Below, piece after piece: positions 1-64,000 of a stretch of 64,000 nt of DNA. Source of the stretch: Pyrinomonadaceae bacterium (GTDB lineage: Bacteria > Acidobacteriota > Blastocatellia > Pyrinomonadales > Pyrinomonadaceae); NCBI GenBank assembly GCA_021463165.1, contig JAJTWY010000002.1, forward strand, positions 62,001 through 126,000, read 5' to 3'. Made by a program: the position numbers and the translations under genes. The notes under the pieces were generated by a model that was given only the letters and a program-made list of their open reading frames with translations, was not told where the DNA came from and did no database searches. Within the stretch, counting starts at the first letter, position 1. Every line of letters starts with the position of its first letter.

Positions 1-2037
1 ATTGAGAAGAATACGAATACCAAGGTCGACACGAATCCTTTTGGTACCCAGGACGGAGTGCTCGACCCGTCATGGTCGCCGGACAGCAAATGGCTGACCT
101 ACGTAAAACAGCTCGACAACCGCCTGCGCGCCGTCTATCTATATTCGCTCGATAACGGCAAGGCGAGTCAGGTGACCGACGGCCTGGGCGATGCCCGCTA
201 CATTGTCTTCGATAAGGGCGGCAAATACGTCTTCTTTACAGCCAGTACCAATCTCGGGCCGACGATCAGCTTTGCCGACCTGACGGGCATCGCGCATCAA
301 ACGACTCGAAGTGTTTACGCGATCGTGCTGAGGAACGACATCCCGTCGCTGCTCGCACCTGAAAGCGATGAAGAAAAAATAGCGGCTGATCCGGCGCCTT
401 CGCCTTCACCCGGAGCATCGCCAACGGCCTCGCCGGCGCCGGCTGGCGGGCCGCCTGCGAAGAAAGGCCCCGAACCGGTTCGTATAGATCTCGACGGCAT
501 TGACCAGCGGGTCGTTGCCATCCCTGCGATCCCGACGCGAAACTTCAACGCGCTCTACGCCGGAAAGGCCGGCACGATCTACATCTCTGAGATCCCGCAA
601 GCCGCAACGGCGCCGGGCGTCACGATACATAAATACGATATCGACAAGCGTAAATTGGATGAGGTAAAAGCCGGCGTCAATGGTTTCCTCGTTTCGGCGA
701 ACGGAGAGAAGATGCTTTACCAGCAAGGCCAGGCATGGAATCTCGTCTCGACGACAGTTCCGGCCCGCCCCGGCGAAGGCATCGTCAAAACCGCCGATAT
801 GGAGGTCTATGTCGATCCTCGCGTCGAATGGAAGCAGATGTTCAACGAGATCTGGCGGGGCGAGCGCGATTTCTTTTACGATCCCGGCACACACGGCCTT
901 GATATCGAGAAAGCCAAGAAGCTCTATGCTCCCTATCTCGACGTGGTCGCCCATCGGGACGACCTCAACTATCTTTTCCGTGAGATGCTCAATCAGATCA
1001 CCGTCGGCCATATGTACATCGGCGGCGGCGATCAGCCACGGCCAACCTTCGTTCCGGGCGGCCTGCTCGGAGCCGATTACAAGATCGAGAATGGACGCTA
1101 CCGTTTTGCCCGGGTCTATAACGGCGAGAATTGGAACCCACAGCTTCGAGCACCGCTGACCGCGCCCGGCGTAAATGTGAAAGCGGGTGATTACCTGCTC
1201 GCCGTAAGGGGCCGTAACCTGACCTCGGCAGACAATATCTATCACGCGTTTGAAAGCACTTCCGGCAGGCAGATCGTGATCAAGGTCGGGCCAAATCCGG
1301 ACGGCAGCGGTTCTCGCGAGGTGACAGTCGTACCGATCGCAAATGAGAACGGGCTGCGAAATCTGGCATGGATCGAGGACAACCGCCGGGCCGTCGACAA
1401 ACTCAGCGGCGGGCGGCTTGGCTACGTCTATATCCCTAACACCGGCGGCGGCGGCTATACGAGCTTCAACCGCTATTTCTTCGCACAGACAAATAAACAC
1501 GGAGCAGTGATCGACGAGCGTTTTAACGGAGGCGGCTCGCTGGCGGACTATGTGGTCGAATACCTCAGCCGTCAGCAGTTGGCCCGCCTGGCCTTTCGCG
1601 ACGGCAAGGACTGGAACGTCCCGGCCGGTGCGATCTACGGGCCTAAGGCGATGCTGATCAATGAGTTAGCAGGCTCGGGCGGCGACGCGATGCCCTGGTT
1701 CTTCCGAAAGTTGAAGGTCGGGCCGCTGGTCGGAAAACGCACCTGGGGAGGCCTCATCGCCGCGTTCGGAATTCCACCGCTTATGGACGGCGGCAGCATC
1801 CGCGCGCCGAACGGTGCAGTTTACGGCCTCAACGGCGAATGGGAAGTTGAGAACGTCGGCGTCGCCCCCGATATTGAAGTTGAATTCGACCCTGCGCTCT
1901 GGCGTCAGGGCCGCGACCCGCAGATCGAAAAAGCGGTCGAATGGCTGCTCGCCGAACTGAAGAAGAATCCGCCCAAGGAATTCAAGCGGCCGCCATACCC
2001 GGATTATCACAAGGGCTCGCCGCTGGGTAAGCCGTAG
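1..2037 (+). CDS. Tricorn-like S41 peptidase, C-terminal part (5' end outside window)
   Basis: The reading frame is open from base 1, so the true start lies upstream and this is the 3' part of the gene. It begins in beta-propeller-like repeats (DPSWSPDSKW, a TolB/tricorn motif). A Pro/Ala/Ser-rich linker follows near nt 390-470, then the tricorn core, a PDZ-like segment, and an S41 serine-protease domain. The S41 block AGSGGDAMPW places the probable nucleophile Ser at codon 1675-1677. This family degrades oligopeptides. Upstream exons of the propeller and any signal peptide cannot be seen. A GTG at 58 could be mistaken for a start, but the propeller homology continues upstream of it. Confidence 0.88.
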   Translation: MEKNTNTKVDTNPFGTQDGVLDPSWSPDSKWLTYVKQLDNRLRAVYLYSLDNGKASQVTDGLGDARYIVFDKGGKYVFFTASTNLGPTISFADLTGIAHQTTRSVYAIVLRNDIPSLLAPESDEEKIAADPAPSPSPGASPTASPAPAGGPPAKKGPEPVRIDLDGIDQRVVAIPAIPTRNFNALYAGKAGTIYISEIPQAATAPGVTIHKYDIDKRKLDEVKAGVNGFLVSANGEKMLYQQGQAWNLVSTTVPARPGEGIVKTADMEVYVDPRVEWKQMFNEIWRGERDFFYDPGTHGLDIEKAKKLYAPYLDVVAHRDDLNYLFREMLNQITVGHMYIGGGDQPRPTFVPGGLLGADYKIENGRYRFARVYNGENWNPQLRAPLTAPGVNVKAGDYLLAVRGRNLTSADNIYHAFESTSGRQIVIKVGPNPDGSGSREVTVVPIANENGLRNLAWIEDNRRAVDKLSGGRLGYVYIPNTGGGGYTSFNRYFFAQTNKHGAVIDERFNGGGSLADYVVEYLSRQQLARLAFRDGKDWNVPAGAIYGPKAMLINELAGSGGDAMPWFFRKLKVGPLVGKRTWGGLIAAFGIPPLMDGGSIRAPNGAVYGLNGEWEVENVGVAPDIEVEFDPALWRQGRDPQIEKAVEWLLAELKKNPPKEFKRPPYPDYHKGSPLGKP

Positions 2038-2040
2038 CGG

Positions 2041-2205
2041 AGAATCGCCTTCTCAGTGAATTCAAAAAGATCCTGGCTCTAGCCCGACATTTGGCTAAAG
2101 CCGGGGAAATGCTGGATATCTACCCACTAGCTAAAGCTAGCGGCAAGTCATTCGAAACCCCAGGAGCCGTCGAGCATGCTGCATTTATTCGACGGGTGAT
2201 CGCGG
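2041..2205. repeat. Intergenic palindrome-rich repeat region
   Basis: This spacer holds short inverted repeats. One is the perfect 6-2-6 palindrome CTAGCTAAAGCTAG at 2127-2140. The other is a CCGGCTTTAGCC-like motif around 2085-2106. It looks like a dispersed intergenic repeat rather than coding sequence. No gene is supported. Confidence 0.4.
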
Positions 2206-2595
2206 TTAGTAGCGCCAATAGGGATCGTAGTAGCCCATCGCATCGAGATCATCGATGTCAAGACTGATCATTATCCGGTCGATCTCTTCGTGACCGAACA
2301 TATCCCGTTTATCGCCGATCTGGCCAGCGATCCGAAGCCGGATCTCCCACTCGCCTTCCCTTCGCGAATATATCTTCATCCATTCCTTGTATCCGATCTT
2401 ATAGATACAGTGGCCGAAAAGTTCGCGGAAAATCCGGTCGGCCTTGTAACCGAATTCGACCTTCCAACGGTACCTTTCGCGGTCGGGGAATGACTCAAGG
2501 CTGTCAATTATCCACAGCAGGATCCTTTCGGGGACTACCTTTAAGCCATCGGGCGTGCAAACATAAAACCCATCAAATCCGTCGGGACGTTTCAT
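2206..2595 (-). CDS. Hypothetical protein, 129 aa, coupled to a restriction-modification gene remnant
   Basis: I do not recognise this family. The protein is soluble, charged and rich in aromatic residues, with no signal peptide or membrane segment, and it ends in a Tyr/Trp-rich tail. Its ATG (2593-2595) overlaps by ATGA the stop codon of the restriction-modification gene remnant at 2592-2681. It was therefore once translated as the gene immediately downstream of a type IIG-like enzyme. That position suggests a role linked to the restriction system (inference). It could also be an unrelated passenger. The remnant upstream may have cost it its normal expression. Confidence 0.6.
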   Translation of the reverse strand: MKRPDGFDGFYVCTPDGLKVVPERILLWIIDSLESFPDRERYRWKVEFGYKADRIFRELFGHCIYKIGYKEWMKIYSRREGEWEIRLRIAGQIGDKRDMFGHEEIDRIMISLDIDDLDAMGYYDPYWRY

Positions 2596-2681
2596 GACCT
2601 CTCAATTAACGCGATCTCGTCGGGCGTCAGATCGTAGAGCCTATAGACGGCGTTGTCGATTGTGTGCTCAAGCATGCCGCA
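2592..2681 (-). pseudogene. Remnant of the 3' end of a second type IIG-like RM gene
   Basis: The minus strand encodes the last 29 codons of a protein whose end is nearly the same as that of the intact restriction-modification gene at 2931-5966. Both contain LEHTIDNAVY, then R or K, then LYDLTPDEI. In the shared core of about 58 nt the two copies differ at about six positions, mostly synonymous. They therefore diverged as coding sequences and are not a fresh duplication. An in-frame TAA immediately precedes the remnant, so it cannot be expressed from further upstream. Confidence 0.75.
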
Positions 2682-2771
2682 TTAAAAACCCCGGTCACTC
2701 TCGATCCTTTCCGCGTTTCGCGGCGTATAGCCCACGTTGTTTACGGCGTGGTACGGTTCGTCGTATTTTTT

Positions 2772-2898
2772 GGTAGGGCGATTTATCGTCCTTAATTCCG
2801 GCGGCTTAAGCCAGGAATGGTAAGGACGTTGAAACGCCCTGGTCGCGATTTTCGAGCCATTTTCCACGCCCTGAAGGGACGTGGCTATTTGCCCTACC
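2772..2898. repeat. 127-bp MITE/REP-like palindromic element
   Basis: The element is bounded by the perfect 8-bp inverted repeats GGTAGGGC (2772-2779) and GCCCTACC (2891-2898). Similarity between the arms continues further inward. An internal hairpin is formed by CCTTAATTCC (2790-2799) and GGAATGGTAAGG (2814-2825). It lies between the RM gene and the remnant of its homologue and contains no convincing gene. It could be a non-autonomous mobile element. No clear target-site duplication is visible. Confidence 0.5.
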
Positions 2899-2930
2899 GG
2901 CGAAGCCAACAGATAAATCCAATCGTGCGA

Positions 2931-5900
2931 TCACGCGTTTTCGATCAATTTTATCTCGTCCGGCGTCAGATCGTAGAGCTTATAGACGGCATTGTCGATA
3001 GTGTGTTCGAGCGAATCACACTTGCCCTCCCAAAAATCGCGGTCGCTCTCACTCACCGCCTCGTTCAACTTAACCTTCGCCTCCAGAATCTGCTCGACCG
3101 AACGGACAATGAGATCGCGCAGGGCCGCGAGCGGGGGAAAATCACCGTCCATCATTCGGATCGGCATCTGCTCCACGTATTGTGTAAAAAATCGCAAATA
3201 TCCTCCACGGACAAGGGAAGTGACATTACAGTAGAAAAAATAGAAAACGGATGAGTTCAGTAATCCAAGAAGATAGCGATCATCCTTCGCGATCATGTAT
3301 CCTGTGTTCGCGAAATAGAATCCGGCAACATCATATGTAAAATTTCCACGTTCCGAAATGTCCGGGAAAAGTACTTTTGGCGTTTCAAATTGACTGTAGT
3401 AATCGCACGCCCGCAGTTCCCACCAATAATCTCCCTTATCGCCTCGTGCCTCAGCCGCTTTTGCGAAGGGAGCCAGATAGCCGGCTATTGCCGGAAATGT
3501 ACTTATGAACCACTGCCACGGGTCTTTGCCTATGATGTTCTTGTTAGTAAACCCTTTCGGGATCGAGATCAAGAACTTCTTTGCGGTCGGCGTTGCATAG
3601 CGTTTAATGTCGCGACCAGCAAGGAATGGCTTTATCAATTCAGCACTACGCGCATCTTCTGCAATTAAACGATCCTTCGTCTCCGCGTCAATAACAAATG
3701 CCTCATTGAGACCTGTTAGTACGCCACGATATATCTCACCATTAACATATTCACCAAGAGGCTTACCCCAGGCTCGGAGTTTCGACATCAGCTTCTGGGC
3801 GTTTTCATCCGCGAGCGTCCAGCCGCGGTCGTCGAGCATTTCCTGATTAACAACGATCTGGTTATCGGCAATGTATTCGGCAAGTTCACGGCCACCAAAG
3901 TCGAGCGTTTCAACGTTGACGGCGCGAAACGTCTGATCGGCTACGCGGTTGGTAACCCGCATGATACACGGATATGCGGCCACGCCCTTAAACACTGGAA
4001 GATCGTTGAAATCGATGATCTCGAGTATGTCTTTCTTAGCAAGAAAGCGACGAAGTGGTGCCCCGAAATTGGCACGCATCCAGCCGTTAGAAACAATTAT
4101 CCCGAAATTGCCATCGGGGTGAAGTATCTGGAAGTAGCGTTCGAGGAAATACGTATAAAGATCGGCAATCCCGTGGTAAACCTCATATTTCTTCTTGAAA
4201 TACGTTTTGAGATGGCTAAGTTGTTCCTGTCGAACATACGGTGGGTTGCCGACGATGGCATCGAAGCCGCCGTTTCGCATAATTTCTGGAAACTTGGCAG
4301 AAAAACTCATCGGGTTTAGCTTCCGTTCTTTCTCGGCATCGAGCCGTTCGAAGAGATCGCCGCCGGTTATGTCCCAATCGACGAGGGCGTTGCCGCAGAC
4401 GATGTTGTTTGTGAGCGTCGGGAGCATCGCTTTTCGCGTCGTGTCCCAGAGGCCGCGTTTGGTGGCGAGCGTTTCTTCTTCCAGCAGCTTCAGGTACAAC
4501 GAAAGCTGCGTCACCTCGTGAGCCTGACGGTCGATATCAACGCCGTAAACGTTATTAACGAGTATTTCCTTCTTCTGCTCGAACGACAGATGAAACGTGC
4601 CGTCCTCATTTACGATACAGCCCGCCTCCCGCGCCTCTTTCACGTTCCCCTTGCGGTTGTAATATTCCGTGTGCCACTGCAAAAGGTATTCGTAAACACC
4701 GAGCAGGAATGATCCCGACCCGCAGGCAATATCCGCGAACCGCATCTTGGCAACGTCCGCAGGAGCTTTACCTTTTACCAGTTCCCCGACAGTGTTTTCG
4801 ACAATGTATTTGACGATATATTGCGGCGTGTAGAATACTCCGCCCGCTTTTCGCACCTCCGGCTTTGGCTCGACCACGGCGCGTTTGGCGGTGACGGTGA
4901 TTACGTTGCCCAGAAACCGCTCGTAAATACTGCCGAGAATGTGTATCGGTATGTAATTGAAGTGATACGGCGAACGATCACTCGCGAGTTCGTCGCAAAT
5001 CGATAGAAAGACACGGTCATCGACCTGAAAAGCCGCCGAATCGATGATCCCGTGTTCCTTGAAGATAATTCCGTTGTAGCTTTTGTCGAATTCACGCGAC
5101 TTCGCGATGAACTGCTGCCATGCACTCCGCGCATTTGCGAACTTATCTATGATCGTTTCCTGCTCGATCACTTTGTCTTCAAGGAAACGGATAAAGATGA
5201 GTCGGTCCAGCGTCCGTTGAACGGCTTCGGTCAGATCGTCGCTGCCGAGATGGTGATTCTTTCGCTTAAACATTCTCGCGAGTTCGACGCGAAATCGTTC
5301 AAGCATCGCGAGAAACGATTCGTCGACCTCTTGATAGCCGTCAGTGTGGAGCTTTCGCTGGACAACGCGGCCTTTCGGCTTTGGAAGAGTCTTGGAATAC
5401 TCGGCCAGAGCACCCTGTTCGACCGCATCACGGCCGAAAAGGTAATAAAGCTTGGCGAACTTCTCCGGATCGCGAAAATCTGTGTAGTGAAACTTAAGAT
5501 GTATCTGTTTCTGAGCCGTTGCGATGTCAGGCCGGAAGCGGCAGTCCATCACGTGAAGCTGTTCGAAGTCAGTAATGATAGACAGACTCGCCCGCGAACT
5601 GCTGTATGCATAGCGGATTATCTGGAAACAGTTCTCAGGCGTGCCGATATCGACCGACGGCTTTTTGGCTTCAACAAAAAAATGAACGTCGCGGAAGTTC
5701 GGAGCGAGAGCGAATGAATAATCTGCCTTCTTAACACGCTCCGCAACTGTCACGCTCTTCTCAACCTTAACTTCCTGCGCGTAAGGATTGCGCTGAACCT
5801 CGTGATTTACGTCCCAACCAAGCGCGATGAAGAACTTGTCGATGAAGTCCTTTCGCACCGAAGCTTCGTCGTACTGAGGGCGTTTGTAATGCGTGAAGTC

Positions 5901-5966
5901 TTTTTCGAAGTTCTGAACCAGATCAACGACGACCGCATGCGCTGTATCGAAATCTTTTGGAATCAT
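2931..5966 (-). CDS. Type IIG-like restriction endonuclease/N6-adenine methyltransferase
   Basis: This 1011-aa single-chain enzyme is predicted to methylate and cut DNA. The N-terminus has a PD-(D/E)xK-type nuclease signature (Asp82, then Glu99-Ala-Lys101 in FFVEAKKPS). A helical connector follows. The gamma-class N6-adenine methyltransferase has motif X (GVFYTPQYIVKYIV, residues 376-389), motif I (DIACGSGSF, 412-420) and motif IV (NPPY, 574-577). The C-terminal third resembles a TaqI-type target-recognition domain. No separate specificity or restriction subunit is adjacent. The start is the ATG at 5964-5966. The recognition sequence cannot be read from here. Confidence 0.9.
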   Translation of the reverse strand: MIPKDFDTAHAVVVDLVQNFEKDFTHYKRPQYDEASVRKDFIDKFFIALGWDVNHEVQRNPYAQEVKVEKSVTVAERVKKADYSFALAPNFRDVHFFVEAKKPSVDIGTPENCFQIIRYAYSSSRASLSIITDFEQLHVMDCRFRPDIATAQKQIHLKFHYTDFRDPEKFAKLYYLFGRDAVEQGALAEYSKTLPKPKGRVVQRKLHTDGYQEVDESFLAMLERFRVELARMFKRKNHHLGSDDLTEAVQRTLDRLIFIRFLEDKVIEQETIIDKFANARSAWQQFIAKSREFDKSYNGIIFKEHGIIDSAAFQVDDRVFLSICDELASDRSPYHFNYIPIHILGSIYERFLGNVITVTAKRAVVEPKPEVRKAGGVFYTPQYIVKYIVENTVGELVKGKAPADVAKMRFADIACGSGSFLLGVYEYLLQWHTEYYNRKGNVKEAREAGCIVNEDGTFHLSFEQKKEILVNNVYGVDIDRQAHEVTQLSLYLKLLEEETLATKRGLWDTTRKAMLPTLTNNIVCGNALVDWDITGGDLFERLDAEKERKLNPMSFSAKFPEIMRNGGFDAIVGNPPYVRQEQLSHLKTYFKKKYEVYHGIADLYTYFLERYFQILHPDGNFGIIVSNGWMRANFGAPLRRFLAKKDILEIIDFNDLPVFKGVAAYPCIMRVTNRVADQTFRAVNVETLDFGGRELAEYIADNQIVVNQEMLDDRGWTLADENAQKLMSKLRAWGKPLGEYVNGEIYRGVLTGLNEAFVIDAETKDRLIAEDARSAELIKPFLAGRDIKRYATPTAKKFLISIPKGFTNKNIIGKDPWQWFISTFPAIAGYLAPFAKAAEARGDKGDYWWELRACDYYSQFETPKVLFPDISERGNFTYDVAGFYFANTGYMIAKDDRYLLGLLNSSVFYFFYCNVTSLVRGGYLRFFTQYVEQMPIRMMDGDFPPLAALRDLIVRSVEQILEAKVKLNEAVSESDRDFWEGKCDSLEHTIDNAVYKLYDLTPDEIKLIENA

Positions 5967-6150
5967 GGAAATTGCTTGATGAAATTTAGCATTAGGCGGC
6001 CAACCGCGTCCATCAAATGACCGCGGTCATCTATTTTCCTCCGGGCAGCCTAAGATAAAATCCCGGAAAACTTCACGGCAGTGTCTTAAGACACGGACGC
6101 TTTCTGGACACCCTTGCTACCGCGCGGGTTTCTACCTTATCCTTTAACCA

Positions 6151-7995
6151 ATGTCCTATCAGGTGATCGCACGGAAATGGCGGCCGCAGACTTTTGAGGA
6201 AGTCACCGGCCAGGAGGTGATTACGCAGACGCTGCGTAACGCTCTCGAATACGACCGTTTGCATCACGCTTATCTGTTTTCCGGTGCCAGAGGCGTCGGC
6301 AAAACGACGACGGCGCGCATTCTCGCAAAGGCCCTCAACTGTCACAAGACTGACGGCAAACCAAACCTGACGCCGTGCAGATCGGACGACCCGACGGCTT
6401 GTCCGTCATGCATCGAGATATCGGAGAGCCGTTCGATGGATGTGCTCGAGATTGACGCGGCATCGCATACGGGCATCGACGATGTTCGCGGGACGATCAT
6501 CGACGGCATAAATTTCAACCCCGCACGTGACCGCTACAAGGTCTTCATCATCGACGAGGTCCACCAGCTATCAAAACCGGCGTTCAATGCATTGCTAAAA
6601 ACACTGGAAGAGCCGCCGGCGAACGTAGTTTTCGTCATGGCAACGACCGAGCTGCACAAAGTGCCCGAAACGATCCTTTCGCGGTGTCAGGAGTTTGAGT
6701 TCAGGACGATCGCGATCCAGAAGATTTTCGACCGGTTAAAGCTGATCGCCGACGCGGAGAAGATAGATATCTCGGACGACGCGCTTCGCGAGATAGCCCG
6801 TTCGGGCGAAGGCTCGATGCGGGATGCGCAGTCCAATTTTGATCAGGTGATCAGCTTTTCAGGCGAGAAGATAACCACGCAGGACGTTACGAACGCTCTC
6901 GGGCTTGCGGGGGTCGAGATCCTCTCGAAGGCGATGGCGGCTATCTCGGAACGCCAGCCGAAAGCCGCACTCGAGGTCGTTGACAACCTGATAAGCCGGG
7001 GGCACGATCTGCGAAACTTCTGCCGCGACCTGCTGGGGCTTTTCCGTGATCTGCTCGTCTTCAAGGTCACCGACGGCGACGAAAGCCTGTATGAAGGAGC
7101 CGTGTTCTCAACAACCGAGCTCGGGGCTCTCGCCGAACCATTTTCCGGGGCCGACCTGCTGCGGTTCTTCAACTCACTCGCCGAAACCGAAGCGTCGCTG
7201 CGCAAAGCCGTACATCCGCGCTATGTCCTCGAAATGGGCCTCGTCAAGCTGATCGAGATGCGAAAGCTTGCGACCATCGAGAGCATTCTTGAACGGCTCG
7301 ACGCATTGGCACCGGGAGCGACCACAGTGACTGGCTCGGCAGCTGCGGAAAAAAAAACTCTGAAGGTTGAGATCCCTACGCGGCCGGCAGCTGCGGAAAA
7401 AGACGCATTCGAAACTGTCGCGCGGCAATCAGCGGAGGCCGCGGCCCGACCGCACCGCGAGCCGCACCCCGTATCGCCGGACGACGAAATTAGCTTCGAT
7501 GAGAATATCATCGAAGACTCCCCGTTCTCGACAAGTGAGATCTTCGAGAGTGAACCGCCGCCACCGAAGCCGGATGTCCTAAACTCGATCAGGCCGCCGG
7601 TGATCAGGCTGCCGCCGCTTAGCTCGGACGAGCTGGAACACTTCGACGACAAACGGCTTGATGACGGTTTCGAGGAAAAACTTTCGGTCACCGGTGACCG
7701 TCTGATGCCGCTGGCCGGCGCAAAGACGATCGTCAAACTCTTGCTCGAGGAGACGACCCCAAAGCCGGTCGCCTACAGGGTGAACAAGAACGGCGCGGCC
7801 GCCGCACCGGCGTTCGATGTCGCAAAACTGAAAGCGGAGTTGGCCCCGGAGGAACCCGATGTAGAGCTTCCCGTTCTCGGGCCCGATCCGACCGAGGATG
7901 AGTTGCTCGCCTATGCAAAGGCACATCCGGCAGTGCGGTCGGCAATGAGGGTCTTCCGCGGAAAGATCATTGGGGTCACGAAGGTTACTGGATAG
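6151..7995 (+). CDS. dnaX: DNA polymerase III subunit gamma/tau
   Basis: This is the clamp-loader ATPase of the replisome, 614 aa. The Walker A motif is GARGVGKTTTAR. It is followed by the zinc-binding cysteines typical of DnaX (Cys in ALNC, then TACPSC), by DEVHQLS, and by the arginine-finger SRC motif (ILSRCQEF). Domains I-III fill about residues 1-375. The rest is a low-complexity, acidic tau-type tail. A run of nine A at 7349-7357 (codons 400-403) lies just after domain III. A slip in either direction meets a stop within five codons, which would give a gamma-like product of about 403-406 residues. Confidence 0.96.
   Translation: MSYQVIARKWRPQTFEEVTGQEVITQTLRNALEYDRLHHAYLFSGARGVGKTTTARILAKALNCHKTDGKPNLTPCRSDDPTACPSCIEISESRSMDVLEIDAASHTGIDDVRGTIIDGINFNPARDRYKVFIIDEVHQLSKPAFNALLKTLEEPPANVVFVMATTELHKVPETILSRCQEFEFRTIAIQKIFDRLKLIADAEKIDISDDALREIARSGEGSMRDAQSNFDQVISFSGEKITTQDVTNALGLAGVEILSKAMAAISERQPKAALEVVDNLISRGHDLRNFCRDLLGLFRDLLVFKVTDGDESLYEGAVFSTTELGALAEPFSGADLLRFFNSLAETEASLRKAVHPRYVLEMGLVKLIEMRKLATIESILERLDALAPGATTVTGSAAAEKKTLKVEIPTRPAAAEKDAFETVARQSAEAAARPHREPHPVSPDDEISFDENIIEDSPFSTSEIFESEPPPPKPDVLNSIRPPVIRLPPLSSDELEHFDDKRLDDGFEEKLSVTGDRLMPLAGAKTIVKLLLEETTPKPVAYRVNKNGAAAAPAFDVAKLKAELAPEEPDVELPVLGPDPTEDELLAYAKAHPAVRSAMRVFRGKIIGVTKVTG
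7349..7357 (+). promoter_or_regulatory. A9 slippery run within dnaX (candidate gamma/tau switch)
   Basis: Nine consecutive A residues sit in the frame GAA AAA AAA ACT. One extra A gives Asn-Ser-Glu-Gly and then TGA at 7368-7370. One missing A gives Leu and then TGA at 7361-7363. Thermus dnaX is known to make gamma by transcriptional slippage on such an A run, and E. coli dnaX by ribosomal -1 frameshifting. I see no obvious internal Shine-Dalgarno sequence. A 17-nt direct repeat (7337-7353 and 7385-7401) surrounds the site. Confidence 0.55.
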
Positions 7996-8040
7996 CAGAA
8001 TTTGAATCGCAAAAATATCGGAAAATGTTCAGTGCAAAGA

Positions 8041-8056
8041 CGCTAACGTCTTAGCG
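8041..8056 (+). terminator. Possible terminator hairpin downstream of dnaX
   Basis: There is a perfect 6-bp stem (CGCTAA, loop CGTC, TTAGCG). A T8 run follows at 8077-8084. The gap between stem and T run is about 20 nt, so this is a weak candidate. Confidence 0.3.
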
Positions 8057-8179
8057 GTCCTGGCGTATTTGCGTTATTTTTTTTAGTGAGATCTAGATGG
8101 GTTGTTCCGGGGCTAAGGCAATCGAAAGAGTAACCGAACTTCCCCATTCGCTTTTCGTAATACATGCTTGATCTGGCAT

Positions 8180-9097
8180 ATGCCGCGATCGATGAGAAAT
8201 AGATATTTGCCTTCACGAACAAAGCTGCTGGCCGCCTCGATGGTGGTCCTGCTCTCGGCTTTTCACATTCTCTCGCAGGATGCTGAATGGTCGATCAATC
8301 GGTCGCCGCTCCCTGAGCCGACCGGCTTTGTAAACGATTTCGCAGGGGTTATCGATGCCGGCACGAAAGCCGCGGTCGAAGCAAAACTCAAAGAACTTAA
8401 AGAAACGACGAACCCGTCGGTCGAGATCGCGGTTGCCGTTGTAAAAACGACGGGCGACCGGCCGATATTTGACTATTCGCTGGCCGTTGCGCGCGGCTGG
8501 AAGATAGGATCGAAGGAAGACGACAACCCGAGCGCCCTGCTCTTCGTCGCTATCGACGATCGAAAATACTTTACGCAGGTCAGCAAGGATCTCGAGGACG
8601 AACTTCCCGACGGCACCGTCGGCGGCCTTCAACGGCAGTACCTTGTGCCCGAATTTCGGAAGGGCAACTACGGCAAGGGCATTTCCGACACGATCGATGC
8701 TTATATAACCACGATCCGCAATAAAGGAAACGCACCGGTCGCAAAGCCGACACCGACGCCGCGTCCCGTCAGCGGCGGCATTTCGACCGGAGCTCTGTTC
8801 GGCATCTTCTGCTGCGCCATGATCATCATCATCGTCGGGCTCGCCATCCTTTCCTCTAGAAAGGGCGGCCGCTCGGCAAGCGACCGCGATCGATGGGGAG
8901 GCGGCGGATTCGGCGGCGGTGGCGATGCCGGCTCGAATATTACGTCAGCCGTAATAGGCGGCATTATCGGCTCGGCCCTTTCTGGCGGATCATCAAGCTC
9001 GTCGAGCGATTGGGGCAGCTCGTCCGGCGGTTCTGACTGGGGCGGATTCGGCGGCGGTGGCGACTTTGGCGGCGGCGGAGCGGGAGGAGACTGGTAG
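8180..9097 (+). CDS. TPM-domain (YgcG-like) exported membrane protein
   Basis: The N-terminal signal or anchor segment contains LLAASMVVLLSAFHILS. A TPM domain follows (VNDFAGVIDAGT through GNYGKGISDTI), and then a Pro/Thr linker, a transmembrane helix (ALFGIFCCAMIIIIVGLAIL) and a Gly/Ser-rich tail ending GGGGAGGDW. This is the layout of YgcG-type proteins, which often lie near LemA. LemA is indeed two genes downstream. In-frame starts are TTG 8168, ATG 8180 and ATG 8192. None has a good ribosome-binding site. I prefer one of the ATGs. The exact biochemical role is unknown. Confidence 0.85.
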   Translation: MPRSMRNRYLPSRTKLLAASMVVLLSAFHILSQDAEWSINRSPLPEPTGFVNDFAGVIDAGTKAAVEAKLKELKETTNPSVEIAVAVVKTTGDRPIFDYSLAVARGWKIGSKEDDNPSALLFVAIDDRKYFTQVSKDLEDELPDGTVGGLQRQYLVPEFRKGNYGKGISDTIDAYITTIRNKGNAPVAKPTPTPRPVSGGISTGALFGIFCCAMIIIIVGLAILSSRKGGRSASDRDRWGGGGFGGGGDAGSNITSAVIGGIIGSALSGGSSSSSSDWGSSSGGSDWGGFGGGGDFGGGGAGGDW

Positions 9098-9186
9098 AGT
9101 CGGGTTTGCTCCGGATTTATGAGCTATCTCAAACAAGCAGAACTTCGAGACCATAAGTTCAAAGGGTCATAATAGAACCTCAAACC

Positions 9187-9207
9187 TCGAACTTCGAACT
9201 TCGAACC
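9187..9207 (+). repeat. Three tandem copies of a 7-bp unit (TCGAACT/C)
   Basis: Two perfect copies of TCGAACT and one TCGAACC lie in the spacer just before the nucleotidyltransferase-like gene. No function is assigned. Confidence 0.5.
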
Positions 9208-9215
9208 TGAAACAT

Positions 9216-9926
9216 ATGTATTTCGACGCTTTTATCGATGATTTGAAAGCAACGCACGGAAAGAATCTCTGCTCAGTGACGCTCTATGGTTCTGCGGCAG
9301 CGGGAGATTTCATTCCGAGGCAGTCCGATTACAACATTCTTATCGCCCTTCACAGGATCGGGCCGGAGGATCTGCGCAACGCTCATGCTTGCGTTCGCGA
9401 GTGGGTTCGTCTCGGCAATCCGATCCCAGTTTATTTCACGGTCTCGGAGCTGAAGAATGGGGCGGACGTCTTCCCGATCGAGTTTCATCAGATGACCGTT
9501 GCACACAAGGTGCTTTATGGCCCGGATCTGGTCGCCGAGCTTGAGATCTCGCTGAAGTTCCTGAGGCTTCAGGCCGAATATGAGCTCCGGAGCAAGCTGC
9601 AGCAGCTGCGGCGCCAATACATTCCCGCAACAGAATCGGTGGCCGGGCTCAAACGCCTGATGGCCGAGAGCCTGACGAGCTTCACGTCGCTGTTCCGGGC
9701 CGTATTGATCCTTCATGGTTTGAACCCGCCGGCAACAAAGCACGAAATAGTCGCGCTTACGGCACACGAACTCGGCATCGACGCAACGCCATTTGAAAAA
9801 ATATTTGATATTCGTGAGAATAGCTTCACCGGAAACTTGGACGAAACAGGCGCCAATCAACTTTTTGGCGACTATATGGAACAGATCGAAAACATCATCA
9901 ATGCGGTGGATGTGATCGAGAAGTAG
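9216..9926 (+). CDS. Nucleotidyltransferase-like protein with altered active site
   Basis: The N-terminus matches the minimal nucleotidyltransferase fold: a glycine-serine motif (YGSAAAGDF) followed by SDYNILI. In active family members the second motif reads DxD. Here it is Asp-Tyr-Asn, so the second metal-binding Asp is replaced. The C-terminal half is helical and HEPN-like in feel, without an obvious RxxxxH motif. The protein is 236 aa and lies between the TPM protein and lemA on the same strand, so it is probably co-transcribed. Substrate unknown. It could be a degenerate or regulatory member. Confidence 0.65.
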   Translation: MYFDAFIDDLKATHGKNLCSVTLYGSAAAGDFIPRQSDYNILIALHRIGPEDLRNAHACVREWVRLGNPIPVYFTVSELKNGADVFPIEFHQMTVAHKVLYGPDLVAELEISLKFLRLQAEYELRSKLQQLRRQYIPATESVAGLKRLMAESLTSFTSLFRAVLILHGLNPPATKHEIVALTAHELGIDATPFEKIFDIRENSFTGNLDETGANQLFGDYMEQIENIINAVDVIEK

Positions 9927-9948
9927 TTCTATCGAGAGGAAAAACAAA

Positions 9949-10593
9949 ATGAAAAGAGCAATTCTATTGGCAATAGTGTTATTTGCGGGCGTATTTCTGA
10001 GCGGCTGCAGCTACAATGACCTCAACGCAAAAAACCAGAACGTGAAAGCGAAATGGTCGAATGTAGAGAGTGCACTGCAGCGCCGGGCCGACCTGATACC
10101 AAACCTTGTAGAAACGGCTAAAATGGCCGGCGTTCAGGAGCAAGAGGTCTTCGGCCAGATCGCCGATGCCCGTTCTCGCTTGCTTACCGCCTCGCAGGCA
10201 TCCCCGACAGGTGCGGATGGCGACAAATCGCCGGAACAGAAGCAGGAGATCATTGCCGCGAACAATAGTTTCGGCGGTACGATCGGACGGCTGCTGAGCT
10301 TGCAGGAAACGTATCCGCAGCTTCGTTCGAGCGAAGCCTTTATGAAGGTTCAGGACGAACTCTCGGGAACGGAGAATCGGATCAACACGACGCGTCTCGA
10401 CTATAGTGATGCGGTGAAGGATTACAACACCCTCAGGAATTCATTTCCGGCGGTGCTGACCGCAAGTTTGCTCGGCTTTAAGGAACAGCCCTATTTTGAG
10501 GCTGAACCTGGTGCAAGGTCCGTCCCGACGGTCGGCGATGCGAATTCGCTCCGCAGGCCGGCACCGGCGGCGCCCGCACCGGCAAATAAATAG
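9949..10593 (+). CDS. lemA: LemA family lipoprotein
   Basis: A lipoprotein signal with lipobox LSGC places the mature Cys near residue 20. The LemA domain follows (NQNVKAKWSNVESALQRRAD, RADLIPNLVETAK). A helical body continues to about residue 185, then a Pro/Ala-rich tail. The spacing to the upstream gene is 22 bp, with an AGAGGA ribosome-binding site. LemA proteins are membrane-anchored helical bundles of uncertain function. The stop codon abuts, tail to tail and with no spacer, the stop of the convergent gene at 10594. Confidence 0.92.
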   Translation: MKRAILLAIVLFAGVFLSGCSYNDLNAKNQNVKAKWSNVESALQRRADLIPNLVETAKMAGVQEQEVFGQIADARSRLLTASQASPTGADGDKSPEQKQEIIAANNSFGGTIGRLLSLQETYPQLRSSEAFMKVQDELSGTENRINTTRLDYSDAVKDYNTLRNSFPAVLTASLLGFKEQPYFEAEPGARSVPTVGDANSLRRPAPAAPAPANK

Positions 10594-10899
10594 CTAGAAA
10601 CCGCGGGAATTACACATCGAACAATGATCGCAAGGCTTGCTCGGCTCGAACGTGCAGGCCTTTTCTTTGAATTGGGAACCAAAGATCGAATCGACTATCG
10701 CCTCGGCAATGCTAAGTTTATCCAGGCTGGGATGCTGCGAGGCCGGGGCTTTCGCTGGAACCGAGCCTTCCAGCTTGTCGAGGCGGGCATTTATTCGCTC
10801 AAGAGCGGCGTGAACAGCGTCAAGACCGGCGCCCGCCGATCCGCTGCCCAGAACCGCCACTATTTGCTCAGCCAGATCTCTGGCTCCCTTCTGATCCAT
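10594..10899 (-). CDS. Small Cys-rich protein at the end of the BMC operon (candidate cargo)
   Basis: This 101-aa protein is of unrecognised family. It has an N-terminal amphipathic helix (DLAEQIVAVLG), a second predicted helix (LDAVHAALERINARLDKLEG), a Pro/Ala linker, then LDKLSIAEAIVDSIFG, which resembles microcompartment encapsulation peptides. The C-terminal tail has four cysteines (Cys82, 90, 93, 96; spacing CxxCxxC at the end) that could bind metal or an Fe-S cluster. It is the last gene of the shell operon, 47 nt after a vertex-protein gene, with GAGGA just before its ATG. A role as lumen cargo or assembly factor is inference. Confidence 0.7.
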   Translation of the reverse strand: MDQKGARDLAEQIVAVLGSGSAGAGLDAVHAALERINARLDKLEGSVPAKAPASQHPSLDKLSIAEAIVDSIFGSQFKEKACTFEPSKPCDHCSMCNSRGF

Positions 10900-10946
10900 T
10901 CCTCAAGTTCGACGTCTTCTATATGGAAGAAGAAGCTTTTATTCAG

Positions 10947-11246
10947 TTAAAGCCGTTGCTGCCCATCGCTTGAGGGCAGAAGATCGATGCGATCCACCAC
11001 GCCTACTATCGCCGAATCGATCGCCGCTCCGGGTTTTCCTGTCGAGGCCGTCGAGGCCGACCAGCCCTCCTGAGCGATGATAACGATGTCGCCTTCACCC
11101 GCGCTGACCGAATCGAGCGCGATGCAGGTGTAATCCATATCCTCGCCCTCAGGCGTGACCTGTCGGCAAAGCATCGCGCGTGTTCCTTCGTAACGCTGAT
11201 TCTTGTGCGTTGCCACAATATTGCCGATCACGCGTGCGATGAGCAT
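10947..11246 (-). CDS. BMC vertex (pentamer) protein, EutN/CcmL family, copy 1
   Basis: This 99-aa protein starts MLIARVIGNIVATHKN, the conserved opening of EutN/CcmL (BMC-P) proteins. It continues through ALDSVSAGEGDIVIIAQEG to DSAIVGVVDRID, the signature of the pentamer interface. Five such subunits cap the vertices of a polyhedral shell. The frame stays open upstream to 11381, but the family match begins at the ATG at 11244-11246. That ATG lies 11 nt after the stop of the preceding vertex gene. It is one of three different paralogues in a row. Confidence 0.92.
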   Translation of the reverse strand: MLIARVIGNIVATHKNQRYEGTRAMLCRQVTPEGEDMDYTCIALDSVSAGEGDIVIIAQEGWSASTASTGKPGAAIDSAIVGVVDRIDLLPSSDGQQRL

Positions 11247-11257
11247 ATCGATCAAGT

Positions 11258-11551
11258 TTAGGATCCGCCGCCGAACTTTCCGTTCATGACATGGGAATCC
11301 GAGTCGATTATCCCCACGATCGTACAATCGGTAGGTGTTTCGTCTCGCCTGAACGGAAAGGACGCCTCTTTCCCTCGACACCAGAATACGAGTTCGCCGT
11401 TACCGGCGCCGACCGCATCGAGTGCGACCATTGGTTTGCCTTTGGGTTTCAGGTCGGCATCGAGCGTCTGTACGATCAAAAACTTTCGCCCATGAAGCGA
11501 TCCATTCTTTACGGTCGAAACGACGTTGCCAATGACACGGGCGATCTGCAT
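11258..11551 (-). CDS. BMC vertex (pentamer) protein, EutN/CcmL family, copy 2
   Basis: This 97-aa protein begins MQIARVIGNVVSTVKNGSLHG. It contains VALDAVGAGNGELVFWC and ends the domain with CTIVGIIDSD, then a short Gly-rich tail (GKFGGGS). Its start overlaps the stop of the previous vertex gene by one base (TAATG), so the two are translationally coupled. Its sequence differs clearly from copies 1 and 3, so the three may occupy distinct vertices or bind different cargo (inference). Confidence 0.92.
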   Translation of the reverse strand: MQIARVIGNVVSTVKNGSLHGRKFLIVQTLDADLKPKGKPMVALDAVGAGNGELVFWCRGKEASFPFRRDETPTDCTIVGIIDSDSHVMNGKFGGGS

Positions 11552-11820
11552 TAGGCTGAATAGTCGATCTCATCGATGACGCCGATGATCGCGCTGTCAA
11601 CAGGACAGTCCTTATTGCCTTCGGCCATACGAGCCGACGACCCGCCGACAACGATCACCTTTTCGTGAAATCCGGCCCCGACCGTATCGACAGAAACAAG
11701 ATAGCCGCTCTGGTCAGTACCGTCGAGATTGATCGGTTTGACGATGAGCAGCTTCTTTCCCTGAAGGCGTTCGTCTTTTTGGGTGGACACGACCGTGCCC
11801 AAAATACGTGCGATTATCAT
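11551..11820 (-). CDS. BMC vertex (pentamer) protein, EutN/CcmL family, copy 3
   Basis: This 89-aa protein starts MIIARILGTVVSTQKDERL, with VDTVGAGFHEKVIVVGG and DSAIIGVIDEIDYSA. The ATG at 11818-11820 is chosen because family similarity begins there. A longer frame to 11880 would run into a hairpin region. It is the first of the three tandem vertex genes, downstream of the hexamer gene and separated from it by a large inverted repeat. Confidence 0.92.
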   Translation of the reverse strand: MIIARILGTVVSTQKDERLQGKKLLIVKPINLDGTDQSGYLVSVDTVGAGFHEKVIVVGGSSARMAEGNKDCPVDSAIIGVIDEIDYSA

Positions 11821-11826
11821 CGTGCA

Positions 11827-11888
11827 GTTGTCGGCGGTCAGCCGTCGGTCGTCAGAAAGCCAGCAAGAAATTCCTGACAACCGACAAC
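11827..11888 (-). promoter_or_regulatory. Long hairpin between shell hexamer and pentamer genes
   Basis: The arms at 11827-11841 and 11874-11888 pair over 15 bp with two mismatches. The loop is about 32 nt and itself has GAC/GTC repeats. There is no T run, so it is not a standard terminator. It may protect the 3' end of the hexamer message or reduce downstream pentamer expression (inference). Confidence 0.45.
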
Positions 11889-11894
11889 CGGCGA

Positions 11895-12176
11895 CTATCC
11901 TTTCCTGACTACCGGCAGCGTTTCATCCACGCTCGCGTGCGGACGCGGGATGACGTGAACACTGACGAGCTCGCCGACGCGGCGTGCGGCCGCGGCTCCT
12001 GCGTCCGTCGCCGCCTTGACGGCCGCGACATCGCCACGCACGATAGCCGTCACAAATCCGGCGCCGATCTTCTCATACGAAACGAGCTGAACATTCGCCG
12101 CCTTGACCATCGCGTCCGCCGCTTCGATCACAGCTACGAGACCTTTCGTCTCGACCATTCCTAATGCTTCCTGCAT
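11895..12176 (-). CDS. BMC hexameric shell protein (BMC-H)
   Basis: A classical 93-aa single-domain BMC protein. It opens [23 protein letters not shown], the typical BMC-H start, with [21 protein letters not shown] forming the pore-proximal region, and ends in a short tail (LPVVRKG). Hexamers tile the facets of a microcompartment shell. The ribosome-binding site AAGGAG lies about 8 nt before the ATG. Only one BMC-H gene is present in this operon and there is no trimeric BMC-T. The rest of the shell set, if any, must be elsewhere. Confidence 0.96.
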
Positions 12177-12203
12177 CCAGTTTCTCCTTAATGTGTGCCT
12201 AGT

Positions 12204-13004
12204 TTACCCCAACTTGGCCGCTTGGCTCAAAAGGTCGATCAATTCTTCGCGTGTGAACGAGATCTTTCGCTGGCCGCCGCCATTCGACGACGGGTAGCTT
12301 ACGTCGAGGTCGCAAGCGATATCCGCTTCATGAAGATAGCCACACGCCTGGCATCGCGCGTTCGATCGCAGGAAACCGGCCTTTTCTCTTATCTCGACAA
12401 GCTTTGAAATCGAATCGGCGGGCAGTTCATTTGCCCCGCCGAGCGCTTTTGCCAGTGTCGCGATCTTTGCCGTGTGCTCGAGGGTCTCGAGCCGGTCGTA
12501 CGCTTGCCAGATGTCTTCGCCATAGGCTACGGCACCGTGATTTGCCATCAATAACGCGTTGTGATGCGGAACAAAAGGCTTCATCGCCTCGGTCAATTCG
12601 TTGGTCGACGGGGTCCCGTATTCCGTCAGAGGAACACATCCCAGCGTCAGGACAACCTCGGAAAGTATCGGTTTGTCTATTGCAAGGCCGGCGACCGCGA
12701 ACGCAGTTCCGTAGGGCGGATGGGCGTGACATACGGCGTTGATGTCAGGCCGCATCTTGTAGATCAGCAGATGCATCGCCAGCTCGGACGAGGCTTTCTT
12801 GTCATTGAGCGGCTTGCCGTCAATGTCGGTGAGGGCAAGACAGTCCTCAGTCATCCGCCCTTTCGAGGTCATTGTCGGTGTGGCCAACACCGTATTCCCG
12901 TCCAGGCGAATACTTACGTTGCCGTCGTAGGCGACCACGTAGTTGCGGTCGTACAACAGCTTGCCGATCTCAACGATCAGCTTTCTTGCTTGTGACTCAT
13001 CCAT
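12204..13004 (-). CDS. Class II aldolase (fuculose-phosphate-aldolase-like) with C-terminal BMC-targeting-like tail
   Basis: This zinc-dependent aldolase probably splits a sugar 1-phosphate such as L-fuculose- or L-rhamnulose-1-phosphate into dihydroxyacetone phosphate and lactaldehyde. Zinc ligands are His93 and His95 (HAHPPYG) and His156 (NHG), with catalytic Glu74. The numbering is almost the same as E. coli FucA. After about residue 212 there is a roughly 54-residue extension. It carries CQAC and a third Cys (Cys218, 221, 231), a Ser/Gly linker, and an amphipathic helix (TREELIDLLSQAAKLG) like an encapsulation peptide. Followed 27 nt later by the hexamer gene. Planctomycete/Verrucomicrobia-type microcompartments use such an aldolase. 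Confidence 0.9.
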   Translation of the reverse strand: MDESQARKLIVEIGKLLYDRNYVVAYDGNVSIRLDGNTVLATPTMTSKGRMTEDCLALTDIDGKPLNDKKASSELAMHLLIYKMRPDINAVCHAHPPYGTAFAVAGLAIDKPILSEVVLTLGCVPLTEYGTPSTNELTEAMKPFVPHHNALLMANHGAVAYGEDIWQAYDRLETLEHTAKIATLAKALGGANELPADSISKLVEIREKAGFLRSNARCQACGYLHEADIACDLDVSYPSSNGGGQRKISFTREELIDLLSQAAKLG

Positions 13005-13010
13005 CAGTGA

Positions 13011-13475
13011 TCAATAGATCGCGAACGTATACTCGATCAATTTGCTTGAATCGACCGCGACACCGTCGACGGCCGCCGGCCGGAATTTGATCTTTTTCGC
13101 AGCTTCGATCGCCTTTTCAGTCAATCCGTTCGGAAGGCCTTCGAGAACACCGATATCGCCGATGCTGCCATCGGCACGAAACTCGACGCTCAGCTTTACC
13201 GTGCCTTCCGTATTCTCATGTCGAGCTAGTTCGGTGTACCCGGGCCGCGGCTGCGATTGGATCGCTAACGGCGTCTCGACCGTGCTCCTATAGGACTTGA
13301 ATGACCTGAACTTTTTGCGCTTCGCATCGCAATATGATCTGCCGTAGCCGACGCTGTTCTCAACTACAACGGGCGAGACATCCGAAGCAGTAGAAAAAAT
13401 GAAACTCGGCAAAACACCCACAGCGAGGCCGAGGAAAAACGGGATCACGCGCTCTGCGATCGCCAACAGCTTCAT
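13011..13475 (-). CDS. Membrane-anchored TonB C-terminal-domain protein
   Basis: A 154-aa protein with one N-terminal membrane segment (IPFFLGLAVGVLPSFIF). A short linker leads to a TonB C-terminal domain (PGYTELARHENTEGTVKLSV to AAKKIKFRPAAVDG). Such short proteins may transduce force or interact with outer-membrane receptors. This one lacks the long Pro-rich spacer of true TonB. AGGAGG precedes the ATG. Its stop lies only 6 nt before the aldolase start, which suggests co-transcription with the microcompartment operon. Confidence 0.85.
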   Translation of the reverse strand: MKLLAIAERVIPFFLGLAVGVLPSFIFSTASDVSPVVVENSVGYGRSYCDAKRKKFRSFKSYRSTVETPLAIQSQPRPGYTELARHENTEGTVKLSVEFRADGSIGDIGVLEGLPNGLTEKAIEAAKKIKFRPAAVDGVAVDSSKLIEYTFAIY

Positions 13476-13501
13476 AAAAACCTCCTATATGAAACGAGAA
13501 A

Positions 13502-13543
13502 CCACAGATTAGCACATCGCTCGGGCGAGTACGTGATCTGTGG
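13502..13543 (-). promoter_or_regulatory. Intergenic hairpin between the two membrane-protein genes
   Basis: The outer arms CCACAGAT (13502-13509) and ATCTGTGG (13536-13543) are perfect. An inner stem CTCG/CGAG lies at 13520-13529. With no T run, it may be a partial terminator or processing site upstream of the TonB-domain gene. Confidence 0.4.
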
Positions 13544-13573
13544 CTTTCAAAAGACCAAAAGATCTGCGAAAGA

Positions 13574-13894
13574 TCACCTGGCGCGTCTCGGTGGCGGCGG
13601 TGGCGGCGGCGCTTCGACTGGAAACTCCGGTCCACGGGCCTTGAGATCGTCATGAGCGATACGCGGGATCTCGGTCAGCGTCGTCCCCTCGCGCTCAAGT
13701 TGGTTTCTCAGACGCAGATTCTCATTACGAAGCCGTTCGTTCTCGAGCCTCATCCGTCTGCATTCGGCCTTCCGGCCTTTCCAGTTCGAACCGAAACTCG
13801 GCGCGACACTGACAAAGAAGCTTGCGATAAAGATTCCTACCGCAAAGGTTGCCAAAAACGGCAGTATTCTCTTGATAAATCCCGTGCTGCCCAT
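13574..13894 (-). CDS. Small membrane protein with coiled coil and polyproline tail
   Basis: This 106-aa protein has an N-terminal membrane segment (ILPFLATFAVGIFIASFF) similar to the anchor of the downstream TonB-domain protein. A short heptad-like coiled coil follows (ECRRMRLENERLRNENLRL), then a Pro-rich tail with eight consecutive prolines. No known domain. The shared anchor suggests the two neighbours work in the same envelope complex (inference). GAGAGG precedes the ATG. Confidence 0.7.
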   Translation of the reverse strand: MGSTGFIKRILPFLATFAVGIFIASFFVSVAPSFGSNWKGRKAECRRMRLENERLRNENLRLRNQLEREGTTLTEIPRIAHDDLKARGPEFPVEAPPPPPPPRRAR

Positions 13895-14087
13895 GTATTA
13901 AAACCTCTCAAATTACTGCTGAATGAATTCGTCCGGAAAAGGCCTTCGGTTTCAGCCTCAGACCATATTTTATACCCAACGGCGAATGTAGCAAAGCAAA
14001 ATCTTCACGAAACCCATCGGGGATAGAATAATTGGTTGCGAAACGTTCTTCGGGCGTTGCCCTCGAACGATTTTTGGTCTAATATCT

Positions 14088-14107
14088 ATGTTTCACGGGT
14101 GAAACAT
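14088..14107. promoter_or_regulatory. Perfect 20-bp palindrome over the ruvA start codon
   Basis: ATGTTTCAC-GG-GTGAAACAT is a perfect 9-2-9 inverted repeat that includes the first two bases of the ruvA ATG. It resembles a ParB parS site (TGTTTCACGTGAAACA) with two extra bases at the centre. It could be an operator or a start-site hairpin. Confidence 0.5.
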
Positions 14108-14711
14108 GATCGCCTTCCTTTCGGGAAAACTTATCGAAAAGCACGCAAACACAGCGATCGTCGACGTCGGCGGCGTTGGGTATGAGGTATCGATACCGCT
14201 CACCACGTTCTACGAATTAGGAGAACCGGGCTCGGACGTGCAGCTCCGGATCTACACTTCGGTTCGCGAGGACGCGATCCAGCTATTCGGCTTTACGACA
14301 GCGAGAGACCGCGACCTTTACCTAAAACTGATCTCGGTCCAAGGGATCGGCCCAAGATCGGGTATCGCGATGCTCTCGGGAATGAGCACCGACGAAATTG
14401 TCGCTGCGATCCGTGCGAACAATCTGGCCCGGCTGACCTCGATACCCGGCGTCGGGAGAAAAACGGCCGAACGCCTCGTGGTCGAACTTCGCGACAAGGT
14501 CGGCGATATGGCGGTGACGGCAACCGGGGAAGGCGCGTCAACGGCCGGGCTGCCTTCGGATGCCGTGTTCGACGATGCCCTGTCGGCTCTTCTCAATCTT
14601 GGCTATCAAAAGTCGGCCGCTGAAAAAGCCCTGAGCCAGGCCGCGAACGAGGGCACCGAGATCACCGTGCAAAAGCTCCTTCGCCGCAGCCTTCAGCTAC
14701 TTGCGAAGTGA
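14106..14711 (+). CDS. ruvA: Holliday junction branch migration protein RuvA
   Basis: A full-length 201-aa protein. The N-terminal OB fold opens MIAFLSGKLIEK and continues IVDVGGVGYEV. Two helix-hairpin-helix motifs follow (ISVQGIGPRSGIAML and LTSIPGVGRKTAERLV), then domain III near residues 155-200 that contacts RuvB. RuvA tetramers bind the four-way junction and recruit RuvB. ruvB lies about 1.4 kb downstream, split from ruvA by a protease gene and a toxin-antitoxin pair. Confidence 0.97.
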   Translation: MIAFLSGKLIEKHANTAIVDVGGVGYEVSIPLTTFYELGEPGSDVQLRIYTSVREDAIQLFGFTTARDRDLYLKLISVQGIGPRSGIAMLSGMSTDEIVAAIRANNLARLTSIPGVGRKTAERLVVELRDKVGDMAVTATGEGASTAGLPSDAVFDDALSALLNLGYQKSAAEKALSQAANEGTEITVQKLLRRSLQLLAK

Positions 14712-14834
14712 CATATCGGTCATTTTGTGAAAAAACAGGAAAATTACGCGATCTTTGCCAAATTGGCAGTTCCGGGACATCCTGCGTATCTTTTTTCGAA
14801 GGTTTAAGTTTCAATTGATCGGGACGGTTTATCA

Positions 14835-15641
14835 GTGCCTCGCCACTCCGGCAAACCTCTTGTCGTCCTCGATTGCAGAATATTGATGCTGGATGCGATC
14901 CGACAGTTCAGACACGATGTATCACCGCTCGACGGCCGTGCGGTGTTTGCTCTCGTTTACGCGGCGGTCGGATTGACATGCATCGCCTACCTTAAGGACG
15001 TTGACTATCTGCGGCCGCTTCTGTCTATGACCCGCGCCGCGGATCCTGTCGCGGCCGCGTCACCAAACAACAATCTATATGCGCTGGTCTGGTGGGTCTT
15101 CGTTTCTGTTTTCTTTTATTTTGTCGTACCAGCGTTATGGGTTCGCGTCGTACAGCGACGCGGTCTGAGCGAGATCGGGCTGGCGTTCAGGGTGGAGGAA
15201 GGATTTTGGAAACTACTTGCGGTGTGCGTCACCATCATGCTTCCTATCGTTTACGCGATGTCGCTGACCGACAGCTTCCTGGCCAAATACCCTTTTCTCA
15301 AGATCTCGGGTGGTGACGCGTATCTGAGCTCAACGCTTTTGATCTGGGAGCTGATCTATTTTCTGCAGTTCTTTGGCCTCGAATTCTTCTTTCGCGGGTT
15401 TCTGGTCCATAGCCTTAAGCCGTCGCTAGGCATCTATTCGATATTTGTGATGACAGTGCCGTACACAATGATCCATTTCCAGAAACCGATGCCCGAAACC
15501 TTCGCCGCCATCTTCGCCGGCATCTTCTTGGGGTGGCTGAGCTACCGGAACGGCTCGATCTGGCTTGGGCTCATTCTGCACTGCGTCGTCGCATTTTCGA
15601 TGGATATTTTGGCTTTGTATCAGAAGGGGTCACTGTTTTGA
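14835..15641 (+). CDS. CPBP family intramembrane metalloprotease
   Basis: This polytopic membrane protein has about seven hydrophobic segments. The CPBP/Abi motif 1 is present in variant form (LEFFFRGFL; Glu and Arg kept, second Glu replaced by Phe). The His motifs are in MIHFQKP and LILHCVVAF. Family members are glutamate/His intramembrane proteases related to Rce1, or protect against bacteriocins. The GTG at 14835 gives the longest product. The ATG at 14886 (MLDAIRQF) is an equally plausible start. Confidence 0.82.
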   Translation: MPRHSGKPLVVLDCRILMLDAIRQFRHDVSPLDGRAVFALVYAAVGLTCIAYLKDVDYLRPLLSMTRAADPVAAASPNNNLYALVWWVFVSVFFYFVVPALWVRVVQRRGLSEIGLAFRVEEGFWKLLAVCVTIMLPIVYAMSLTDSFLAKYPFLKISGGDAYLSSTLLIWELIYFLQFFGLEFFFRGFLVHSLKPSLGIYSIFVMTVPYTMIHFQKPMPETFAAIFAGIFLGWLSYRNGSIWLGLILHCVVAFSMDILALYQKGSLF

Positions 15642-15666
15642 TACCTGTGCTAAAATTACAAATACT

Positions 15667-15870
15667 ATGTCCAACGTGCAATATATTTCAGACACAAACG
15701 GAATCCCATTGGGTGTTTTCGTTCCTATCGACCTCTGGCAAGAGATCGAGTCGGAAAAGGAAACAGCCTATCTATTAAAAAGCGAAAAAATGAAAGAAAG
15801 GTTGCTGGAAGCAAAGAATCGCGACGGAGGACTTTCACTCGAAGATGTCCGAGAGAAATTTGGAATTTGA
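15667..15870 (+). CDS. Antitoxin of a YoeB-type toxin-antitoxin pair
   Basis: This 67-aa protein opens MSNVQYISDTNGIPLGVFVP, which fits a Phd/YefM or RelB-like DNA-binding start. A charged C-terminal segment follows (SLEDVREKFGI) and would wrap the toxin. The gene overlaps the toxin gene by 26 nt, the normal antitoxin-first arrangement. Such antitoxins neutralise the RNase and repress the operon. The family is assigned mainly from the toxin partner, so the exact antitoxin class is uncertain. Confidence 0.8.
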   Translation: MSNVQYISDTNGIPLGVFVPIDLWQEIESEKETAYLLKSEKMKERLLEAKNRDGGLSLEDVREKFGI

Positions 15871-16108
15871 CATCAGCGCAGTCGAAGACCTTGCTTGGTG
15901 GATCGATAAAGACCGGCGAATTGCGTTTAAGGTACTCACGATCATCCTCGACATAAACCGTAGCCCATTCGACGGGATCGGCAAACCTGAACCCCTAAAA
16001 CATGATCTTTCCGGATGTTGGTCTCGACGCATCGACAAAGAACATCGAATAGTCTACCAGGTCACCGAGTCCAAGATCCGCATTCTTGCCTGCCGATATC
16101 ATTACTAG
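15845..16108 (+). CDS. yoeB: YoeB-type mRNA interferase toxin
   Basis: An 87-aa RelE/YoeB-fold ribosome-dependent mRNA endonuclease. The catalytic tail CRYHY (His-Tyr near the end) and the segment RRIDKEHRIVYQV match YoeB residues needed for cleavage, so the toxin looks intact. It is co-transcribed with the overlapping antitoxin gene. The next gene, ruvB, starts only 6 nt after its stop, so the pair sits inside what may be a ruv transcription unit. Confidence 0.92.
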   Translation: MSERNLEFDISAVEDLAWWIDKDRRIAFKVLTIILDINRSPFDGIGKPEPLKHDLSGCWSRRIDKEHRIVYQVTESKIRILACRYHY

Positions 16109-16114
16109 GGCTGC

Positions 16115-17155
16115 ATGACGAACGCCGCAATAACAAACATCCTAGACGAAGAGCTTTCCGAGGACGAGAGCCGGTTCGAGGCGACGCTGCGTCCGACGAA
16201 GCTCGCCGAATACATCGGCCAGACAAAGGTGAAGGAGAATCTTCGCGTCTTTATGAAGGCGGCGCTCAAGCGGCGTGAGGCTCTCGATCATATCTTGCTG
16301 ACCGGCCCTCCGGGTTTGGGAAAGACTACGCTTTCTAATATTGTTGCGAACGAAATGGGCGCGTCGCTGAAATCGACTTCGGGCCCGGTGATCGAAAAGG
16401 CCGGCGATCTCGCGGCGATCCTGACGGGCCTCGAAGAGGGCGACGTGCTCTTTATCGACGAGATCCACCGGTTGAATCCCGCGATCGAGGAGATCCTTTA
16501 TCCGGCGATGGAGGATTACAGCCTCGACATCATGATCGGCCAGGGCACGGCGGCGCGGTCGATCAAACTCGAACTGCCAAAATTCACCTTGGTCGGGGCG
16601 ACGACACGGCCGGGAATGCTCACAGCACCGCTGCGGGCAAGGTTTAATATAGTATTCAATCTCGATTTCTACGGGATCAGCGATCTACAGACCATCGTCG
16701 AACGTTCGGCCCGGATCCTCGGCGTCGGGATCGACGAAACAGGGTCGCACGAGATAGCGCGCCGGGGACGCGGCACGCCACGGATCGTCAACCGACTGTT
16801 GCGACGCGTCCGCGATTTCGCCGAAGTCGATCACGAGGGCCATATCGACGAACATGTCGCCAGCGACGCGCTCAACCGGATGGAAGTGGACAGCTTCGGC
16901 CTCGACGAGACCGACGCCAAGCTGCTGAAATGCATCATCGAAAAATTTGACGGCGGCCCCGTCGGCCTTGGGACGCTTTCCGCCGCGATCCATGAAGAAA
17001 AGGATTCGATCGAAGAAATGATCGAACCTTATCTGCTGCAGATAGGTTTTTTAAACAGAACGCCCCGCGGCCGAATGGCGACGCGCCTCGCCTACGAACA
17101 CTTCGGTCTAGATGAGCTCATTCGAAGAAGCGAGAATCCGAGTTTGTTTGGGTGA
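16115..17155 (+). CDS. ruvB: Holliday junction DNA helicase RuvB
   Basis: This 346-aa AAA+ motor drives branch migration. Motifs seen: [14 protein letters not shown] at the N-terminus, Walker [10 protein letters not shown], Walker [10 protein letters not shown], sensor GATTRPGML, the arginine finger region LRARFNIV, and a C-terminal winged helix ending [18 protein letters not shown]. Length and motifs are normal. It works with RuvA (14106-14711). ruvC is not in the window. Confidence 0.97.
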
Positions 17156-17208
17156 GGTTTTGGGACGCAGCGTGGAATAAACAGTCCGGCCGTCGGCATA
17201 GTTGTTCC

Positions 17209-17871
17209 ATGAACAGAAAATTTTTCTACATCCTAACGCTCATTTTTGCCGCGATCACCTTTACTAACGCATCCGCAAAAGCTCAAGCGACAGGTATCGT
17301 TTCCGCCGAGGATGCCGCGAAGACGGCATTGAATGTGGGCGCAACTGCCCCTGATTTCGAATTTAAAGACAGTTCGGGCAAGGTGGTCAGGAGCAAGGAC
17401 CTACTAAAACAAGGCCGTCTGGTGCTGACCTTCTATCGTGGGTCGTGGTGCCCGTTCTGTAATACCTACCTGCGAAAGCTTGGCCAGCGTTCAGCCGACA
17501 TCAAAGCTGCGGGCGGCCAGGTCGTCGCGATCTCGGTCGAGAATCCCGACGCCTCGATGGCAATTGCCAGGAAGAACGAGGTGCTTTTCCCCGTCCTGAG
17601 CGATCCGAACCTCGATGTTGCCAGAAAGTTCGGGATCGTCTATGAACTTCCGTCGGAAACGAACGAACGATACAAAAAGAATGGCCTCGACGTTGCCAAA
17701 CACAACGCGATGGCAAAGGCCGAGCTGCCGCTGGCAGTAACTTATATTATTGATAGAACGGGCAAGATCACCTACGCCTTTATCGAAACCGACTACCGGA
17801 AACGCGCCGAACCGGACACGATCATCGAAAATCTGCGTAAAACTCCGGACGTTCAGAAGCTATTGCCCTGA
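17209..17871 (+). CDS. Secreted peroxiredoxin-like (AhpC/TSA) protein
   Basis: A signal peptide (FFYILTLIFAAITFTNASAKA) precedes a thioredoxin-fold peroxiredoxin domain (GATAPDFEFKDSSGK, then FYRGSWCPFCNTYLRKL). The CxxC in WCPFC holds the peroxidatic Cys and a possible resolving Cys. It probably reduces peroxides in the periplasm. The frame is open from 17152, but the ATG at 17209 begins a proper signal peptide. The stop lies 4 nt from the stop of the convergent gyrA gene. Confidence 0.88.
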   Translation: MNRKFFYILTLIFAAITFTNASAKAQATGIVSAEDAAKTALNVGATAPDFEFKDSSGKVVRSKDLLKQGRLVLTFYRGSWCPFCNTYLRKLGQRSADIKAAGGQVVAISVENPDASMAIARKNEVLFPVLSDPNLDVARKFGIVYELPSETNERYKKNGLDVAKHNAMAKAELPLAVTYIIDRTGKITYAFIETDYRKRAEPDTIIENLRKTPDVQKLLP

Positions 17872-17875
17872 TAGA

Positions 17876-20419
17876 TCAATCGTCATCCTCTTCCATCGCC
17901 AACAGCGAAGCACTGGTGACCAGATCGTCCTCGCCGCATTTGATGAGGGTCACGCCCTGGGCCGAGCGGCCGGTCTCACGGATCCGGTCGACGCCGAGCC
18001 GGATCAGCTTTGCCTGCTGTGTTATGATCATGATCTCGCTGTCGTCCTCGACCGGAAACGCTGCGACGACCTTGCCGGTCTTCTCGGTCGTTTTCATGTT
18101 GATCACGCCGATGCCGCCGCGTCTTGTCAGCCTATAGCTGTCGACGGTCGTCTGTTTTCCGAAGCCTTTTTCCGATACCGAAAGGATCTTCTCCGAACCC
18201 TCAGGAGAAACGGCGCAGACCGAAACAACGAAATCGCCCGCCCGCAGATTGACACCGCGAACGCCGCGAGCGGCGCGGCCCATCGGCCGAACATCCGTTT
18301 CATTGAACTTGACCGCCATCCCGTCGTGCGTAGCGACGAAGATCTGGCGTTTGCCGTCGGTACGAATGATGTCGAGAAGTTCGTCACCTTCGTCGATATT
18401 GATGGCATTGATACCGCTTGCGCGAATGTTCTTGTATTCGCTAAGGGCCGTCTTTTTGATAACGCCGTTCCTCGTGACCATCGTGAGGTAGATCTCTTCG
18501 TCAAAGTCGCGAACCGGCATTGTCGCAACGAGCTTTCGCTCGCCTGAAAGCTGGACGAGATTGACGACCGCCTTTCCCCTTGCCGCGGCAGCAGCCTCAG
18601 GGATCTCGTGGACCTTGATCTTATACACCTGGCCGTCGTCGGTGAAGATCATCAGGTAAGCGTGGGTCGATGCGATGAAAAGATGTTCGACGAAATCGTC
18701 GTTCTTCGCCGTGGCCCCGAGCCGGCCCTTACCGCCGCGGCCCTGTCGCGAATACGTCGAAACCGGCGTCCGCTTGATATAACCGGCCTTGGTCACCGTT
18801 ATCGCAACATCCTCGTCGGGGATCAGGTCTTCGATGTTGAGTTCGACACCGGCATCGACGATCACGGTTCGCCTTTCATCGCCGAAAACCCGCTTGACCT
18901 CAGACAACTCATCAATGATCACCTGCCGGAGCACTCCTTCGTTGGCGAGGATGTTCTCAAGCTCGGTGATGTACTTGATGATTTCGGCATATTCGTCGAG
19001 TATCTTCTGCCTTTCAAGGGCCGAGAGACGTCGAAGCTGGAGGTCAAGGATCGCCTGAGCCTGGATCTCAGAGAACTCAAGGCTAGGAATGACCTTATTA
19101 AGTTCTTTGAGAAATTGATCCTTCGTTTTATCGCCGGTCACGCCGCGCCACGTCGAGATCTCGCCGGTCGTAGCAAGGTTGGCGGTCAGCCAGCTTCGCG
19201 CCTCATCGACCGACCGCGAATTACGGATCAGCGGAATGATGTAATCGAGAGCGTCGATCGCCTTGTTCAACCCCTCCAAGATATGAGCACGCGCCTGCGC
19301 CTTCCGCAGATCGTATTCTGTCCTGCGGCGAACCACCTCCCGCCGGAAGTCGACGAACGCCTCGAGCATATCCTTTAGCGTCAGGAGCTTCGGCTGGCCG
19401 TCCACGATGGCGATATTGATGATCCCGAATGACGACTGCATCGGCGTCAGCTTGTACAGGTTGTTCAAGACGACCTGCGGGACCGCATCGCGTTTCAACT
19501 CCACGACGACACGCATTCCTTCGCGGTTCGATTCGTCGCGAACTTCGGAGATGCCATCGAGTTTCTTCTCATTCACCAGCTCGGCGATCTTCTCGATCAA
19601 CCTCGCCTTATTGACCTGGTACGGTATCTCGGTAATGACGACAGCGTTGCGCACCTTATCGCCACGGCCGATCTCGTCCACCACGGCCCGCGCCCGCATC
19701 TGAATGATGCCCCGGCCCGTTTTGTAGGCACTAACGATGCCTTCGCGGCCATAGATGAACCCCGCGGTCGGGAAATCCGGCCCCGGAACGATCTGGATCA
19801 GTTCATCAGCCGAGATCGCAGGATCCTGGAGCAGCGCGATGGCAGCGTTGAGGATCTCGGTCAGATTGTGCGGCGGGATCTTCGTTGCCATTCCGACCGC
19901 GATCCCTTCCGAACCGTTCACGAGAAGCAGCGGCACTTTTGTCGGCAGAACTTTCGGCTCGCTGCGGCTATCGTCGTAATTGGGCTGAAAATCGACCGTC
20001 TCCTTTTCAATATCTGCCAATATCTCGTTCGATATCTTCGACAGGCGCACTTCCGTATAACGCATCGCCGCCGGGTTATCGCCATCGACCGAACCAAAAT
20101 TTCCCTGCCCGTCGATGAGCGTATAGCGCATCGAGAAATCCTGTGCCATTCTCACGATCGAATCGTAGATCGCCGAATCGCCATGTGGGTGATATCGGCC
20201 CATCACATCACCGACCGGGACCGCCGACTTCCGATATTTCTTGTCGGAGGTATTGCCCGATTCGTACATACCGAACAGGATGCGCCTGTGAACGGGTTTA
20301 AGCCCGTCGCGGACATCCGGCAATGCACGCCCGATAATGACGGACATCGCGTAGTCGAGATACGAACGGCGCATCTCGTCTTCGATATTGATCTGGTTGC
20401 GTTCTAATAGTGAATCCAT
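17876..20419 (-). CDS. gyrA: DNA gyrase subunit A
   Basis: An 847-aa breakage-reunion subunit of gyrase. The N-terminus reads [20 protein letters not shown]. The quinolone region [14 protein letters not shown] has the usual Ser and a Tyr-Asp context. The catalytic Tyr is in AMRYTEVR. The C-terminal beta-pinwheel contains the GyrA box in the form QGRGGKG, where E. coli has QRRGGKG, consistent with gyrase rather than topoisomerase IV. The protein ends in a short acidic tail. gyrB is not adjacent. Confidence 0.97.
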
Positions 20420-20584
20420 GTCGTTAGTGGCCGATATTTTTGCTGATCAGAAGATCGGGTGTGGAGATCCAGTTTCTGGAATTGTTCGCTTCTTGTCTAT
20501 TTCTTTATTTTACAGGCTAGGAGCCTGGTTAGCAACTTATCGAAACTCCCGTTCTCCGTTGAACAAACACACTATCTGCCTGTA

Positions 20585-21391
20585 ATGTATTCGACCACTC
20601 AAGATCAAATTCGCTCGATCGACCGTGTAATTGAAAAGCCGGTCGTCGTGAAGGAGAACCGTCGGATACAGCGGATCGCGTTGCCGCTGCCCGTGAGGGT
20701 CGAAGTAAAGATCGACTCCGAAATGAGCATCAACGAGATCACCCGCCTAAGCGATGTTTCGGCCTTCGGAGCGGGATTTGTTCTGAAAAAGCCTATAAAG
20801 CGAGGCCGTCTCGCCCTTCTGACGATACCGATGCCGCGACAGCTTCGCTCGTATGATTACGGCGATCCGCAATATCGCGTGTGGGGGCTTGTGAGGCGAT
20901 GTATCTCGATCGGCCGTTCGATCGAGACTCCCGAGTATTCAATCGGCATCGGCTTCGTGGGCAAAACCCCGCCAAGTTCATATTTCGATAATCCTGCAGG
21001 CCTCTACGACATCACTCACCGAGCCGACAATGGCAACGGATTCTGGCACATCGGCCCGGCCGACCTGATGGCAGACGACAGCGACCTGCCTCCGGACCTG
21101 AGAAAGCAGACGCGATTCCCGATACCCGAGGCACTGCGTATCGAAAAGGTCGATTCGGTCGGCAACGTCCTCGAATCGGAATCGACCGTGACCGAGAATA
21201 TATCGATCGGCGGCGCCGCCGTCTTCACCACTCTCAAGGCTGAACCCGGCTCATTTTTACGTGTTTCCAGCGATAGGTTTAATGTTACAATACTATCGGT
21301 GGTGCGTGGTTCACGCGTTGGTCAGGATGGCATCACGAGGCTTCATCTTGAGTTCATCGATCGTCTGTTCCCGCTCGAAGGCATAGGCTAA
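20585..21391 (+). CDS. PilZ-domain protein (tandem PilZ-like modules), first of pair
   Basis: This 268-aa protein has two PilZ-like beta-barrel regions. The first runs near residues 20-150 (NRRIQRIALPLPVRVEV; DVSAFGAGFVL). The second runs near residues 180-268 (LRKQTRFPIPEALRIEKV; ENISIGGAAVFT). The D/NxSxxG motif of c-di-GMP binding is present only in degenerate form (NISIGGA). PilZ proteins sense c-di-GMP and control motility or polysaccharide. The ATG at 20585 (MYSTTQD) is preferred over an upstream TTG/ATG extension with a non-coding look. The next gene is a paralogue. Confidence 0.75.
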   Translation: MYSTTQDQIRSIDRVIEKPVVVKENRRIQRIALPLPVRVEVKIDSEMSINEITRLSDVSAFGAGFVLKKPIKRGRLALLTIPMPRQLRSYDYGDPQYRVWGLVRRCISIGRSIETPEYSIGIGFVGKTPPSSYFDNPAGLYDITHRADNGNGFWHIGPADLMADDSDLPPDLRKQTRFPIPEALRIEKVDSVGNVLESESTVTENISIGGAAVFTTLKAEPGSFLRVSSDRFNVTILSVVRGSRVGQDGITRLHLEFIDRLFPLEGIG

Positions 21392-21437
21392 GCCGCTCCT
21401 TCCAACTTCCCGCTCACCCCCCTGCGATCGCTTTTTG

Positions 21438-22205
21438 ATGAGTACTGATAATTTTCGAAATATTGCTGCGCCGGAGAACCGTCGGGTGGAGAGAACTGAT
21501 TCAGAATTGAGGACCGTCGTCCAGGTCAAAGATCATGATGGCGAGTCGTGGAAAGAGGTTGTAAAGGTTACAACAGTCTCTCGAAACGGCGCCGGCTTTA
21601 GCCTGCCGCGTCCGGTGACGGTTGGCAGGCTTTTGACGCTGGTGATGCCGCTGGACCCGGAACTTCGGGCATACGACGAGGATAAGGAAGTATATCCGGT
21701 CCTGGGATTGGTACAGTATTGCAACCAGGGTAAGGTTGACGGGGAAACCGTCTATCACGTTGGTGTTGGGTTCGTCGGCAAGCAGATGCCGGAAAGCTTC
21801 AAGGCCGACCCGACGCAGAGCTATCGCATCAGCGGTATGCGAAAGGATGGCCTGTGGGAGATCACCGAAGCCGAGTCGCAGTTCAAGAATCGAAAACAGC
21901 CCCGATATTGGATCTCACTGCCGGTCACCATATCGCTGCTTCAGCGGGCTGAACAACCGATCACTCGCGAGGAAACCTTTACCAAGAACATCGGGGCCGG
22001 AGGTGTCTCGGTGCAGTGTTCACTCGCGGCCGGAGTCGGCGATAAGGTCAAGTTCGCGTGCAAAGAGATCGACTTTTACGCTGTTGCCCTTGTTCGTAAC
22101 CGCAAGGTGACCGCGAACGACAGCCCGACACTTCACTTACAATTCATCGACGCTGAACTGCCTGTCGAGAAGGTAATAGCGTCAAGAACGGCCCGAATGT
22201 CCTGA
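21438..22205 (+). CDS. PilZ-domain protein (tandem PilZ-like modules), second of pair
   Basis: A 255-aa paralogue of the preceding protein with the same two-module plan: ENRRVERTDSELRTVVQV with TVSRNGAGFSLP, then RKQPRYWISLPVTISLL with KNIGAGGVSVQC. The first module keeps an RNGAG turn, and the second keeps the RxxxR-like opening (RKQPRYW). c-di-GMP binding is plausible but not certain. It lies 46 nt after the first copy on the same strand and probably arose by duplication. ATG 21438 is used. Confidence 0.75.
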   Translation: MSTDNFRNIAAPENRRVERTDSELRTVVQVKDHDGESWKEVVKVTTVSRNGAGFSLPRPVTVGRLLTLVMPLDPELRAYDEDKEVYPVLGLVQYCNQGKVDGETVYHVGVGFVGKQMPESFKADPTQSYRISGMRKDGLWEITEAESQFKNRKQPRYWISLPVTISLLQRAEQPITREETFTKNIGAGGVSVQCSLAAGVGDKVKFACKEIDFYAVALVRNRKVTANDSPTLHLQFIDAELPVEKVIASRTARMS

Positions 22206-22250
22206 ACTCACCCGCCATCAAAAACGTAGGATGATAGTCTGACTAGGCCT

Positions 22251-22916
22251 GTGAAGGAAACTGACGGCTACAAGTATCCATCTCAAATCGTGATGGATCT
22301 TCTGCGCCTGATCGGATACGCGATCAGCAAGGCAGCTTGGTTCATCAAGTACGAGGGACGTAAAAACCTGCCGCCCAACAGTTCACCGCCTTTCCTGATC
22401 GTCTCGAATCATCAAACGTATGTTGATCCGGTCTGGATCTGTCTTCCTCTCAGACGGCGAGTTCGTTACATGGCTTTCGGCGATGCGTTCGGGTGGCCAG
22501 TGATCGGCCGTCTGATCCGATATCTCGGTGCCTTCCCGGTCGCGATGAACAGGGCCGGAATACTCGCGGCGATGAAGGAATCGATAAGAACGCTGCGCGA
22601 TGGCGCTGTGCTTGTCGTGTTCCCGGAGGGTGCCCGTGAGTTTGCGGATGGTAAATTGCTCGAATTCAAGAGCGGAGCCATCAAGATAGCCGCGCAGGCC
22701 GGGGTACCGATCCTTCCGGTGACGATCCAGGGCGGCAACCGTATCTGGCCCCGGCAACAGAAATATCCGAGTATCTTTCGACGAGTCACGATCACCTATC
22801 ACCCGATCGTTGACTTTGTGCGCGACGGGGCAAACCTCTCGGACAGTGAGATAGAACTCTGGACCCAAAAGATCAGGTTGATGATCGAGGCGAAACGAAA
22901 AGACCTTAGTTCTTGA
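22251..22916 (+). CDS. 1-acyl-sn-glycerol-3-phosphate acyltransferase (PlsC-like)
   Basis: This 221-aa membrane-associated enzyme is predicted to make phosphatidic acid from lysophosphatidic acid. The catalytic motif is NHQTYVD (NHx4D). The substrate motif FPEGARE and a later block VPILPVTIQGGNRIWP are both as expected for the family. The start is GTG at 22251. Its 3' end overlaps the convergent kinase gene by 11 bp. Confidence 0.9.
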   Translation: MKETDGYKYPSQIVMDLLRLIGYAISKAAWFIKYEGRKNLPPNSSPPFLIVSNHQTYVDPVWICLPLRRRVRYMAFGDAFGWPVIGRLIRYLGAFPVAMNRAGILAAMKESIRTLRDGAVLVVFPEGAREFADGKLLEFKSGAIKIAAQAGVPILPVTIQGGNRIWPRQQKYPSIFRRVTITYHPIVDFVRDGANLSDSEIELWTQKIRLMIEAKRKDLSS

Positions 22917-24618
22917 TCTCTGGTTTGGGCGGGATCCGAGGTGAGGGGCGCAACTGAGGATTGTTCCTCATCACGCGACGCAATTTCTCCCGCTGGGCCG
23001 GCGTGAGTTTGCTCATATCGATCCTCGGGAAAGGTTGTTGGGCCGGGTTTCCACCGGGCGGTGGCGGTCGATCACCTCCGGACGGATCCCTCGGGTTGAC
23101 CTTGAACGTTCTGACCGTGCCGTCCGCATCCCTCTCAGTAAAGGTAACGCCGCCGCTCGGGATATCCGGGTCATCCACGTGGATCTCGGTCACATCTCCC
23201 AACTCCGGATCGGCCTTCTTGTCGGTCGATCCGGGCGACTTGGCAGTGCTTTTTGACTCTGTATCCACCGTCTTCTCCGGCTCCGATCCCCGCGTAGTTA
23301 CGGCGGTAGTTCGCGATTCATCGTGTCCGCCGGTAACAGGTTGTCCGGTCGCAGCGGCATTCGACGAGGCAGTGTTTGCCTGATCGCCTGTTTGGGCTTC
23401 CGCGGAAGTCGCCGCCTGGGGCGCCGGATCTGCGGGATTTTGAGGTTCGTCCGCCGCCGAGAACAACGATGGCCGCACCATATATACTCCCGCGACCGCC
23501 ACGATGCACAGGAGCAGCGTCATAGCTGCGCCGGCAGCCATGCCGAATCCCCGCCGTTTTGGTGGCGCGGCCCCTGTGACCGAACCGGAGACAACGTTCG
23601 TCTTCGCCCCGTCGGCGAATGCACGGACAGACGTCTCGTGCGAGGCCGATGCCGGAAGTATCTCAGTGACAGCATTTGTGTCAGCAAAGAATGGTGTTGT
23701 CGCTTCAGGCATTAAGCGAGTCGGTTGTGCGTGTACCTGCGGATCGGAGATCTTGGCCGCAAACGTAATTCCCTCCGCGAGGTAGGCATATTTCTCACTT
23801 TCACGGAGCATCGCGCGCATCTCAGCCGCCGATCCGGGACGCTCACTCGCGTTGAGGTCCATCGCTTTCTGCAGAACACCGGCAACACCACGAGGAACTG
23901 CCGGATTTATCGCCGAGGCCGGAAGCAGCGGATCGGGCTTCTGGCTCAACACGCTCATCGCCCTCGTCAGTGCATCCTCGGGGGGAACCCGTGTAAGCAT
24001 GTGATAGAGCGTTGCGGCAAGCGAATAGAGATCGCTTCTGGGATCGGTTCCCGTACCCTGGATCTGTTCGAGAGAAGCATAGTTTCGGGAATACCCAAAT
24101 ATGCTCTTCGCCGCAGTTTGGTGGCCGGCATCGGTCGGGTTTCCTTTCGCGAGGCCGAAATCCAAAAGGATCATCTCACCACGCGAATTGATCTTTAGAT
24201 TTTGCGGCTTGATATCGCGGTGAATGACAGGCATCTCCTGCGTGTGAAGGTAATCCAGAGCGTCGAGCAATTGATCCGCCCATTTCATCACCTGTTCGAC
24301 CGAAAACGAGGCACTCGGGTCTTCGAGCATCGCCGCGACGTCTTCGCCGGGGATGTATTCCATAACAAGGAACATCCCGTTGTTTTCTTCGAAATGATCG
24401 CTGACACGCGGAAGCGCCGTGTGCTTGAGGCTATTCAGCAGGCGGGCTTCTCGTTCGATCGCCTTGCGGAAATTGTCATCCATGCAAAGCGTTTCCTTGA
24501 TGGCGACTGTCGAACCGAAGCGCGAATCGGTCGCCACATAGACCGCGCCCATCCCGCCTTGCCCGATCTGCTTATCGATCTTATAACGCTGCTGCAGAGT
24601 TGTTCCGGTCTCGATCAT
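22906..24618 (-). CDS. Membrane Ser/Thr protein kinase (PknB-type)
   Basis: A 570-aa protein. The kinase domain spans residues 1-270, with glycine loop IGQGGMGAVY, catalytic Lys in VAIKE, catalytic loop IHRDIKPQN, and DFG in LLDFGLAKG. All key residues are present. A juxtamembrane region rich in Thr and Pro follows, then one transmembrane helix (AAMTLLLCIVAVAGVYMV). The extracytoplasmic part is low-complexity, rich in Ala/Thr/Pro, and ends in a basic segment (QREKLRRVMRNN). No PASTA repeats are present, so the ligand is unknown. Confidence 0.92.
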   Translation of the reverse strand: MIETGTTLQQRYKIDKQIGQGGMGAVYVATDSRFGSTVAIKETLCMDDNFRKAIEREARLLNSLKHTALPRVSDHFEENNGMFLVMEYIPGEDVAAMLEDPSASFSVEQVMKWADQLLDALDYLHTQEMPVIHRDIKPQNLKINSRGEMILLDFGLAKGNPTDAGHQTAAKSIFGYSRNYASLEQIQGTGTDPRSDLYSLAATLYHMLTRVPPEDALTRAMSVLSQKPDPLLPASAINPAVPRGVAGVLQKAMDLNASERPGSAAEMRAMLRESEKYAYLAEGITFAAKISDPQVHAQPTRLMPEATTPFFADTNAVTEILPASASHETSVRAFADGAKTNVVSGSVTGAAPPKRRGFGMAAGAAMTLLLCIVAVAGVYMVRPSLFSAADEPQNPADPAPQAATSAEAQTGDQANTASSNAAATGQPVTGGHDESRTTAVTTRGSEPEKTVDTESKSTAKSPGSTDKKADPELGDVTEIHVDDPDIPSGGVTFTERDADGTVRTFKVNPRDPSGGDRPPPPGGNPAQQPFPRIDMSKLTPAQREKLRRVMRNNPQLRPSPRIPPKPEIKN

Positions 24619-24735
24619 TGTATTTGCCTCATCCGCTTCGGGGAATCAGCCTAATAATACAACAAAAAGCCATTCCGCGCTTACTAACTGGATCGTTCAG
24701 TACATCTCCCGCTGAAAGCACTGAACTCTAAACCC

Positions 24736-24767
24736 AAAAAGGCGAACTCCTCCTTTGAGCCCGCCTT
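24736..24767 (-). terminator. Rho-independent terminator
   Basis: On the minus strand an 11-bp stem (AAGGCGGGCTC paired with GAGTTCGCCTT, two G-U pairs) is followed by a short T run. It lies just downstream of the secreted-protein gene at 24798-25283. Confidence 0.75.
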
Positions 24768-24797
24768 ATATTTTACGTGGATGCCGACTTTTTGTTC

Positions 24798-25283
24798 CTA
24801 GTTGTAAACAGTTGCCCCGACACGCGGAAGATTGTAAACATCGGCAAGGCTGTTCAGCTCGAATCGAACTCGCGCCCAGTTCGCCTCGGTCGCGGCTCCG
24901 AAATTGTAGTTCCGCATGTTTCGGTCGATATCGCTCGCGATATTCAGGCAGCGGCGGACCTCCTCTTTGTTCTCGATCCAGGCATCACCTCGGTCGAATT
25001 CCCTTCTGAGTTCATCAGTCGCCTTTTCCAAGTCTTTTGCCCGGCTATTAAGCCAATCCTCACGACTCGAACCGTCAAGACGGCTGCGGTCGAGTGACCG
25101 ATCGTAGTTCCTTACAAAATTGTCCACGCGATCCTCAACCCGATTCACGATCGCGTTCACCTGCGCCTTGGTCAATCCCCTTCCTCTGGCTTCACGCCGC
25201 TGCGCACTGGCCGAATCAACGGCGATCAAAACCAACACGACAGTAGAAACCGAAACTAACAGCCTGAAAATATTGCTACGCAT
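24798..25283 (-). CDS. Small secreted protein of unknown function
   Basis: This 161-aa protein has a signal peptide (LLVSVSTVVLVLIAVDSASA). The mature part is a charged, helical region rich in Arg/Asp (VNRVEDRVDNFVRNYDRSLD) with a single Cys. No known domain is recognised. It has a good AAGGAG ribosome-binding site and a clear terminator. A terminator-like hairpin sits just 32 nt upstream of its start codon, so its message may be attenuated or come from read-through of the upstream glycosylase gene. Confidence 0.75.
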   Translation of the reverse strand: MRSNIFRLLVSVSTVVLVLIAVDSASAQRREARGRGLTKAQVNAIVNRVEDRVDNFVRNYDRSLDRSRLDGSSREDWLNSRAKDLEKATDELRREFDRGDAWIENKEEVRRCLNIASDIDRNMRNYNFGAATEANWARVRFELNSLADVYNLPRVGATVYN

Positions 25284-25314
25284 ATATGAAATTCTCCTTG
25301 TTCTATAAAAATGA

Positions 25315-25338
25315 CCTCACGAGCAATGGCTCGTGAGG
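25315..25338 (-). terminator. Strong hairpin (terminator or attenuator) upstream of the secreted-protein gene
   Basis: A perfect 10-bp stem with 4-nt loop (CCTCACGAGC, GCTCGTGAGG). On the minus strand it is followed by TCATTTTTA. It may end the upstream glycosylase message or attenuate the secreted-protein gene, because little room for a promoter remains before the start. Confidence 0.65.
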
Positions 25339-25427
25339 CTTCAGACGCAGGCCGAGCTCGAAAGGTCGAAAAAAATCAGAAAGGAAGGATCTGGCTCAGC
25401 TTAAGGTGAGAACTTAGCACCGCCCGC

Positions 25428-26318
25428 TTACGAGGGGCCTGAAACGATCCACTTTTCGGTCATGTCGCACCAGATAACGAGACCCCGCCATTGGCCGAAT
25501 CTATGGTAGTGTCGCTCGATCTTCTTGTCGGAACATTTCTTTTCGGCATTGTGATTCTTGTAGAACTGAGAACGGAGCCACGAATCGAGGGCGAGGCCTT
25601 CGTAGCGGCCGACTAGCTTTAGCAGGTTTTCGGCGGCGTAATCGCCTACACCTTTGACCTTTTTCATTGCTTTTTTCAACTCAGGCGTCGGTAGATCGCT
25701 CGTCAGCCAACTTTCTGGATCGAGATCGCCTGATACGACCCGCTCGGCAAGCTCGATAAAATAGGGTGAACGATAACCGCCACGAATCTCGTTTCGGTAA
25801 AACTCCTCCGACATCCCTGCCAGTGCCTCGGGAGTAGGGAAGGCCCCCAAATGCCCAAGTTTCGTTACCAGGTTGCTGACCATGATCCTCGTTAACGCCC
25901 ACGAGCAGTTCGTAGTGCAAATGGTTTTCACGAGATCCTCCCAAACGGTCGGCGACCGGAGAAGGCGCCCGGCCCTTCTGTCACGCACCCACTCCAAACG
26001 CTCGTGTCCGTCCAGCAGAGCATAGAAACCGGCGAGATCATCATCGAGCCTTAGCAAATGCCGCGTCTCCTTTTCGATCTGTTCGCGGTCGAATCCGGGC
26101 GCCGAGAGATCGACGCGCACTTGTCCGCTATCCTCCGAGATCACCGCCGGGATCGCCGTTCCATCCTTGCTTCGAAACACGTAGCTGAGCTGCCAACTGT
26201 CTTCATCAAGCGAGAACGGAGCGAGTTCGCACCAGCCGTGGCTGTAAACGGTTGATCGAAAGTTAAAATCGTCCGGAACATCAATAAATACGGCGTTTTT
26301 CATCTTTGGTTCAGACAT
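25428..26318 (-). CDS. HhH-GPD DNA glycosylase (AlkA/OGG-like)
   Basis: A 296-aa base-excision repair glycosylase. The N-terminal domain (residues 1-115) is a beta-rich AlkA/OGG1-like module. The helix-hairpin-helix motif VKGVGDYAAENLLKLVGRY is followed by the catalytic Asp in LALDSW. No OGG-type catalytic Lys is evident, so a monofunctional alkyl-base glycosylase is the better guess. The C-terminus has no Fe-S cysteine cluster. The substrate is uncertain. Confidence 0.82.
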   Translation of the reverse strand: MSEPKMKNAVFIDVPDDFNFRSTVYSHGWCELAPFSLDEDSWQLSYVFRSKDGTAIPAVISEDSGQVRVDLSAPGFDREQIEKETRHLLRLDDDLAGFYALLDGHERLEWVRDRRAGRLLRSPTVWEDLVKTICTTNCSWALTRIMVSNLVTKLGHLGAFPTPEALAGMSEEFYRNEIRGGYRSPYFIELAERVVSGDLDPESWLTSDLPTPELKKAMKKVKGVGDYAAENLLKLVGRYEGLALDSWLRSQFYKNHNAEKKCSDKKIERHYHRFGQWRGLVIWCDMTEKWIVSGPS

Positions 26319-26547
26319 CGTATAGATTTCTTTACATTTGTTCGGCTATCGCAGTATATTCTACGTCTAAGTACGCGGGAACACATTTGGGGACTCATAA
26401 ATTCGGGTAAGATTTGGCTTGTAATCCTAGCCCGAGTGTAGTACCTTAGTAGGTTGTAAAACAGGTTTTAACGAGTACGGATCTCTGTACTTATAGGATT
26501 CAGCAAAAAGTAGTTTCAAGTTTCGTCAGCGTCTTTAGGAGGGACAT
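26319..26547 (+). promoter_or_regulatory. Leader region of the DUF1800 gene
   Basis: This non-coding spacer between divergent genes ends in the strong ribosome-binding site AGGAGGGA just before ATG 26548. No consensus promoter can be assigned with confidence. Confidence 0.5.
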
Positions 26548-28950
26548 ATGGATAGCAGGATCTCGCGAAGGGTATTGCGAATTTTGGCATCTATGGCACT
26601 GATTTGTTGGGCGGCATTCTCGCTCACGGCTCAGGACCCGGATCCAAATTCACCGACACCGATTCTCCTTAGCGAAATGGACTCAACACGGGCCTTGGCC
26701 CAGCGGCCGGGTAAGGTAAACAGCCGCACTGACCTCCTCCGTTCGGTCAGCCCCGCGTTCTCTCCGGAAGAAAAAATGGAGTTGTTCGTAACGAACATCG
26801 ACCTGATGGATGGCGAAGGAGCCGACGCATTCCGGCTTTATGTGCTCGACAGGCTTGGCCGGCAGTACCGCTTCCCGGTCCTTGCGATCGAAGCCCTGCC
26901 GGGTGCGGCCGGCATCTACCGGGTCACTGCCCTCATCAAGGATGAGATCAAATACTGGAACGGCCCTGCTGCCGACGGCGATGTATTTGTTTTTCTGACC
27001 TGGCGGGGACTTTCCAGCAATCGCGTCAAGCTGGGTATCGGCAAGATCGGCGGGGATCTTCCTGAAGATCCAACCGCTCGTCCGACGCCGTACGCCGCAA
27101 AAAGCGGGAGGAATGTATCGCGTACCGAGGATACCGATGCGATCGGCTATCGTTGGGCTGCGGACCGTAAAAGATTTGCCGAACAGGCGACCTTCGGCCC
27201 GAATCGAGCACTCGACGCAACGCTCCAGCGGTTCGGCCTGCGGGCATGGATCAACAGCCAGTTCAACATGCCGTATCCATCGGCGACGAACCCGTATCCT
27301 AACACTGCACTCCAACCCGTTAACCAGCCGACAAACTGCAATGGAAATACCTCGGACGGCGAGTTGTTTCCGACATGTCTGCGCGATTCCTACTCGCAGT
27401 ATCAGCCTCAGACCTGGTTCTTCAAAGAAGCCTTCTATGGCGATGCCCAGTTGAAGCATCGCGTGGCGTGGGCACTTTCCCAGATATGGGTCACTTCGGG
27501 AAACGACATCCAGCAAGGCCGCCATATGGTCGAGTGGCACAAGGTGCTGTCGAAGCACGCCTTTGGCAACTATCGTGACCTGATGAAAGAGATGACGCTC
27601 AACCCGACCATGGGTGAGTATCTGAATATGCGGGAAAGCACCCGTACGGCGCCGAATGAGAACTACGCTCGGGAAGTCGCTCAGCTTTTCTCTATTGGAC
27701 TCTTCATGCTGAATCAGAACGGCACCCTTCAGCTGGACGCCCAGAACAATCCGATCCCGACATATACACAAGACGAGATCAATGCCCTTACGCGCGTGTT
27801 CACCGGTTGGTCCTTCTGCACTGTTGCAGCATCGTGTCCTAACATCGTCGCGGGCACGGTAAACTTCATCGATTCGATGCTCCTTAATCCCGGAATAACG
27901 AACGCGGTTCAGAACCGGCATGATATCGGGGCAAAGACGTTATTCACCTATCCCGGCTCGGCTGCGACACAGACCATTGCGGCCTGTCCGCCAACCGGAG
28001 CCGGTGCCTGCGGCATTACCTGTCCAACCTCTGGTACCGGTAATTGTACCCTTCAATCGGGCTTTACAAGTGCCCAGGCATTGGCCGGTGTGTTGGCCTA
28101 TGCGAACACCTCAATGGACCGGGCGATCGACAATCTGTTCAATCATCCGAATGTCGGCCCGTTCGTCGGCAAGATCCTGATCCAGCATATGGTGACCAGC
28201 GATCCGTCGCCGGCATACGTTTCGCGTGTCGCGGCAGCCTTCAACGACAACGGTTTCGGCGTCCGTGGCGATATGAAAGCCGTTATTCGGGCCATCTTGC
28301 TCGATCCCGAGGCAAGGGGCGACGTGAAGACCGATCCAAACTTCGGAAAGCTTCGCGAACCCGTCCAGCTCCTGACAAACTTCGCCAGAACATTCAATGT
28401 TCGCGGTGCTGCCGGCGGCCAGAGCGATGGCAATTTCTCGGGAACACGCGTTTGTGGTCGAGCTGAATTCAACAATATGGCCCAGATCCCCTTTCAGGCC
28501 CCGACGGTCTTTAATTACTATCCGCCGGGCTATGGTATCCCGGGAACAACATTGCTCGGCCCTGAATTCGCTATCATGACCACGGGCACCGCGATCGCCC
28601 GCGCAACACTCATAAATCGACTGACCTTTGTTGCTGCAACGGCCCCGACAACTACCCCAACGACGGCGTACGCGATCCCTTACCCTGTAAGCGGTGTCGA
28701 TTGTCCGAATGGGACGTCCTTCGATTTCAGTGAGTTCGTTGCCTTGTCACAGGCAGACAATAGCGGTGGCCAGTTGGTCGATGAACTCAACCGCCGAATG
28801 CTGCACGGAACAATGTCGGATACCATGCGAACCAGCATCCTGGGAACTTTGTCGTCATACGGCGGCACAACAAACCTGACGCACGAAAGCCGTGTCCGTC
28901 AGGCGATATATTTGATCGCGACCTCGTCGCAATATCAGGTTCAGAGGTGA
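26548..28950 (+). CDS. Secreted DUF1800 family protein
   Basis: An 800-aa protein with a signal peptide (ILASMALICWAAFSLTA). An N-terminal region with an Ig-like or propeller feel reaches about residue 180. The DUF1800 domain follows (AFYGDAQLKHRVAWALSQIW; HMVEWHKVLSKHAFGNYRDL; NENYAREVAQLFSIGL). The family is always near DUF1501, as here. It is common in Acidobacteria and Planctomycetes and its function is unknown. An insertion with Cys-rich loops lies near residues 470-510. The stop is followed directly by the DUF1501 start. Confidence 0.93.
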   Translation: MDSRISRRVLRILASMALICWAAFSLTAQDPDPNSPTPILLSEMDSTRALAQRPGKVNSRTDLLRSVSPAFSPEEKMELFVTNIDLMDGEGADAFRLYVLDRLGRQYRFPVLAIEALPGAAGIYRVTALIKDEIKYWNGPAADGDVFVFLTWRGLSSNRVKLGIGKIGGDLPEDPTARPTPYAAKSGRNVSRTEDTDAIGYRWAADRKRFAEQATFGPNRALDATLQRFGLRAWINSQFNMPYPSATNPYPNTALQPVNQPTNCNGNTSDGELFPTCLRDSYSQYQPQTWFFKEAFYGDAQLKHRVAWALSQIWVTSGNDIQQGRHMVEWHKVLSKHAFGNYRDLMKEMTLNPTMGEYLNMRESTRTAPNENYAREVAQLFSIGLFMLNQNGTLQLDAQNNPIPTYTQDEINALTRVFTGWSFCTVAASCPNIVAGTVNFIDSMLLNPGITNAVQNRHDIGAKTLFTYPGSAATQTIAACPPTGAGACGITCPTSGTGNCTLQSGFTSAQALAGVLAYANTSMDRAIDNLFNHPNVGPFVGKILIQHMVTSDPSPAYVSRVAAAFNDNGFGVRGDMKAVIRAILLDPEARGDVKTDPNFGKLREPVQLLTNFARTFNVRGAAGGQSDGNFSGTRVCGRAEFNNMAQIPFQAPTVFNYYPPGYGIPGTTLLGPEFAIMTTGTAIARATLINRLTFVAATAPTTTPTTAYAIPYPVSGVDCPNGTSFDFSEFVALSQADNSGGQLVDELNRRMLHGTMSDTMRTSILGTLSSYGGTTNLTHESRVRQAIYLIATSSQYQVQR

Positions 28951-28955
28951 TAACA

Positions 28956-30479
28956 ATGGAAGAATCAAGACGCGATTTTTTAAAGAAAACAGGCTGCTGT
29001 GCCCTGGGCATGGCTTCGCTCGCGACCCAGATGCATCACTTCGGGACCATCTCGGCATTCGCTCAAAAGGCGATCGACGAAGGACGGCCGGCCGGTGGTG
29101 AAAACTACCGCGCGCTTGTGATGCTTTACCTAGACGGAGGGAATGATTCAAATAATATGTTCATCCCCGTCCATAACGATTCGCAGGTAAGCAATTATGC
29201 CGCCTACGATGCGGCTCGCGGCGGAGTGTTCGGACTTGCACTGTCACAGACTCAGTTACAGAACACTAATTTTAATGTTCCTCGCCTTGGAAACCTGACC
29301 TACGCGATGCATCCCAGCCTCGGCCCCGCGGCAACTGGGGCGATCAATAACGGCATCTACGAGCTCTATGGCCAAGGGAAGCTCGCGATCGTCGCGAATG
29401 TCGGCACACTTGTTCGGCCGCTTTCAAAGGGCTCGACGTATAATTCGACGCCGAAACCATACCAGATCGGTTCCCATTCCGACCAGAAGGCTCAGCATCA
29501 AACGAGCGTCTCGAATACACAGGTCTTTACAGGCTGGGGAGGGCGAATTTCGGACAAGCTGACGGCAGTTCATAATCCGACCGGACTTGTGCCGATGATA
29601 ACGTCGATCGCGGGCGCACAGCTTTTCACGGCCGGTCAGACTACTTTGCCGCTTGCGATCGCGGATTCGAATACGAATCTCAATGCCGTGCTCAACCCGC
29701 AGGGTTTTGGCACGACGCCAACCGGGGCAAATCTGGCACGGCGGGATGCCTTTAACGCCCTGCGCGCACAGGATCTTGGTTTCAATTACATCGAGGCTGC
29801 CAGCCACGTTACCGACCTCGCGATGAACGCCAACGCCGCTCTTCAGGTAACACAAGACGTCACGGTCACGTTCCCCAATACGGGTATCGGTCGGCAGTTG
29901 CGCCAGGTAGCGCGCCTGATCAAGGAAAGAACTGATCTGAACGTCAACCGGCAGATATTCTATGTCCAGATCGGTGGTTTTGATTCGCATACAGGGGAAC
30001 TCAACCAGCATGTCAATCTATACAGCCAGATCGGCCAGGCGATGCGCGCCTTCTATGATGAAATGGTCGTTCAGGGCGTCAGCAATGACGTTACGCTGTT
30101 CACACTTTCGGAATTCGGACGCACGTTCAATCCCGCCGGAACTGGTACTAATGTCGGTTCAGATCACGGTTGGGGCAGCCATATGATGGTCATGGGTGGC
30201 GCTGTTGCAGGCGGCGACGTTTATGGCAGCAAGCGCCCGAACGGAACCGGCGACTATTTTCCGACGCTGCTGATGGGCAACAACCCGGCGGCATTTGATG
30301 ATGCGGACACTGGTGCGAACGGACGCGGACGGTGGATCCCGACGACCTCGGTCGATCAATATGCTGCCGTCCTCGCCAAGTGGTTCGGCCTCCCTCAGGA
30401 CGCCGCGACGCTGAATGCGGTGTTCCCCAACCTTCAATACTTCCCCGGCACATTCTCGCAGCTCAATTTCCTCCCGTAG
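28956..30479 (+). CDS. DUF1501 family protein with twin-arginine signal
   Basis: This 507-aa protein has the Tat motif SRRDFLKK at residues 4-11 and so is exported folded. The DUF1501 (sulfatase-like alkaline phosphatase fold) region starts ALVMLYLDGGNDSNNMFIP. It contains YVQIGGFDSHTGELNQH and ends with SEFGRTFNPAGT and DHGWGSHMMV, the conserved metal-site-like blocks. The AGAGGTGA ribosome-binding site lies inside the DUF1800 stop region, so the pair is translationally coupled. A shared role in cell-surface hydrolysis is inferred only from pairing. Confidence 0.93.
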   Translation: MEESRRDFLKKTGCCALGMASLATQMHHFGTISAFAQKAIDEGRPAGGENYRALVMLYLDGGNDSNNMFIPVHNDSQVSNYAAYDAARGGVFGLALSQTQLQNTNFNVPRLGNLTYAMHPSLGPAATGAINNGIYELYGQGKLAIVANVGTLVRPLSKGSTYNSTPKPYQIGSHSDQKAQHQTSVSNTQVFTGWGGRISDKLTAVHNPTGLVPMITSIAGAQLFTAGQTTLPLAIADSNTNLNAVLNPQGFGTTPTGANLARRDAFNALRAQDLGFNYIEAASHVTDLAMNANAALQVTQDVTVTFPNTGIGRQLRQVARLIKERTDLNVNRQIFYVQIGGFDSHTGELNQHVNLYSQIGQAMRAFYDEMVVQGVSNDVTLFTLSEFGRTFNPAGTGTNVGSDHGWGSHMMVMGGAVAGGDVYGSKRPNGTGDYFPTLLMGNNPAAFDDADTGANGRGRWIPTTSVDQYAAVLAKWFGLPQDAATLNAVFPNLQYFPGTFSQLNFLP

Positions 30480-30493
30480 GAGCGGCAGACCGA

Positions 30494-30553
30494 CTACAAA
30501 ACAACACGAAACAGCACGGACAGAGTTCGACTGTTTCGTGTTGTTTTGTGTAG
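30494..30553. terminator. Large hairpin after the DUF1501 gene
   Basis: A 21-nt arm (30494-30514) pairs with 30531-30553 over 21 bp with a 2-nt bulge. The loop is 16 nt. It is AT-rich and could terminate the DUF1800/DUF1501 message, though no T run follows. Confidence 0.5.
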
Positions 30554-30649
30554 TTTGGTGATTCTTATCGCCCGGCTCTGGATTTCGCCCCATCAGAGAG
30601 GCCTCCTCCTTGAACTCGCTTCGCGTTGGCAATAAACTCTTATCCAAGC

Positions 30650-31333
30650 GTGAACTTGCCAAACTACATTACTCTCGGGCGGATCGTCGTCGTCCCTTTG
30701 CTTGTCGTCGTGCTGCTAACCCCGGTCGCCGAACGCTGGTTCGGCGTCAGCGGCTATGCCATTGCGATCATTCTCTTTATCGTCGCCGCTCTTTCAGATA
30801 TCCTCGACGGCCAGCTTGCACGACGGCGAAAACAGGTCTCGACGCTTGGCAAATTTCTCGATCCCATCGCCGACAAACTGCTGATCTCGGCTGCGCTCAT
30901 CGTACTCGTCGAAAAACATCTCGCCCCGTCGTGGGCGGTGGTCGTTATCATCGGGCGCGAGTTTATAATCACCGGCCTGAGATCGGTCGCCGCAAATGAA
31001 GGGATCGTGATCCAGGCCCAGGGAATGGGCAAGTTGAAAATGTGGGCTCAGTGCGTCGCAGTGGTCGCATTGCTCGTCTGCGCCGCGAACGGCACGCCGC
31101 CCGTCTCAAACTTCGGTCTCGACTACCCTGCTGCATTCTGGGAGGTCCCCGAGGTCCGCACGGCATTCTCGAACCTGACCCGGTTAACGATCACCTCGAA
31201 CGATTGGAAGGTATTCGGCTATCTCGTCGGGCGAGCAGCCTTGTGGGTATCGGTCATAACGGCCCTGTGGTCGATGTATGGGTATTTTGCCTTTTTCATT
31301 CGGGAACGGGCGAGCCAGCAGGATCGGCAATGA
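30650..31333 (+). CDS. pgsA: CDP-diacylglycerol-glycerol-3-phosphate 3-phosphatidyltransferase
   Basis: This enzyme makes phosphatidylglycerol phosphate. The CDP-alcohol phosphotransferase signature is complete (DILDGQLARR, then GKFLDPIAD: D-G-AR-G-D-D). About five membrane segments are seen. The protein has a longer middle segment (CAANGTPPVSNFGLDYP) than E. coli PgsA. The GTG at 30650 gives the usual PgsA opening (M-NLPNYITLGR). A TTG at 30626 would add eight residues. Neither has a strong ribosome-binding site. Confidence 0.92.
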   Translation: MNLPNYITLGRIVVVPLLVVVLLTPVAERWFGVSGYAIAIILFIVAALSDILDGQLARRRKQVSTLGKFLDPIADKLLISAALIVLVEKHLAPSWAVVVIIGREFIITGLRSVAANEGIVIQAQGMGKLKMWAQCVAVVALLVCAANGTPPVSNFGLDYPAAFWEVPEVRTAFSNLTRLTITSNDWKVFGYLVGRAALWVSVITALWSMYGYFAFFIRERASQQDRQ

Positions 31334-31334
31334 C

Positions 31335-31357
31335 AAAAGCCGTCATTTCTGACGGCT
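31335..31357 (-). terminator. Terminator between convergent pgsA and FlgT-like genes
   Basis: An 8-bp perfect stem (AGCCGTCA, loop TTTC, TGACGGCT). On the minus strand it is followed by four T. It lies directly after both converging stop codons. Confidence 0.7.
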
Positions 31358-31383
31358 CGGATGGCTTCAGAACTTGGCTCTGC

Positions 31384-32364
31384 TTACTGGATTTCGACCC
31401 AATCGCCTGTATGGATCTCTTGGCCCGTTCGGGTTATAACAACAGTCGCCGTTCTTTCCTTCACATTCAATACAACGGCTTCGCCAACGACTTTGCGTAA
31501 GTTGCTCGGGCGCTCTTTTCGCACATCGAGCGTACGAACTTCGCGGCCATCGGCTTTCTCACCTGTCTTACGTGTCGACTGGTTTGAGAACCTGCCGCCG
31601 CGGTAATCGTCGCTTTCGAAACCATAGTCGCGCGAACTCACCGATTCTCGGTCCGGATGATTAAAGAGATTTCCCTTTTCGAGCGGGCGAAAGATGGTCA
31701 GGCGGTCGCCGATCTTTACGTTGTCATCGGCTCCCAGGTCAACGTAAGCTATCTGATCACGCGTCAGCATCTCGTGACTGTCCCGGCCCATCAGAACACG
31801 GCCGGTGGCCTTGCCGGTCGGATCTGCGAAACGATTTAGCGGCAATTTTGCGTCTTCAAAAACCGGACTCCGCCGGACAGGAACCAGCTCGACCAGATCG
31901 CCAAGCAGCAGGTTGTCGCAGGAAGTTTTCACACGAGCGACGGCGACCTCTTGCTTTACATTCACGACCTCGACGGCACCAACCTCTTGGACGTAGAACC
32001 CAAGATCCTTTTTGGACCACTTGCTCTTTAGCTCACCGCGAGGCCGAATGACAGCAAAAACATCGCCGACATTTACGCCTTTGTCGTTCCCCATGTTGAG
32101 ATAAACATAGTCGTTCTGGGCATAAAGATTCTTATCGGCTTCGTCCAACCCGGCAATTATCTTGTTCGCCGTGTTGACCGCATTCGACTGGATGTACCCC
32201 GCACAGTATAGATTGTTCCGCCCTGCAACGGCCTGGGCCGGCTTCGGCTTGTCGTTCAATGTGACCTGGACGACGGGATCCTGCGCCAAGGCCGTTACGG
32301 ACATCATGGCCATAAGAAAGCTGAACAACAATATTCGGGTTGAGGATGATTTTTGAAGACTCAC
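31384..32364 (-). CDS. Secreted protein with FlgT-C-like repeats
   Basis: A 326-aa protein with a signal peptide (ILLFSFLMAMMSVTALAQ). It carries similar beta modules: YVYLNMGNDKGVNVGDVFAV near residue 87, YVDLGADDNVKIGDRLTIF near residue 207, and a shorter C-terminal one (VVITRTGQEIHTGDWVEI). These resemble the C-terminal domain of flagellar protein FlgT, but no flagellar gene is near. It may be an envelope protein. The GTG start at 32362-32364 has AAAGGAG upstream. A longer frame to 32430 lacks both features. Confidence 0.75.
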   Translation of the reverse strand: MSLQKSSSTRILLFSFLMAMMSVTALAQDPVVQVTLNDKPKPAQAVAGRNNLYCAGYIQSNAVNTANKIIAGLDEADKNLYAQNDYVYLNMGNDKGVNVGDVFAVIRPRGELKSKWSKKDLGFYVQEVGAVEVVNVKQEVAVARVKTSCDNLLLGDLVELVPVRRSPVFEDAKLPLNRFADPTGKATGRVLMGRDSHEMLTRDQIAYVDLGADDNVKIGDRLTIFRPLEKGNLFNHPDRESVSSRDYGFESDDYRGGRFSNQSTRKTGEKADGREVRTLDVRKERPSNLRKVVGEAVVLNVKERTATVVITRTGQEIHTGDWVEIQ

Positions 32365-32526
32365 GATTTTCTCCTTTGACGTTCGGTGAATTTGCCGTGA
32401 AGAAACTAAACCACAGGGACGCAGAAGCACGGCACGGATATGAAAAACCCACTGGGCCAGTAATAGTATAGATTCAACAGAATAAGAAGGTCAACAAGTT
32501 TTTACATTATTTAACACACTGCGGGT

Positions 32527-32556
32527 TTGCAGAGCTAAAGGCATTTTTGCTAAGAT
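32527..32556 (+). promoter_or_regulatory. Possible sigma-70 promoter of tRNA-Thr(TGT)
   Basis: TTGCAG (32527-32532) and TAAGAT (32551-32556) are separated by 18 bp, about 40 nt before the tRNA. The match is moderate. Confidence 0.35.
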
Positions 32557-32595
32557 TTCCGTTCGCATCCCTACCGGGCCGCGACCAACCAAAAC

Positions 32596-33131
<536 letters not shown>

Positions 33132-33364
33132 GTTTCTCCTACCGTATTTTTCGTAGCCGTGCCCAATACGGAACCTGTGTATTCATACCGAGAACTGTCG
33201 TTCCGGTGGCTGGACATTCTCGCCTCGATCCAAGCTTCCGGGGAGGTGCTTTTTTATAGATACCGAGCCATGCCCGCCTTCATTCAGGGCCTCGATAACC
33301 GGGGCATCATTCTTAGCTGTCCAATCTCTGCCCCATGATTAAGCCTATGAGGATTACATGTCCT
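33132..33364. other. Gene-free stretch
   Basis: No gene, tRNA or convincing promoter is visible here. Together with 32672-33131 this makes a region of about 700 bp without an intact gene after the tRNA. Confidence 0.5.
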
Positions 33365-33712
33365 CTATTTCCTTAGTACAAAACTTCCGTTCTTGCTCCT
33401 GCCACTCATAGTGCGACCGTCCTCTGAAAGCGAGAGGGCGTAGCGGTCTAGAATCACCAGACTATTCGGATCATCTTTACGCACGCCGCGTAGCCGGACC
33501 ATCCGCGAAGCGGGATCGAACGTGCCCTGGACATATTCAATTGCGGTTAACCCCGTCTTGTACATCTTCATTGGATTCGCGTGGCGTCTTAGTGTCCAAA
33601 CGATCTGCCCCGAAACCACGCCGTTTGATTCGTTCAAGGTTGTTACCGCCGTGAATGCGGACGTTTGTTTCCCATGCGTCCATTCACCCGACCAAGTACC
33701 GCTCGGTGACAA
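33365..33712 (-). CDS. Small beta-rich hypothetical protein, possibly 5'-truncated
   Basis: A 115-aa frame with a plausible beta-sheet pattern (GTWSGEW, AFTAVTTLNESNGVVSGQIVW, YVQGTFDPASRMVRLRG, YALSLSEDGRTMSGRS). This looks like the repeated strand-turn units of small lipocalin-like or DUF-type proteins. The only available start is a TTG with no ribosome-binding site, and a stop lies six codons upstream. No signal peptide is visible. It may be the 3' part of a broken gene in the decayed post-tRNA region. Confidence 0.5.
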   Translation of the reverse strand: MSPSGTWSGEWTHGKQTSAFTAVTTLNESNGVVSGQIVWTLRRHANPMKMYKTGLTAIEYVQGTFDPASRMVRLRGVRKDDPNSLVILDRYALSLSEDGRTMSGRSKNGSFVLRK

Positions 33713-33855
33713 GCTACGGTATTCGGATTAAGAAGGACTACTCGAAGGGGGCGGCGAAGCGGACAATGAAGGTACCGTACGCTGTCTTGCGCGCGATGAG
33801 CGAGCAACTGTTGTGGGTTGGTAGGGCCAAACCTAGATTCAACATCGGTCGATGG

Positions 33856-34983
33856 TCAGCGGTTTCGGGCCTGCCACCAGGCATCGTGGACATCTTTGGC
33901 CCACCCCCAGAACCGTCCTTGTTTTAGCCGATAGAGCGAGTCATCCCAGATGCCGTAGTGGAGGTAAATTGAATCTGCTCCGCCGGCATCCACGACGGTT
34001 GCGATCTCGTGATAGTAGTGCTCGGATGGAGATTCGCCGTTCAGTTCGGCGATCAGGTTCCGCGCAGCCACCTCGGCTTGGCGGACCGCCATGTGTGCGA
34101 ACTTAGGTCCAGAAAAAGCGACAATATCACCGACGGCGTATGCGTGTTCCAAGCCATGAACCTGCATCTTGTCGTTCACCATCACAAAGTCATTCTCATC
34201 CGCTATCCCGGCTCCTCTGAACAGCGCCTGGCCCCTAAATGAAGGGATCAGCATAAGAAGGTCGTACTCGATACGATGCTTCTTACTCGAAAAGAATTCA
34301 CCCTCGCGGATATCGTTTATTGGGACGTCATAGAGCACGTTGATCCGGTGTTTCGCAAATGCCGCCTCCAACTGCTGATGGAGCTGCGCCCCGCCAAAAG
34401 CTTCTGACAGCGATCCCGGGAATACAACGGTGATATAAACCTCGCCGGCCGCGATCTTACCGGCGAACTTCTTCGCCAGGGCGAACGCGGTCTCGCAAAC
34501 CGGCACCGGCAGGCGCGAATCGGGTGACAAGCCAACAACGATCCGTCCAGAGGTGAAATTCTCAACCGCCTGTCCAAACCGCCGTGCCGCCTTCGTGCCC
34601 AGGAGGTGATGGGCATACTCGAAAAAGCCTTCAACGGTATCAGTCGCAAGGTGTCGGCCCGTCGCGATCACTAGATGATCAAAACGGATCTCGCCATTGA
34701 TATCCGGGCCCGTGATCTCGACTGTCCGCTCGGCCTTGTCGATACGGAGAGCCTCGCCCTGAATATACCGCACGCCGATCCGGTTCAGCTTTTCCCGCAG
34801 GTCGAAGGTTATCTCGCTTTCGTCGCATTCGTCGAATGCGAGTTGAACCAACGCCGGATAGAACGTAAATTTTTTCGAAGGCGAAACAAGGGTGATCTGA
34901 TTCGAACCGCCCACGGCGGCCGCCAGACGTTCTGCGACTATCAGGCCGCCGAAACCGCCGCCCAGGATCAGGATATTTCCCAT
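33856..34983 (-). CDS. FAD-dependent pyridine nucleotide-disulfide oxidoreductase (NDH-2/SQR-like)
   Basis: A 375-aa flavoprotein. The FAD-binding Rossmann motif is ILGGGFGGLIVAERL. The second dinucleotide region is RIVVGLSPDSRLPVP. The C-terminal FAD contact is AYAVGDIVAF. It resembles type II NADH dehydrogenases and sulfide:quinone reductases. The paired Cys residues of a true sulfide:quinone reductase are not evident: only Cys in DECDES and PVCET is seen. The substrate therefore remains open. It starts 15 nt after the uspA-like gene with a GAGGA site, so the two form an operon. Confidence 0.85.
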   Translation of the reverse strand: MGNILILGGGFGGLIVAERLAAAVGGSNQITLVSPSKKFTFYPALVQLAFDECDESEITFDLREKLNRIGVRYIQGEALRIDKAERTVEITGPDINGEIRFDHLVIATGRHLATDTVEGFFEYAHHLLGTKAARRFGQAVENFTSGRIVVGLSPDSRLPVPVCETAFALAKKFAGKIAAGEVYITVVFPGSLSEAFGGAQLHQQLEAAFAKHRINVLYDVPINDIREGEFFSSKKHRIEYDLLMLIPSFRGQALFRGAGIADENDFVMVNDKMQVHGLEHAYAVGDIVAFSGPKFAHMAVRQAEVAARNLIAELNGESPSEHYYHEIATVVDAGGADSIYLHYGIWDDSLYRLKQGRFWGWAKDVHDAWWQARNR

Positions 34984-34998
34984 ACTATTGTCCTCAAT

Positions 34999-35472
34999 TC
35001 ACTTCGACGCGGCCGATGCAGACGCCTGCGTGCGAACTATCATAACCGAGCACGGTGCGTGATGCATCACAGAATTTGAAACTGAGCCGAGCATCGTCCG
35101 ATGCCAGAAGCCGTATCCGTGCGACCCCATTACTATGAGGTCCGCATCGCAGCTTTCGGCCTCCTCTACGATCATCTGAGCCGGTGCCCCTGTCAGGAAT
35201 CGGGTTGTGATTGTCGCCGCAAGGTTTGGATGTTCGGTCCTGACCGTCTCGAGGGTCTTGTCCAACAGAGCATGCCCTGCCTCGCGCGCCGTGTCGTCCA
35301 TCCTCTGGATATACTCGGCTGAAACCGCGAATGGCTCGATCGGCGGAATTATGGGATCGACCGCAGTGACCAGTATCAATTCGTTGTCTTTCGAGTTCCC
35401 GAAATAGGCTATCGCACTCTCGAGGGCACTCCGGCTAAATTCTGAGCCTTCAATAGCAACTAGTATCTTCAT
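34999..35472 (-). CDS. Universal stress protein (UspA family)
   Basis: This 157-aa alpha/beta protein has an ATP-binding motif near the C-terminus (GSHGYGFWHRTMLGSVSNSV: G-x2-G-x9-GS pattern). The N-terminus is MKILVAIEGSEFSRSALES. Such ATP-binding Usp proteins act in hypoxia, starvation or redox stress. A strong GGAGGAAG site precedes the ATG. It is the first gene of a two-gene unit with the FAD oxidoreductase. The link to energy metabolism is by context. Confidence 0.92.
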   Translation of the reverse strand: MKILVAIEGSEFSRSALESAIAYFGNSKDNELILVTAVDPIIPPIEPFAVSAEYIQRMDDTAREAGHALLDKTLETVRTEHPNLAATITTRFLTGAPAQMIVEEAESCDADLIVMGSHGYGFWHRTMLGSVSNSVMHHAPCSVMIVRTQASASAASK

Positions 35473-35636
35473 TTTTCTTCCTCCCGCGCAAGTCCTTGCG
35501 TCTATACCATTGATTGGGCAAGCTCTGTGCCGCTTGAAAAGCCAGTAGAATCAATACTTAAGAGAGCGAGATCGACAAAGGGCGGGGAAATTCTCGCGCC
35601 GATATGAAAATTCTTCGCGGCCTTCTCGATCGGCGA

Positions 35637-37565
35637 TCAGGAGGCCGTCGAACCGGACACCACCGGGGCGAGTGTCGTAAGCAGGGTCTCGGCCGAAAAT
35701 GGTTTTGAAAGGACCGCGTCCACATTAAGTTCTGTGAGTTCCGCCATCTGCCCGCCGCTCATCAATCCGCTCATGGCAATTATTTTGATCGCCGGTTTCA
35801 TCTTTCTTAGTGCCCTGATCAGCGACGTTCCATCCATATAGGGCATCGCCAGGTCCGTCAGTACGCCGGCGATCTCGGGTCCGTGTTGGGAATAAACAGC
35901 AAGGGCGTTCGTTCCATCAACAGCCGTGACGACCTGATATCCGAAGCGAACCAGGGTGGCCTCCGTTATCTCTCGAATATTGCTTTCATCATCAACAACG
36001 AGGATCAGTTCGCCGTTACCTCGGGGCAGATCGCGAGTATTTGCGACCTCGCTGCTTTGTACCGCCTGCTCGGCAGCCGGAAAATAGATCGAAAACCGCG
36101 TCCCCTTAGAACGCTCGCTATAAACATTAATAAACCCTCCATGACTACGCACAATGGTCATGGCGGTCGCAAGGCCGAGCCCTGTGCCCTTTCCAACCTC
36201 TTTCGTCGTAAAGAACGGGTCGAAGATACGCTCCATTACCTCTCTCCCCATTCCATACCCGGTGTCAGTAATGCTGACCAGATCATAGTTTCCGGGTCGA
36301 GCATCGATGTTCATGCGCGCGTAACTCTCATCAATATAAACATTCTCGACCTTGATCGTGAGCGTTCCGCCGGAGGGCATCGCATCGCGGGCGTTGATCG
36401 CAATGTTCATCAAGACCTGATGTACTTGTGTCGGGTCGGCCAAGATCGGCCAAAGGTCGGAACTGATGTGATACTTGACAGTTATGGACTTTGGAAGCGT
36501 CTGATTCAGGATCTCGATCAGATCCTTGGTAATATGTTTGAGGTGGACGTTATGGCGTTCACCCGCCATTCCGCGGGCAAACGTCAGGACCTGTTTGACC
36601 AGTTGCGTACCCCGCTCAGCGTTCTCCTTGATCATGTCCATCCAGCGAAGGCTTTCAGCATCCGGTTCGCCGAGCCTGAGCATATCGACCGACATCATTA
36701 TCGGCGACAAGATATTGTTCAGGTCGTGGGCAATGCCGCCGGCAAGGGTGCCGATCGATTCCATTCGCTGTGCGCGAAACAACTGCTCCTGTGTTCGTTT
36801 TTTATCAGTTATGTCGGTGTTGATGACCAGATAATACGCCGGATCGCCTGCTTCGCTACGCACGCGGGTCCAGCGGCTCTCAACAATTATCTGTTCACCA
36901 TTTCGTCTTTGATGGCGAAATTCCGCTTCCCATTCATCAGCGTTGTCGAGCCCGCTTCGGGCATGATCGATCTGGTCATCATCACCGGGACATAGAAGTT
37001 CGCCCACGCTTCGCCCGAGAGCCTCGGCCGAGGTCCACCCGTATTCACGTTCTGCACTCTTATTCCAATAGATCGTCCGAAAGTCCAGGTCACAAACCAG
37101 GATCGCGTCGCGAACGCTGTCGAGCAGGGATGCTTGTTGACGAATTCGCTCCTCGGCCAGCTTTCGCTCGGTTATCTCGTGTCGGATCGCAACGTACTGG
37201 AACGGCTTTCCATCATCGTTCAGAAACGGGACGATCGTCGTATCAACCCAATAGAGCGAGCCGTCTTTTGCCCGATTTCGCAGATCGCCGCGCCAGATAT
37301 TGCCCGAAGCGATCGTCGTCCAGATACTTCGGATGAATTCCTTCGAGTGATACCCCGAATTTATGATCCGGTGATCCTGGCCGATCAATTCCTCGCGAGC
37401 GTATTTTGAGACGTCACAGAATTTATCGTTGACGTAGTTGATGATCCCGCGCTGATCTGTGATCGCGACGATAGCCGATTCATCGAGGGCATGCTTCAGG
37501 TCGGCCAGCTCTTTATCGAGACGGAGTTTCGCATCCGATCTTTTGGCGGGGCGCTTAGTTGCCAC
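35637..37565 (-). CDS. Hybrid PAS-PAS histidine kinase with C-terminal receiver
   Basis: A 642-aa cytoplasmic kinase with no membrane segments. PAS 1 spans about residues 25-140 and PAS 2 about 145-260. The H-box is [17 protein letters not shown]. The ATPase domain has N-, G1- and G2-type boxes ([26 protein letters not shown]). The receiver is at about 515-635, with the Asp pair in VVDDESN, the phospho-acceptor in LTDLAMPY, and Lys in LSKPFS. The start is GTG, 11 nt inside the preceding regulator gene, so the two are translated together. Confidence 0.94.
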
Positions 37566-38964
37566 TTGCTTCAGAACCCGGATCGTGGCCGGCTTTCCTT
37601 AGTTTATATCTCAACTGATCCCGCGAGAGGTCGAGCAGTTCGGCGGCACGCGTAATGTTGCCGCCCGTTCGGTCGTAGGCCTGTTTGACGAGATCGTACT
37701 CGACAGTTTCAAGCGGAATACCGTTCGGCGGCAGAACGTAACCGGTAGCGTTCTCCACGCTGCTTAGTGCTGCCCGGTCGCCTAACATGTCAGCCGGAAG
37801 GTGATTGGCGGTCACTCTCTCACCGTCTTCAAGGATCGATGCCCGCTCGATCACATTGCGAAGTTCACGCACGTTTCCGCTCCAGCGATAGCGTCGAAAT
37901 ATCTGTTCGACCTCAGGCGAAAGGCCGGTCAATGCACGGCCGCGGCGCTTCAGATTGGCCTTTTCGATGTAATATTGGGCGAGCCGGATGACGTCATCGC
38001 CACGGTCGCGCAGCGGAGGAATGTCAACCTGGATGACCGAGAGCCGGAAGTAGAGGTCTAACCGGAAATTTCCCGCCTCGCTCTCCTGTTTGAGATTTCG
38101 ATTCGAGGCCGCGATGATGCGTGCGTTCAGGTGAATGTCCTTGAGGCCGCCGACCCGACGAAATGTCCCTTCCTCAAGTACTCGGAGCAGTTTTGCCTGC
38201 AGCGATAATTCCATCTCACCGATCTCGTCGAGAAATATCGTTCCGCCGCGTGCCTGTTCGAAAAGGCCCTCCTTCCTTTGCTTCGCGTCGGTGAACGCCC
38301 CCTTTTCGTATCCGAAAAGCTCCGATTCGATCAGGTTGGCGGGAAGAGCGGCGCAATTGATGGCCAGATACGGAGCGTCGGCGCGCTCTGATGCGAAGTG
38401 AATTGCCCGAGCGAACAGATCTTTCCCGGTCCCTGTCTCGCCATTCAATAGGATCGAGCTGACGTCCGAAATCGCTACGCGCCGTGCAAGATCGATAGCC
38501 TTTTGCATCGCCGCCGATTCGCCAATTATCTCGTCAAAACTAAACCGACGTTTGCTTTCGCCACGGCTCTGCCTGACCTCGCGTCTTAGTGTACGTGTCT
38601 CCAAGGCATTGCGGAGCGTGACCCGCAGTTCTTCGATCCTGACAGGTTTCCCAATGAAATCATGTGCGCCGCCGCGCAGTGCGGCGACCGTGTTTCCGAC
38701 GTCAACATTGCCGGTTACCATCACGACGATCGTATCGGGGCTGTGCTCCTTGATCTCGTTGAGCACATCGAGTCCGGAACCGTCAGGAAGTTCGATATCG
38801 AGCAGGATAACCTCAGGTTCATACTCGGCAAAAGCCGTGCGTGCGGACGCGACTGTTTCCGCCTCAGCAACATTGTAGCCCCAGGCCCTTAAGGCTTCGC
38901 TTAGGGCCATTCGCACAAACCGGTCGTCATCGACGATCAGTACTTTACCGGACGATACACTCAT
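37555..38964 (-). CDS. NtrC-type sigma-54 response regulator
   Basis: A 469-aa protein. The receiver has phospho-acceptor Asp56 ([11 protein letters not shown]). The AAA+ domain has Walker A GETGTGKD at 175-182 and Walker [11 protein letters not shown] at 241-250. The sigma-54-contact loop reads GAFTDA (222-227) instead of the canonical GAFTGA. The Fis-type HTH is at the C-terminus ([21 protein letters not shown]). It should activate sigma-54 promoters once phosphorylated by the overlapping hybrid kinase. The loop change may weaken or alter sigma-54 contact, although this variant is known in other activators. Confidence 0.94.
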
Positions 38965-39064
38965 TACTTTGGGTCAGAAGTTCTTAAGCCGATTATATGT
39001 GCCAACACACCGGCAGTCACGCCTCGAACATTCAAAATGGGCCATTTGTATGCCGCAAGCCTGT

Positions 39065-39424
39065 TCAAACGCTTACCGGCTGATCGCCAGATCCAATATT
39101 GAAACGAAGCACGACCGTATTTCCATCGCGATCGGTCACATCGACACCGTCCTCCTCCCCGCTCGTCGAAAGTTTGAAGCCGATCTGCGTGGCGTCCTTT
39201 ACCGACCGGCTCATGCCCTCGAGCGACATTTGAACGGTAGGAAGCCCTTCGTGCCAGTCGAGGTCCAAACCGATAAGCGGCAGTCCATTCTCGAGCCAAT
39301 AGTCGGTCGTACGGCCATTCGCCGACTCAAAAACGCCGATCCTCGTCGGTCGTCCGCTGTTTTGCTGATTGAAAAACTTTACAAACTCCGCCCACTTTTC
39401 TGCACTATTCGTATCCATATTCAT
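39065..39424 (-). CDS. DUF5335-like small protein, copy 1
   Basis: A 119-aa protein with an N-terminal helix (AEKWAEFVKFFNQQN), then beta strands including LPLIGLDLDWHEGLPTVQMSLEGM. This resembles the DUF5335 pattern of short proteins with a helix followed by a small barrel. The family assignment is by pattern only. Its ATG overlaps the stop of the glutamate-cysteine-ligase/CBS gene (ATGA), so it is translationally coupled to it. A second similar protein lies on the other side of that gene. Confidence 0.62.
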   Translation of the reverse strand: MNMDTNSAEKWAEFVKFFNQQNSGRPTRIGVFESANGRTTDYWLENGLPLIGLDLDWHEGLPTVQMSLEGMSRSVKDATQIGFKLSTSGEEDGVDVTDRDGNTVVLRFNIGSGDQPVSV

Positions 39425-41349
39425 GCTCCTCCATTTCTCTGCTGTATCAGCTTCTCCTCGAAAAGCTTCGTCGAAACCGTCAAGAAATCGTGTGCGGTGA
39501 TCAGCCCAACAAGTCGGTCATTCTTGATCACGGGCAGGCAACCGATCTCGCGATCGCGCATAAGGTACAGGGCGTCCAATGTGGGTGTCTCAGGCGTTAC
39601 AGTGATCACCGAGGTATGCATGACATCGCGGACCGCGATCGCCTTGTCCGATTCAAATTTTCCGGCCGCCATGATCTCGATCAGGTCGCGGTGTGAAACG
39701 ATCCCGATCAGACGCCCTGCATCGTCCTCTACAGGGACATGACGGACGTGCCGCCAGTGCATAAGGCTAGCCGCAAGATCGAGGATATCTTCCGGCCTGA
39801 CGGTGAACAGATCGACCGCCATGAACTGCCCGACCGTCTGATAGTTGTCGATCCATTCGGACTGCTTCGGGATTTCGGCGAGTTTCCACGTATGAACCGG
39901 GTCACCCGCAAGTTGGTTGTTCTTCATCTCAGCCGTGAGGGTTCGCATTCTGACATTTTGCTTGGCCCTTTTATCCATCGCGTCCAGCGAATCGAGCATC
40001 CATCTGGCACCGGTTTTTTCGGTCGCCACCCGCGCTTCGATTATGTCGAGAAGGCGGCCCGAATCTGCCGCATCGATGCCCGCCCGATCGAGGCCCCTTC
40101 TGGCTCTCGGAAGCAGCTCTTCGAGGATCACACGGCCAACACGCCGGCTGCTGCCGTCAAAGCCGCGAAGCTGGGCATTCATTCCGTTGCGAGCCACATT
40201 GAAAAAGTTATATTTTGCATCATCAAATGACATCAGCCTTCTGACATCACCATACTCCGACGGCAGTTCGGTCATTAGCCCAAGGAAGAAGGCGGCGTTC
40301 GCCATCTCGTCGACGACGGTTGGCCCGGCGGGAAGATATCTTGCCTCGACCCTTATCCCGGGACGTCCGTCAACGATCCCATAACATGGACGATTCCAGC
40401 GCCAGATCGTGCCGTTATGCAGCCGCCACGCCGACAGCTTCGGGACAATACCGCTGGCAAGCGACCTCAGCGAATTCTCCTCAACGGCCTGTGTCAGCAG
40501 CACCCGAAACCGGATCGCGTCCTCGCGAAGAACCTCGATGATCGATTCATCGACCCATCGGTCGCCGAAGTTCACTCGCGGCGGCTGGTTGCGTTCGCGG
40601 TGGACGGTCGAACGCGTGTCTATCGCATGCTGGAAAAGGGCGATCCGCGTTTCGTACCAAAGCCGATGATTCAGCAGCAGCGGTGCGTTGACCGCCGAGG
40701 CGAGGACGGTGGCCGATATCGCCTGCGCCCAGTTATAGATATTGACAAAATCGCTCGCACCGGTTTGTAGGTGTATCTGAAAACTTGTGTTGCAGAACTC
40801 AATGTACGTATCCTGGAGGATCAACTGCAGTTCGTCGAGACCTTTTATATGTATCGCCCGGTCGTTGCCGTGAAGCTGTGTCACGACCCGGTCGAGCTCG
40901 GAGTATCGAGGATTCGGCGTAAGGTTTTCGGCAGTGAGATCGGTGAGCTGAATGGTAGGCAGGATGCCCGCGAGAACTACGCTCGTGCCGAGCCGTTCAC
41001 CGGCCTGTCGAACCACGTTAAGCACCTCGTTGAGTTCGTTCTCCATGGCTCGAAGACAGCCGCCTTCAGAGTTCCGTGTCGTCAGATTCGCCTCGAGGTT
41101 GAATTTACCGATCTCGGTCGTCAACCTCGGGTCATCCGCCTCGGCCATTATCTCGGTCACGACGGGGGCAGGCCTCATCGCCGAATCAACAAGGAACATC
41201 TCCTGTTCCGCACCGATCCGTCGGACGTTCTCCTCGAACATTCCGCCGTCAAGCATCACCTCGAGCGCTCGCAGATCGCTCAGAACGGCCTGCGTGAACA
41301 CGCGCATCTGCTCGTCGTCGTATTCCCTTGTAACCTTCTTGTCACCCAT
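39421..41349 (-). CDS. Glutamate-cysteine-ligase-like (GCS2) enzyme fused to a CBS pair
   Basis: A 642-aa protein. Residues 1-470 match the GCS2 carboxylate-amine ligase family: GAEQEMFLVD near residue 46, FNLEANLTT, IHLQTG, and RVEARYLPAGPT. These include Glu and Arg residues expected for ATP/Mg and substrate binding. The C-terminal about 150 residues form two CBS motifs (FMAVDLFTVRPEDIL, then VRDVMHTSVITVTPETPTL and CLPVIKNDRLVGLITAHDFL), which usually bind adenine nucleotides. It may make a gamma-glutamyl compound under nucleotide control (inference). It is flanked by two DUF5335-like genes on the same strand. Confidence 0.82.
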   Translation of the reverse strand: MGDKKVTREYDDEQMRVFTQAVLSDLRALEVMLDGGMFEENVRRIGAEQEMFLVDSAMRPAPVVTEIMAEADDPRLTTEIGKFNLEANLTTRNSEGGCLRAMENELNEVLNVVRQAGERLGTSVVLAGILPTIQLTDLTAENLTPNPRYSELDRVVTQLHGNDRAIHIKGLDELQLILQDTYIEFCNTSFQIHLQTGASDFVNIYNWAQAISATVLASAVNAPLLLNHRLWYETRIALFQHAIDTRSTVHRERNQPPRVNFGDRWVDESIIEVLREDAIRFRVLLTQAVEENSLRSLASGIVPKLSAWRLHNGTIWRWNRPCYGIVDGRPGIRVEARYLPAGPTVVDEMANAAFFLGLMTELPSEYGDVRRLMSFDDAKYNFFNVARNGMNAQLRGFDGSSRRVGRVILEELLPRARRGLDRAGIDAADSGRLLDIIEARVATEKTGARWMLDSLDAMDKRAKQNVRMRTLTAEMKNNQLAGDPVHTWKLAEIPKQSEWIDNYQTVGQFMAVDLFTVRPEDILDLAASLMHWRHVRHVPVEDDAGRLIGIVSHRDLIEIMAAGKFESDKAIAVRDVMHTSVITVTPETPTLDALYLMRDREIGCLPVIKNDRLVGLITAHDFLTVSTKLFEEKLIQQRNGGA

Positions 41350-41383
41350 CGAAAGCCTCTGCCGGTCAGGTTGGTCGCGCTGG

Positions 41384-41767
41384 TCACCGGGTCGTGAGTT
41401 CCGCCTTCGGTTCCTTCAACAATTCACGATGCGGTTCGATGAAGGTGATCAAGGTCGTAACGCCATCGGCGTCCTCGATATCGAGTGTGCCGGCCGGCCC
41501 GTGGCCTCGCTCGGCAAATGCCACCTTCGCCGGGTTGCGGATGTTATGGGTCTGATGGTTCTGTGTCCCAAACCCGACCGAAAGCCCGATCGTCTCGGCC
41601 GCCCCTTCGCGTTCGAACGTCAAACCTTGAAAGGGAAGCCTTTCGGACAAGACCTGCGCACCGTTCTCGCCATCGAGAATATGGACCGTCGTCTCCCAAT
41701 CGGCCAGATCATGGCTCAGCGTATCAAAGAACTTCTTCCATTCCGTCCGTTCTACTTCAAGTGTCAT
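41384..41767 (-). CDS. DUF5335-like small protein, copy 2
   Basis: A 127-aa protein starting MTLEVERTEWKKFFDTL with a similar opening helix to copy 1. Strands such as RLPFQGLTFEREG and TIGLSVGFGTQN follow, and the tail is TLITFIEPHRELLKEP. GGAGGT is placed well for the ATG at 41765-41767. The frame is open further upstream, but that part lacks coding character. It is the first gene of the three-gene unit that continues into the GCS2/CBS fusion 34 nt downstream. Confidence 0.65.
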   Translation of the reverse strand: MTLEVERTEWKKFFDTLSHDLADWETTVHILDGENGAQVLSERLPFQGLTFEREGAAETIGLSVGFGTQNHQTHNIRNPAKVAFAERGHGPAGTLDIEDADGVTTLITFIEPHRELLKEPKAELTTR

Positions 41768-42110
41768 AAAGTACCTCCGAGAATGCCCCGCAATCTCTGC
41801 TCCACATCCGTGCAATATCCGTTCCGCTGAATCATCGGCAGACAACCTATTGATAGCACAAGGGTTAGCAGTTTGAGGGTGGGATCCAGGCTGGGGAAAA
41901 TCCCCGACCACCGCGAGAGATCGCGGCTTTTTTCACAGTCCTCGGGGAAGGGATCGATAGCGTTGGGCAACCTGAAAAGGCTCGAGCTCACGCATTCCCT
42001 CTCCAGCGACGTACAATATCTCTGGGCCTCGTAGCGGCTTCTGATTTCCAGTTTGTGGATCGAAAGCGAAGATGCGGCCGCCCCTGTTGTGGAGAAAGAC
42101 GAGATAGTAT
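41768..42110. other. Divergent intergenic region with a possible gene fragment
   Basis: This 343-bp spacer lies between divergent genes and should hold their promoters. A minus-strand frame (41933-42130) has some coding feel (AIYYLVFLHNRGGRIFAFDP) but no start or family. It may be a remnant. No promoter could be placed with confidence. Confidence 0.35.
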
Positions 42111-42896
42111 ATGGCACTTTCGGCCCCCAATACATCTGTTCCTGACGACGGTCGCATGCTGTTACGAGGGTTTAAGCGACTTCTTGTACTTACGGGTGCC
42201 GGCATTTCAGCGGAATCCGGCGTTCCGACGTTTCGAGGTGGTGGAGGTGCGGCGGTTTGGCGAGGAATGCCATTCGAGAGTTTGTCGTCGGCGAGGATGG
42301 TCCAGCACGATCTGCCGCTCGTTTGGGAGTGGTTCGACTACCGACGTGGCATCGTCGCGGGCTGCGAGCCGAATGCGGGGCACCGGGCAATTGCAGATGC
42401 TCAAACAAGCATGTTGTTCGACGATCTGACTCTGGTTACGCAGAATATCGACGGCTTGCATCTCGCGGCAGGCTCGACGGATCTGATCGAATTGCACGGG
42501 AACATCCATCAGGCTCGCTGCCTGTCATGCAATTTTCGGCAAGGCCTCAACGAAATAGATCCGACAGATCGCCCGCCGGTTTGTTCGGAATGCTTTGATT
42601 CGATGCGTCCCAATGTCGTGCTCTTTGGCGAGACGTTGGACGACACTCTTATTCTGTCGGCCTACGAAAAAGCCGCCATTTGTGACGTCTGCCTGGTCGT
42701 TGGAACTTCGGCCGTGGTTTACCCGGCCAACCAGATCCCGGTCATTGCAAAACGAAATGGTGCCGTGCTTATCGAGGTAAACCCGGAAGAGACCGACTTA
42801 ACCCCCACCTGCGATCACTCGATCAGAGGCACCGCCTGCGAGATACTCCCCAGGCTGTTCAGTTCAGTCACCAATCAACAACACCCGGCACCCTGA
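42111..42896 (+). CDS. cobB: NAD-dependent protein deacylase (sirtuin)
   Basis: A 261-aa Sir2 enzyme that removes acyl groups from lysine with NAD. Motifs: GAGISAESGVPTFR, TQNIDGLH, catalytic His in ELHGN, and four zinc cysteines (ARCLSC and PVCSEC). The NAD site VGTSAVVYPANQ is also present. At the position where desuccinylases carry Tyr-x-x-Arg, the sequence reads FDYR, so the Tyr is replaced by Phe. This points to deacetylation more than desuccinylation (inference). An internal ATG at 42156 is an alternative start. Confidence 0.92.
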   Translation: MALSAPNTSVPDDGRMLLRGFKRLLVLTGAGISAESGVPTFRGGGGAAVWRGMPFESLSSARMVQHDLPLVWEWFDYRRGIVAGCEPNAGHRAIADAQTSMLFDDLTLVTQNIDGLHLAAGSTDLIELHGNIHQARCLSCNFRQGLNEIDPTDRPPVCSECFDSMRPNVVLFGETLDDTLILSAYEKAAICDVCLVVGTSAVVYPANQIPVIAKRNGAVLIEVNPEETDLTPTCDHSIRGTACEILPRLFSSVTNQQHPAP

Positions 42897-42985
42897 GCAT
42901 ACGAACCGGCATCCGTCGCTACCTGTGCGATCTCCCGCAGAACCGGCTCTCAACCCGGGATCTCACCTAGCAAGTCTTGATCAAG

Positions 42986-43061
42986 TGGAGCCACCCGTCG
43001 GATTTGAACCGACGACCTTTCGATTACGAATCGAATGCTCTACCAACTGAGCTAGGGTGGC
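42986..43061 (-). tRNA. tRNA-Thr (anticodon CGT)
   Basis: A 76-nt cloverleaf on the minus strand: acceptor GCCACCC pairs with GGGTGGC, the anticodon loop is TTCGTAA, the T-loop is TTCAAAT, and CCA is encoded. Anticodon CGT reads ACG. Confidence 0.97.
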
Positions 43062-43276
43062 TGATTTTGAAGTTGCGGAGTGGGCCGCATTTCGGTTGAA
43101 CCGAACTTTTGAATATACGTCGCGGCGGATTCTGTGTCAAGGCAGAGAGCGATCATCGAGTTCTCACAGCGTCCTGATCGGCGGACTGATCTTCGTGTTG
43201 AACATCCATCGGCTTGCTGTTAACATAAGTCTCAGATCGTATAACGAACGTTTTATACAGGTGTGACTTTTGACTT

Positions 43277-43807
43277 ATGGACAGAGATTTCATCGACCGT
43301 CTGGATAAGGCTTTCGGCCATATTTCGATGGCCGATGTTGCGAGGCGTTTGGGCACCCCGCACGCAACGGTTCGCAATTATTACAAAGAGGGCCGCCTGC
43401 CGGCTCCTGAGGTTTTGATCAAGATCGCGAACCAAACGAATGTATCCCTCAACTGGCTACTGACCGGCAAGGGAGATATGTATAGCGGTGCCATACCGCC
43501 GGTCGCCATCGGGCGGTTTCTTGAGGAAACGATAAGGGATATCGTTGATCGGCGCCTGGCGGAACATGGCATGATCGGCGGTGTCGCAGAAAAGGCGGCC
43601 GCCGAGTTTGACGTCGCTGATGCTATCGCCCGCCTCGGCGACCCTCAGAGTGTGATGGCCGATTGGTTCAGATTCGAAGGCCGCGAATATCCGTCGGATT
43701 TCGGCGTCGTATTTTTTAGAGGCTGGGAAGGCTTTTCTCCCGAAGAGCGGATCGATGCAATACGTGACGCGAAACGTGTTCTCGACAGGTCGTTAGCGGC
43801 AGGATGA
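43277..43807 (+). CDS. XRE/CI-like transcriptional repressor
   Basis: A 176-aa protein with an N-terminal helix-turn-helix (ISMADVARRLGTPHATVRNYYKEGRLP) typical of CI-type repressors (phage CI N-domain). VSLNWLLTGKGDMY follows. The C-terminal half is helical and has no LexA-type protease residues. It is followed by an ImmA/IrrE-type metalloprotease gene, the usual partner that cleaves such repressors. The start context is weak. Confidence 0.85.
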   Translation: MDRDFIDRLDKAFGHISMADVARRLGTPHATVRNYYKEGRLPAPEVLIKIANQTNVSLNWLLTGKGDMYSGAIPPVAIGRFLEETIRDIVDRRLAEHGMIGGVAEKAAAEFDVADAIARLGDPQSVMADWFRFEGREYPSDFGVVFFRGWEGFSPEERIDAIRDAKRVLDRSLAAG

Positions 43808-43829
43808 ACCGGAATTTGAGCTTTTCCAC

Positions 43830-43858
43830 TTGACATCTTGTTTTGTCTGTGATACAGT
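43830..43858 (+). promoter_or_regulatory. Sigma-70 promoter with operator-like repeat upstream of the metalloprotease gene
   Basis: A perfect -35 TTGACA (43830-43835), a 17-bp spacer and -10 TACAGT (43853-43858) are seen. The inverted repeat GACA-N8-TGTC (43832-43847) overlaps the -35 and spacer. It may be the binding site of the XRE repressor (inference). Confidence 0.65.
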
Positions 43859-43880
43859 CACTAAAACTTGCAACATCCCA

Positions 43881-44324
43881 ATGCGTTTTCTCCTCGAAAA
43901 GATCTCAAAATTGAACATCGGTTGGAATGAGCGGCCACTGGCCGAGTGTGATGCGCACGAGTTTTGCTCCCGGCTCGGCGTTGTTGTCCGGGAACTACCG
44001 ATGGCGTCCGATGGCTTCTATTTTCATGCGCTCGACCGGCACGTTATCGCGGTCAACAGCCGTCTCTCACCGCCCTTGAAACTTAAAGTACTTTTTCACG
44101 AGATCGCACACTTGCTGTTTCATTCACCTGCCTCAGGGCCCGCGGCGGCATTTCATCACATCGGGCGACGCACGCGGCAGGAGGCCGAGGCCGATGTGTT
44201 CGCTCTATGCGCCCTGATCCCGCGTCACCAGCTGCAAATGGAAAACCCGAGTGAACTCATCGAATGTTTCGGTGCGGAGCTATTTGACGAGCGCGTCACC
44301 ATTTTTCGCTCGCATGGCCTATGA
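43881..44324 (+). CDS. ImmA/IrrE family metallopeptidase
   Basis: A 147-aa zinc protease with the motif HEIAHLLFH (HExxH) and the downstream Glu in RQEAEADVFA. The fold and length match the ImmA/IrrE protease core (DUF955). It probably cleaves the XRE repressor encoded upstream, as in ImmR-ImmA modules, to relieve repression after a stress signal. The start is ATG 43881 (MRFLLEKIS). The frame is open from 43830, but the promoter overlaps that part. Confidence 0.9.
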   Translation: MRFLLEKISKLNIGWNERPLAECDAHEFCSRLGVVVRELPMASDGFYFHALDRHVIAVNSRLSPPLKLKVLFHEIAHLLFHSPASGPAAAFHHIGRRTRQEAEADVFALCALIPRHQLQMENPSELIECFGAELFDERVTIFRSHGL

Positions 44325-44505
44325 GTCGCACCTACTGCCGATCAAGCAGCCTGTTGCTCAAAATGTGTGATATACTCATGCGCAAATTTCCCTTTCGCTT
44401 GCCCGGAGGTCGGTCAATGAAGCTACACAAATTCCCTTGCGGTGCTGTGGCTCCAAATGCGATTCCGTGTAGATGTCGCCGCGTCACCAGAGGAGTATTT
44501 CGATC

Positions 44506-46395
44506 ATGTTGATAAGAAGGTCCGCCACCCTGTTTCTTATCCTGTTGTTATTGTGCACCAACCTTTTCTCGCAGACGGGTGACGCACAGGCTGAAAAGGA
44601 GAAGAAAGCTAAGGAACTAGAAGAGCAGATAGTCACTCTGCTTGACCGCACGATCGCAGAAGCCGCCGGCCTGAGGCTGGCGCAGAACCGTGCCGTCATC
44701 AATGCGCTGATCGGCGACCTCTATTGGCGCTACGACCCGGACCGCTCGCGTGAACTGTTTCGCAGCGCCGCCGGCGAGATCATAACCTACCAGACCGATG
44801 CAGAAAGGGAGCGTCTGGAAAACATCGGCCTCGGAATACCCGAGATGTTCGATGGCTCAGACCCAAGGCTCGAACTTCTTAACCTGGTTGGGACGCGCGA
44901 TGCTGAACTCGCCCTCCAGCTAATGTCCCAGACGCGGACGGCGGCTCTCGCGGCCGCGATGGCAACCGTAGCTCAGCAGCAGGAAATGGGCCTGCCGCCG
45001 GGAACCGGCGGACCCGGCGGTGGGCAGGGTGCGTCACCGGGAGCGAATGCTGCCAACGCGATGGAGAATGCACGTGCCCAGCAGGAGATAAATCTCGAGC
45101 AGTCGCTGATCATGCGGGCGGCGATGAACGACCCGGAGAAGACCGTAAAGGCGATCAAGGATTCGCTGGCGAAGGGCGTCTCGACGAACGTCGTCACGTT
45201 GCTCCAGCAGCTGATGCAGAAGGATGAGAAACTCGCCGCTGAACTAGCATCCGATGTTATCTCGAAGCTGACGTCCACCGACCTGAGCCGCTCGAGCAAC
45301 GATCTCAACGGAGCGATCGGCATTCTGCAATTTATGACGCGCCCGTTGACACAGCAGAATCCGAACAACAAGGCGAAAGTCTTTGCGTTCACGGAAAGCC
45401 AGGCTCGCGACGCGGCCCTGAAGGTCGCGAATACGCTGCTCATGGCATCGCCGCCGGCATTCGTGACCGGTGCTCTGGGACGCGCCATACCCCTTATCGA
45501 AAAACTGGCGCCCGAGAAAGGTGTGCTGCTACGGGCGAAGGACGCCGCGAATAAACGTCCGGCGACCGCGAACGGAAATGCCCGTCCGGGTCAGGGCGGC
45601 CAGAATCAGCGGCGTCTCTGGAATCCTGGCGATACTCCTGAGAATATTATTGCCGCCGCAGCCAAGATCACGAACGTACGCGAGAAAAACTCGGCGCTAC
45701 AGGCCGCAGCCGGCAGGATCGGGCAGATCACGGACGAAGCTAGGGCGAAGAAGATCATCGATTCGATCCCCGATGAGAAGATCCGGGCACAGGCTCAGAA
45801 TCAGTTTGACGCGAACCGCATCAATCGCATGACTGTCGAAGGGCGTCTCGACGAAGCAAAAGCATCGGTCGGAGCCCTGACAAGCCGCCGTTCGCAGATC
45901 CAGCGGCTGGTTGCTCTGGCAACGCAGTACCAGAAAAAGAATACGGAGAAGGACCGCGAAACAGCAGCCTCGCTGATGATCGAGGCTAAGACGCTGGGCC
46001 CGGCCTACCCCGAGGACGAAGACGAACTCGCTGATTATATGGAAGTGATCCGCGGCTACGCGGTCGTCGAACCCGATGTTGCGTTCAGAATGATCGAGCC
46101 GTTAATGGTCCAGTTCGACGAGTATATTCAATCCAGCGCGGTGCTGAGCCGGTTCAACAAGCGTGATCGGAATTTCAAGAAAGGAGAGATGGTAATGAGG
46201 ATCAACGGAGGAGCGAACCTGCTTCCCTTCCGCTATCTGCCGCAGATCCAACTCCTCGCCAAGGCCGATCTCGACCGGATGTCGCTGCTCGCCGACCGCT
46301 TCCAGCGGAACGACGCGCGCACGTTGATGAAACTTTATGTCCTGCAGGGATACCAACGGTCTCAGGCACCGCCGTCACCGGCGAGAAATGAATAA
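44506..46395 (+). CDS. Large secreted helical protein of unknown function
   Basis: This 629-aa protein has a signal peptide (LFLILLLLCTNLFSQ). The rest is mostly alpha-helical. It has a Gly/Pro-rich low-complexity segment near residues 175-200 (PPGTGGPGGGQG) and another near residues 360-375. Regular helical pairs suggest TPR/HEAT-like repeats without a clear match. No catalytic motif is seen. ATG 44506 starts the signal peptide and follows AGAGGAG. It has no clear operon partner. Confidence 0.8.
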   Translation: MLIRRSATLFLILLLLCTNLFSQTGDAQAEKEKKAKELEEQIVTLLDRTIAEAAGLRLAQNRAVINALIGDLYWRYDPDRSRELFRSAAGEIITYQTDAERERLENIGLGIPEMFDGSDPRLELLNLVGTRDAELALQLMSQTRTAALAAAMATVAQQQEMGLPPGTGGPGGGQGASPGANAANAMENARAQQEINLEQSLIMRAAMNDPEKTVKAIKDSLAKGVSTNVVTLLQQLMQKDEKLAAELASDVISKLTSTDLSRSSNDLNGAIGILQFMTRPLTQQNPNNKAKVFAFTESQARDAALKVANTLLMASPPAFVTGALGRAIPLIEKLAPEKGVLLRAKDAANKRPATANGNARPGQGGQNQRRLWNPGDTPENIIAAAAKITNVREKNSALQAAAGRIGQITDEARAKKIIDSIPDEKIRAQAQNQFDANRINRMTVEGRLDEAKASVGALTSRRSQIQRLVALATQYQKKNTEKDRETAASLMIEAKTLGPAYPEDEDELADYMEVIRGYAVVEPDVAFRMIEPLMVQFDEYIQSSAVLSRFNKRDRNFKKGEMVMRINGGANLLPFRYLPQIQLLAKADLDRMSLLADRFQRNDARTLMKLYVLQGYQRSQAPPSPARNE

Positions 46396-46441
46396 AAGCC
46401 GCGTGGTGCCCTGACCGTCGATCGCTGGTCATTACTACAAC

Positions 46442-49075
<2,634 letters not shown>

Positions 49076-49149
49076 GCTCTGATAATAGACCAGTTATTCG
49101 TTTGAATGGAGATTTTTTCCGGATCCCGCCTCGATCCGATGCCGTTCCC

Positions 49150-50169
49150 TTACCGGCTAGCCCATCGGGCGTTGGCCTTCATCGGCGAGGCTGCGAATCT
49201 CAGTGCCGCCTTCGGTGCGAGGCGCGTCAGCCACGTGATCGCCTTTAGTTTTATTGATGGCTGGAGGCCGCTCGCCACGCGAAAGGCGCTAAGAGCTTCG
49301 GTGTAATCGCCGCTCTCAAGAAATGTTCGCCCCTGTTCGAGGGCAAGCTGCGTGTCAAGGCTTGCGATCCGCTTTTCGATCATAGTCGATTCTTCAGCGG
49401 AAAGTTCGACCGTGTTCCGGACCCGTTCGAGTACGGCCCGTTCGCCGTCGGGGCGTGAAAGCGGATCGTCATTCTCCCTGTCGAGCGCCGCGCGCAATCT
49501 GACAAGGGTTCGCTCCTGGTAGCCCATACGGGCCCCGGCCTTGATCATTCGAAGCCAGAGATGAAGAGCCGGCTTCTCGATATAACCGCTCTCAAACAGC
49601 CCGGTGTCCATAAGCATCTGCTTTCGCAGCAAGGTGCCTGAGGTCAGAATATTGCATCGCCGTTCTACGAGCGAGGTAAATGTAACCTCACCCTCAGAGG
49701 GATTGTTATCGGTGAATCTGCGGCGATAGACAGAATTCTTTGCGTGTATCGATGCGTCGCAGTACACGAGATCAAAATTGTTTCGATATAAGAATATGTA
49801 CTGTGACGATAGAAACTCTTCGTCCCAGCGGTCTCCCGAACGAATGAATGCGATCAGGTCCCCGCGTGCGTTGACAATTCCGGTATTCCGGGCTGCGCCG
49901 ATCCCGGCTTCTCTCTGCTTGATATAGATGATGTCTTCGATCCGAGCGCGGATCTCGCGCTCGAACATCTCGGTCGGCCCCGTTCCGTCGTTCACGACGA
50001 TTATCTCGTGCTCGCGAAACTTCTGCGTGATCACAGAATCGAGCGTTTCCCGAATATGTGCCGGGTCATTGTGGGCAGTAATGATGACCGAGATCCGAGG
50101 CGGAGCGTCAAAGACATTACGCCCTATGCGCTTTCGGACATGTCGCGCTGTAAAAGGTAGTTCAGGCAT
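49150..50169 (-). CDS. Family 2 glycosyltransferase with C-terminal TPR-like helices
   Basis: A 339-aa GT-A fold transferase. N-terminal motif: SVIITAHNDPAHIRETLDSV. The nucleotide-binding region GIGAARNTGIVNARGDLIAF is followed by a variant metal motif SGDRWD. A helical TPR-like tail (LALEQGRTFLESGDYTEALS) ends the protein. The start at 50169 overlaps the stop of the previous transferase by 8 nt, so they are coupled. A longer frame to 50226 exists. It belongs to the exopolysaccharide cluster 49150-52863. Confidence 0.85.
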   Translation of the reverse strand: MPELPFTARHVRKRIGRNVFDAPPRISVIITAHNDPAHIRETLDSVITQKFREHEIIVVNDGTGPTEMFEREIRARIEDIIYIKQREAGIGAARNTGIVNARGDLIAFIRSGDRWDEEFLSSQYIFLYRNNFDLVYCDASIHAKNSVYRRRFTDNNPSEGEVTFTSLVERRCNILTSGTLLRKQMLMDTGLFESGYIEKPALHLWLRMIKAGARMGYQERTLVRLRAALDRENDDPLSRPDGERAVLERVRNTVELSAEESTMIEKRIASLDTQLALEQGRTFLESGDYTEALSAFRVASGLQPSIKLKAITWLTRLAPKAALRFAASPMKANARWASR

Positions 50170-51346
50170 TTGTTTGGGGGTTTCTGGCAGTATCGCGTAT
50201 AGGTTCCCATCGGGCGTATTTTTCACCTCGGAGAAACTTGTAAAACGCTATAAGAGAGGCGAGATTGGCGAGGACAAAATACAACGGCATCGCCAGGATG
50301 CCGCTGCGACGGCCTAGCCGTTCGATGGCCATTCCCATCAAGGCCGCCGTGTAAAATGCGGTCTGAAGAGCGAAGGCCATCGTATAGATGATCGACCTCT
50401 CCGCCGCAAGGAAAATACTTGAGATATACGCTGCAAGCAGTATGAACGGCACCGCGTAACGCAGTAATTTGTGGGATATAAGCTCCACGGCGAAAAAGCC
50501 GCTTTTGAACGGATTCAGCATATCGCGGTTACGCCACAGATCGGTATAGGTCTGTGAGATCACCCGGATACGCATCTTCATCTCATGCCCGGCATCGCGG
50601 TTTGTCACTTCGGAGCATACGGCCTCGGGTGCAAAAACGCTGCGAAGCCCTTTTCGAAAAACACTGGTACAGATCAGGAAATCCGAGCACGCTTCGGGAT
50701 ACAAAGGATCATATGCTGCCTTGCGAACCGCGTACAGACAACCGGAGGCACCGATCAACGAACAAGCTCGGCTTTCCGCGATCTTGATGAATGTTTCGTA
50801 TCCCCAATAGCTCTGTGCTCCTTTGCCAACATTCGTGTCTCCCTCGTCCAGATAGATCAACCGGCCCGCAACACAACCGACCGATCTATCAGCGAAGTAA
50901 GGTAAAACTTTCCGAAAAACGTCGGGTTGGTATGCGGTAGTGGCGTCCGAAAAGAGAATGATCTCGCCAGTGGCCTGTTCGACGGCGGCGTTCTGTGTGG
51001 CGGTCTTTCCGACCCTGCCTTCCACTCGAAGTAGTTTGACCCCCTGGCCGGCGAATTCACGAACGATGTCATCCGTTCCGTCGGTTGAACCGTCAGAGGC
51101 GACGAGTATCTCGATCTTTTCTTTTGGGTACTCGATTCGAAGCGTGTTTGCCAGCTTCTCGCGAATGGCGCTCTGCTCGTTGTAGGCGGTGATCAGGATG
51201 GTGACTGTCGGTTCGCGATCGCCCTTGATAACCGGCTTTGGCATCACGATGCTAACAAGATAAACGAGTAGCGGATAGCCGATATAGACATACGCCATCA
51301 GGATGATGCAAACCCAAAAGACCAGTTGCTCAAACGAAACGATCAT
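50162..51346 (-). CDS. Membrane family 2 glycosyltransferase
   Basis: A 394-aa transferase of the type used for exopolysaccharide or cell-wall sugar polymers. The N-terminal membrane helix is VFWVCIILMAYVYIGYPLLVYL. The GT-A domain has ILITAYNEQSAIREKL, VASDGSTDGTDD, and the metal motif FSDATT. C-terminal membrane helices are seen near ISHKLLRYAVPFILLAAYIS. The start ATG overlaps the stop of the ligase gene (ATGA). The three genes are a tightly coupled operon. Confidence 0.9.
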   Translation of the reverse strand: MIVSFEQLVFWVCIILMAYVYIGYPLLVYLVSIVMPKPVIKGDREPTVTILITAYNEQSAIREKLANTLRIEYPKEKIEILVASDGSTDGTDDIVREFAGQGVKLLRVEGRVGKTATQNAAVEQATGEIILFSDATTAYQPDVFRKVLPYFADRSVGCVAGRLIYLDEGDTNVGKGAQSYWGYETFIKIAESRACSLIGASGCLYAVRKAAYDPLYPEACSDFLICTSVFRKGLRSVFAPEAVCSEVTNRDAGHEMKMRIRVISQTYTDLWRNRDMLNPFKSGFFAVELISHKLLRYAVPFILLAAYISSIFLAAERSIIYTMAFALQTAFYTAALMGMAIERLGRRSGILAMPLYFVLANLASLIAFYKFLRGEKYARWEPIRDTARNPQTNA

Positions 51347-52863
51347 GCACTTGCTGCTGTCCGGCTCTCCCAAAAAGACTTAGGTTGAGGGTCCGCGACC
51401 AAGCCGTTCTGGATCGCATAGACCCTGCGCAATGCGACCGCATATGCGATCGCATAATAGATGAACCAATTGTACGCAACGGAGGCAAAAAAGCTCGTCA
51501 CCATATAACCTGCGATGCTTGCCTGCAGGCCGATCGCCATACAGTAGTACCAGTTCCTTCGATCGTCACTATCAAAGAGCGTTCTCTCGATGGCTCCGAG
51601 CTTTCGCAGCGGACTGATAATAAACACCAAATACGCAATCAACCCGATAATCCCAAGCTCTGTCGAAACTTGGGTAAATGCGTTGTGCGTCTGAAGATTA
51701 TGGGCACCAAACTCGGGCGAATTGCCGATGCCGATCCCCCACGGATTTCTGATCGTCACGATCAAAGACGTGATCAATCCCTGGCGCCTTGCATCAGCTG
51801 ATCCGACCGGGTCGAGTGATGGAATAAAGATCGAAAGGAGACGAAGCCCATAGTTGCCGGGCGCTGCGAGAATGAATGCGATTCCCGCAACGATCGAGGC
51901 GACGGTAACATTAAGCCGCTGCTTCCGGCCTAGTTTCCACGAAAGTACGCCGAAGACGGCCAGCAGCCCGAGAAAACCACCGCGCGAAAATGTAAACATC
52001 GTCGCTGCAACAAACAGGCCGGCGACGCCAAGATAGGCGATCCTGACGATGTAGCTCCGCGAGGCGATCCCGAGTGCGATCACGATCGGGATCATCATCA
52101 CGAAGTGCATCGCCATTTCGTTCGGGTTGCCGAAGATGCCCTTTACATTGCTCACCCCAACGCGATAGCCTTCGATCGAAAACTGCCCGGCCATATAAAG
52201 TCGGGTTGTCTCTGCGGCCAGATAAACCCCGATCCCCACTGAGAGCCAGAGCAATCCGACCAACCTTTTCCGTGTGCGAACAACGTTCACAAGAACGATG
52301 AACACGACCACCGCCTTGATGAAAGTATCGGAGAATATTTCCCACGCCAATACCTTGTTACGCGATATCGGCATCGTCAACAACGAGACAGCCACTATCA
52401 CAAGGAGAGCCTTGACCTCGGTCGTCATCGCGGTCAGGTTCCCTTCCGTCACCATCTGGCTGGGCAAGTACAGAAGCACCATAACGATCCCGAAATAGAT
52501 CGTCGTCGAAGCTAAAAACCCGGCTCCCTGTATTAGTTCATAAGGCCTAAAGAAGACCATTGCGGTGAACAGATACAATGCCGCATAGGTCGCCGCATGA
52601 CCGTTGCGCACCAGCCACGGGTCCGCGGTCAAGAGCAAACGCTCCTTATTCCGGCCGTCCCTTCTACCTGACGCCTCTTCCACCGCAGAAATTTCCGGTA
52701 CTACTTCTTCCCGGTCTCGTTTACGAAACTCCGGTTCGTCCTGAACCGCCGAACGAGGAGGCTCAAGAGTCGAAAAACCGCCATCGGACCCGGGCCTTCG
52801 GCCCGTCGTCCCCAGCGGTTCATAATCATAACTTGTAGACCTTCCTGATGGCATTGGACTCAT
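51343..52863 (-). CDS. O-antigen ligase/polymerase-like membrane protein
   Basis: A 506-aa protein with a long cytoplasmic, Pro/Ser/Arg-rich N-terminus (about residues 1-85) and about ten membrane helices. The O-antigen ligase/Wzy signature lies in the large loop (GIGIGNSPEFGAHNLQTHNAFTQVSTELG, split here as GIGIGNSPEFG and HNAFTQV). Such proteins polymerise or ligate lipid-linked sugars. It is the first gene of the exopolysaccharide operon, but no flippase or chain-length gene lies in the window. The long N-terminal tail is unusual. Confidence 0.87.
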   Translation of the reverse strand: MSPMPSGRSTSYDYEPLGTTGRRPGSDGGFSTLEPPRSAVQDEPEFRKRDREEVVPEISAVEEASGRRDGRNKERLLLTADPWLVRNGHAATYAALYLFTAMVFFRPYELIQGAGFLASTTIYFGIVMVLLYLPSQMVTEGNLTAMTTEVKALLVIVAVSLLTMPISRNKVLAWEIFSDTFIKAVVVFIVLVNVVRTRKRLVGLLWLSVGIGVYLAAETTRLYMAGQFSIEGYRVGVSNVKGIFGNPNEMAMHFVMMIPIVIALGIASRSYIVRIAYLGVAGLFVAATMFTFSRGGFLGLLAVFGVLSWKLGRKQRLNVTVASIVAGIAFILAAPGNYGLRLLSIFIPSLDPVGSADARRQGLITSLIVTIRNPWGIGIGNSPEFGAHNLQTHNAFTQVSTELGIIGLIAYLVFIISPLRKLGAIERTLFDSDDRRNWYYCMAIGLQASIAGYMVTSFFASVAYNWFIYYAIAYAVALRRVYAIQNGLVADPQPKSFWESRTAASA

Positions 52864-52950
52864 GCCGAACTGCTAACCGCACTCTCGTTCCTTTTGGAAC
52901 TCTACGTTCGGATATGTCCGACAGCGATCAAGCAAACGTCACCTCATTAG

Positions 52951-54216
52951 CTAGACCACGAATTCTTTCTCGAAGGTGATCATCTCCCGAACACGCAGCT
53001 TTAAGGCCTTTTCGAATTGTCGAGCTTCGTTCACGCCGCTAAACGACAGCTGCTGCAGGTTCGCTTCGATGCGCTTTCGATAGTCGGAGACCAGCGAGTC
53101 AGACACGCCAAGCATCTCGGCAACCTCGAGTTGTGTTCCGCTGTCCGATATCAGATAGCAATACCAGAGCACATTGATCATTCGGTCATACTGTTTCGAT
53201 TTTCCGCGGACCGACTTATTAAGCGTCTGAAGAAAATTGTCGACAAAGCCCGCGGCAGCGGTCTCAGCCTCGTTCCGAAGCAGGCCTTCCTCTGGTGTTT
53301 CGCGGGTGTCGGTAAATTCGAAGGGCATCCTGTCATCGTCGTCGCTGTCGGTACCGCTTCCGACAGGCACGAGATGAATATCCATTATTGGCAGCCGCGA
53401 CATCACAAATGAGCGCAGGCTGCGAACATCGACCGGGGAGTCGATCGCCTTAAATACTTTGACAATGAGCTTCTCAAGTTCCGGGTTGCTGATGACGATC
53501 TGGGCATCGCCGGTACACCCGACCATCCTTGTGTCGCGACCGTAGAACGCCACTGCCTTGACACGTTCGTCCATCTCCTGCACATCGCGGCGAGTCTTCC
53601 GAATTCCCCAATCGGCCAGCCCATAGAGGCGATCGGCCAATCGCCGATGCGCTTCCGGGTGGTCAACATTGTCGAAGCGTTTGAAACTGGCGCTGGTTTG
53701 GATCAGCGTTGAAATTCGTCTGGCAAGACGGTAACTCTCAGGATAACGCTTTCGAAGCTCCGCCGTCAGCATATTGGTCAGCTCGATCTGGCTGATCTCA
53801 GCCTCGATCTCAGTGTCTGACATCTTCGTGTCAATATAGTGCTGAAAACGGTCCTTGCTCAGCAAGGCCACAAACAACTCCTGCGTGAGGTCGGTATAGG
53901 CATTTTGCTTGCCCTCCTCGACCAGAAAACCGGCACGTTTGGATGCACGCACGAGCGGATGCGAGGACACGATCCGATGTAATTCGACCCAGATCTGATT
54001 GACGTCTGATGTCTTAAGACTGTCGTTCCATTTCCCAACCTTGATCTGCCTTTGGTTTGCCGGGCGTGGTTGCCGTTCCTTTGTTTTCACTTCATTCATA
54101 ATCAGCCTGTCCGGTTCCGTGGTTCCGAGAATCATCACAGTCTGTATCACTATCCTTTTTTCCCGATCAGTTCGCCCGAGTGCGCGAATCCGGTTTTCGA
54201 TGCGCCCGTGGGCCAT
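52951..54216 (-). CDS. HTH regulator of unrecognised family (sigma-like)
   Basis: This 421-aa protein has no known family that I can name. The C-terminus has a helix-turn-helix like sigma region 4 (QLEVAEMLGVSDSLVSDYRKRI). The N-terminal half is helical, basic and sigma-region-2-like in character (LVRASKRAGFLVEEGKQNAY). It may be a divergent sigma factor or a DNA-binding regulator. The start is ambiguous: ATG 54214-54216 is longest, and the ATG giving MNEVKTKERQ at 54097-54099 may be truer, since the extra segment is basic and low in coding character. Confidence 0.65.
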   Translation of the reverse strand: MAHGRIENRIRALGRTDREKRIVIQTVMILGTTEPDRLIMNEVKTKERQPRPANQRQIKVGKWNDSLKTSDVNQIWVELHRIVSSHPLVRASKRAGFLVEEGKQNAYTDLTQELFVALLSKDRFQHYIDTKMSDTEIEAEISQIELTNMLTAELRKRYPESYRLARRISTLIQTSASFKRFDNVDHPEAHRRLADRLYGLADWGIRKTRRDVQEMDERVKAVAFYGRDTRMVGCTGDAQIVISNPELEKLIVKVFKAIDSPVDVRSLRSFVMSRLPIMDIHLVPVGSGTDSDDDDRMPFEFTDTRETPEEGLLRNEAETAAAGFVDNFLQTLNKSVRGKSKQYDRMINVLWYCYLISDSGTQLEVAEMLGVSDSLVSDYRKRIEANLQQLSFSGVNEARQFEKALKLRVREMITFEKEFVV

Positions 54217-54620
54217 CTGGTTGCGGGTCAGTTTGATCTGCGACGATTTTTTTGGGGTAGAAAGTCTGGCGCGAATGCGGCAACCGAGCCTCCAGTGCCG
54301 ATCCGTAATTGAAGTTGTGAGAGTAGATGCCTCTCACTTCCTACACTTAAGATAGTAGCAATTATTCTCGGAGAGTACAACCATTATTTAGCATTGTTGT
54401 ATACTGTTTATACACTTCTCGTAAGTGTTGTATTTAATGATGTTGTAGGCTTACAGGGCACGTGCTGGCGAGTGATCCAACAGGTTTTTATCTTTTTTCG
54501 GATGCAAGTTTTGGAAGCATTTGACCATTATAGATTTACTTTTGATGTGGAAGTAAACATGGCTGGGTTGGTACACGGCTAGTGGTCTGTGCGCTTCGCC
54601 TGGCGGTATCTCAGGTCAAT
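54217..54620. other. AT-rich intergenic region between divergent regulator genes
   Basis: This 404-bp spacer is markedly richer in A/T than its surroundings near 54340-54560. It holds three copies of a GTTGTA motif around 54393-54450. It should contain the promoters of the regulator (minus) and the zinc-finger gene (plus). TATACT-like -10 sequences are seen near 54400. No gene is supported. Confidence 0.5.
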
Positions 54621-54944
54621 ATGGACAAAGCGAAAATGACAGGTTTTTGTAAAAACGGAGACTGCCCTCCGTCGAATCAACTTCTTGCTTTCCAAAACGG
54701 TGATCTCGCTCAAACGCAGCTCTCGTCTATCAGTCGCCACCTCGCGAACTGCGAGTTCTGCTCGGCCGAGGTCGCCTTCTATTCAAACTATCCCCAGGCT
54801 GAAGGGCCCGTAGAAACAAGCGAGATACCCGCGCCACTGTTTGAACTCGCCGAGGCCCTTCTGAAAAATCGTCACAACGGTGCCCGCTCGCTGAACTCGC
54901 TCCTGACAGAATCAAAAGAACTAATAGCGGACAGCATCAAGTGA
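54621..54944 (+). CDS. Zinc-finger (anti-sigma-like) small protein
   Basis: A 107-aa protein with two cysteines at the N-terminus (FCKNGDCPPS) and the zinc-finger pattern HLANCEFC (HxxxCxxC), as in anti-sigma factors of the zf-HC2 type. No membrane helix is seen, so it is soluble. A terminator follows about 50 nt after the stop, so it forms its own unit. The ECF sigma factor gene lies 281 bp downstream and could be its target (inference). ATG 54621 is used. Confidence 0.72.
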   Translation: MDKAKMTGFCKNGDCPPSNQLLAFQNGDLAQTQLSSISRHLANCEFCSAEVAFYSNYPQAEGPVETSEIPAPLFELAEALLKNRHNGARSLNSLLTESKELIADSIK

Positions 54945-54996
54945 TAACCGGCAAATAGGCCGGTGTCACTAGCGATAGAATTAGTAATACAGATGA

Positions 54997-55023
54997 GACT
55001 GCCGAAAAGGGCGGTCTTTTTTT
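54997..55023 (+). terminator. Rho-independent terminator of the zinc-finger gene
   Basis: A 7-bp stem GACTGCC paired with GGCGGTC (one G-U pair) with a 6-nt loop, followed by seven T. A further short inverted repeat ACCGGC/GCCGGT lies at 54947-54964. Confidence 0.8.
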
Positions 55024-55225
55024 GCAGTAGAGCACTAGGTCGTGGCCCCGATCGGCAATATTCAGCCAAAACAGTCACTGATCCGAGCTTGTCACAGACT
55101 CCGCCTCTTTTGATCGTCGGGTCGGAAATGAAAAGAGCCTCCCGAAAAATGAAGCACCCATCAAAAAGATCGGCGAGTTTTACGCCTTTTAGATATATAG
55201 TCGTAGAATTAGTTGTGTCTCTACC

Positions 55226-55789
55226 ATGACGGAAAAAAAAACGAACGTAACTCAGTTGCTTAGGGATCTCGAGGCGGGTGACAAGCAGGCCCCCGAAATG
55301 CTTCTGCCGATCGTTTACGACGAGCTTCGGCGTCTTGCCCGCGGCTATATGCGGAACGAGCGGAGCGATCATACGCTGCAGGCGACGGCGCTCGTTCACG
55401 AGGCTTATCTTGAATTGGTCGACTGGAAAAATGTTTCATGGCAGAACCGCGCCCACTTCTTTGCCGTCGCGGCCCAGATGATGCGCAAGATCCTCGTCGA
55501 TCACGCAAGGGCTAAGAACGCGCAGAAGCGCGGGCCGGTTCATAAACTCGAACTCGATGAGGCTGTCAGCTTCAGGGTAGAACGCGAAGTTGACCTGATC
55601 GCACTCGACGACGCCCTTGCCGCACTTGTAGAACGCGATCCAACGCAGGCGAGGATCGTGGAACTGCGGTTCTTCGGAGGCCTTTCGATCGAGGAAACCG
55701 CCCATGCAATGAACATTTCCCCATCGACCGTAAAGCGTGAATGGACCGTCGCAAAAGCGTGGCTGTTCCGCGAAATAAAGCGTGGATGA
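55226..55789 (+). CDS. ECF-type RNA polymerase sigma factor
   Basis: A 187-aa ECF sigma factor of the acidobacterial/planctomycete type (TIGR02999-like). Region 2 lies near residues 20-85 (LPIVYDELRRLARGYMRNER; LVHEAYLELVDW), with HFFAVAAQMMRKILVDHARA. Region 4 lies near residues 130-185 (ARIVELRFFGGLSIEETAHAMNISPSTVKREW). It overlaps the following kinase gene by an ATGA junction, which couples sigma and kinase translation. The kinase may control the sigma factor by phosphorylation, as known for this class. Confidence 0.93.
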   Translation: MTEKKTNVTQLLRDLEAGDKQAPEMLLPIVYDELRRLARGYMRNERSDHTLQATALVHEAYLELVDWKNVSWQNRAHFFAVAAQMMRKILVDHARAKNAQKRGPVHKLELDEAVSFRVEREVDLIALDDALAALVERDPTQARIVELRFFGGLSIEETAHAMNISPSTVKREWTVAKAWLFREIKRG

Positions 55790-58230
55790 TCAAATCGGAT
55801 TGGGAAAGAGCGAAGCAGATATTTCTCGATGCCTTAGAGCTGGATGAGAAAGATCGCAGGTCCTTCGTTACCGCGGAATGCGGTGCCAATCCAACGATCT
55901 ACGAAGAGGTCTGGGCTCTCCTCGACGCGAACCGCGAAAATGAAGGCTTCATTGAAGATCCTGTATTCTCGGTCAGTTCCGCCATTGGCGGCACTTCGGC
56001 CCTCATCGGAAAAGCCTTCGGCCATTACCGTGTACTTTCTGAGCTCGGACACGGGGGAATGGGGGCGGTATTTCTCGCCGAGCGCTCAGATGGTGAATTC
56101 GACCAGAAAGTCGCCATTAAGATAGTGCGGCCGGGCCTTGATGTTGAACACATCAGGGCCAGATTCGTCCACGAACGCCAGATACTGGCCGATCTGGAGC
56201 ACTCCTACATTTCACACCTGATCGACGGCGGAACAACCGAAGATGGTATCCCATACCTTGTTATGGAATACATCGAGGGTACGCCGATCAATGAATACTG
56301 TTCGGAGAACCGCCTCTCGGTAAAAGAAAGGCTCGACCTCTTTCTCAAAGTATGTGAGGCCGTTGCGTTCGCACATCGCAAACTGATCATTCACCGTGAT
56401 CTGAAGCCCTCAAACATATTTGTGACTGTCGACGGCCAGCCCAAGCTGCTTGACTTCGGCATCGCCAAACTCCTTGTTCAACAGAACGCGGGCAGAGCTC
56501 AGCAAACCCAGCTCGCCGCCTTTACGCCCGATTATGCGAGTCCGGAACAGGTTCGCGGCGATGCCATATCAACATCGACGGATGTTTACAGCCTCGGGGT
56601 TATCCTCTACCAATTGCTCACCGATACGCTCCCCTATCGGTTCACGACACGCAGTCCTGACGAGATCGTTCGCGTGATATGCGACACGGATCCGTCCCCG
56701 CTAAACCGCGTGATATCAGGAAACTCGGCTTCCAGGCCGATCGGCAAAGTTCAGGCCGATCTCGAAAGGATCGTCCTGCTGGCGATCCGCAAGGAACCCG
56801 AACGCAGGTATGCCTCCGTAGAGAAATTTGCAGATGACATCAGGCGTTTTCTTGCCGGACTGCCCGTCACCGCCCGCGAAGACACGATCGGATATCGGGC
56901 CTCAAAGTTCATTCGCCGCCATAAATATGGGGTTGCGGCGGCGGCCCTCGTCTCGATCACCTTGATCCTCGGCATCATTGGAACCACATGGCAGGCTCAG
57001 GTGGCAAAAAGGGAGAGCGAAAAAGCAAGAAGGATCAACGGCTTCCTGCAGAATATGCTTGGTTCGGCCGCGCCTGAATCGCGAGGTGCGGATGTTACCG
57101 TCAAATCTGTACTTCAGGAATCTTCCAAGCGTGTGCGGCAGGAATTCGCGAATGATCCGGATGTCCTCGCTGATATCCTCATGACGATCGGAAAAACCTA
57201 TGTCAGTCTCGATATGATCCCGCAGGCTGAAGACGAGTTAAAAGGAGCCATCGCCGCGCGTTCGGCCTTGGGCAGTGCAGATCATCCGACGACCGCAGGA
57301 AGCCTGGCCTACCTCGGGATCGCCCTCGCCTATCAGGGAAAGACCGATGAAGGAGAGGCGGTTTCACGTCGCGCGATCGAGATGTGTCGTGCCCTTTATC
57401 CCGACGGCCACGAAGATCTCGCGGTCGCCCTCTTTGCTCTCTCGATAAACTTGACCCATAAGGGTGACCCTGCCGCCGCGGAACCCTACGCCGCTGAGGC
57501 TTCAGCCGTCGTCAAGCGATTTCTGGGTGAAAAGCACGGATACTATCTCGCAACCCTTACGGCGCTCGGCCTTGCACGCGAAGGCCTCGGAAATGTCGAA
57601 AGCTCCGAGGCACTCTTCCGTCAAGTGATCGCAACCGGACCGGATATCGACAGCCGGTTTCAGATATACGTCGCTCAGGCGTCGCTCTACCTTGGGCGCT
57701 CGCTGCTTCGCCGCCATGCCTTCTATGAGGCCGAGAGACCCTTGCTCGAGAGTCGGCGGATCTACACTCAGGTGCTCGGCGAATCAAATCCTAGCGTCGC
57801 GACGGTAACGCAATATATCGGAAACCTCTATCTGCAGCAGGGCAAGCTTCAGAAGGCGGAATTTGAACTTCGCGGGTGTCTGGCGATGCTGCGTGCGGAT
57901 CCTGCGCCTGAGCAGTCCGAGATCGACCAAACCAACGTCTTGCTCGGCAAGGCGCTGACGAGGCTGGGCAGATCGGGCGAGGCAGAACCGCTTCTTCGCG
58001 AGGCTCTCGCGGGACGATTGCGAAACGCCCCCAACGAACGAGTGGCGATCGCGATCGCGGAAGGGGCGCTTGGCGAATGTCTGATCTCCCTGAAGCGGAA
58101 TGATGAAGCAGAACCACTCCTCAGGCGCAGCCACGAGACCCTTCTCTCGGCGCTGGGCGCTCAAGACCCGCGAACTATCGAGGCCTATCAACGTCTCGGA
58201 CAACTCACAACAAAGAAAGCCACAAGGTAA
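55786..58230 (+). CDS. Ser/Thr protein kinase with TPR repeats
   Basis: An 814-aa protein. A short N-terminal helical domain (WERAKQIFLDALELDEKDRR) precedes the kinase domain. The kinase motifs are LGHGGMGAVF, catalytic Lys in VAIKIV, IHRDLKPSN, and LLDFGIAKLL. One membrane helix follows (AAALVSITLILGIIGTTW near residue 405). The C-terminal half is a series of TPR units (LADILMTIGKTYVSL; AYLGIALAYQGKTDEGEAV; VATVTQYIGNLYLQQGKLQ). The ATG overlaps the sigma stop. A longer frame to 55741 is less likely. Confidence 0.93.
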   Translation: MIKSDWERAKQIFLDALELDEKDRRSFVTAECGANPTIYEEVWALLDANRENEGFIEDPVFSVSSAIGGTSALIGKAFGHYRVLSELGHGGMGAVFLAERSDGEFDQKVAIKIVRPGLDVEHIRARFVHERQILADLEHSYISHLIDGGTTEDGIPYLVMEYIEGTPINEYCSENRLSVKERLDLFLKVCEAVAFAHRKLIIHRDLKPSNIFVTVDGQPKLLDFGIAKLLVQQNAGRAQQTQLAAFTPDYASPEQVRGDAISTSTDVYSLGVILYQLLTDTLPYRFTTRSPDEIVRVICDTDPSPLNRVISGNSASRPIGKVQADLERIVLLAIRKEPERRYASVEKFADDIRRFLAGLPVTAREDTIGYRASKFIRRHKYGVAAAALVSITLILGIIGTTWQAQVAKRESEKARRINGFLQNMLGSAAPESRGADVTVKSVLQESSKRVRQEFANDPDVLADILMTIGKTYVSLDMIPQAEDELKGAIAARSALGSADHPTTAGSLAYLGIALAYQGKTDEGEAVSRRAIEMCRALYPDGHEDLAVALFALSINLTHKGDPAAAEPYAAEASAVVKRFLGEKHGYYLATLTALGLAREGLGNVESSEALFRQVIATGPDIDSRFQIYVAQASLYLGRSLLRRHAFYEAERPLLESRRIYTQVLGESNPSVATVTQYIGNLYLQQGKLQKAEFELRGCLAMLRADPAPEQSEIDQTNVLLGKALTRLGRSGEAEPLLREALAGRLRNAPNERVAIAIAEGALGECLISLKRNDEAEPLLRRSHETLLSALGAQDPRTIEAYQRLGQLTTKKATR

Positions 58231-58263
58231 GAAGTCCGATCCATCCTGCCCGCTCGCCGTCGG

Positions 58264-60228
58264 TCAACGCAGGCAGCGAAGCACTTCCGCCACGCTCCAC
58301 GCCTGTGCTGCGGCCCCGCGCGGCAGATGAGGTTCGTCACCGTCGAATATCTCCGAAACCTGGCCGAGCATTGCCTCATTCAAATGTTCCTTAAGCCCTT
58401 CAAGCATCGCAGCAACGCGGCGCTCGGCCCGCGGGTCCTTTGAGTGGACCTTTCTGTAGGCATCGACAAAATGACCGATCAGCCAGGCCCATACAGTGCC
58501 CTGGTGATAGCTTCCGTCGCGCTGCTTAGGCGAACCGGAGTAAACCCCAATATAGTTCGGGGCCTCCCGCGCCAGCGTCCTTAACCCGACCGGCGTGAGC
58601 AGATCCTGCTCGACGCGGTCAACCACCTTCCGCGCCATGTGAGCCGAAAGCATCGAATTCGGCAGGCTCACAGCAAAGACCTGATTCGGACGGATCGACG
58701 CATCTCGCGACTCTCTGTCGATAACGTCGAAGAGGCATTGTTTGTCGCTATTCCAAAACTTTTCGACAAATGCGGCCTTTGCCCACTCAGCCATATCGGC
58801 ATACAAGTCGCGCCCCGCATCGTCCCCGATCTCATCTGCAAACGATTCCATTATCCGGAGTGCGTTATACCACAATGCCTGTATCTCGACCGGTTTGCCG
58901 ATGCGAGGGGTCACGACCCATTCGCCCACCTTTGCATCCATCCAGGTAAGTTGCTGGCCTTGGGTGCCGGCAAAGAGAAGGCCGTCTGAGTCCGCGCGGA
59001 TACCGTATCGCGTTCCTTTTACGTGCCATTCAAGGATGTTCACCAGCTTTGGATAAAGATCCTTGTAGATAAGATCACGGTCGCCGCTGTGCTCGACGTA
59101 TGCTCTTATCGCCTCAAAATACCAAAGGGTTGCGTCGACAGTATTGTATTCGGGAGTTTCACCCAAGTCGGGGAAACGGTTCGGCAGCATACCTTCTGAA
59201 ATATGCCGCCCAAACTCAAGCAGAATGCTGCGGGCGATGCCGGGTCTATTCACGGCCAGAGTCAGGCCGTTCAGCGCGATCATCGTGTCACGGCCCCAAT
59301 CCGAGAACCAATGATACCCGGCGATTACCGTCTTTCCGTCCCCACGGTCAACAATGAATTGATCCGACGCTAAGACCAACGGCCAAAGCGATTCATCCGT
59401 TATCTCCGATCGAACAACGATGTCGGCCCGGCGACGGATCTCCTTCGCTTCCATTTCAGCTGCTTGCGATGGTTTCGCCTTCCGGGTCGAGGCGATGACC
59501 ACGGCTTCGGTCGTCAGATTGAAACTCATCACGAACGGTTGAAACAGATCTTCACGAAAATCAAACCCACGTTCGCGTTCGATCTCGTACTCGAAGTTTT
59601 CGTACCAAACACCAGTCCGCTCGATCGCTGCAGCGTTATGCGCCAGGAAGAGCGTAGGAAGGCCATCGACCGGAGTAAGCGCGGCCCAACCGGCTCCTGA
59701 GGTATATCCGTTAACAAAACCTTCGCGGCCGCTGCGAAGATGATGGTGGTCGCGAAACGCTACCAACGGCCGAAGCTCGAGCCGGCAATTGGTGCGGTAC
59801 AGTTCATCGCCTTCCTGTTCCCGAATATCCGTGATCTTCCAACGGCAGACGGTCGTATTCTCGCCATGAACCATGAAGTACGACCGTTCGAGTTCGAGCC
59901 CGTCGATCTCGAATATCCATTTTGGATAGGGGTCGAGGCTAAATGAGGTCAGGTAGCGAAAGCCTTCCGGGTAAACAGTATCCGGATACTTGTTGCATGA
60001 GAGATCATAGGCCCTTCCGTTCACCGTGAGTCTCTCGTCAAACCGTGAGAGCAGCACCGCCCGTCCAAGCGGAGGTTTTGTCGCCGCCACAAGAAGCCCG
60101 TGATATCTTCGCGTTCCGGCACCGGCAAGGGTGCCCGAGGAATAGCCGCCGATCCCATTTGTCTCAAGCCATTCACGAGTGGACGACTCGTAGTAATCCG
60201 TGCATATCTCGCGGCCGGCCTGGATCAT
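58264..60228 (-). CDS. Glycogen-debranching-type amylo-alpha-1,6-glucosidase
   Basis: A 654-aa enzyme with the GDE_N and GDE_C architecture. The N-terminal beta domain starts EWLETNGIGGYSSGTLAGAGTRRYHGLL (shown in part: ETNGIGGYSSGT, TRRYHGLL). The C-terminal (alpha/alpha)6 barrel has GYHWFSDWGRDTMIAL, EYNTVDATLWYFEAIRAY and YHQGTVWAWLIGHFVDAY. The Asp in DWGRD and the Asp in VDATLW are likely catalytic. It hydrolyses alpha-1,6 branch glucose in glycogen-like polymers. It has no signal peptide. No glycogen synthase is adjacent. Confidence 0.9.
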   Translation of the reverse strand: MIQAGREICTDYYESSTREWLETNGIGGYSSGTLAGAGTRRYHGLLVAATKPPLGRAVLLSRFDERLTVNGRAYDLSCNKYPDTVYPEGFRYLTSFSLDPYPKWIFEIDGLELERSYFMVHGENTTVCRWKITDIREQEGDELYRTNCRLELRPLVAFRDHHHLRSGREGFVNGYTSGAGWAALTPVDGLPTLFLAHNAAAIERTGVWYENFEYEIERERGFDFREDLFQPFVMSFNLTTEAVVIASTRKAKPSQAAEMEAKEIRRRADIVVRSEITDESLWPLVLASDQFIVDRGDGKTVIAGYHWFSDWGRDTMIALNGLTLAVNRPGIARSILLEFGRHISEGMLPNRFPDLGETPEYNTVDATLWYFEAIRAYVEHSGDRDLIYKDLYPKLVNILEWHVKGTRYGIRADSDGLLFAGTQGQQLTWMDAKVGEWVVTPRIGKPVEIQALWYNALRIMESFADEIGDDAGRDLYADMAEWAKAAFVEKFWNSDKQCLFDVIDRESRDASIRPNQVFAVSLPNSMLSAHMARKVVDRVEQDLLTPVGLRTLAREAPNYIGVYSGSPKQRDGSYHQGTVWAWLIGHFVDAYRKVHSKDPRAERRVAAMLEGLKEHLNEAMLGQVSEIFDGDEPHLPRGAAAQAWSVAEVLRCLR

Positions 60229-60379
60229 ATTTCACAAGTATATTTGTACCGCAGCAAAAGTCGGAAGATCGACGTGACGATTTAAGCCCGATGCTCTGAT
60301 ACTCTTTCCGATCGTCTGCCGCCTTACGATATGAGGACGGGATGGACCTTCGACCGTCAACGCTCATATCGGAGGCTTT
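60229..60379. other. Divergent intergenic region
   Basis: A 151-bp spacer between the debranching enzyme and the membrane protein. It ends in GGAGG before ATG 60380. No clear promoter was found. Confidence 0.4.
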
Positions 60380-61123
60380 ATGGCGACAAATTTTGCAGAC
60401 ATCAATATGGTCGATCTTTCGGCCCGGCGTTCACGAACTGCTTTTGAACACCGTTTCTTTCTTACATTCGCGATCTTATTTCCCTTGGTTACGATCCTTG
60501 GCTTCGTTCCGAATTTTATCTTTTCGCTGCCGTACCAACCACCAAAAATAACACCGCTGGTTGCCGTTCACAGCGCGGCGATGAGTCTCTGGATCATCCT
60601 TTTCACGGTTCAGGCCGTGCTGATATCCGCGAAGCGGATCCGACTGCATATCACGCTCGGGACTATGAGTATAGGTCTGGCGGTTGTGATGGTGGGTTCA
60701 GGCCTGTTGACGGGCTATTACGCCATGGCAGGTGGCCGCGGTTTTCCGGGTTTCACACCTGAAGAGTTTTTCGTGGTTCCGGCGGGGGATATGCTCACGT
60801 TTGCCGTGCTCTATATCGCGGCCATCTACTATCGCAAGCAGCCCGCCGCGCATAAGCGGTTGATGCTTGTCGTGATGCTAAATTTCCTGGCCCCATCGAC
60901 CGCACGTATGCCGCTGCCGTTCATTCCGGATCTCGGAGCGATTTGGCTCTTCGGCCTTCCGTCACTGATCGGCCTGCTCATGCTCGCCGCTGATACCTAT
61001 CTGACAGGAAAACTAAATCGGATCTTTGCCATCGGTCTTGGCTTCATGATCGCCTCAGGACCGATCCGCGTGGCTATCTGCCGAACTGAAGCCTGGACGG
61101 AATTCGTTCGGAGCCTCGTCTGA
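60380..61123 (+). CDS. Polytopic membrane protein of unknown function
   Basis: A 247-aa protein with about seven membrane helices (LTFAILFPLVTILGFVPNFI; SAAMSLWIILFTVQAVLIS; LTFAVLYIAAIYYR; FLAPSTARMPLP). His residues are in AVHSAAM, RIRLHITLG and AAHKRLML, in a pattern reminiscent of membrane heme or DUF2306-type proteins. No catalytic motif can be assigned. GGAGG is close to the ATG. It lies alone between a divergent and a convergent gene. Confidence 0.8.
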   Translation: MATNFADINMVDLSARRSRTAFEHRFFLTFAILFPLVTILGFVPNFIFSLPYQPPKITPLVAVHSAAMSLWIILFTVQAVLISAKRIRLHITLGTMSIGLAVVMVGSGLLTGYYAMAGGRGFPGFTPEEFFVVPAGDMLTFAVLYIAAIYYRKQPAAHKRLMLVVMLNFLAPSTARMPLPFIPDLGAIWLFGLPSLIGLLMLAADTYLTGKLNRIFAIGLGFMIASGPIRVAICRTEAWTEFVRSLV

Positions 61124-61150
61124 GAACTGACAACCTTGAGCGACAAATGA

Positions 61151-61183
61151 GAAAGCTGTCCGATCTGCGACCGGACAGCTTTC
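61151..61183. terminator. Bidirectional terminator hairpin
   Basis: A perfect 12-bp stem (GAAAGCTGTCCG and CGGACAGCTTTC) with a 9-nt loop, between converging genes. Confidence 0.7.
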
Positions 61184-61207
61184 ATTCAGCTCGTGAAGCG
61201 GCTACAC

Positions 61208-62857
61208 CTACTCAAGCCCAACAAAATCGACGTTTGTCAGGTTCGTATCGACTTGAAGCACCTTCGGAGTAAACCTGTAACGCTTCGACCCAACCGTCAT
61301 CGTATAGGTTTCACCGGTTCGGACGCCGTCGAACGAATACAACCCGAATGAACTCGTCGTAGCGGTCCGGCGAACTCCAGCAGAGTCGATCATCGAAACC
61401 AACGCATTCCTCAGATTCTGTCCTCCGGGTGTCGTGACCCTGCCAGAAACCGTAACGCTGGAGGCGAAGATATAAGCAGACCCCTGGAACGTGTTCGCGC
61501 CGATCGTATCGCCGATCGATCCGACAACGGCGTGGTTCTGGGTAAACGCAACGCCCGCTCCAAAGGAATCTTCCGGGTCGCCATCGCTAGCCAATAGTTT
61601 CTGCCCCTGCGTCCAGGCGGTTCCCGAACGCGTGTAGATATAAGCGGAACCTTGCCGTGCATTTGCTCCGTTCGTGTCGCCCGCGGCTCCGACCATCAGA
61701 GAATCGCCGAGGACAAAGACGCTGTTTCCGAAGGAATCGCCGGCGGCACCGTCGGCTGCCGTGAGCTTCTGCTGCTGGCTCCAGGTAGTGCCGCTCCGGA
61801 CAAAAATATAGGCCGAGCCCTGCTGAAAATTGGCCCCAACGTCCTGGAGCGTACCGATCGCAGCGGTGTCTCCGTCAACCGCAACACTGAACCCAAAGTA
61901 ATCGAAGGCAGTGCCATCCGAAGCGGTCAGCTTCGCCTGCTGCGACCAGGTCGTCCCGCTGCGGGTGAATACATAAGCCGACCCTTGCTGGGTATTCGCA
62001 CCTGTCGCATCCTCGGTGGCACCAACGACAACAGTATCACCGGCGATCGCCACACTATCGCCAAAAAAGTCCAACGCACCTCCGTCAACAGCCGTAAGTT
62101 TCGCCTGTTGCGACCACGAGGTGCCTGATCGCGTGAAAACATACGCGGCCCCCTGATCGATCGTGCTCGTCCCATCGGCACTTGCTGCCCCGACGACGAT
62201 CGTATCTCCGGCAATAGCCGCCGACCGTCCAAAGATATCGTTCGCAGCTCCATCGTCGGCGGTCAGCTTCTGCTGGAATGACCAGGTTGAACCGCTGCGG
62301 ACAAAGACATACACAGAACCGCGATTGACCTGCGTTGATACCGTATCACCAAACGCCCCGACCACGGCCGTATCACCTGAGATCGCGACACAACTTCCAA
62401 AGGCGTCATCGGGTTCACCATCATTCGGCGTCAGCTTCTGCTGAAGGGTCCATGTGCCGCCGTTGAGAACATACACGTATGCCGCCCCGTTCCTCGCTGA
62501 ATTAGATGCATTCGCATTGGCGCCGACGATCACCGTCGTACCCGAGATGGCGACACTGCCGCCGAACTGATCGCCTGCCGCACCATCGTTCGCCTCGATC
62601 TTAGTTGACCCGCCAAAGGCAAGAGCCGCTTCGGCGGAAGTGATATCGACCAAACGGTGCGCGCGATTCTGAGCAGGGCGTCGAAAAACGCCGAGATCTC
62701 CGCGTCGCTTCAGTTCGGTGATCGCCCGATCCCCGCTAAGTTTCGGCATGATCGAGGCCGCAGCAGCCGACGGAACCCTGGCGCCAAATAGGAAAACGGT
62801 CGAGACCACGAGACCGAGAACTCCAATTCCAACAACGGCTTTCATCAAACGCGACAT
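61208..62857 (-). CDS. Secreted FG-GAP beta-propeller protein
   Basis: A 549-aa protein with a signal peptide (VVGIGVLGLVVSTVFLFGA). Residues about 86-465 hold seven repeats of about 53 residues, each with DGxxxDxFGxSVAIxGDTxVVGA and GxAYVFxRSGTxWxQQxKL patterns. This fits a seven-bladed propeller. The C-terminal about 80 residues are a carboxypeptidase-regulatory-like domain (VSGRVTTPGGQNLRNALVSM). The protein probably acts at the cell surface or is secreted. The repeats are also visible at the DNA level. Confidence 0.9.
   Translation of the reverse strand: MSRLMKAVVGIGVLGLVVSTVFLFGARVPSAAAASIMPKLSGDRAITELKRRGDLGVFRRPAQNRAHRLVDITSAEAALAFGGSTKIEANDGAAGDQFGGSVAISGTTVIVGANANASNSARNGAAYVYVLNGGTWTLQQKLTPNDGEPDDAFGSCVAISGDTAVVGAFGDTVSTQVNRGSVYVFVRSGSTWSFQQKLTADDGAANDIFGRSAAIAGDTIVVGAASADGTSTIDQGAAYVFTRSGTSWSQQAKLTAVDGGALDFFGDSVAIAGDTVVVGATEDATGANTQQGSAYVFTRSGTTWSQQAKLTASDGTAFDYFGFSVAVDGDTAAIGTLQDVGANFQQGSAYIFVRSGTTWSQQQKLTAADGAAGDSFGNSVFVLGDSLMVGAAGDTNGANARQGSAYIYTRSGTAWTQGQKLLASDGDPEDSFGAGVAFTQNHAVVGSIGDTIGANTFQGSAYIFASSVTVSGRVTTPGGQNLRNALVSMIDSAGVRRTATTSSFGLYSFDGVRTGETYTMTVGSKRYRFTPKVLQVDTNLTNVDFVGLE
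61462..62605 (-). repeat. Seven tandem ~159-bp repeats encoding FG-GAP blades
   Basis: The DNA of the FG-GAP gene repeats with a period near 159 bp, in step with the seven protein blades (approximate limits from residues 86-465). Confidence 0.6.
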
Positions 62858-63074
62858 TACATTTCTCCAGTGCTAAACAGTGTTTTGCCTACCGTATTGA
62901 TAATTATACTTTCCAACCGCCACGAGATTCAACAAATTTCGCAACATATTCGATCGTTCCCGCCAAACGGTCAGCCGCTCGCCTTCCATAGGTCAAAATG
63001 CACACCCTATTAATTCCTTTTGACGCGAGAAAACAAAGGAAAGCCGAACAAAGATTTGGATGGAATAATGAAAG
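62858..63074. other. Intergenic region with promoter of the FG-GAP gene
   Basis: A 217-bp spacer with an AT-rich part near 62880-62910. Nothing else is recognised. Confidence 0.4.
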
Positions 63075-64000
63075 TTACCCGCTGCCGCATATCTCGTCGA
63101 TCGCCTCGCTATACTTCTCATCGATGACCGAACGCTTTATCTTCAAGGTCGGGGTCATTTCACCTTTGTCGATCGAGAATTCGCGCGGAAGCAGATAGAC
63201 GCGCTTTATTCGTTCGTAGTCGGCCAGTTCGCGGGTCAAGGTGACCGCATCGCTCTGAACCCGCTTGATAAAATGAGCGTCGTCGCAGAGCTCCTCGCGT
63301 GACCGCTTGACATCGTGGCCCTCGCTCGCCATCTCCTCTTTCAAGGCATCCCAATCGGGAACTATGAGCACACCAACCTGCTTGCGCCCCGAACCGACCA
63401 CCACCGGCTGCGATATCAGCGGACTTTGCTTCAAGAGGCTTTCTATCTGCAGCGGTGCAATGTATTTGCCGTTAGATAGCTTGAAAAGATCCTTCAGCCG
63501 GTCGGTGATGTAGAAATGACCGTCTTCATCGACATAGCCGACATCGCCGGTATGATAGTAGCCGTCCCGATCAAGCGCAGAGGCGGTCGCAGCAGGGTTG
63601 TTGTAGTAGCCCTGCATTACGTTCTTGCCGCGAATGAGCACCTCGCCGTCCGTTTCGGCGATCTTCATCTCTATCCCTTCGAACGGCTTCCCGATGGATC
63701 CGACCTTATTGTCCTCAGGACGATTTGCGCACGTTATGCAGGCCTCCGTCATTCCATACCCCTGAAGGATCGGAATTCCGGCGGCCCAAAACGCATACGA
63801 CAGCTTTTTCGAAAGCGGCGCACCGCCGGAAACAAAAAATCGCAAGCAGCCGCCAACGCCGGCCCGCCATTTCGAGAACACCAGGCGATTCGCGATCGCG
63901 TGTTTTGCGGTGAGTGCCGGTGAGACCGATGAATGTGTGTCTTTCGCGGTCCAGTACTCCTGGCCGACCTCAAGTGCCCAGTCAAAGAGTTTAGTTTTCC
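63075..64000 (-). CDS. Long-chain acyl-CoA synthetase (AMP-forming), 5' end outside window
   Basis: The frame is open to the window edge (DWALEVGQEYWTAKD upstream of 63881), so the start lies outside. This is the C-terminal half of an AMP-dependent long-chain fatty acid CoA ligase. Motifs: FVSGGAPLSKKL, QGYGMTEACI (A5 motif), YHTGDVGYVDEDGHFYI (A7), DRLKDLFKLSNGKYIAP (A8 and the fatty-acid/linker motif), and the final Lys in LKIKRS (A10). All are typical. It activates fatty acids for beta-oxidation or lipid synthesis. Confidence 0.92.
   Translation of the reverse strand, partial: KTKLFDWALEVGQEYWTAKDTHSSVSPALTAKHAIANRLVFSKWRAGVGGCLRFFVSGGAPLSKKLSYAFWAAGIPILQGYGMTEACITCANRPEDNKVGSIGKPFEGIEMKIAETDGEVLIRGKNVMQGYYNNPAATASALDRDGYYHTGDVGYVDEDGHFYITDRLKDLFKLSNGKYIAPLQIESLLKQSPLISQPVVVGSGRKQVGVLIVPDWDALKEEMASEGHDVKRSREELCDDAHFIKRVQSDAVTLTRELADYERIKRVYLLPREFSIDKGEMTPTLKIKRSVIDEKYSEAIDEICGSG

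Follow-up and report, generated by a model that had tools for sequence, protein, structure and literature searches.

What does the small cysteine-tailed protein encoded at the end of a microcompartment operon contribute to that compartment? The question is raised by the window, i.e., the whole stretch of 64,000 nucleotides of a Pyrinomonadaceae bacterium that was analysed, in which an earlier note had singled out an unrecognised protein as the last gene of a BMC operon. The ACI (Acidobacteria) microcompartments belong to abundant soil Acidobacteria and are uncharacterised; the 2021 catalogue restricts the type to Acidobacteria and leaves several of its proteins with no assigned function (Sutter et al. 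2021, PMC8217296). One gene of the ACI operon is now a defined family with a testable anatomy, as described below.

The gene and its operon

The gene of the cysteine-tailed protein (10594..10899, minus strand) starts with an ATG at 10899 and has 101 codons, the translation of which (101 aa) ends with KACTFEPSKPCDHCSMCNSRGF. Besides the open reading frame itself, matches in 36 of the 37 genus members, the window's own included, together with purifying selection on a protein (mean pS of 0.80 versus pN of 0.25 over the last 20 codons, 3916 pairs), confirm that the gene is real and does not result from chance.

On the minus strand, the operon comprises a class II aldolase (12204..13004; PF00596, E = 6.4e-47), a BMC-H shell protein (11895..12176; PF00936, E = 1.7e-30), BMC-P 1 (11551..11820; PF03319, E = 2.8e-29), BMC-P 2 (11258..11551; PF03319, E = 6.6e-31), BMC-P 3 of the EutN/CcmL family (10947..11246; PF03319, E = 6.8e-20), which is the immediate upstream neighbour, and the cysteine-tailed gene. 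The last-gene position holds on dozens of contigs, as the earlier note had proposed from a single one. The convergent neighbour lemA (9949..10593, plus strand; PF04011, E = 1.7e-45), syntenic in the family, has its stop ending at 10593, and the stop of the cysteine-tailed gene begins at 10594, confirming a tail-to-tail arrangement with a spacer of 0. A terminator was looked for between the two genes and none stood out.

Judged from its gene content, the operon is of the known ACI type, which the earlier note had left unnamed, since an aldolase with an encapsulation peptide, three BMC-P genes, a BMC-H gene and a satellite aldehyde dehydrogenase are the marks of ACI. The PF00596 aldolase carries a C-terminal encapsulation peptide (ISFTREELIDLLSQAAKLG, from the comparison of tails), an amphipathic helix (z = 10 against shuffles) similar to helix 1 of the cysteine-tailed protein, the BMC-P triplet is accompanied by a BMC-H gene, and the aldehyde dehydrogenase lies on a satellite locus on another contig of the window's genome, where two BMC-H genes flank it (G000:C11). 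A hydroxyacid dehydrogenase, which is also expected in an ACI locus, was not found beside the window operon; a likely one, read by eye, stands behind BMC-P 3 in loci devoid of the cysteine-tailed gene (L266, L287). A PduL-type phosphotransacylase was looked for in the window's genome and was not found.

Several other features of these loci were recorded. The linker of the aldolase carries a cysteine group (ARCQACGYLHEADIAC; window 12204-12360) ahead of the encapsulation peptide, and at least one linker cysteine was present in every ACI aldolase compared, with or without the tail gene. The satellite aldehyde dehydrogenase (L241 8589-10292, minus strand, G000:C11) has within its sequence a helix, REEIAALVDAFLGQKLA, that looks like an encapsulation peptide, and at its C-terminus a KKTILTPSARDL motif resembling KKSIITPLAVDF and KKQLITPLANEY, with which TIGR02536 and PduM end. 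Between this gene and a BMC-H gene, a small protein (L241 8165-8587, minus strand) combines paired CxxC motifs with a hydrophobic C-terminal stretch. In a different BMC locus, a protein encoded behind BMC-P genes (L275 6067-6819, plus strand) has a helix at its N-terminus, a stretch rich in cysteines, SGCGGCSCDQQGCC, and the motif 'TIVTPLARD'.

Anatomy of the protein and its cysteine tail

AlphaFold2, run with 54 aligned sequences, predicted helices at residues 3-19, 25-45 and 57-73 (mean pLDDT 74.5), with a moderately confident tail and no confident overall fold (pTM 0.27). The helix-linker-helix layout read earlier is therefore roughly right, but with three helices. Helix 1 (QKGARDLAEQIVAVLGS; 10843..10893, minus strand) is amphipathic and encapsulation-peptide-like; in the Pyrinomonadaceae relatives its amphipathicity reached z = 11.5 against shuffles, a biased value, as this pattern had also guided part of the choice of start codons. 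The N-terminal residues of relatives from other classes (MNEQELRSLVRAAVARHLG) are also encapsulation-peptide-like, with an amphipathicity that is not significant (z = 1.8). Searching the PDB with a profile of the N-terminal helix returned chance matches only, mostly designed repeats. Moreover, about half of the genus members (~19 of 36, counted by eye) have no helix 1, which is thus not essential in them. Hence the encapsulation-like peptide seen in the earlier note is real as a helix but not universal.

Helix 2 (10765..10827, minus strand) looks like a coiled-coil-like spacer, and designed helical bundles and coiled coils were matched weakly in profile searches. It is followed by the HPS box with helix 3 (PSLDKLSIAEAIVDSIF; 10681..10731, minus strand), which is conserved in Blastocatellia relatives and is not amphipathic (z = 1.4). 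The shortest genus members consist of little else than the HPS box, helix 3 and the tail. The anatomy of the family is therefore an amphipathic N-terminal helix that is often present, a variable linker, the HPS box and a C-terminal cysteine tail. The protein is indeed unrecognised by curated families: against Pfam, NCBIfam and PHROGs, no family scored above threshold for the window protein, PDB sequence searches with it or its alignment gave no meaningful match, and Foldseek with its AlphaFold2 model found no PDB match. A tblastn search of plasmids revealed no relative.

The tail (residues 82-101, CTFEPSKPCDHCSMCNSRGF; 10597..10656, minus strand) is better conserved than any other part of the protein throughout the family, and the four clustered cysteines noticed earlier lie at positions 82, 90, 93 and 96, i.e., C-x7-C-x2-C-x2-C. 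The family pattern reads C-x2-E-P..C-x2-C-x2-C-x3-G-[F/H/Y]-COOH, the Gly and the Phe, His or Tyr of the free C-terminus being conserved as well. Among 129 distinct complete tails, cysteines 1, 2 and 4 were invariant and position 3 was Cys in 119, Ser in 9 and Thr in 1, a count with some circularity since the tail profile and pattern reward the cysteines. These Ser/Thr substitutions are spread over at least five families, and the next residue is mostly Gly (CVGSGQC, CCGSGRC, CTGTGRC).

The tail contains the ferredoxin motif C-x2-[C/other]-x2-C; the window protein ends with CNSRGF, with no downstream Cys-Pro ligand, and has no ferredoxin domain match in Pfam or NCBIfam. By its sequence memberships, the protein is not a ferredoxin. 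Single-cluster ferredoxins show the same alternation in C-x2-C-x2-C, with Ser, Thr or other residues in place of the second Cys in those that hold a [3Fe-4S] cluster (PMC6237146). The tail probably holds a metal cluster, for which iron-sulfur appears more likely than zinc, given that the third Cys becomes only Ser or Thr, as in [3Fe-4S]/[4Fe-4S] ferredoxins.

Distribution and ancestry of the family

A scan of public genomes gave 80 loci, all but one titled acidobacterial, Blastocatellia or Pyrinomonadaceae, with the cultured Pyrinomonas methylaliphatogenes K22 among them. The order aldolase, BMC-H, three BMC-P genes and cysteine-tailed gene was found in most of the sufficiently long contigs, and lemA is mostly convergent behind the last gene. 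A first tail profile recovered relatives across the phylum, with the gene directly behind BMC-P genes in 36 of the 38 loci fetched; of the other two, one contig begins inside the gene and one match was spurious. The refined profile left a clean gap between true matches (E <= 2e-8) and noise (E >= 2e-4).

Across 396 acidobacterial genomes, the tail and BMC-P occurred together in 85, the tail alone in 1, BMC-P alone in 79 and neither of them in 231 (Fisher p = 6e-39, a value overstated by the relatedness of the genomes). The genomes with the tail belong to many families, and the sole one without BMC-P is 67% complete. The co-occurrence with aldolase-type BMC operons that the earlier note had suggested checking is therefore tight, with BMC-P in 85 of 86 tail-bearing genomes, and the gene does not occur mainly away from BMC loci. 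These findings firmly establish the cysteine-tailed protein as a dedicated, previously unclassified component of the ACI microcompartment, with no family in Pfam or NCBIfam.

The gene is common, yet dispensable or replaceable, since 79 of the 164 BMC-P genomes do without it. This is illustrated by G027, where the ACI operon is intact and the gene is cleanly gone between BMC-P 3 and lemA, with no remnant (L075 8148-8262). Several further ACI-type loci are devoid of it, and in some of them a hydroxyacid dehydrogenase apparently takes its position. In six genus members (L086, L087, L088, L092, L100 and L110), the gene remains next to lemA, with the shell operon ~27 kb away on the same contig. In the split operons of other families of the class, it lies directly behind the second and third BMC-P genes and does not accompany the aldolase.

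Some relatives are longer. A middle domain is carried by L070, L074, L195, L204 and L243, is reduced in L191, L201 and L224, and is absent in the window lineage; both ends of the protein persist whether it is whole, partial or absent. The long relatives belong together by direct comparison (L070 with L074 over middle and tail, E = 7e-10; L070 with L243 over domain and tail, E = 9e-5). A profile search against BMC-associated proteins, another check named in the earlier note, linked L070 to NCBIfam TIGR02536 over residues 6-160 (38.9 bits, E = 7e-10, below the curated cut-off of 152.6 bits), and other long relatives matched over the middle domain with E values of 0.003-0.03. Comparing L070 directly with a Clostridioides difficile member of TIGR02536 weakly supported the relation. 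Sequence comparison thus shows the long relatives to be homologous to TIGR02536, an ethanolamine-utilization protein of unknown function; the window protein itself gave no match to the model, and its link would run through the long relatives. Two long relatives matched PduM (PF15953) below threshold (E = 0.15; L243 with 12.4 bits against a gathering score of 27), and the window protein did not match it. The TIGR02536 gene stands directly before the EutN gene in C. difficile, and pduM directly before the EutN/CcmL gene in Listeria. A flavoprotein nature of the middle domain was considered and found unsupported, as the AlphaFold2 model of L074 was too poor (mean pLDDT 46) and profile searches led to TIGR02536 instead.

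A putative shell-core adaptor and its alternatives

Our main reading, to which we assign a probability of about 0.5, is that the protein acts as a dedicated, non-enzymatic shell-core adaptor of the ACI microcompartment with a metal-binding head, and that it does so in the manner of PduM or of the EutQ N-terminus; its docking, metal, partners and role are what we infer. One or two amphipathic helices would dock on the kind of site used by encapsulation peptides, and a linker of varying length and content would span from there to the C-terminal head, which may fold around a metal, most likely an iron-sulfur cluster. This metal-bearing head would contact the other partner, either the enzyme core or BMC-P/the shell, and the adaptor would thereby tie the core to the shell.

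A tether between shell and core is suggested by the conserved ends, the freely varying linker, the position of the gene beside pentamer genes and the relatives in TIGR02536, a family whose gene is placed like pduM. The erosion of the middle domain while both ends persist would be expected of a tether and not of an enzyme. For PduM, an N-terminal signal sequence and a core location are described, and without it shell and core come partly apart (PMC12108088, PMC9132943); in EutQ, helices of the N-terminus connect the shell with cargo (PMC12487888). The earlier note had proposed either an Fe-S or zinc cargo or a shell assembly factor, and this interpretation is partly supported: the TIGR02536 homology of the long relatives, the position beside the BMC-P genes and the erosion of the middle domain favour the assembly or adaptor side, and Fe-S appears favoured over zinc.

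The tail could also belong to a miniature encapsulated Fe-S electron carrier, whose helices would only bring it inside and whose [3Fe-4S]/[4Fe-4S] tail would serve the aldehyde-oxidising pathway as an electron shuttle or move electrons across the shell. The C-x2-C-G-x-C of many relatives is the ferredoxin signature, the variable position takes only Ser or Thr, mostly then Gly, [3Fe-4S] ferredoxins with Ser or Thr at precisely this position are known (PMC6237146), and other BMCs have Fe-S proteins, namely PduS, PduT and GrpU (PMC6325248). However, with its fourth Cys upstream in place of the Cys-Pro ligand, no ferredoxin domain match and no reductase or redox partner seen beside the gene, such a carrier seems doubtful. 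A related and quite unlikely possibility is a tethered single-cluster relay, in which encapsulation-type helices and a minimal [3Fe-4S]/[4Fe-4S] tail at the inner shell face would pass electrons across or along the shell of a BMC whose genome shows no PduL-type phosphotransacylase; its tail would be half of a ferredoxin motif, with the fourth ligand located upstream and with Gly and an aromatic residue at the free C-terminus. Very small zinc-stabilised tails are common, and C-x7-C-x2-C-x2-C, often with 'CDHC', could bind zinc in a structural site without redox role, by which the tail would be stabilised or the adaptor would dimerise. Yet replacement of one Cys by Ser or Thr in 10 of the 129 tails, the other three being invariant, is unusual for a Cys4 zinc site and makes such a clasp unlikely.

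That the cysteines work as free thiols or disulfides, scavenging aldehyde or locking the assembly under oxidising conditions, is improbable: mixed disulfides with the cysteine-bearing linker of the aldolase are conceivable, but C-x2-C-G-x-C is typical of metal sites. A partnership of the tail with this linker was rejected, since the linker cysteines persist where the tail gene is missing, as in G027 (L075). A lemA-linked or chance passenger unrelated to the microcompartment, as might be suspected from the six genus members in which the gene and the operon are apart, is hardly credible, being refuted by the BMC-P genes of all but one tail-bearing genome and by the synteny of distant relatives, in which the gene lies directly behind BMC-P genes.

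If the metal-bearing adaptor is true, it would represent a new way of tying cargo to the shell or of bringing redox chemistry there, and a compact part for engineering. The nearest comparisons for its tail are the single-cluster [3Fe-4S]/[4Fe-4S] ferredoxins, which share C-x2-[C/S/T]-x2-C and the same variable position, whereas here a remote ligand lies upstream (C-x7/8) and the protein ends five residues past the last Cys. PduK, whose C-terminal extension bears a tetracysteine motif (PMC6325248), PduT and GrpU are likewise BMC proteins with cysteine clusters (Fe-S or cysteine-bearing); in contrast to the cysteine-tailed protein, which has no BMC domain, they are BMC-domain shell proteins.

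For the proposed role, the EutQ N-terminus, CcmN and CsoS2 are alike, as described in the accessible parts of the literature, in bridging shell and cargo through helices or peptides and a flexible linker, and no comparable cysteine tail is reported in those parts. PduM, described as having no known homologues outside Pdu compartments (PMC12108088), is similarly a small BMC protein with an N-terminal signal helix, a gene beside a pentamer gene and a proposed shell-core link, but the Listeria protein has no cysteine tail. TIGR02536 (eut_hyp) differs from the window protein in its middle domain, and its C. difficile member ends with an 'IITPLAVDF' motif and no cysteine tail; it shares with the family the N-terminal helix, the middle domain (in L070) and a gene adjoining the EutN/CcmL gene, a link that would widen the family of shell-core adaptors.
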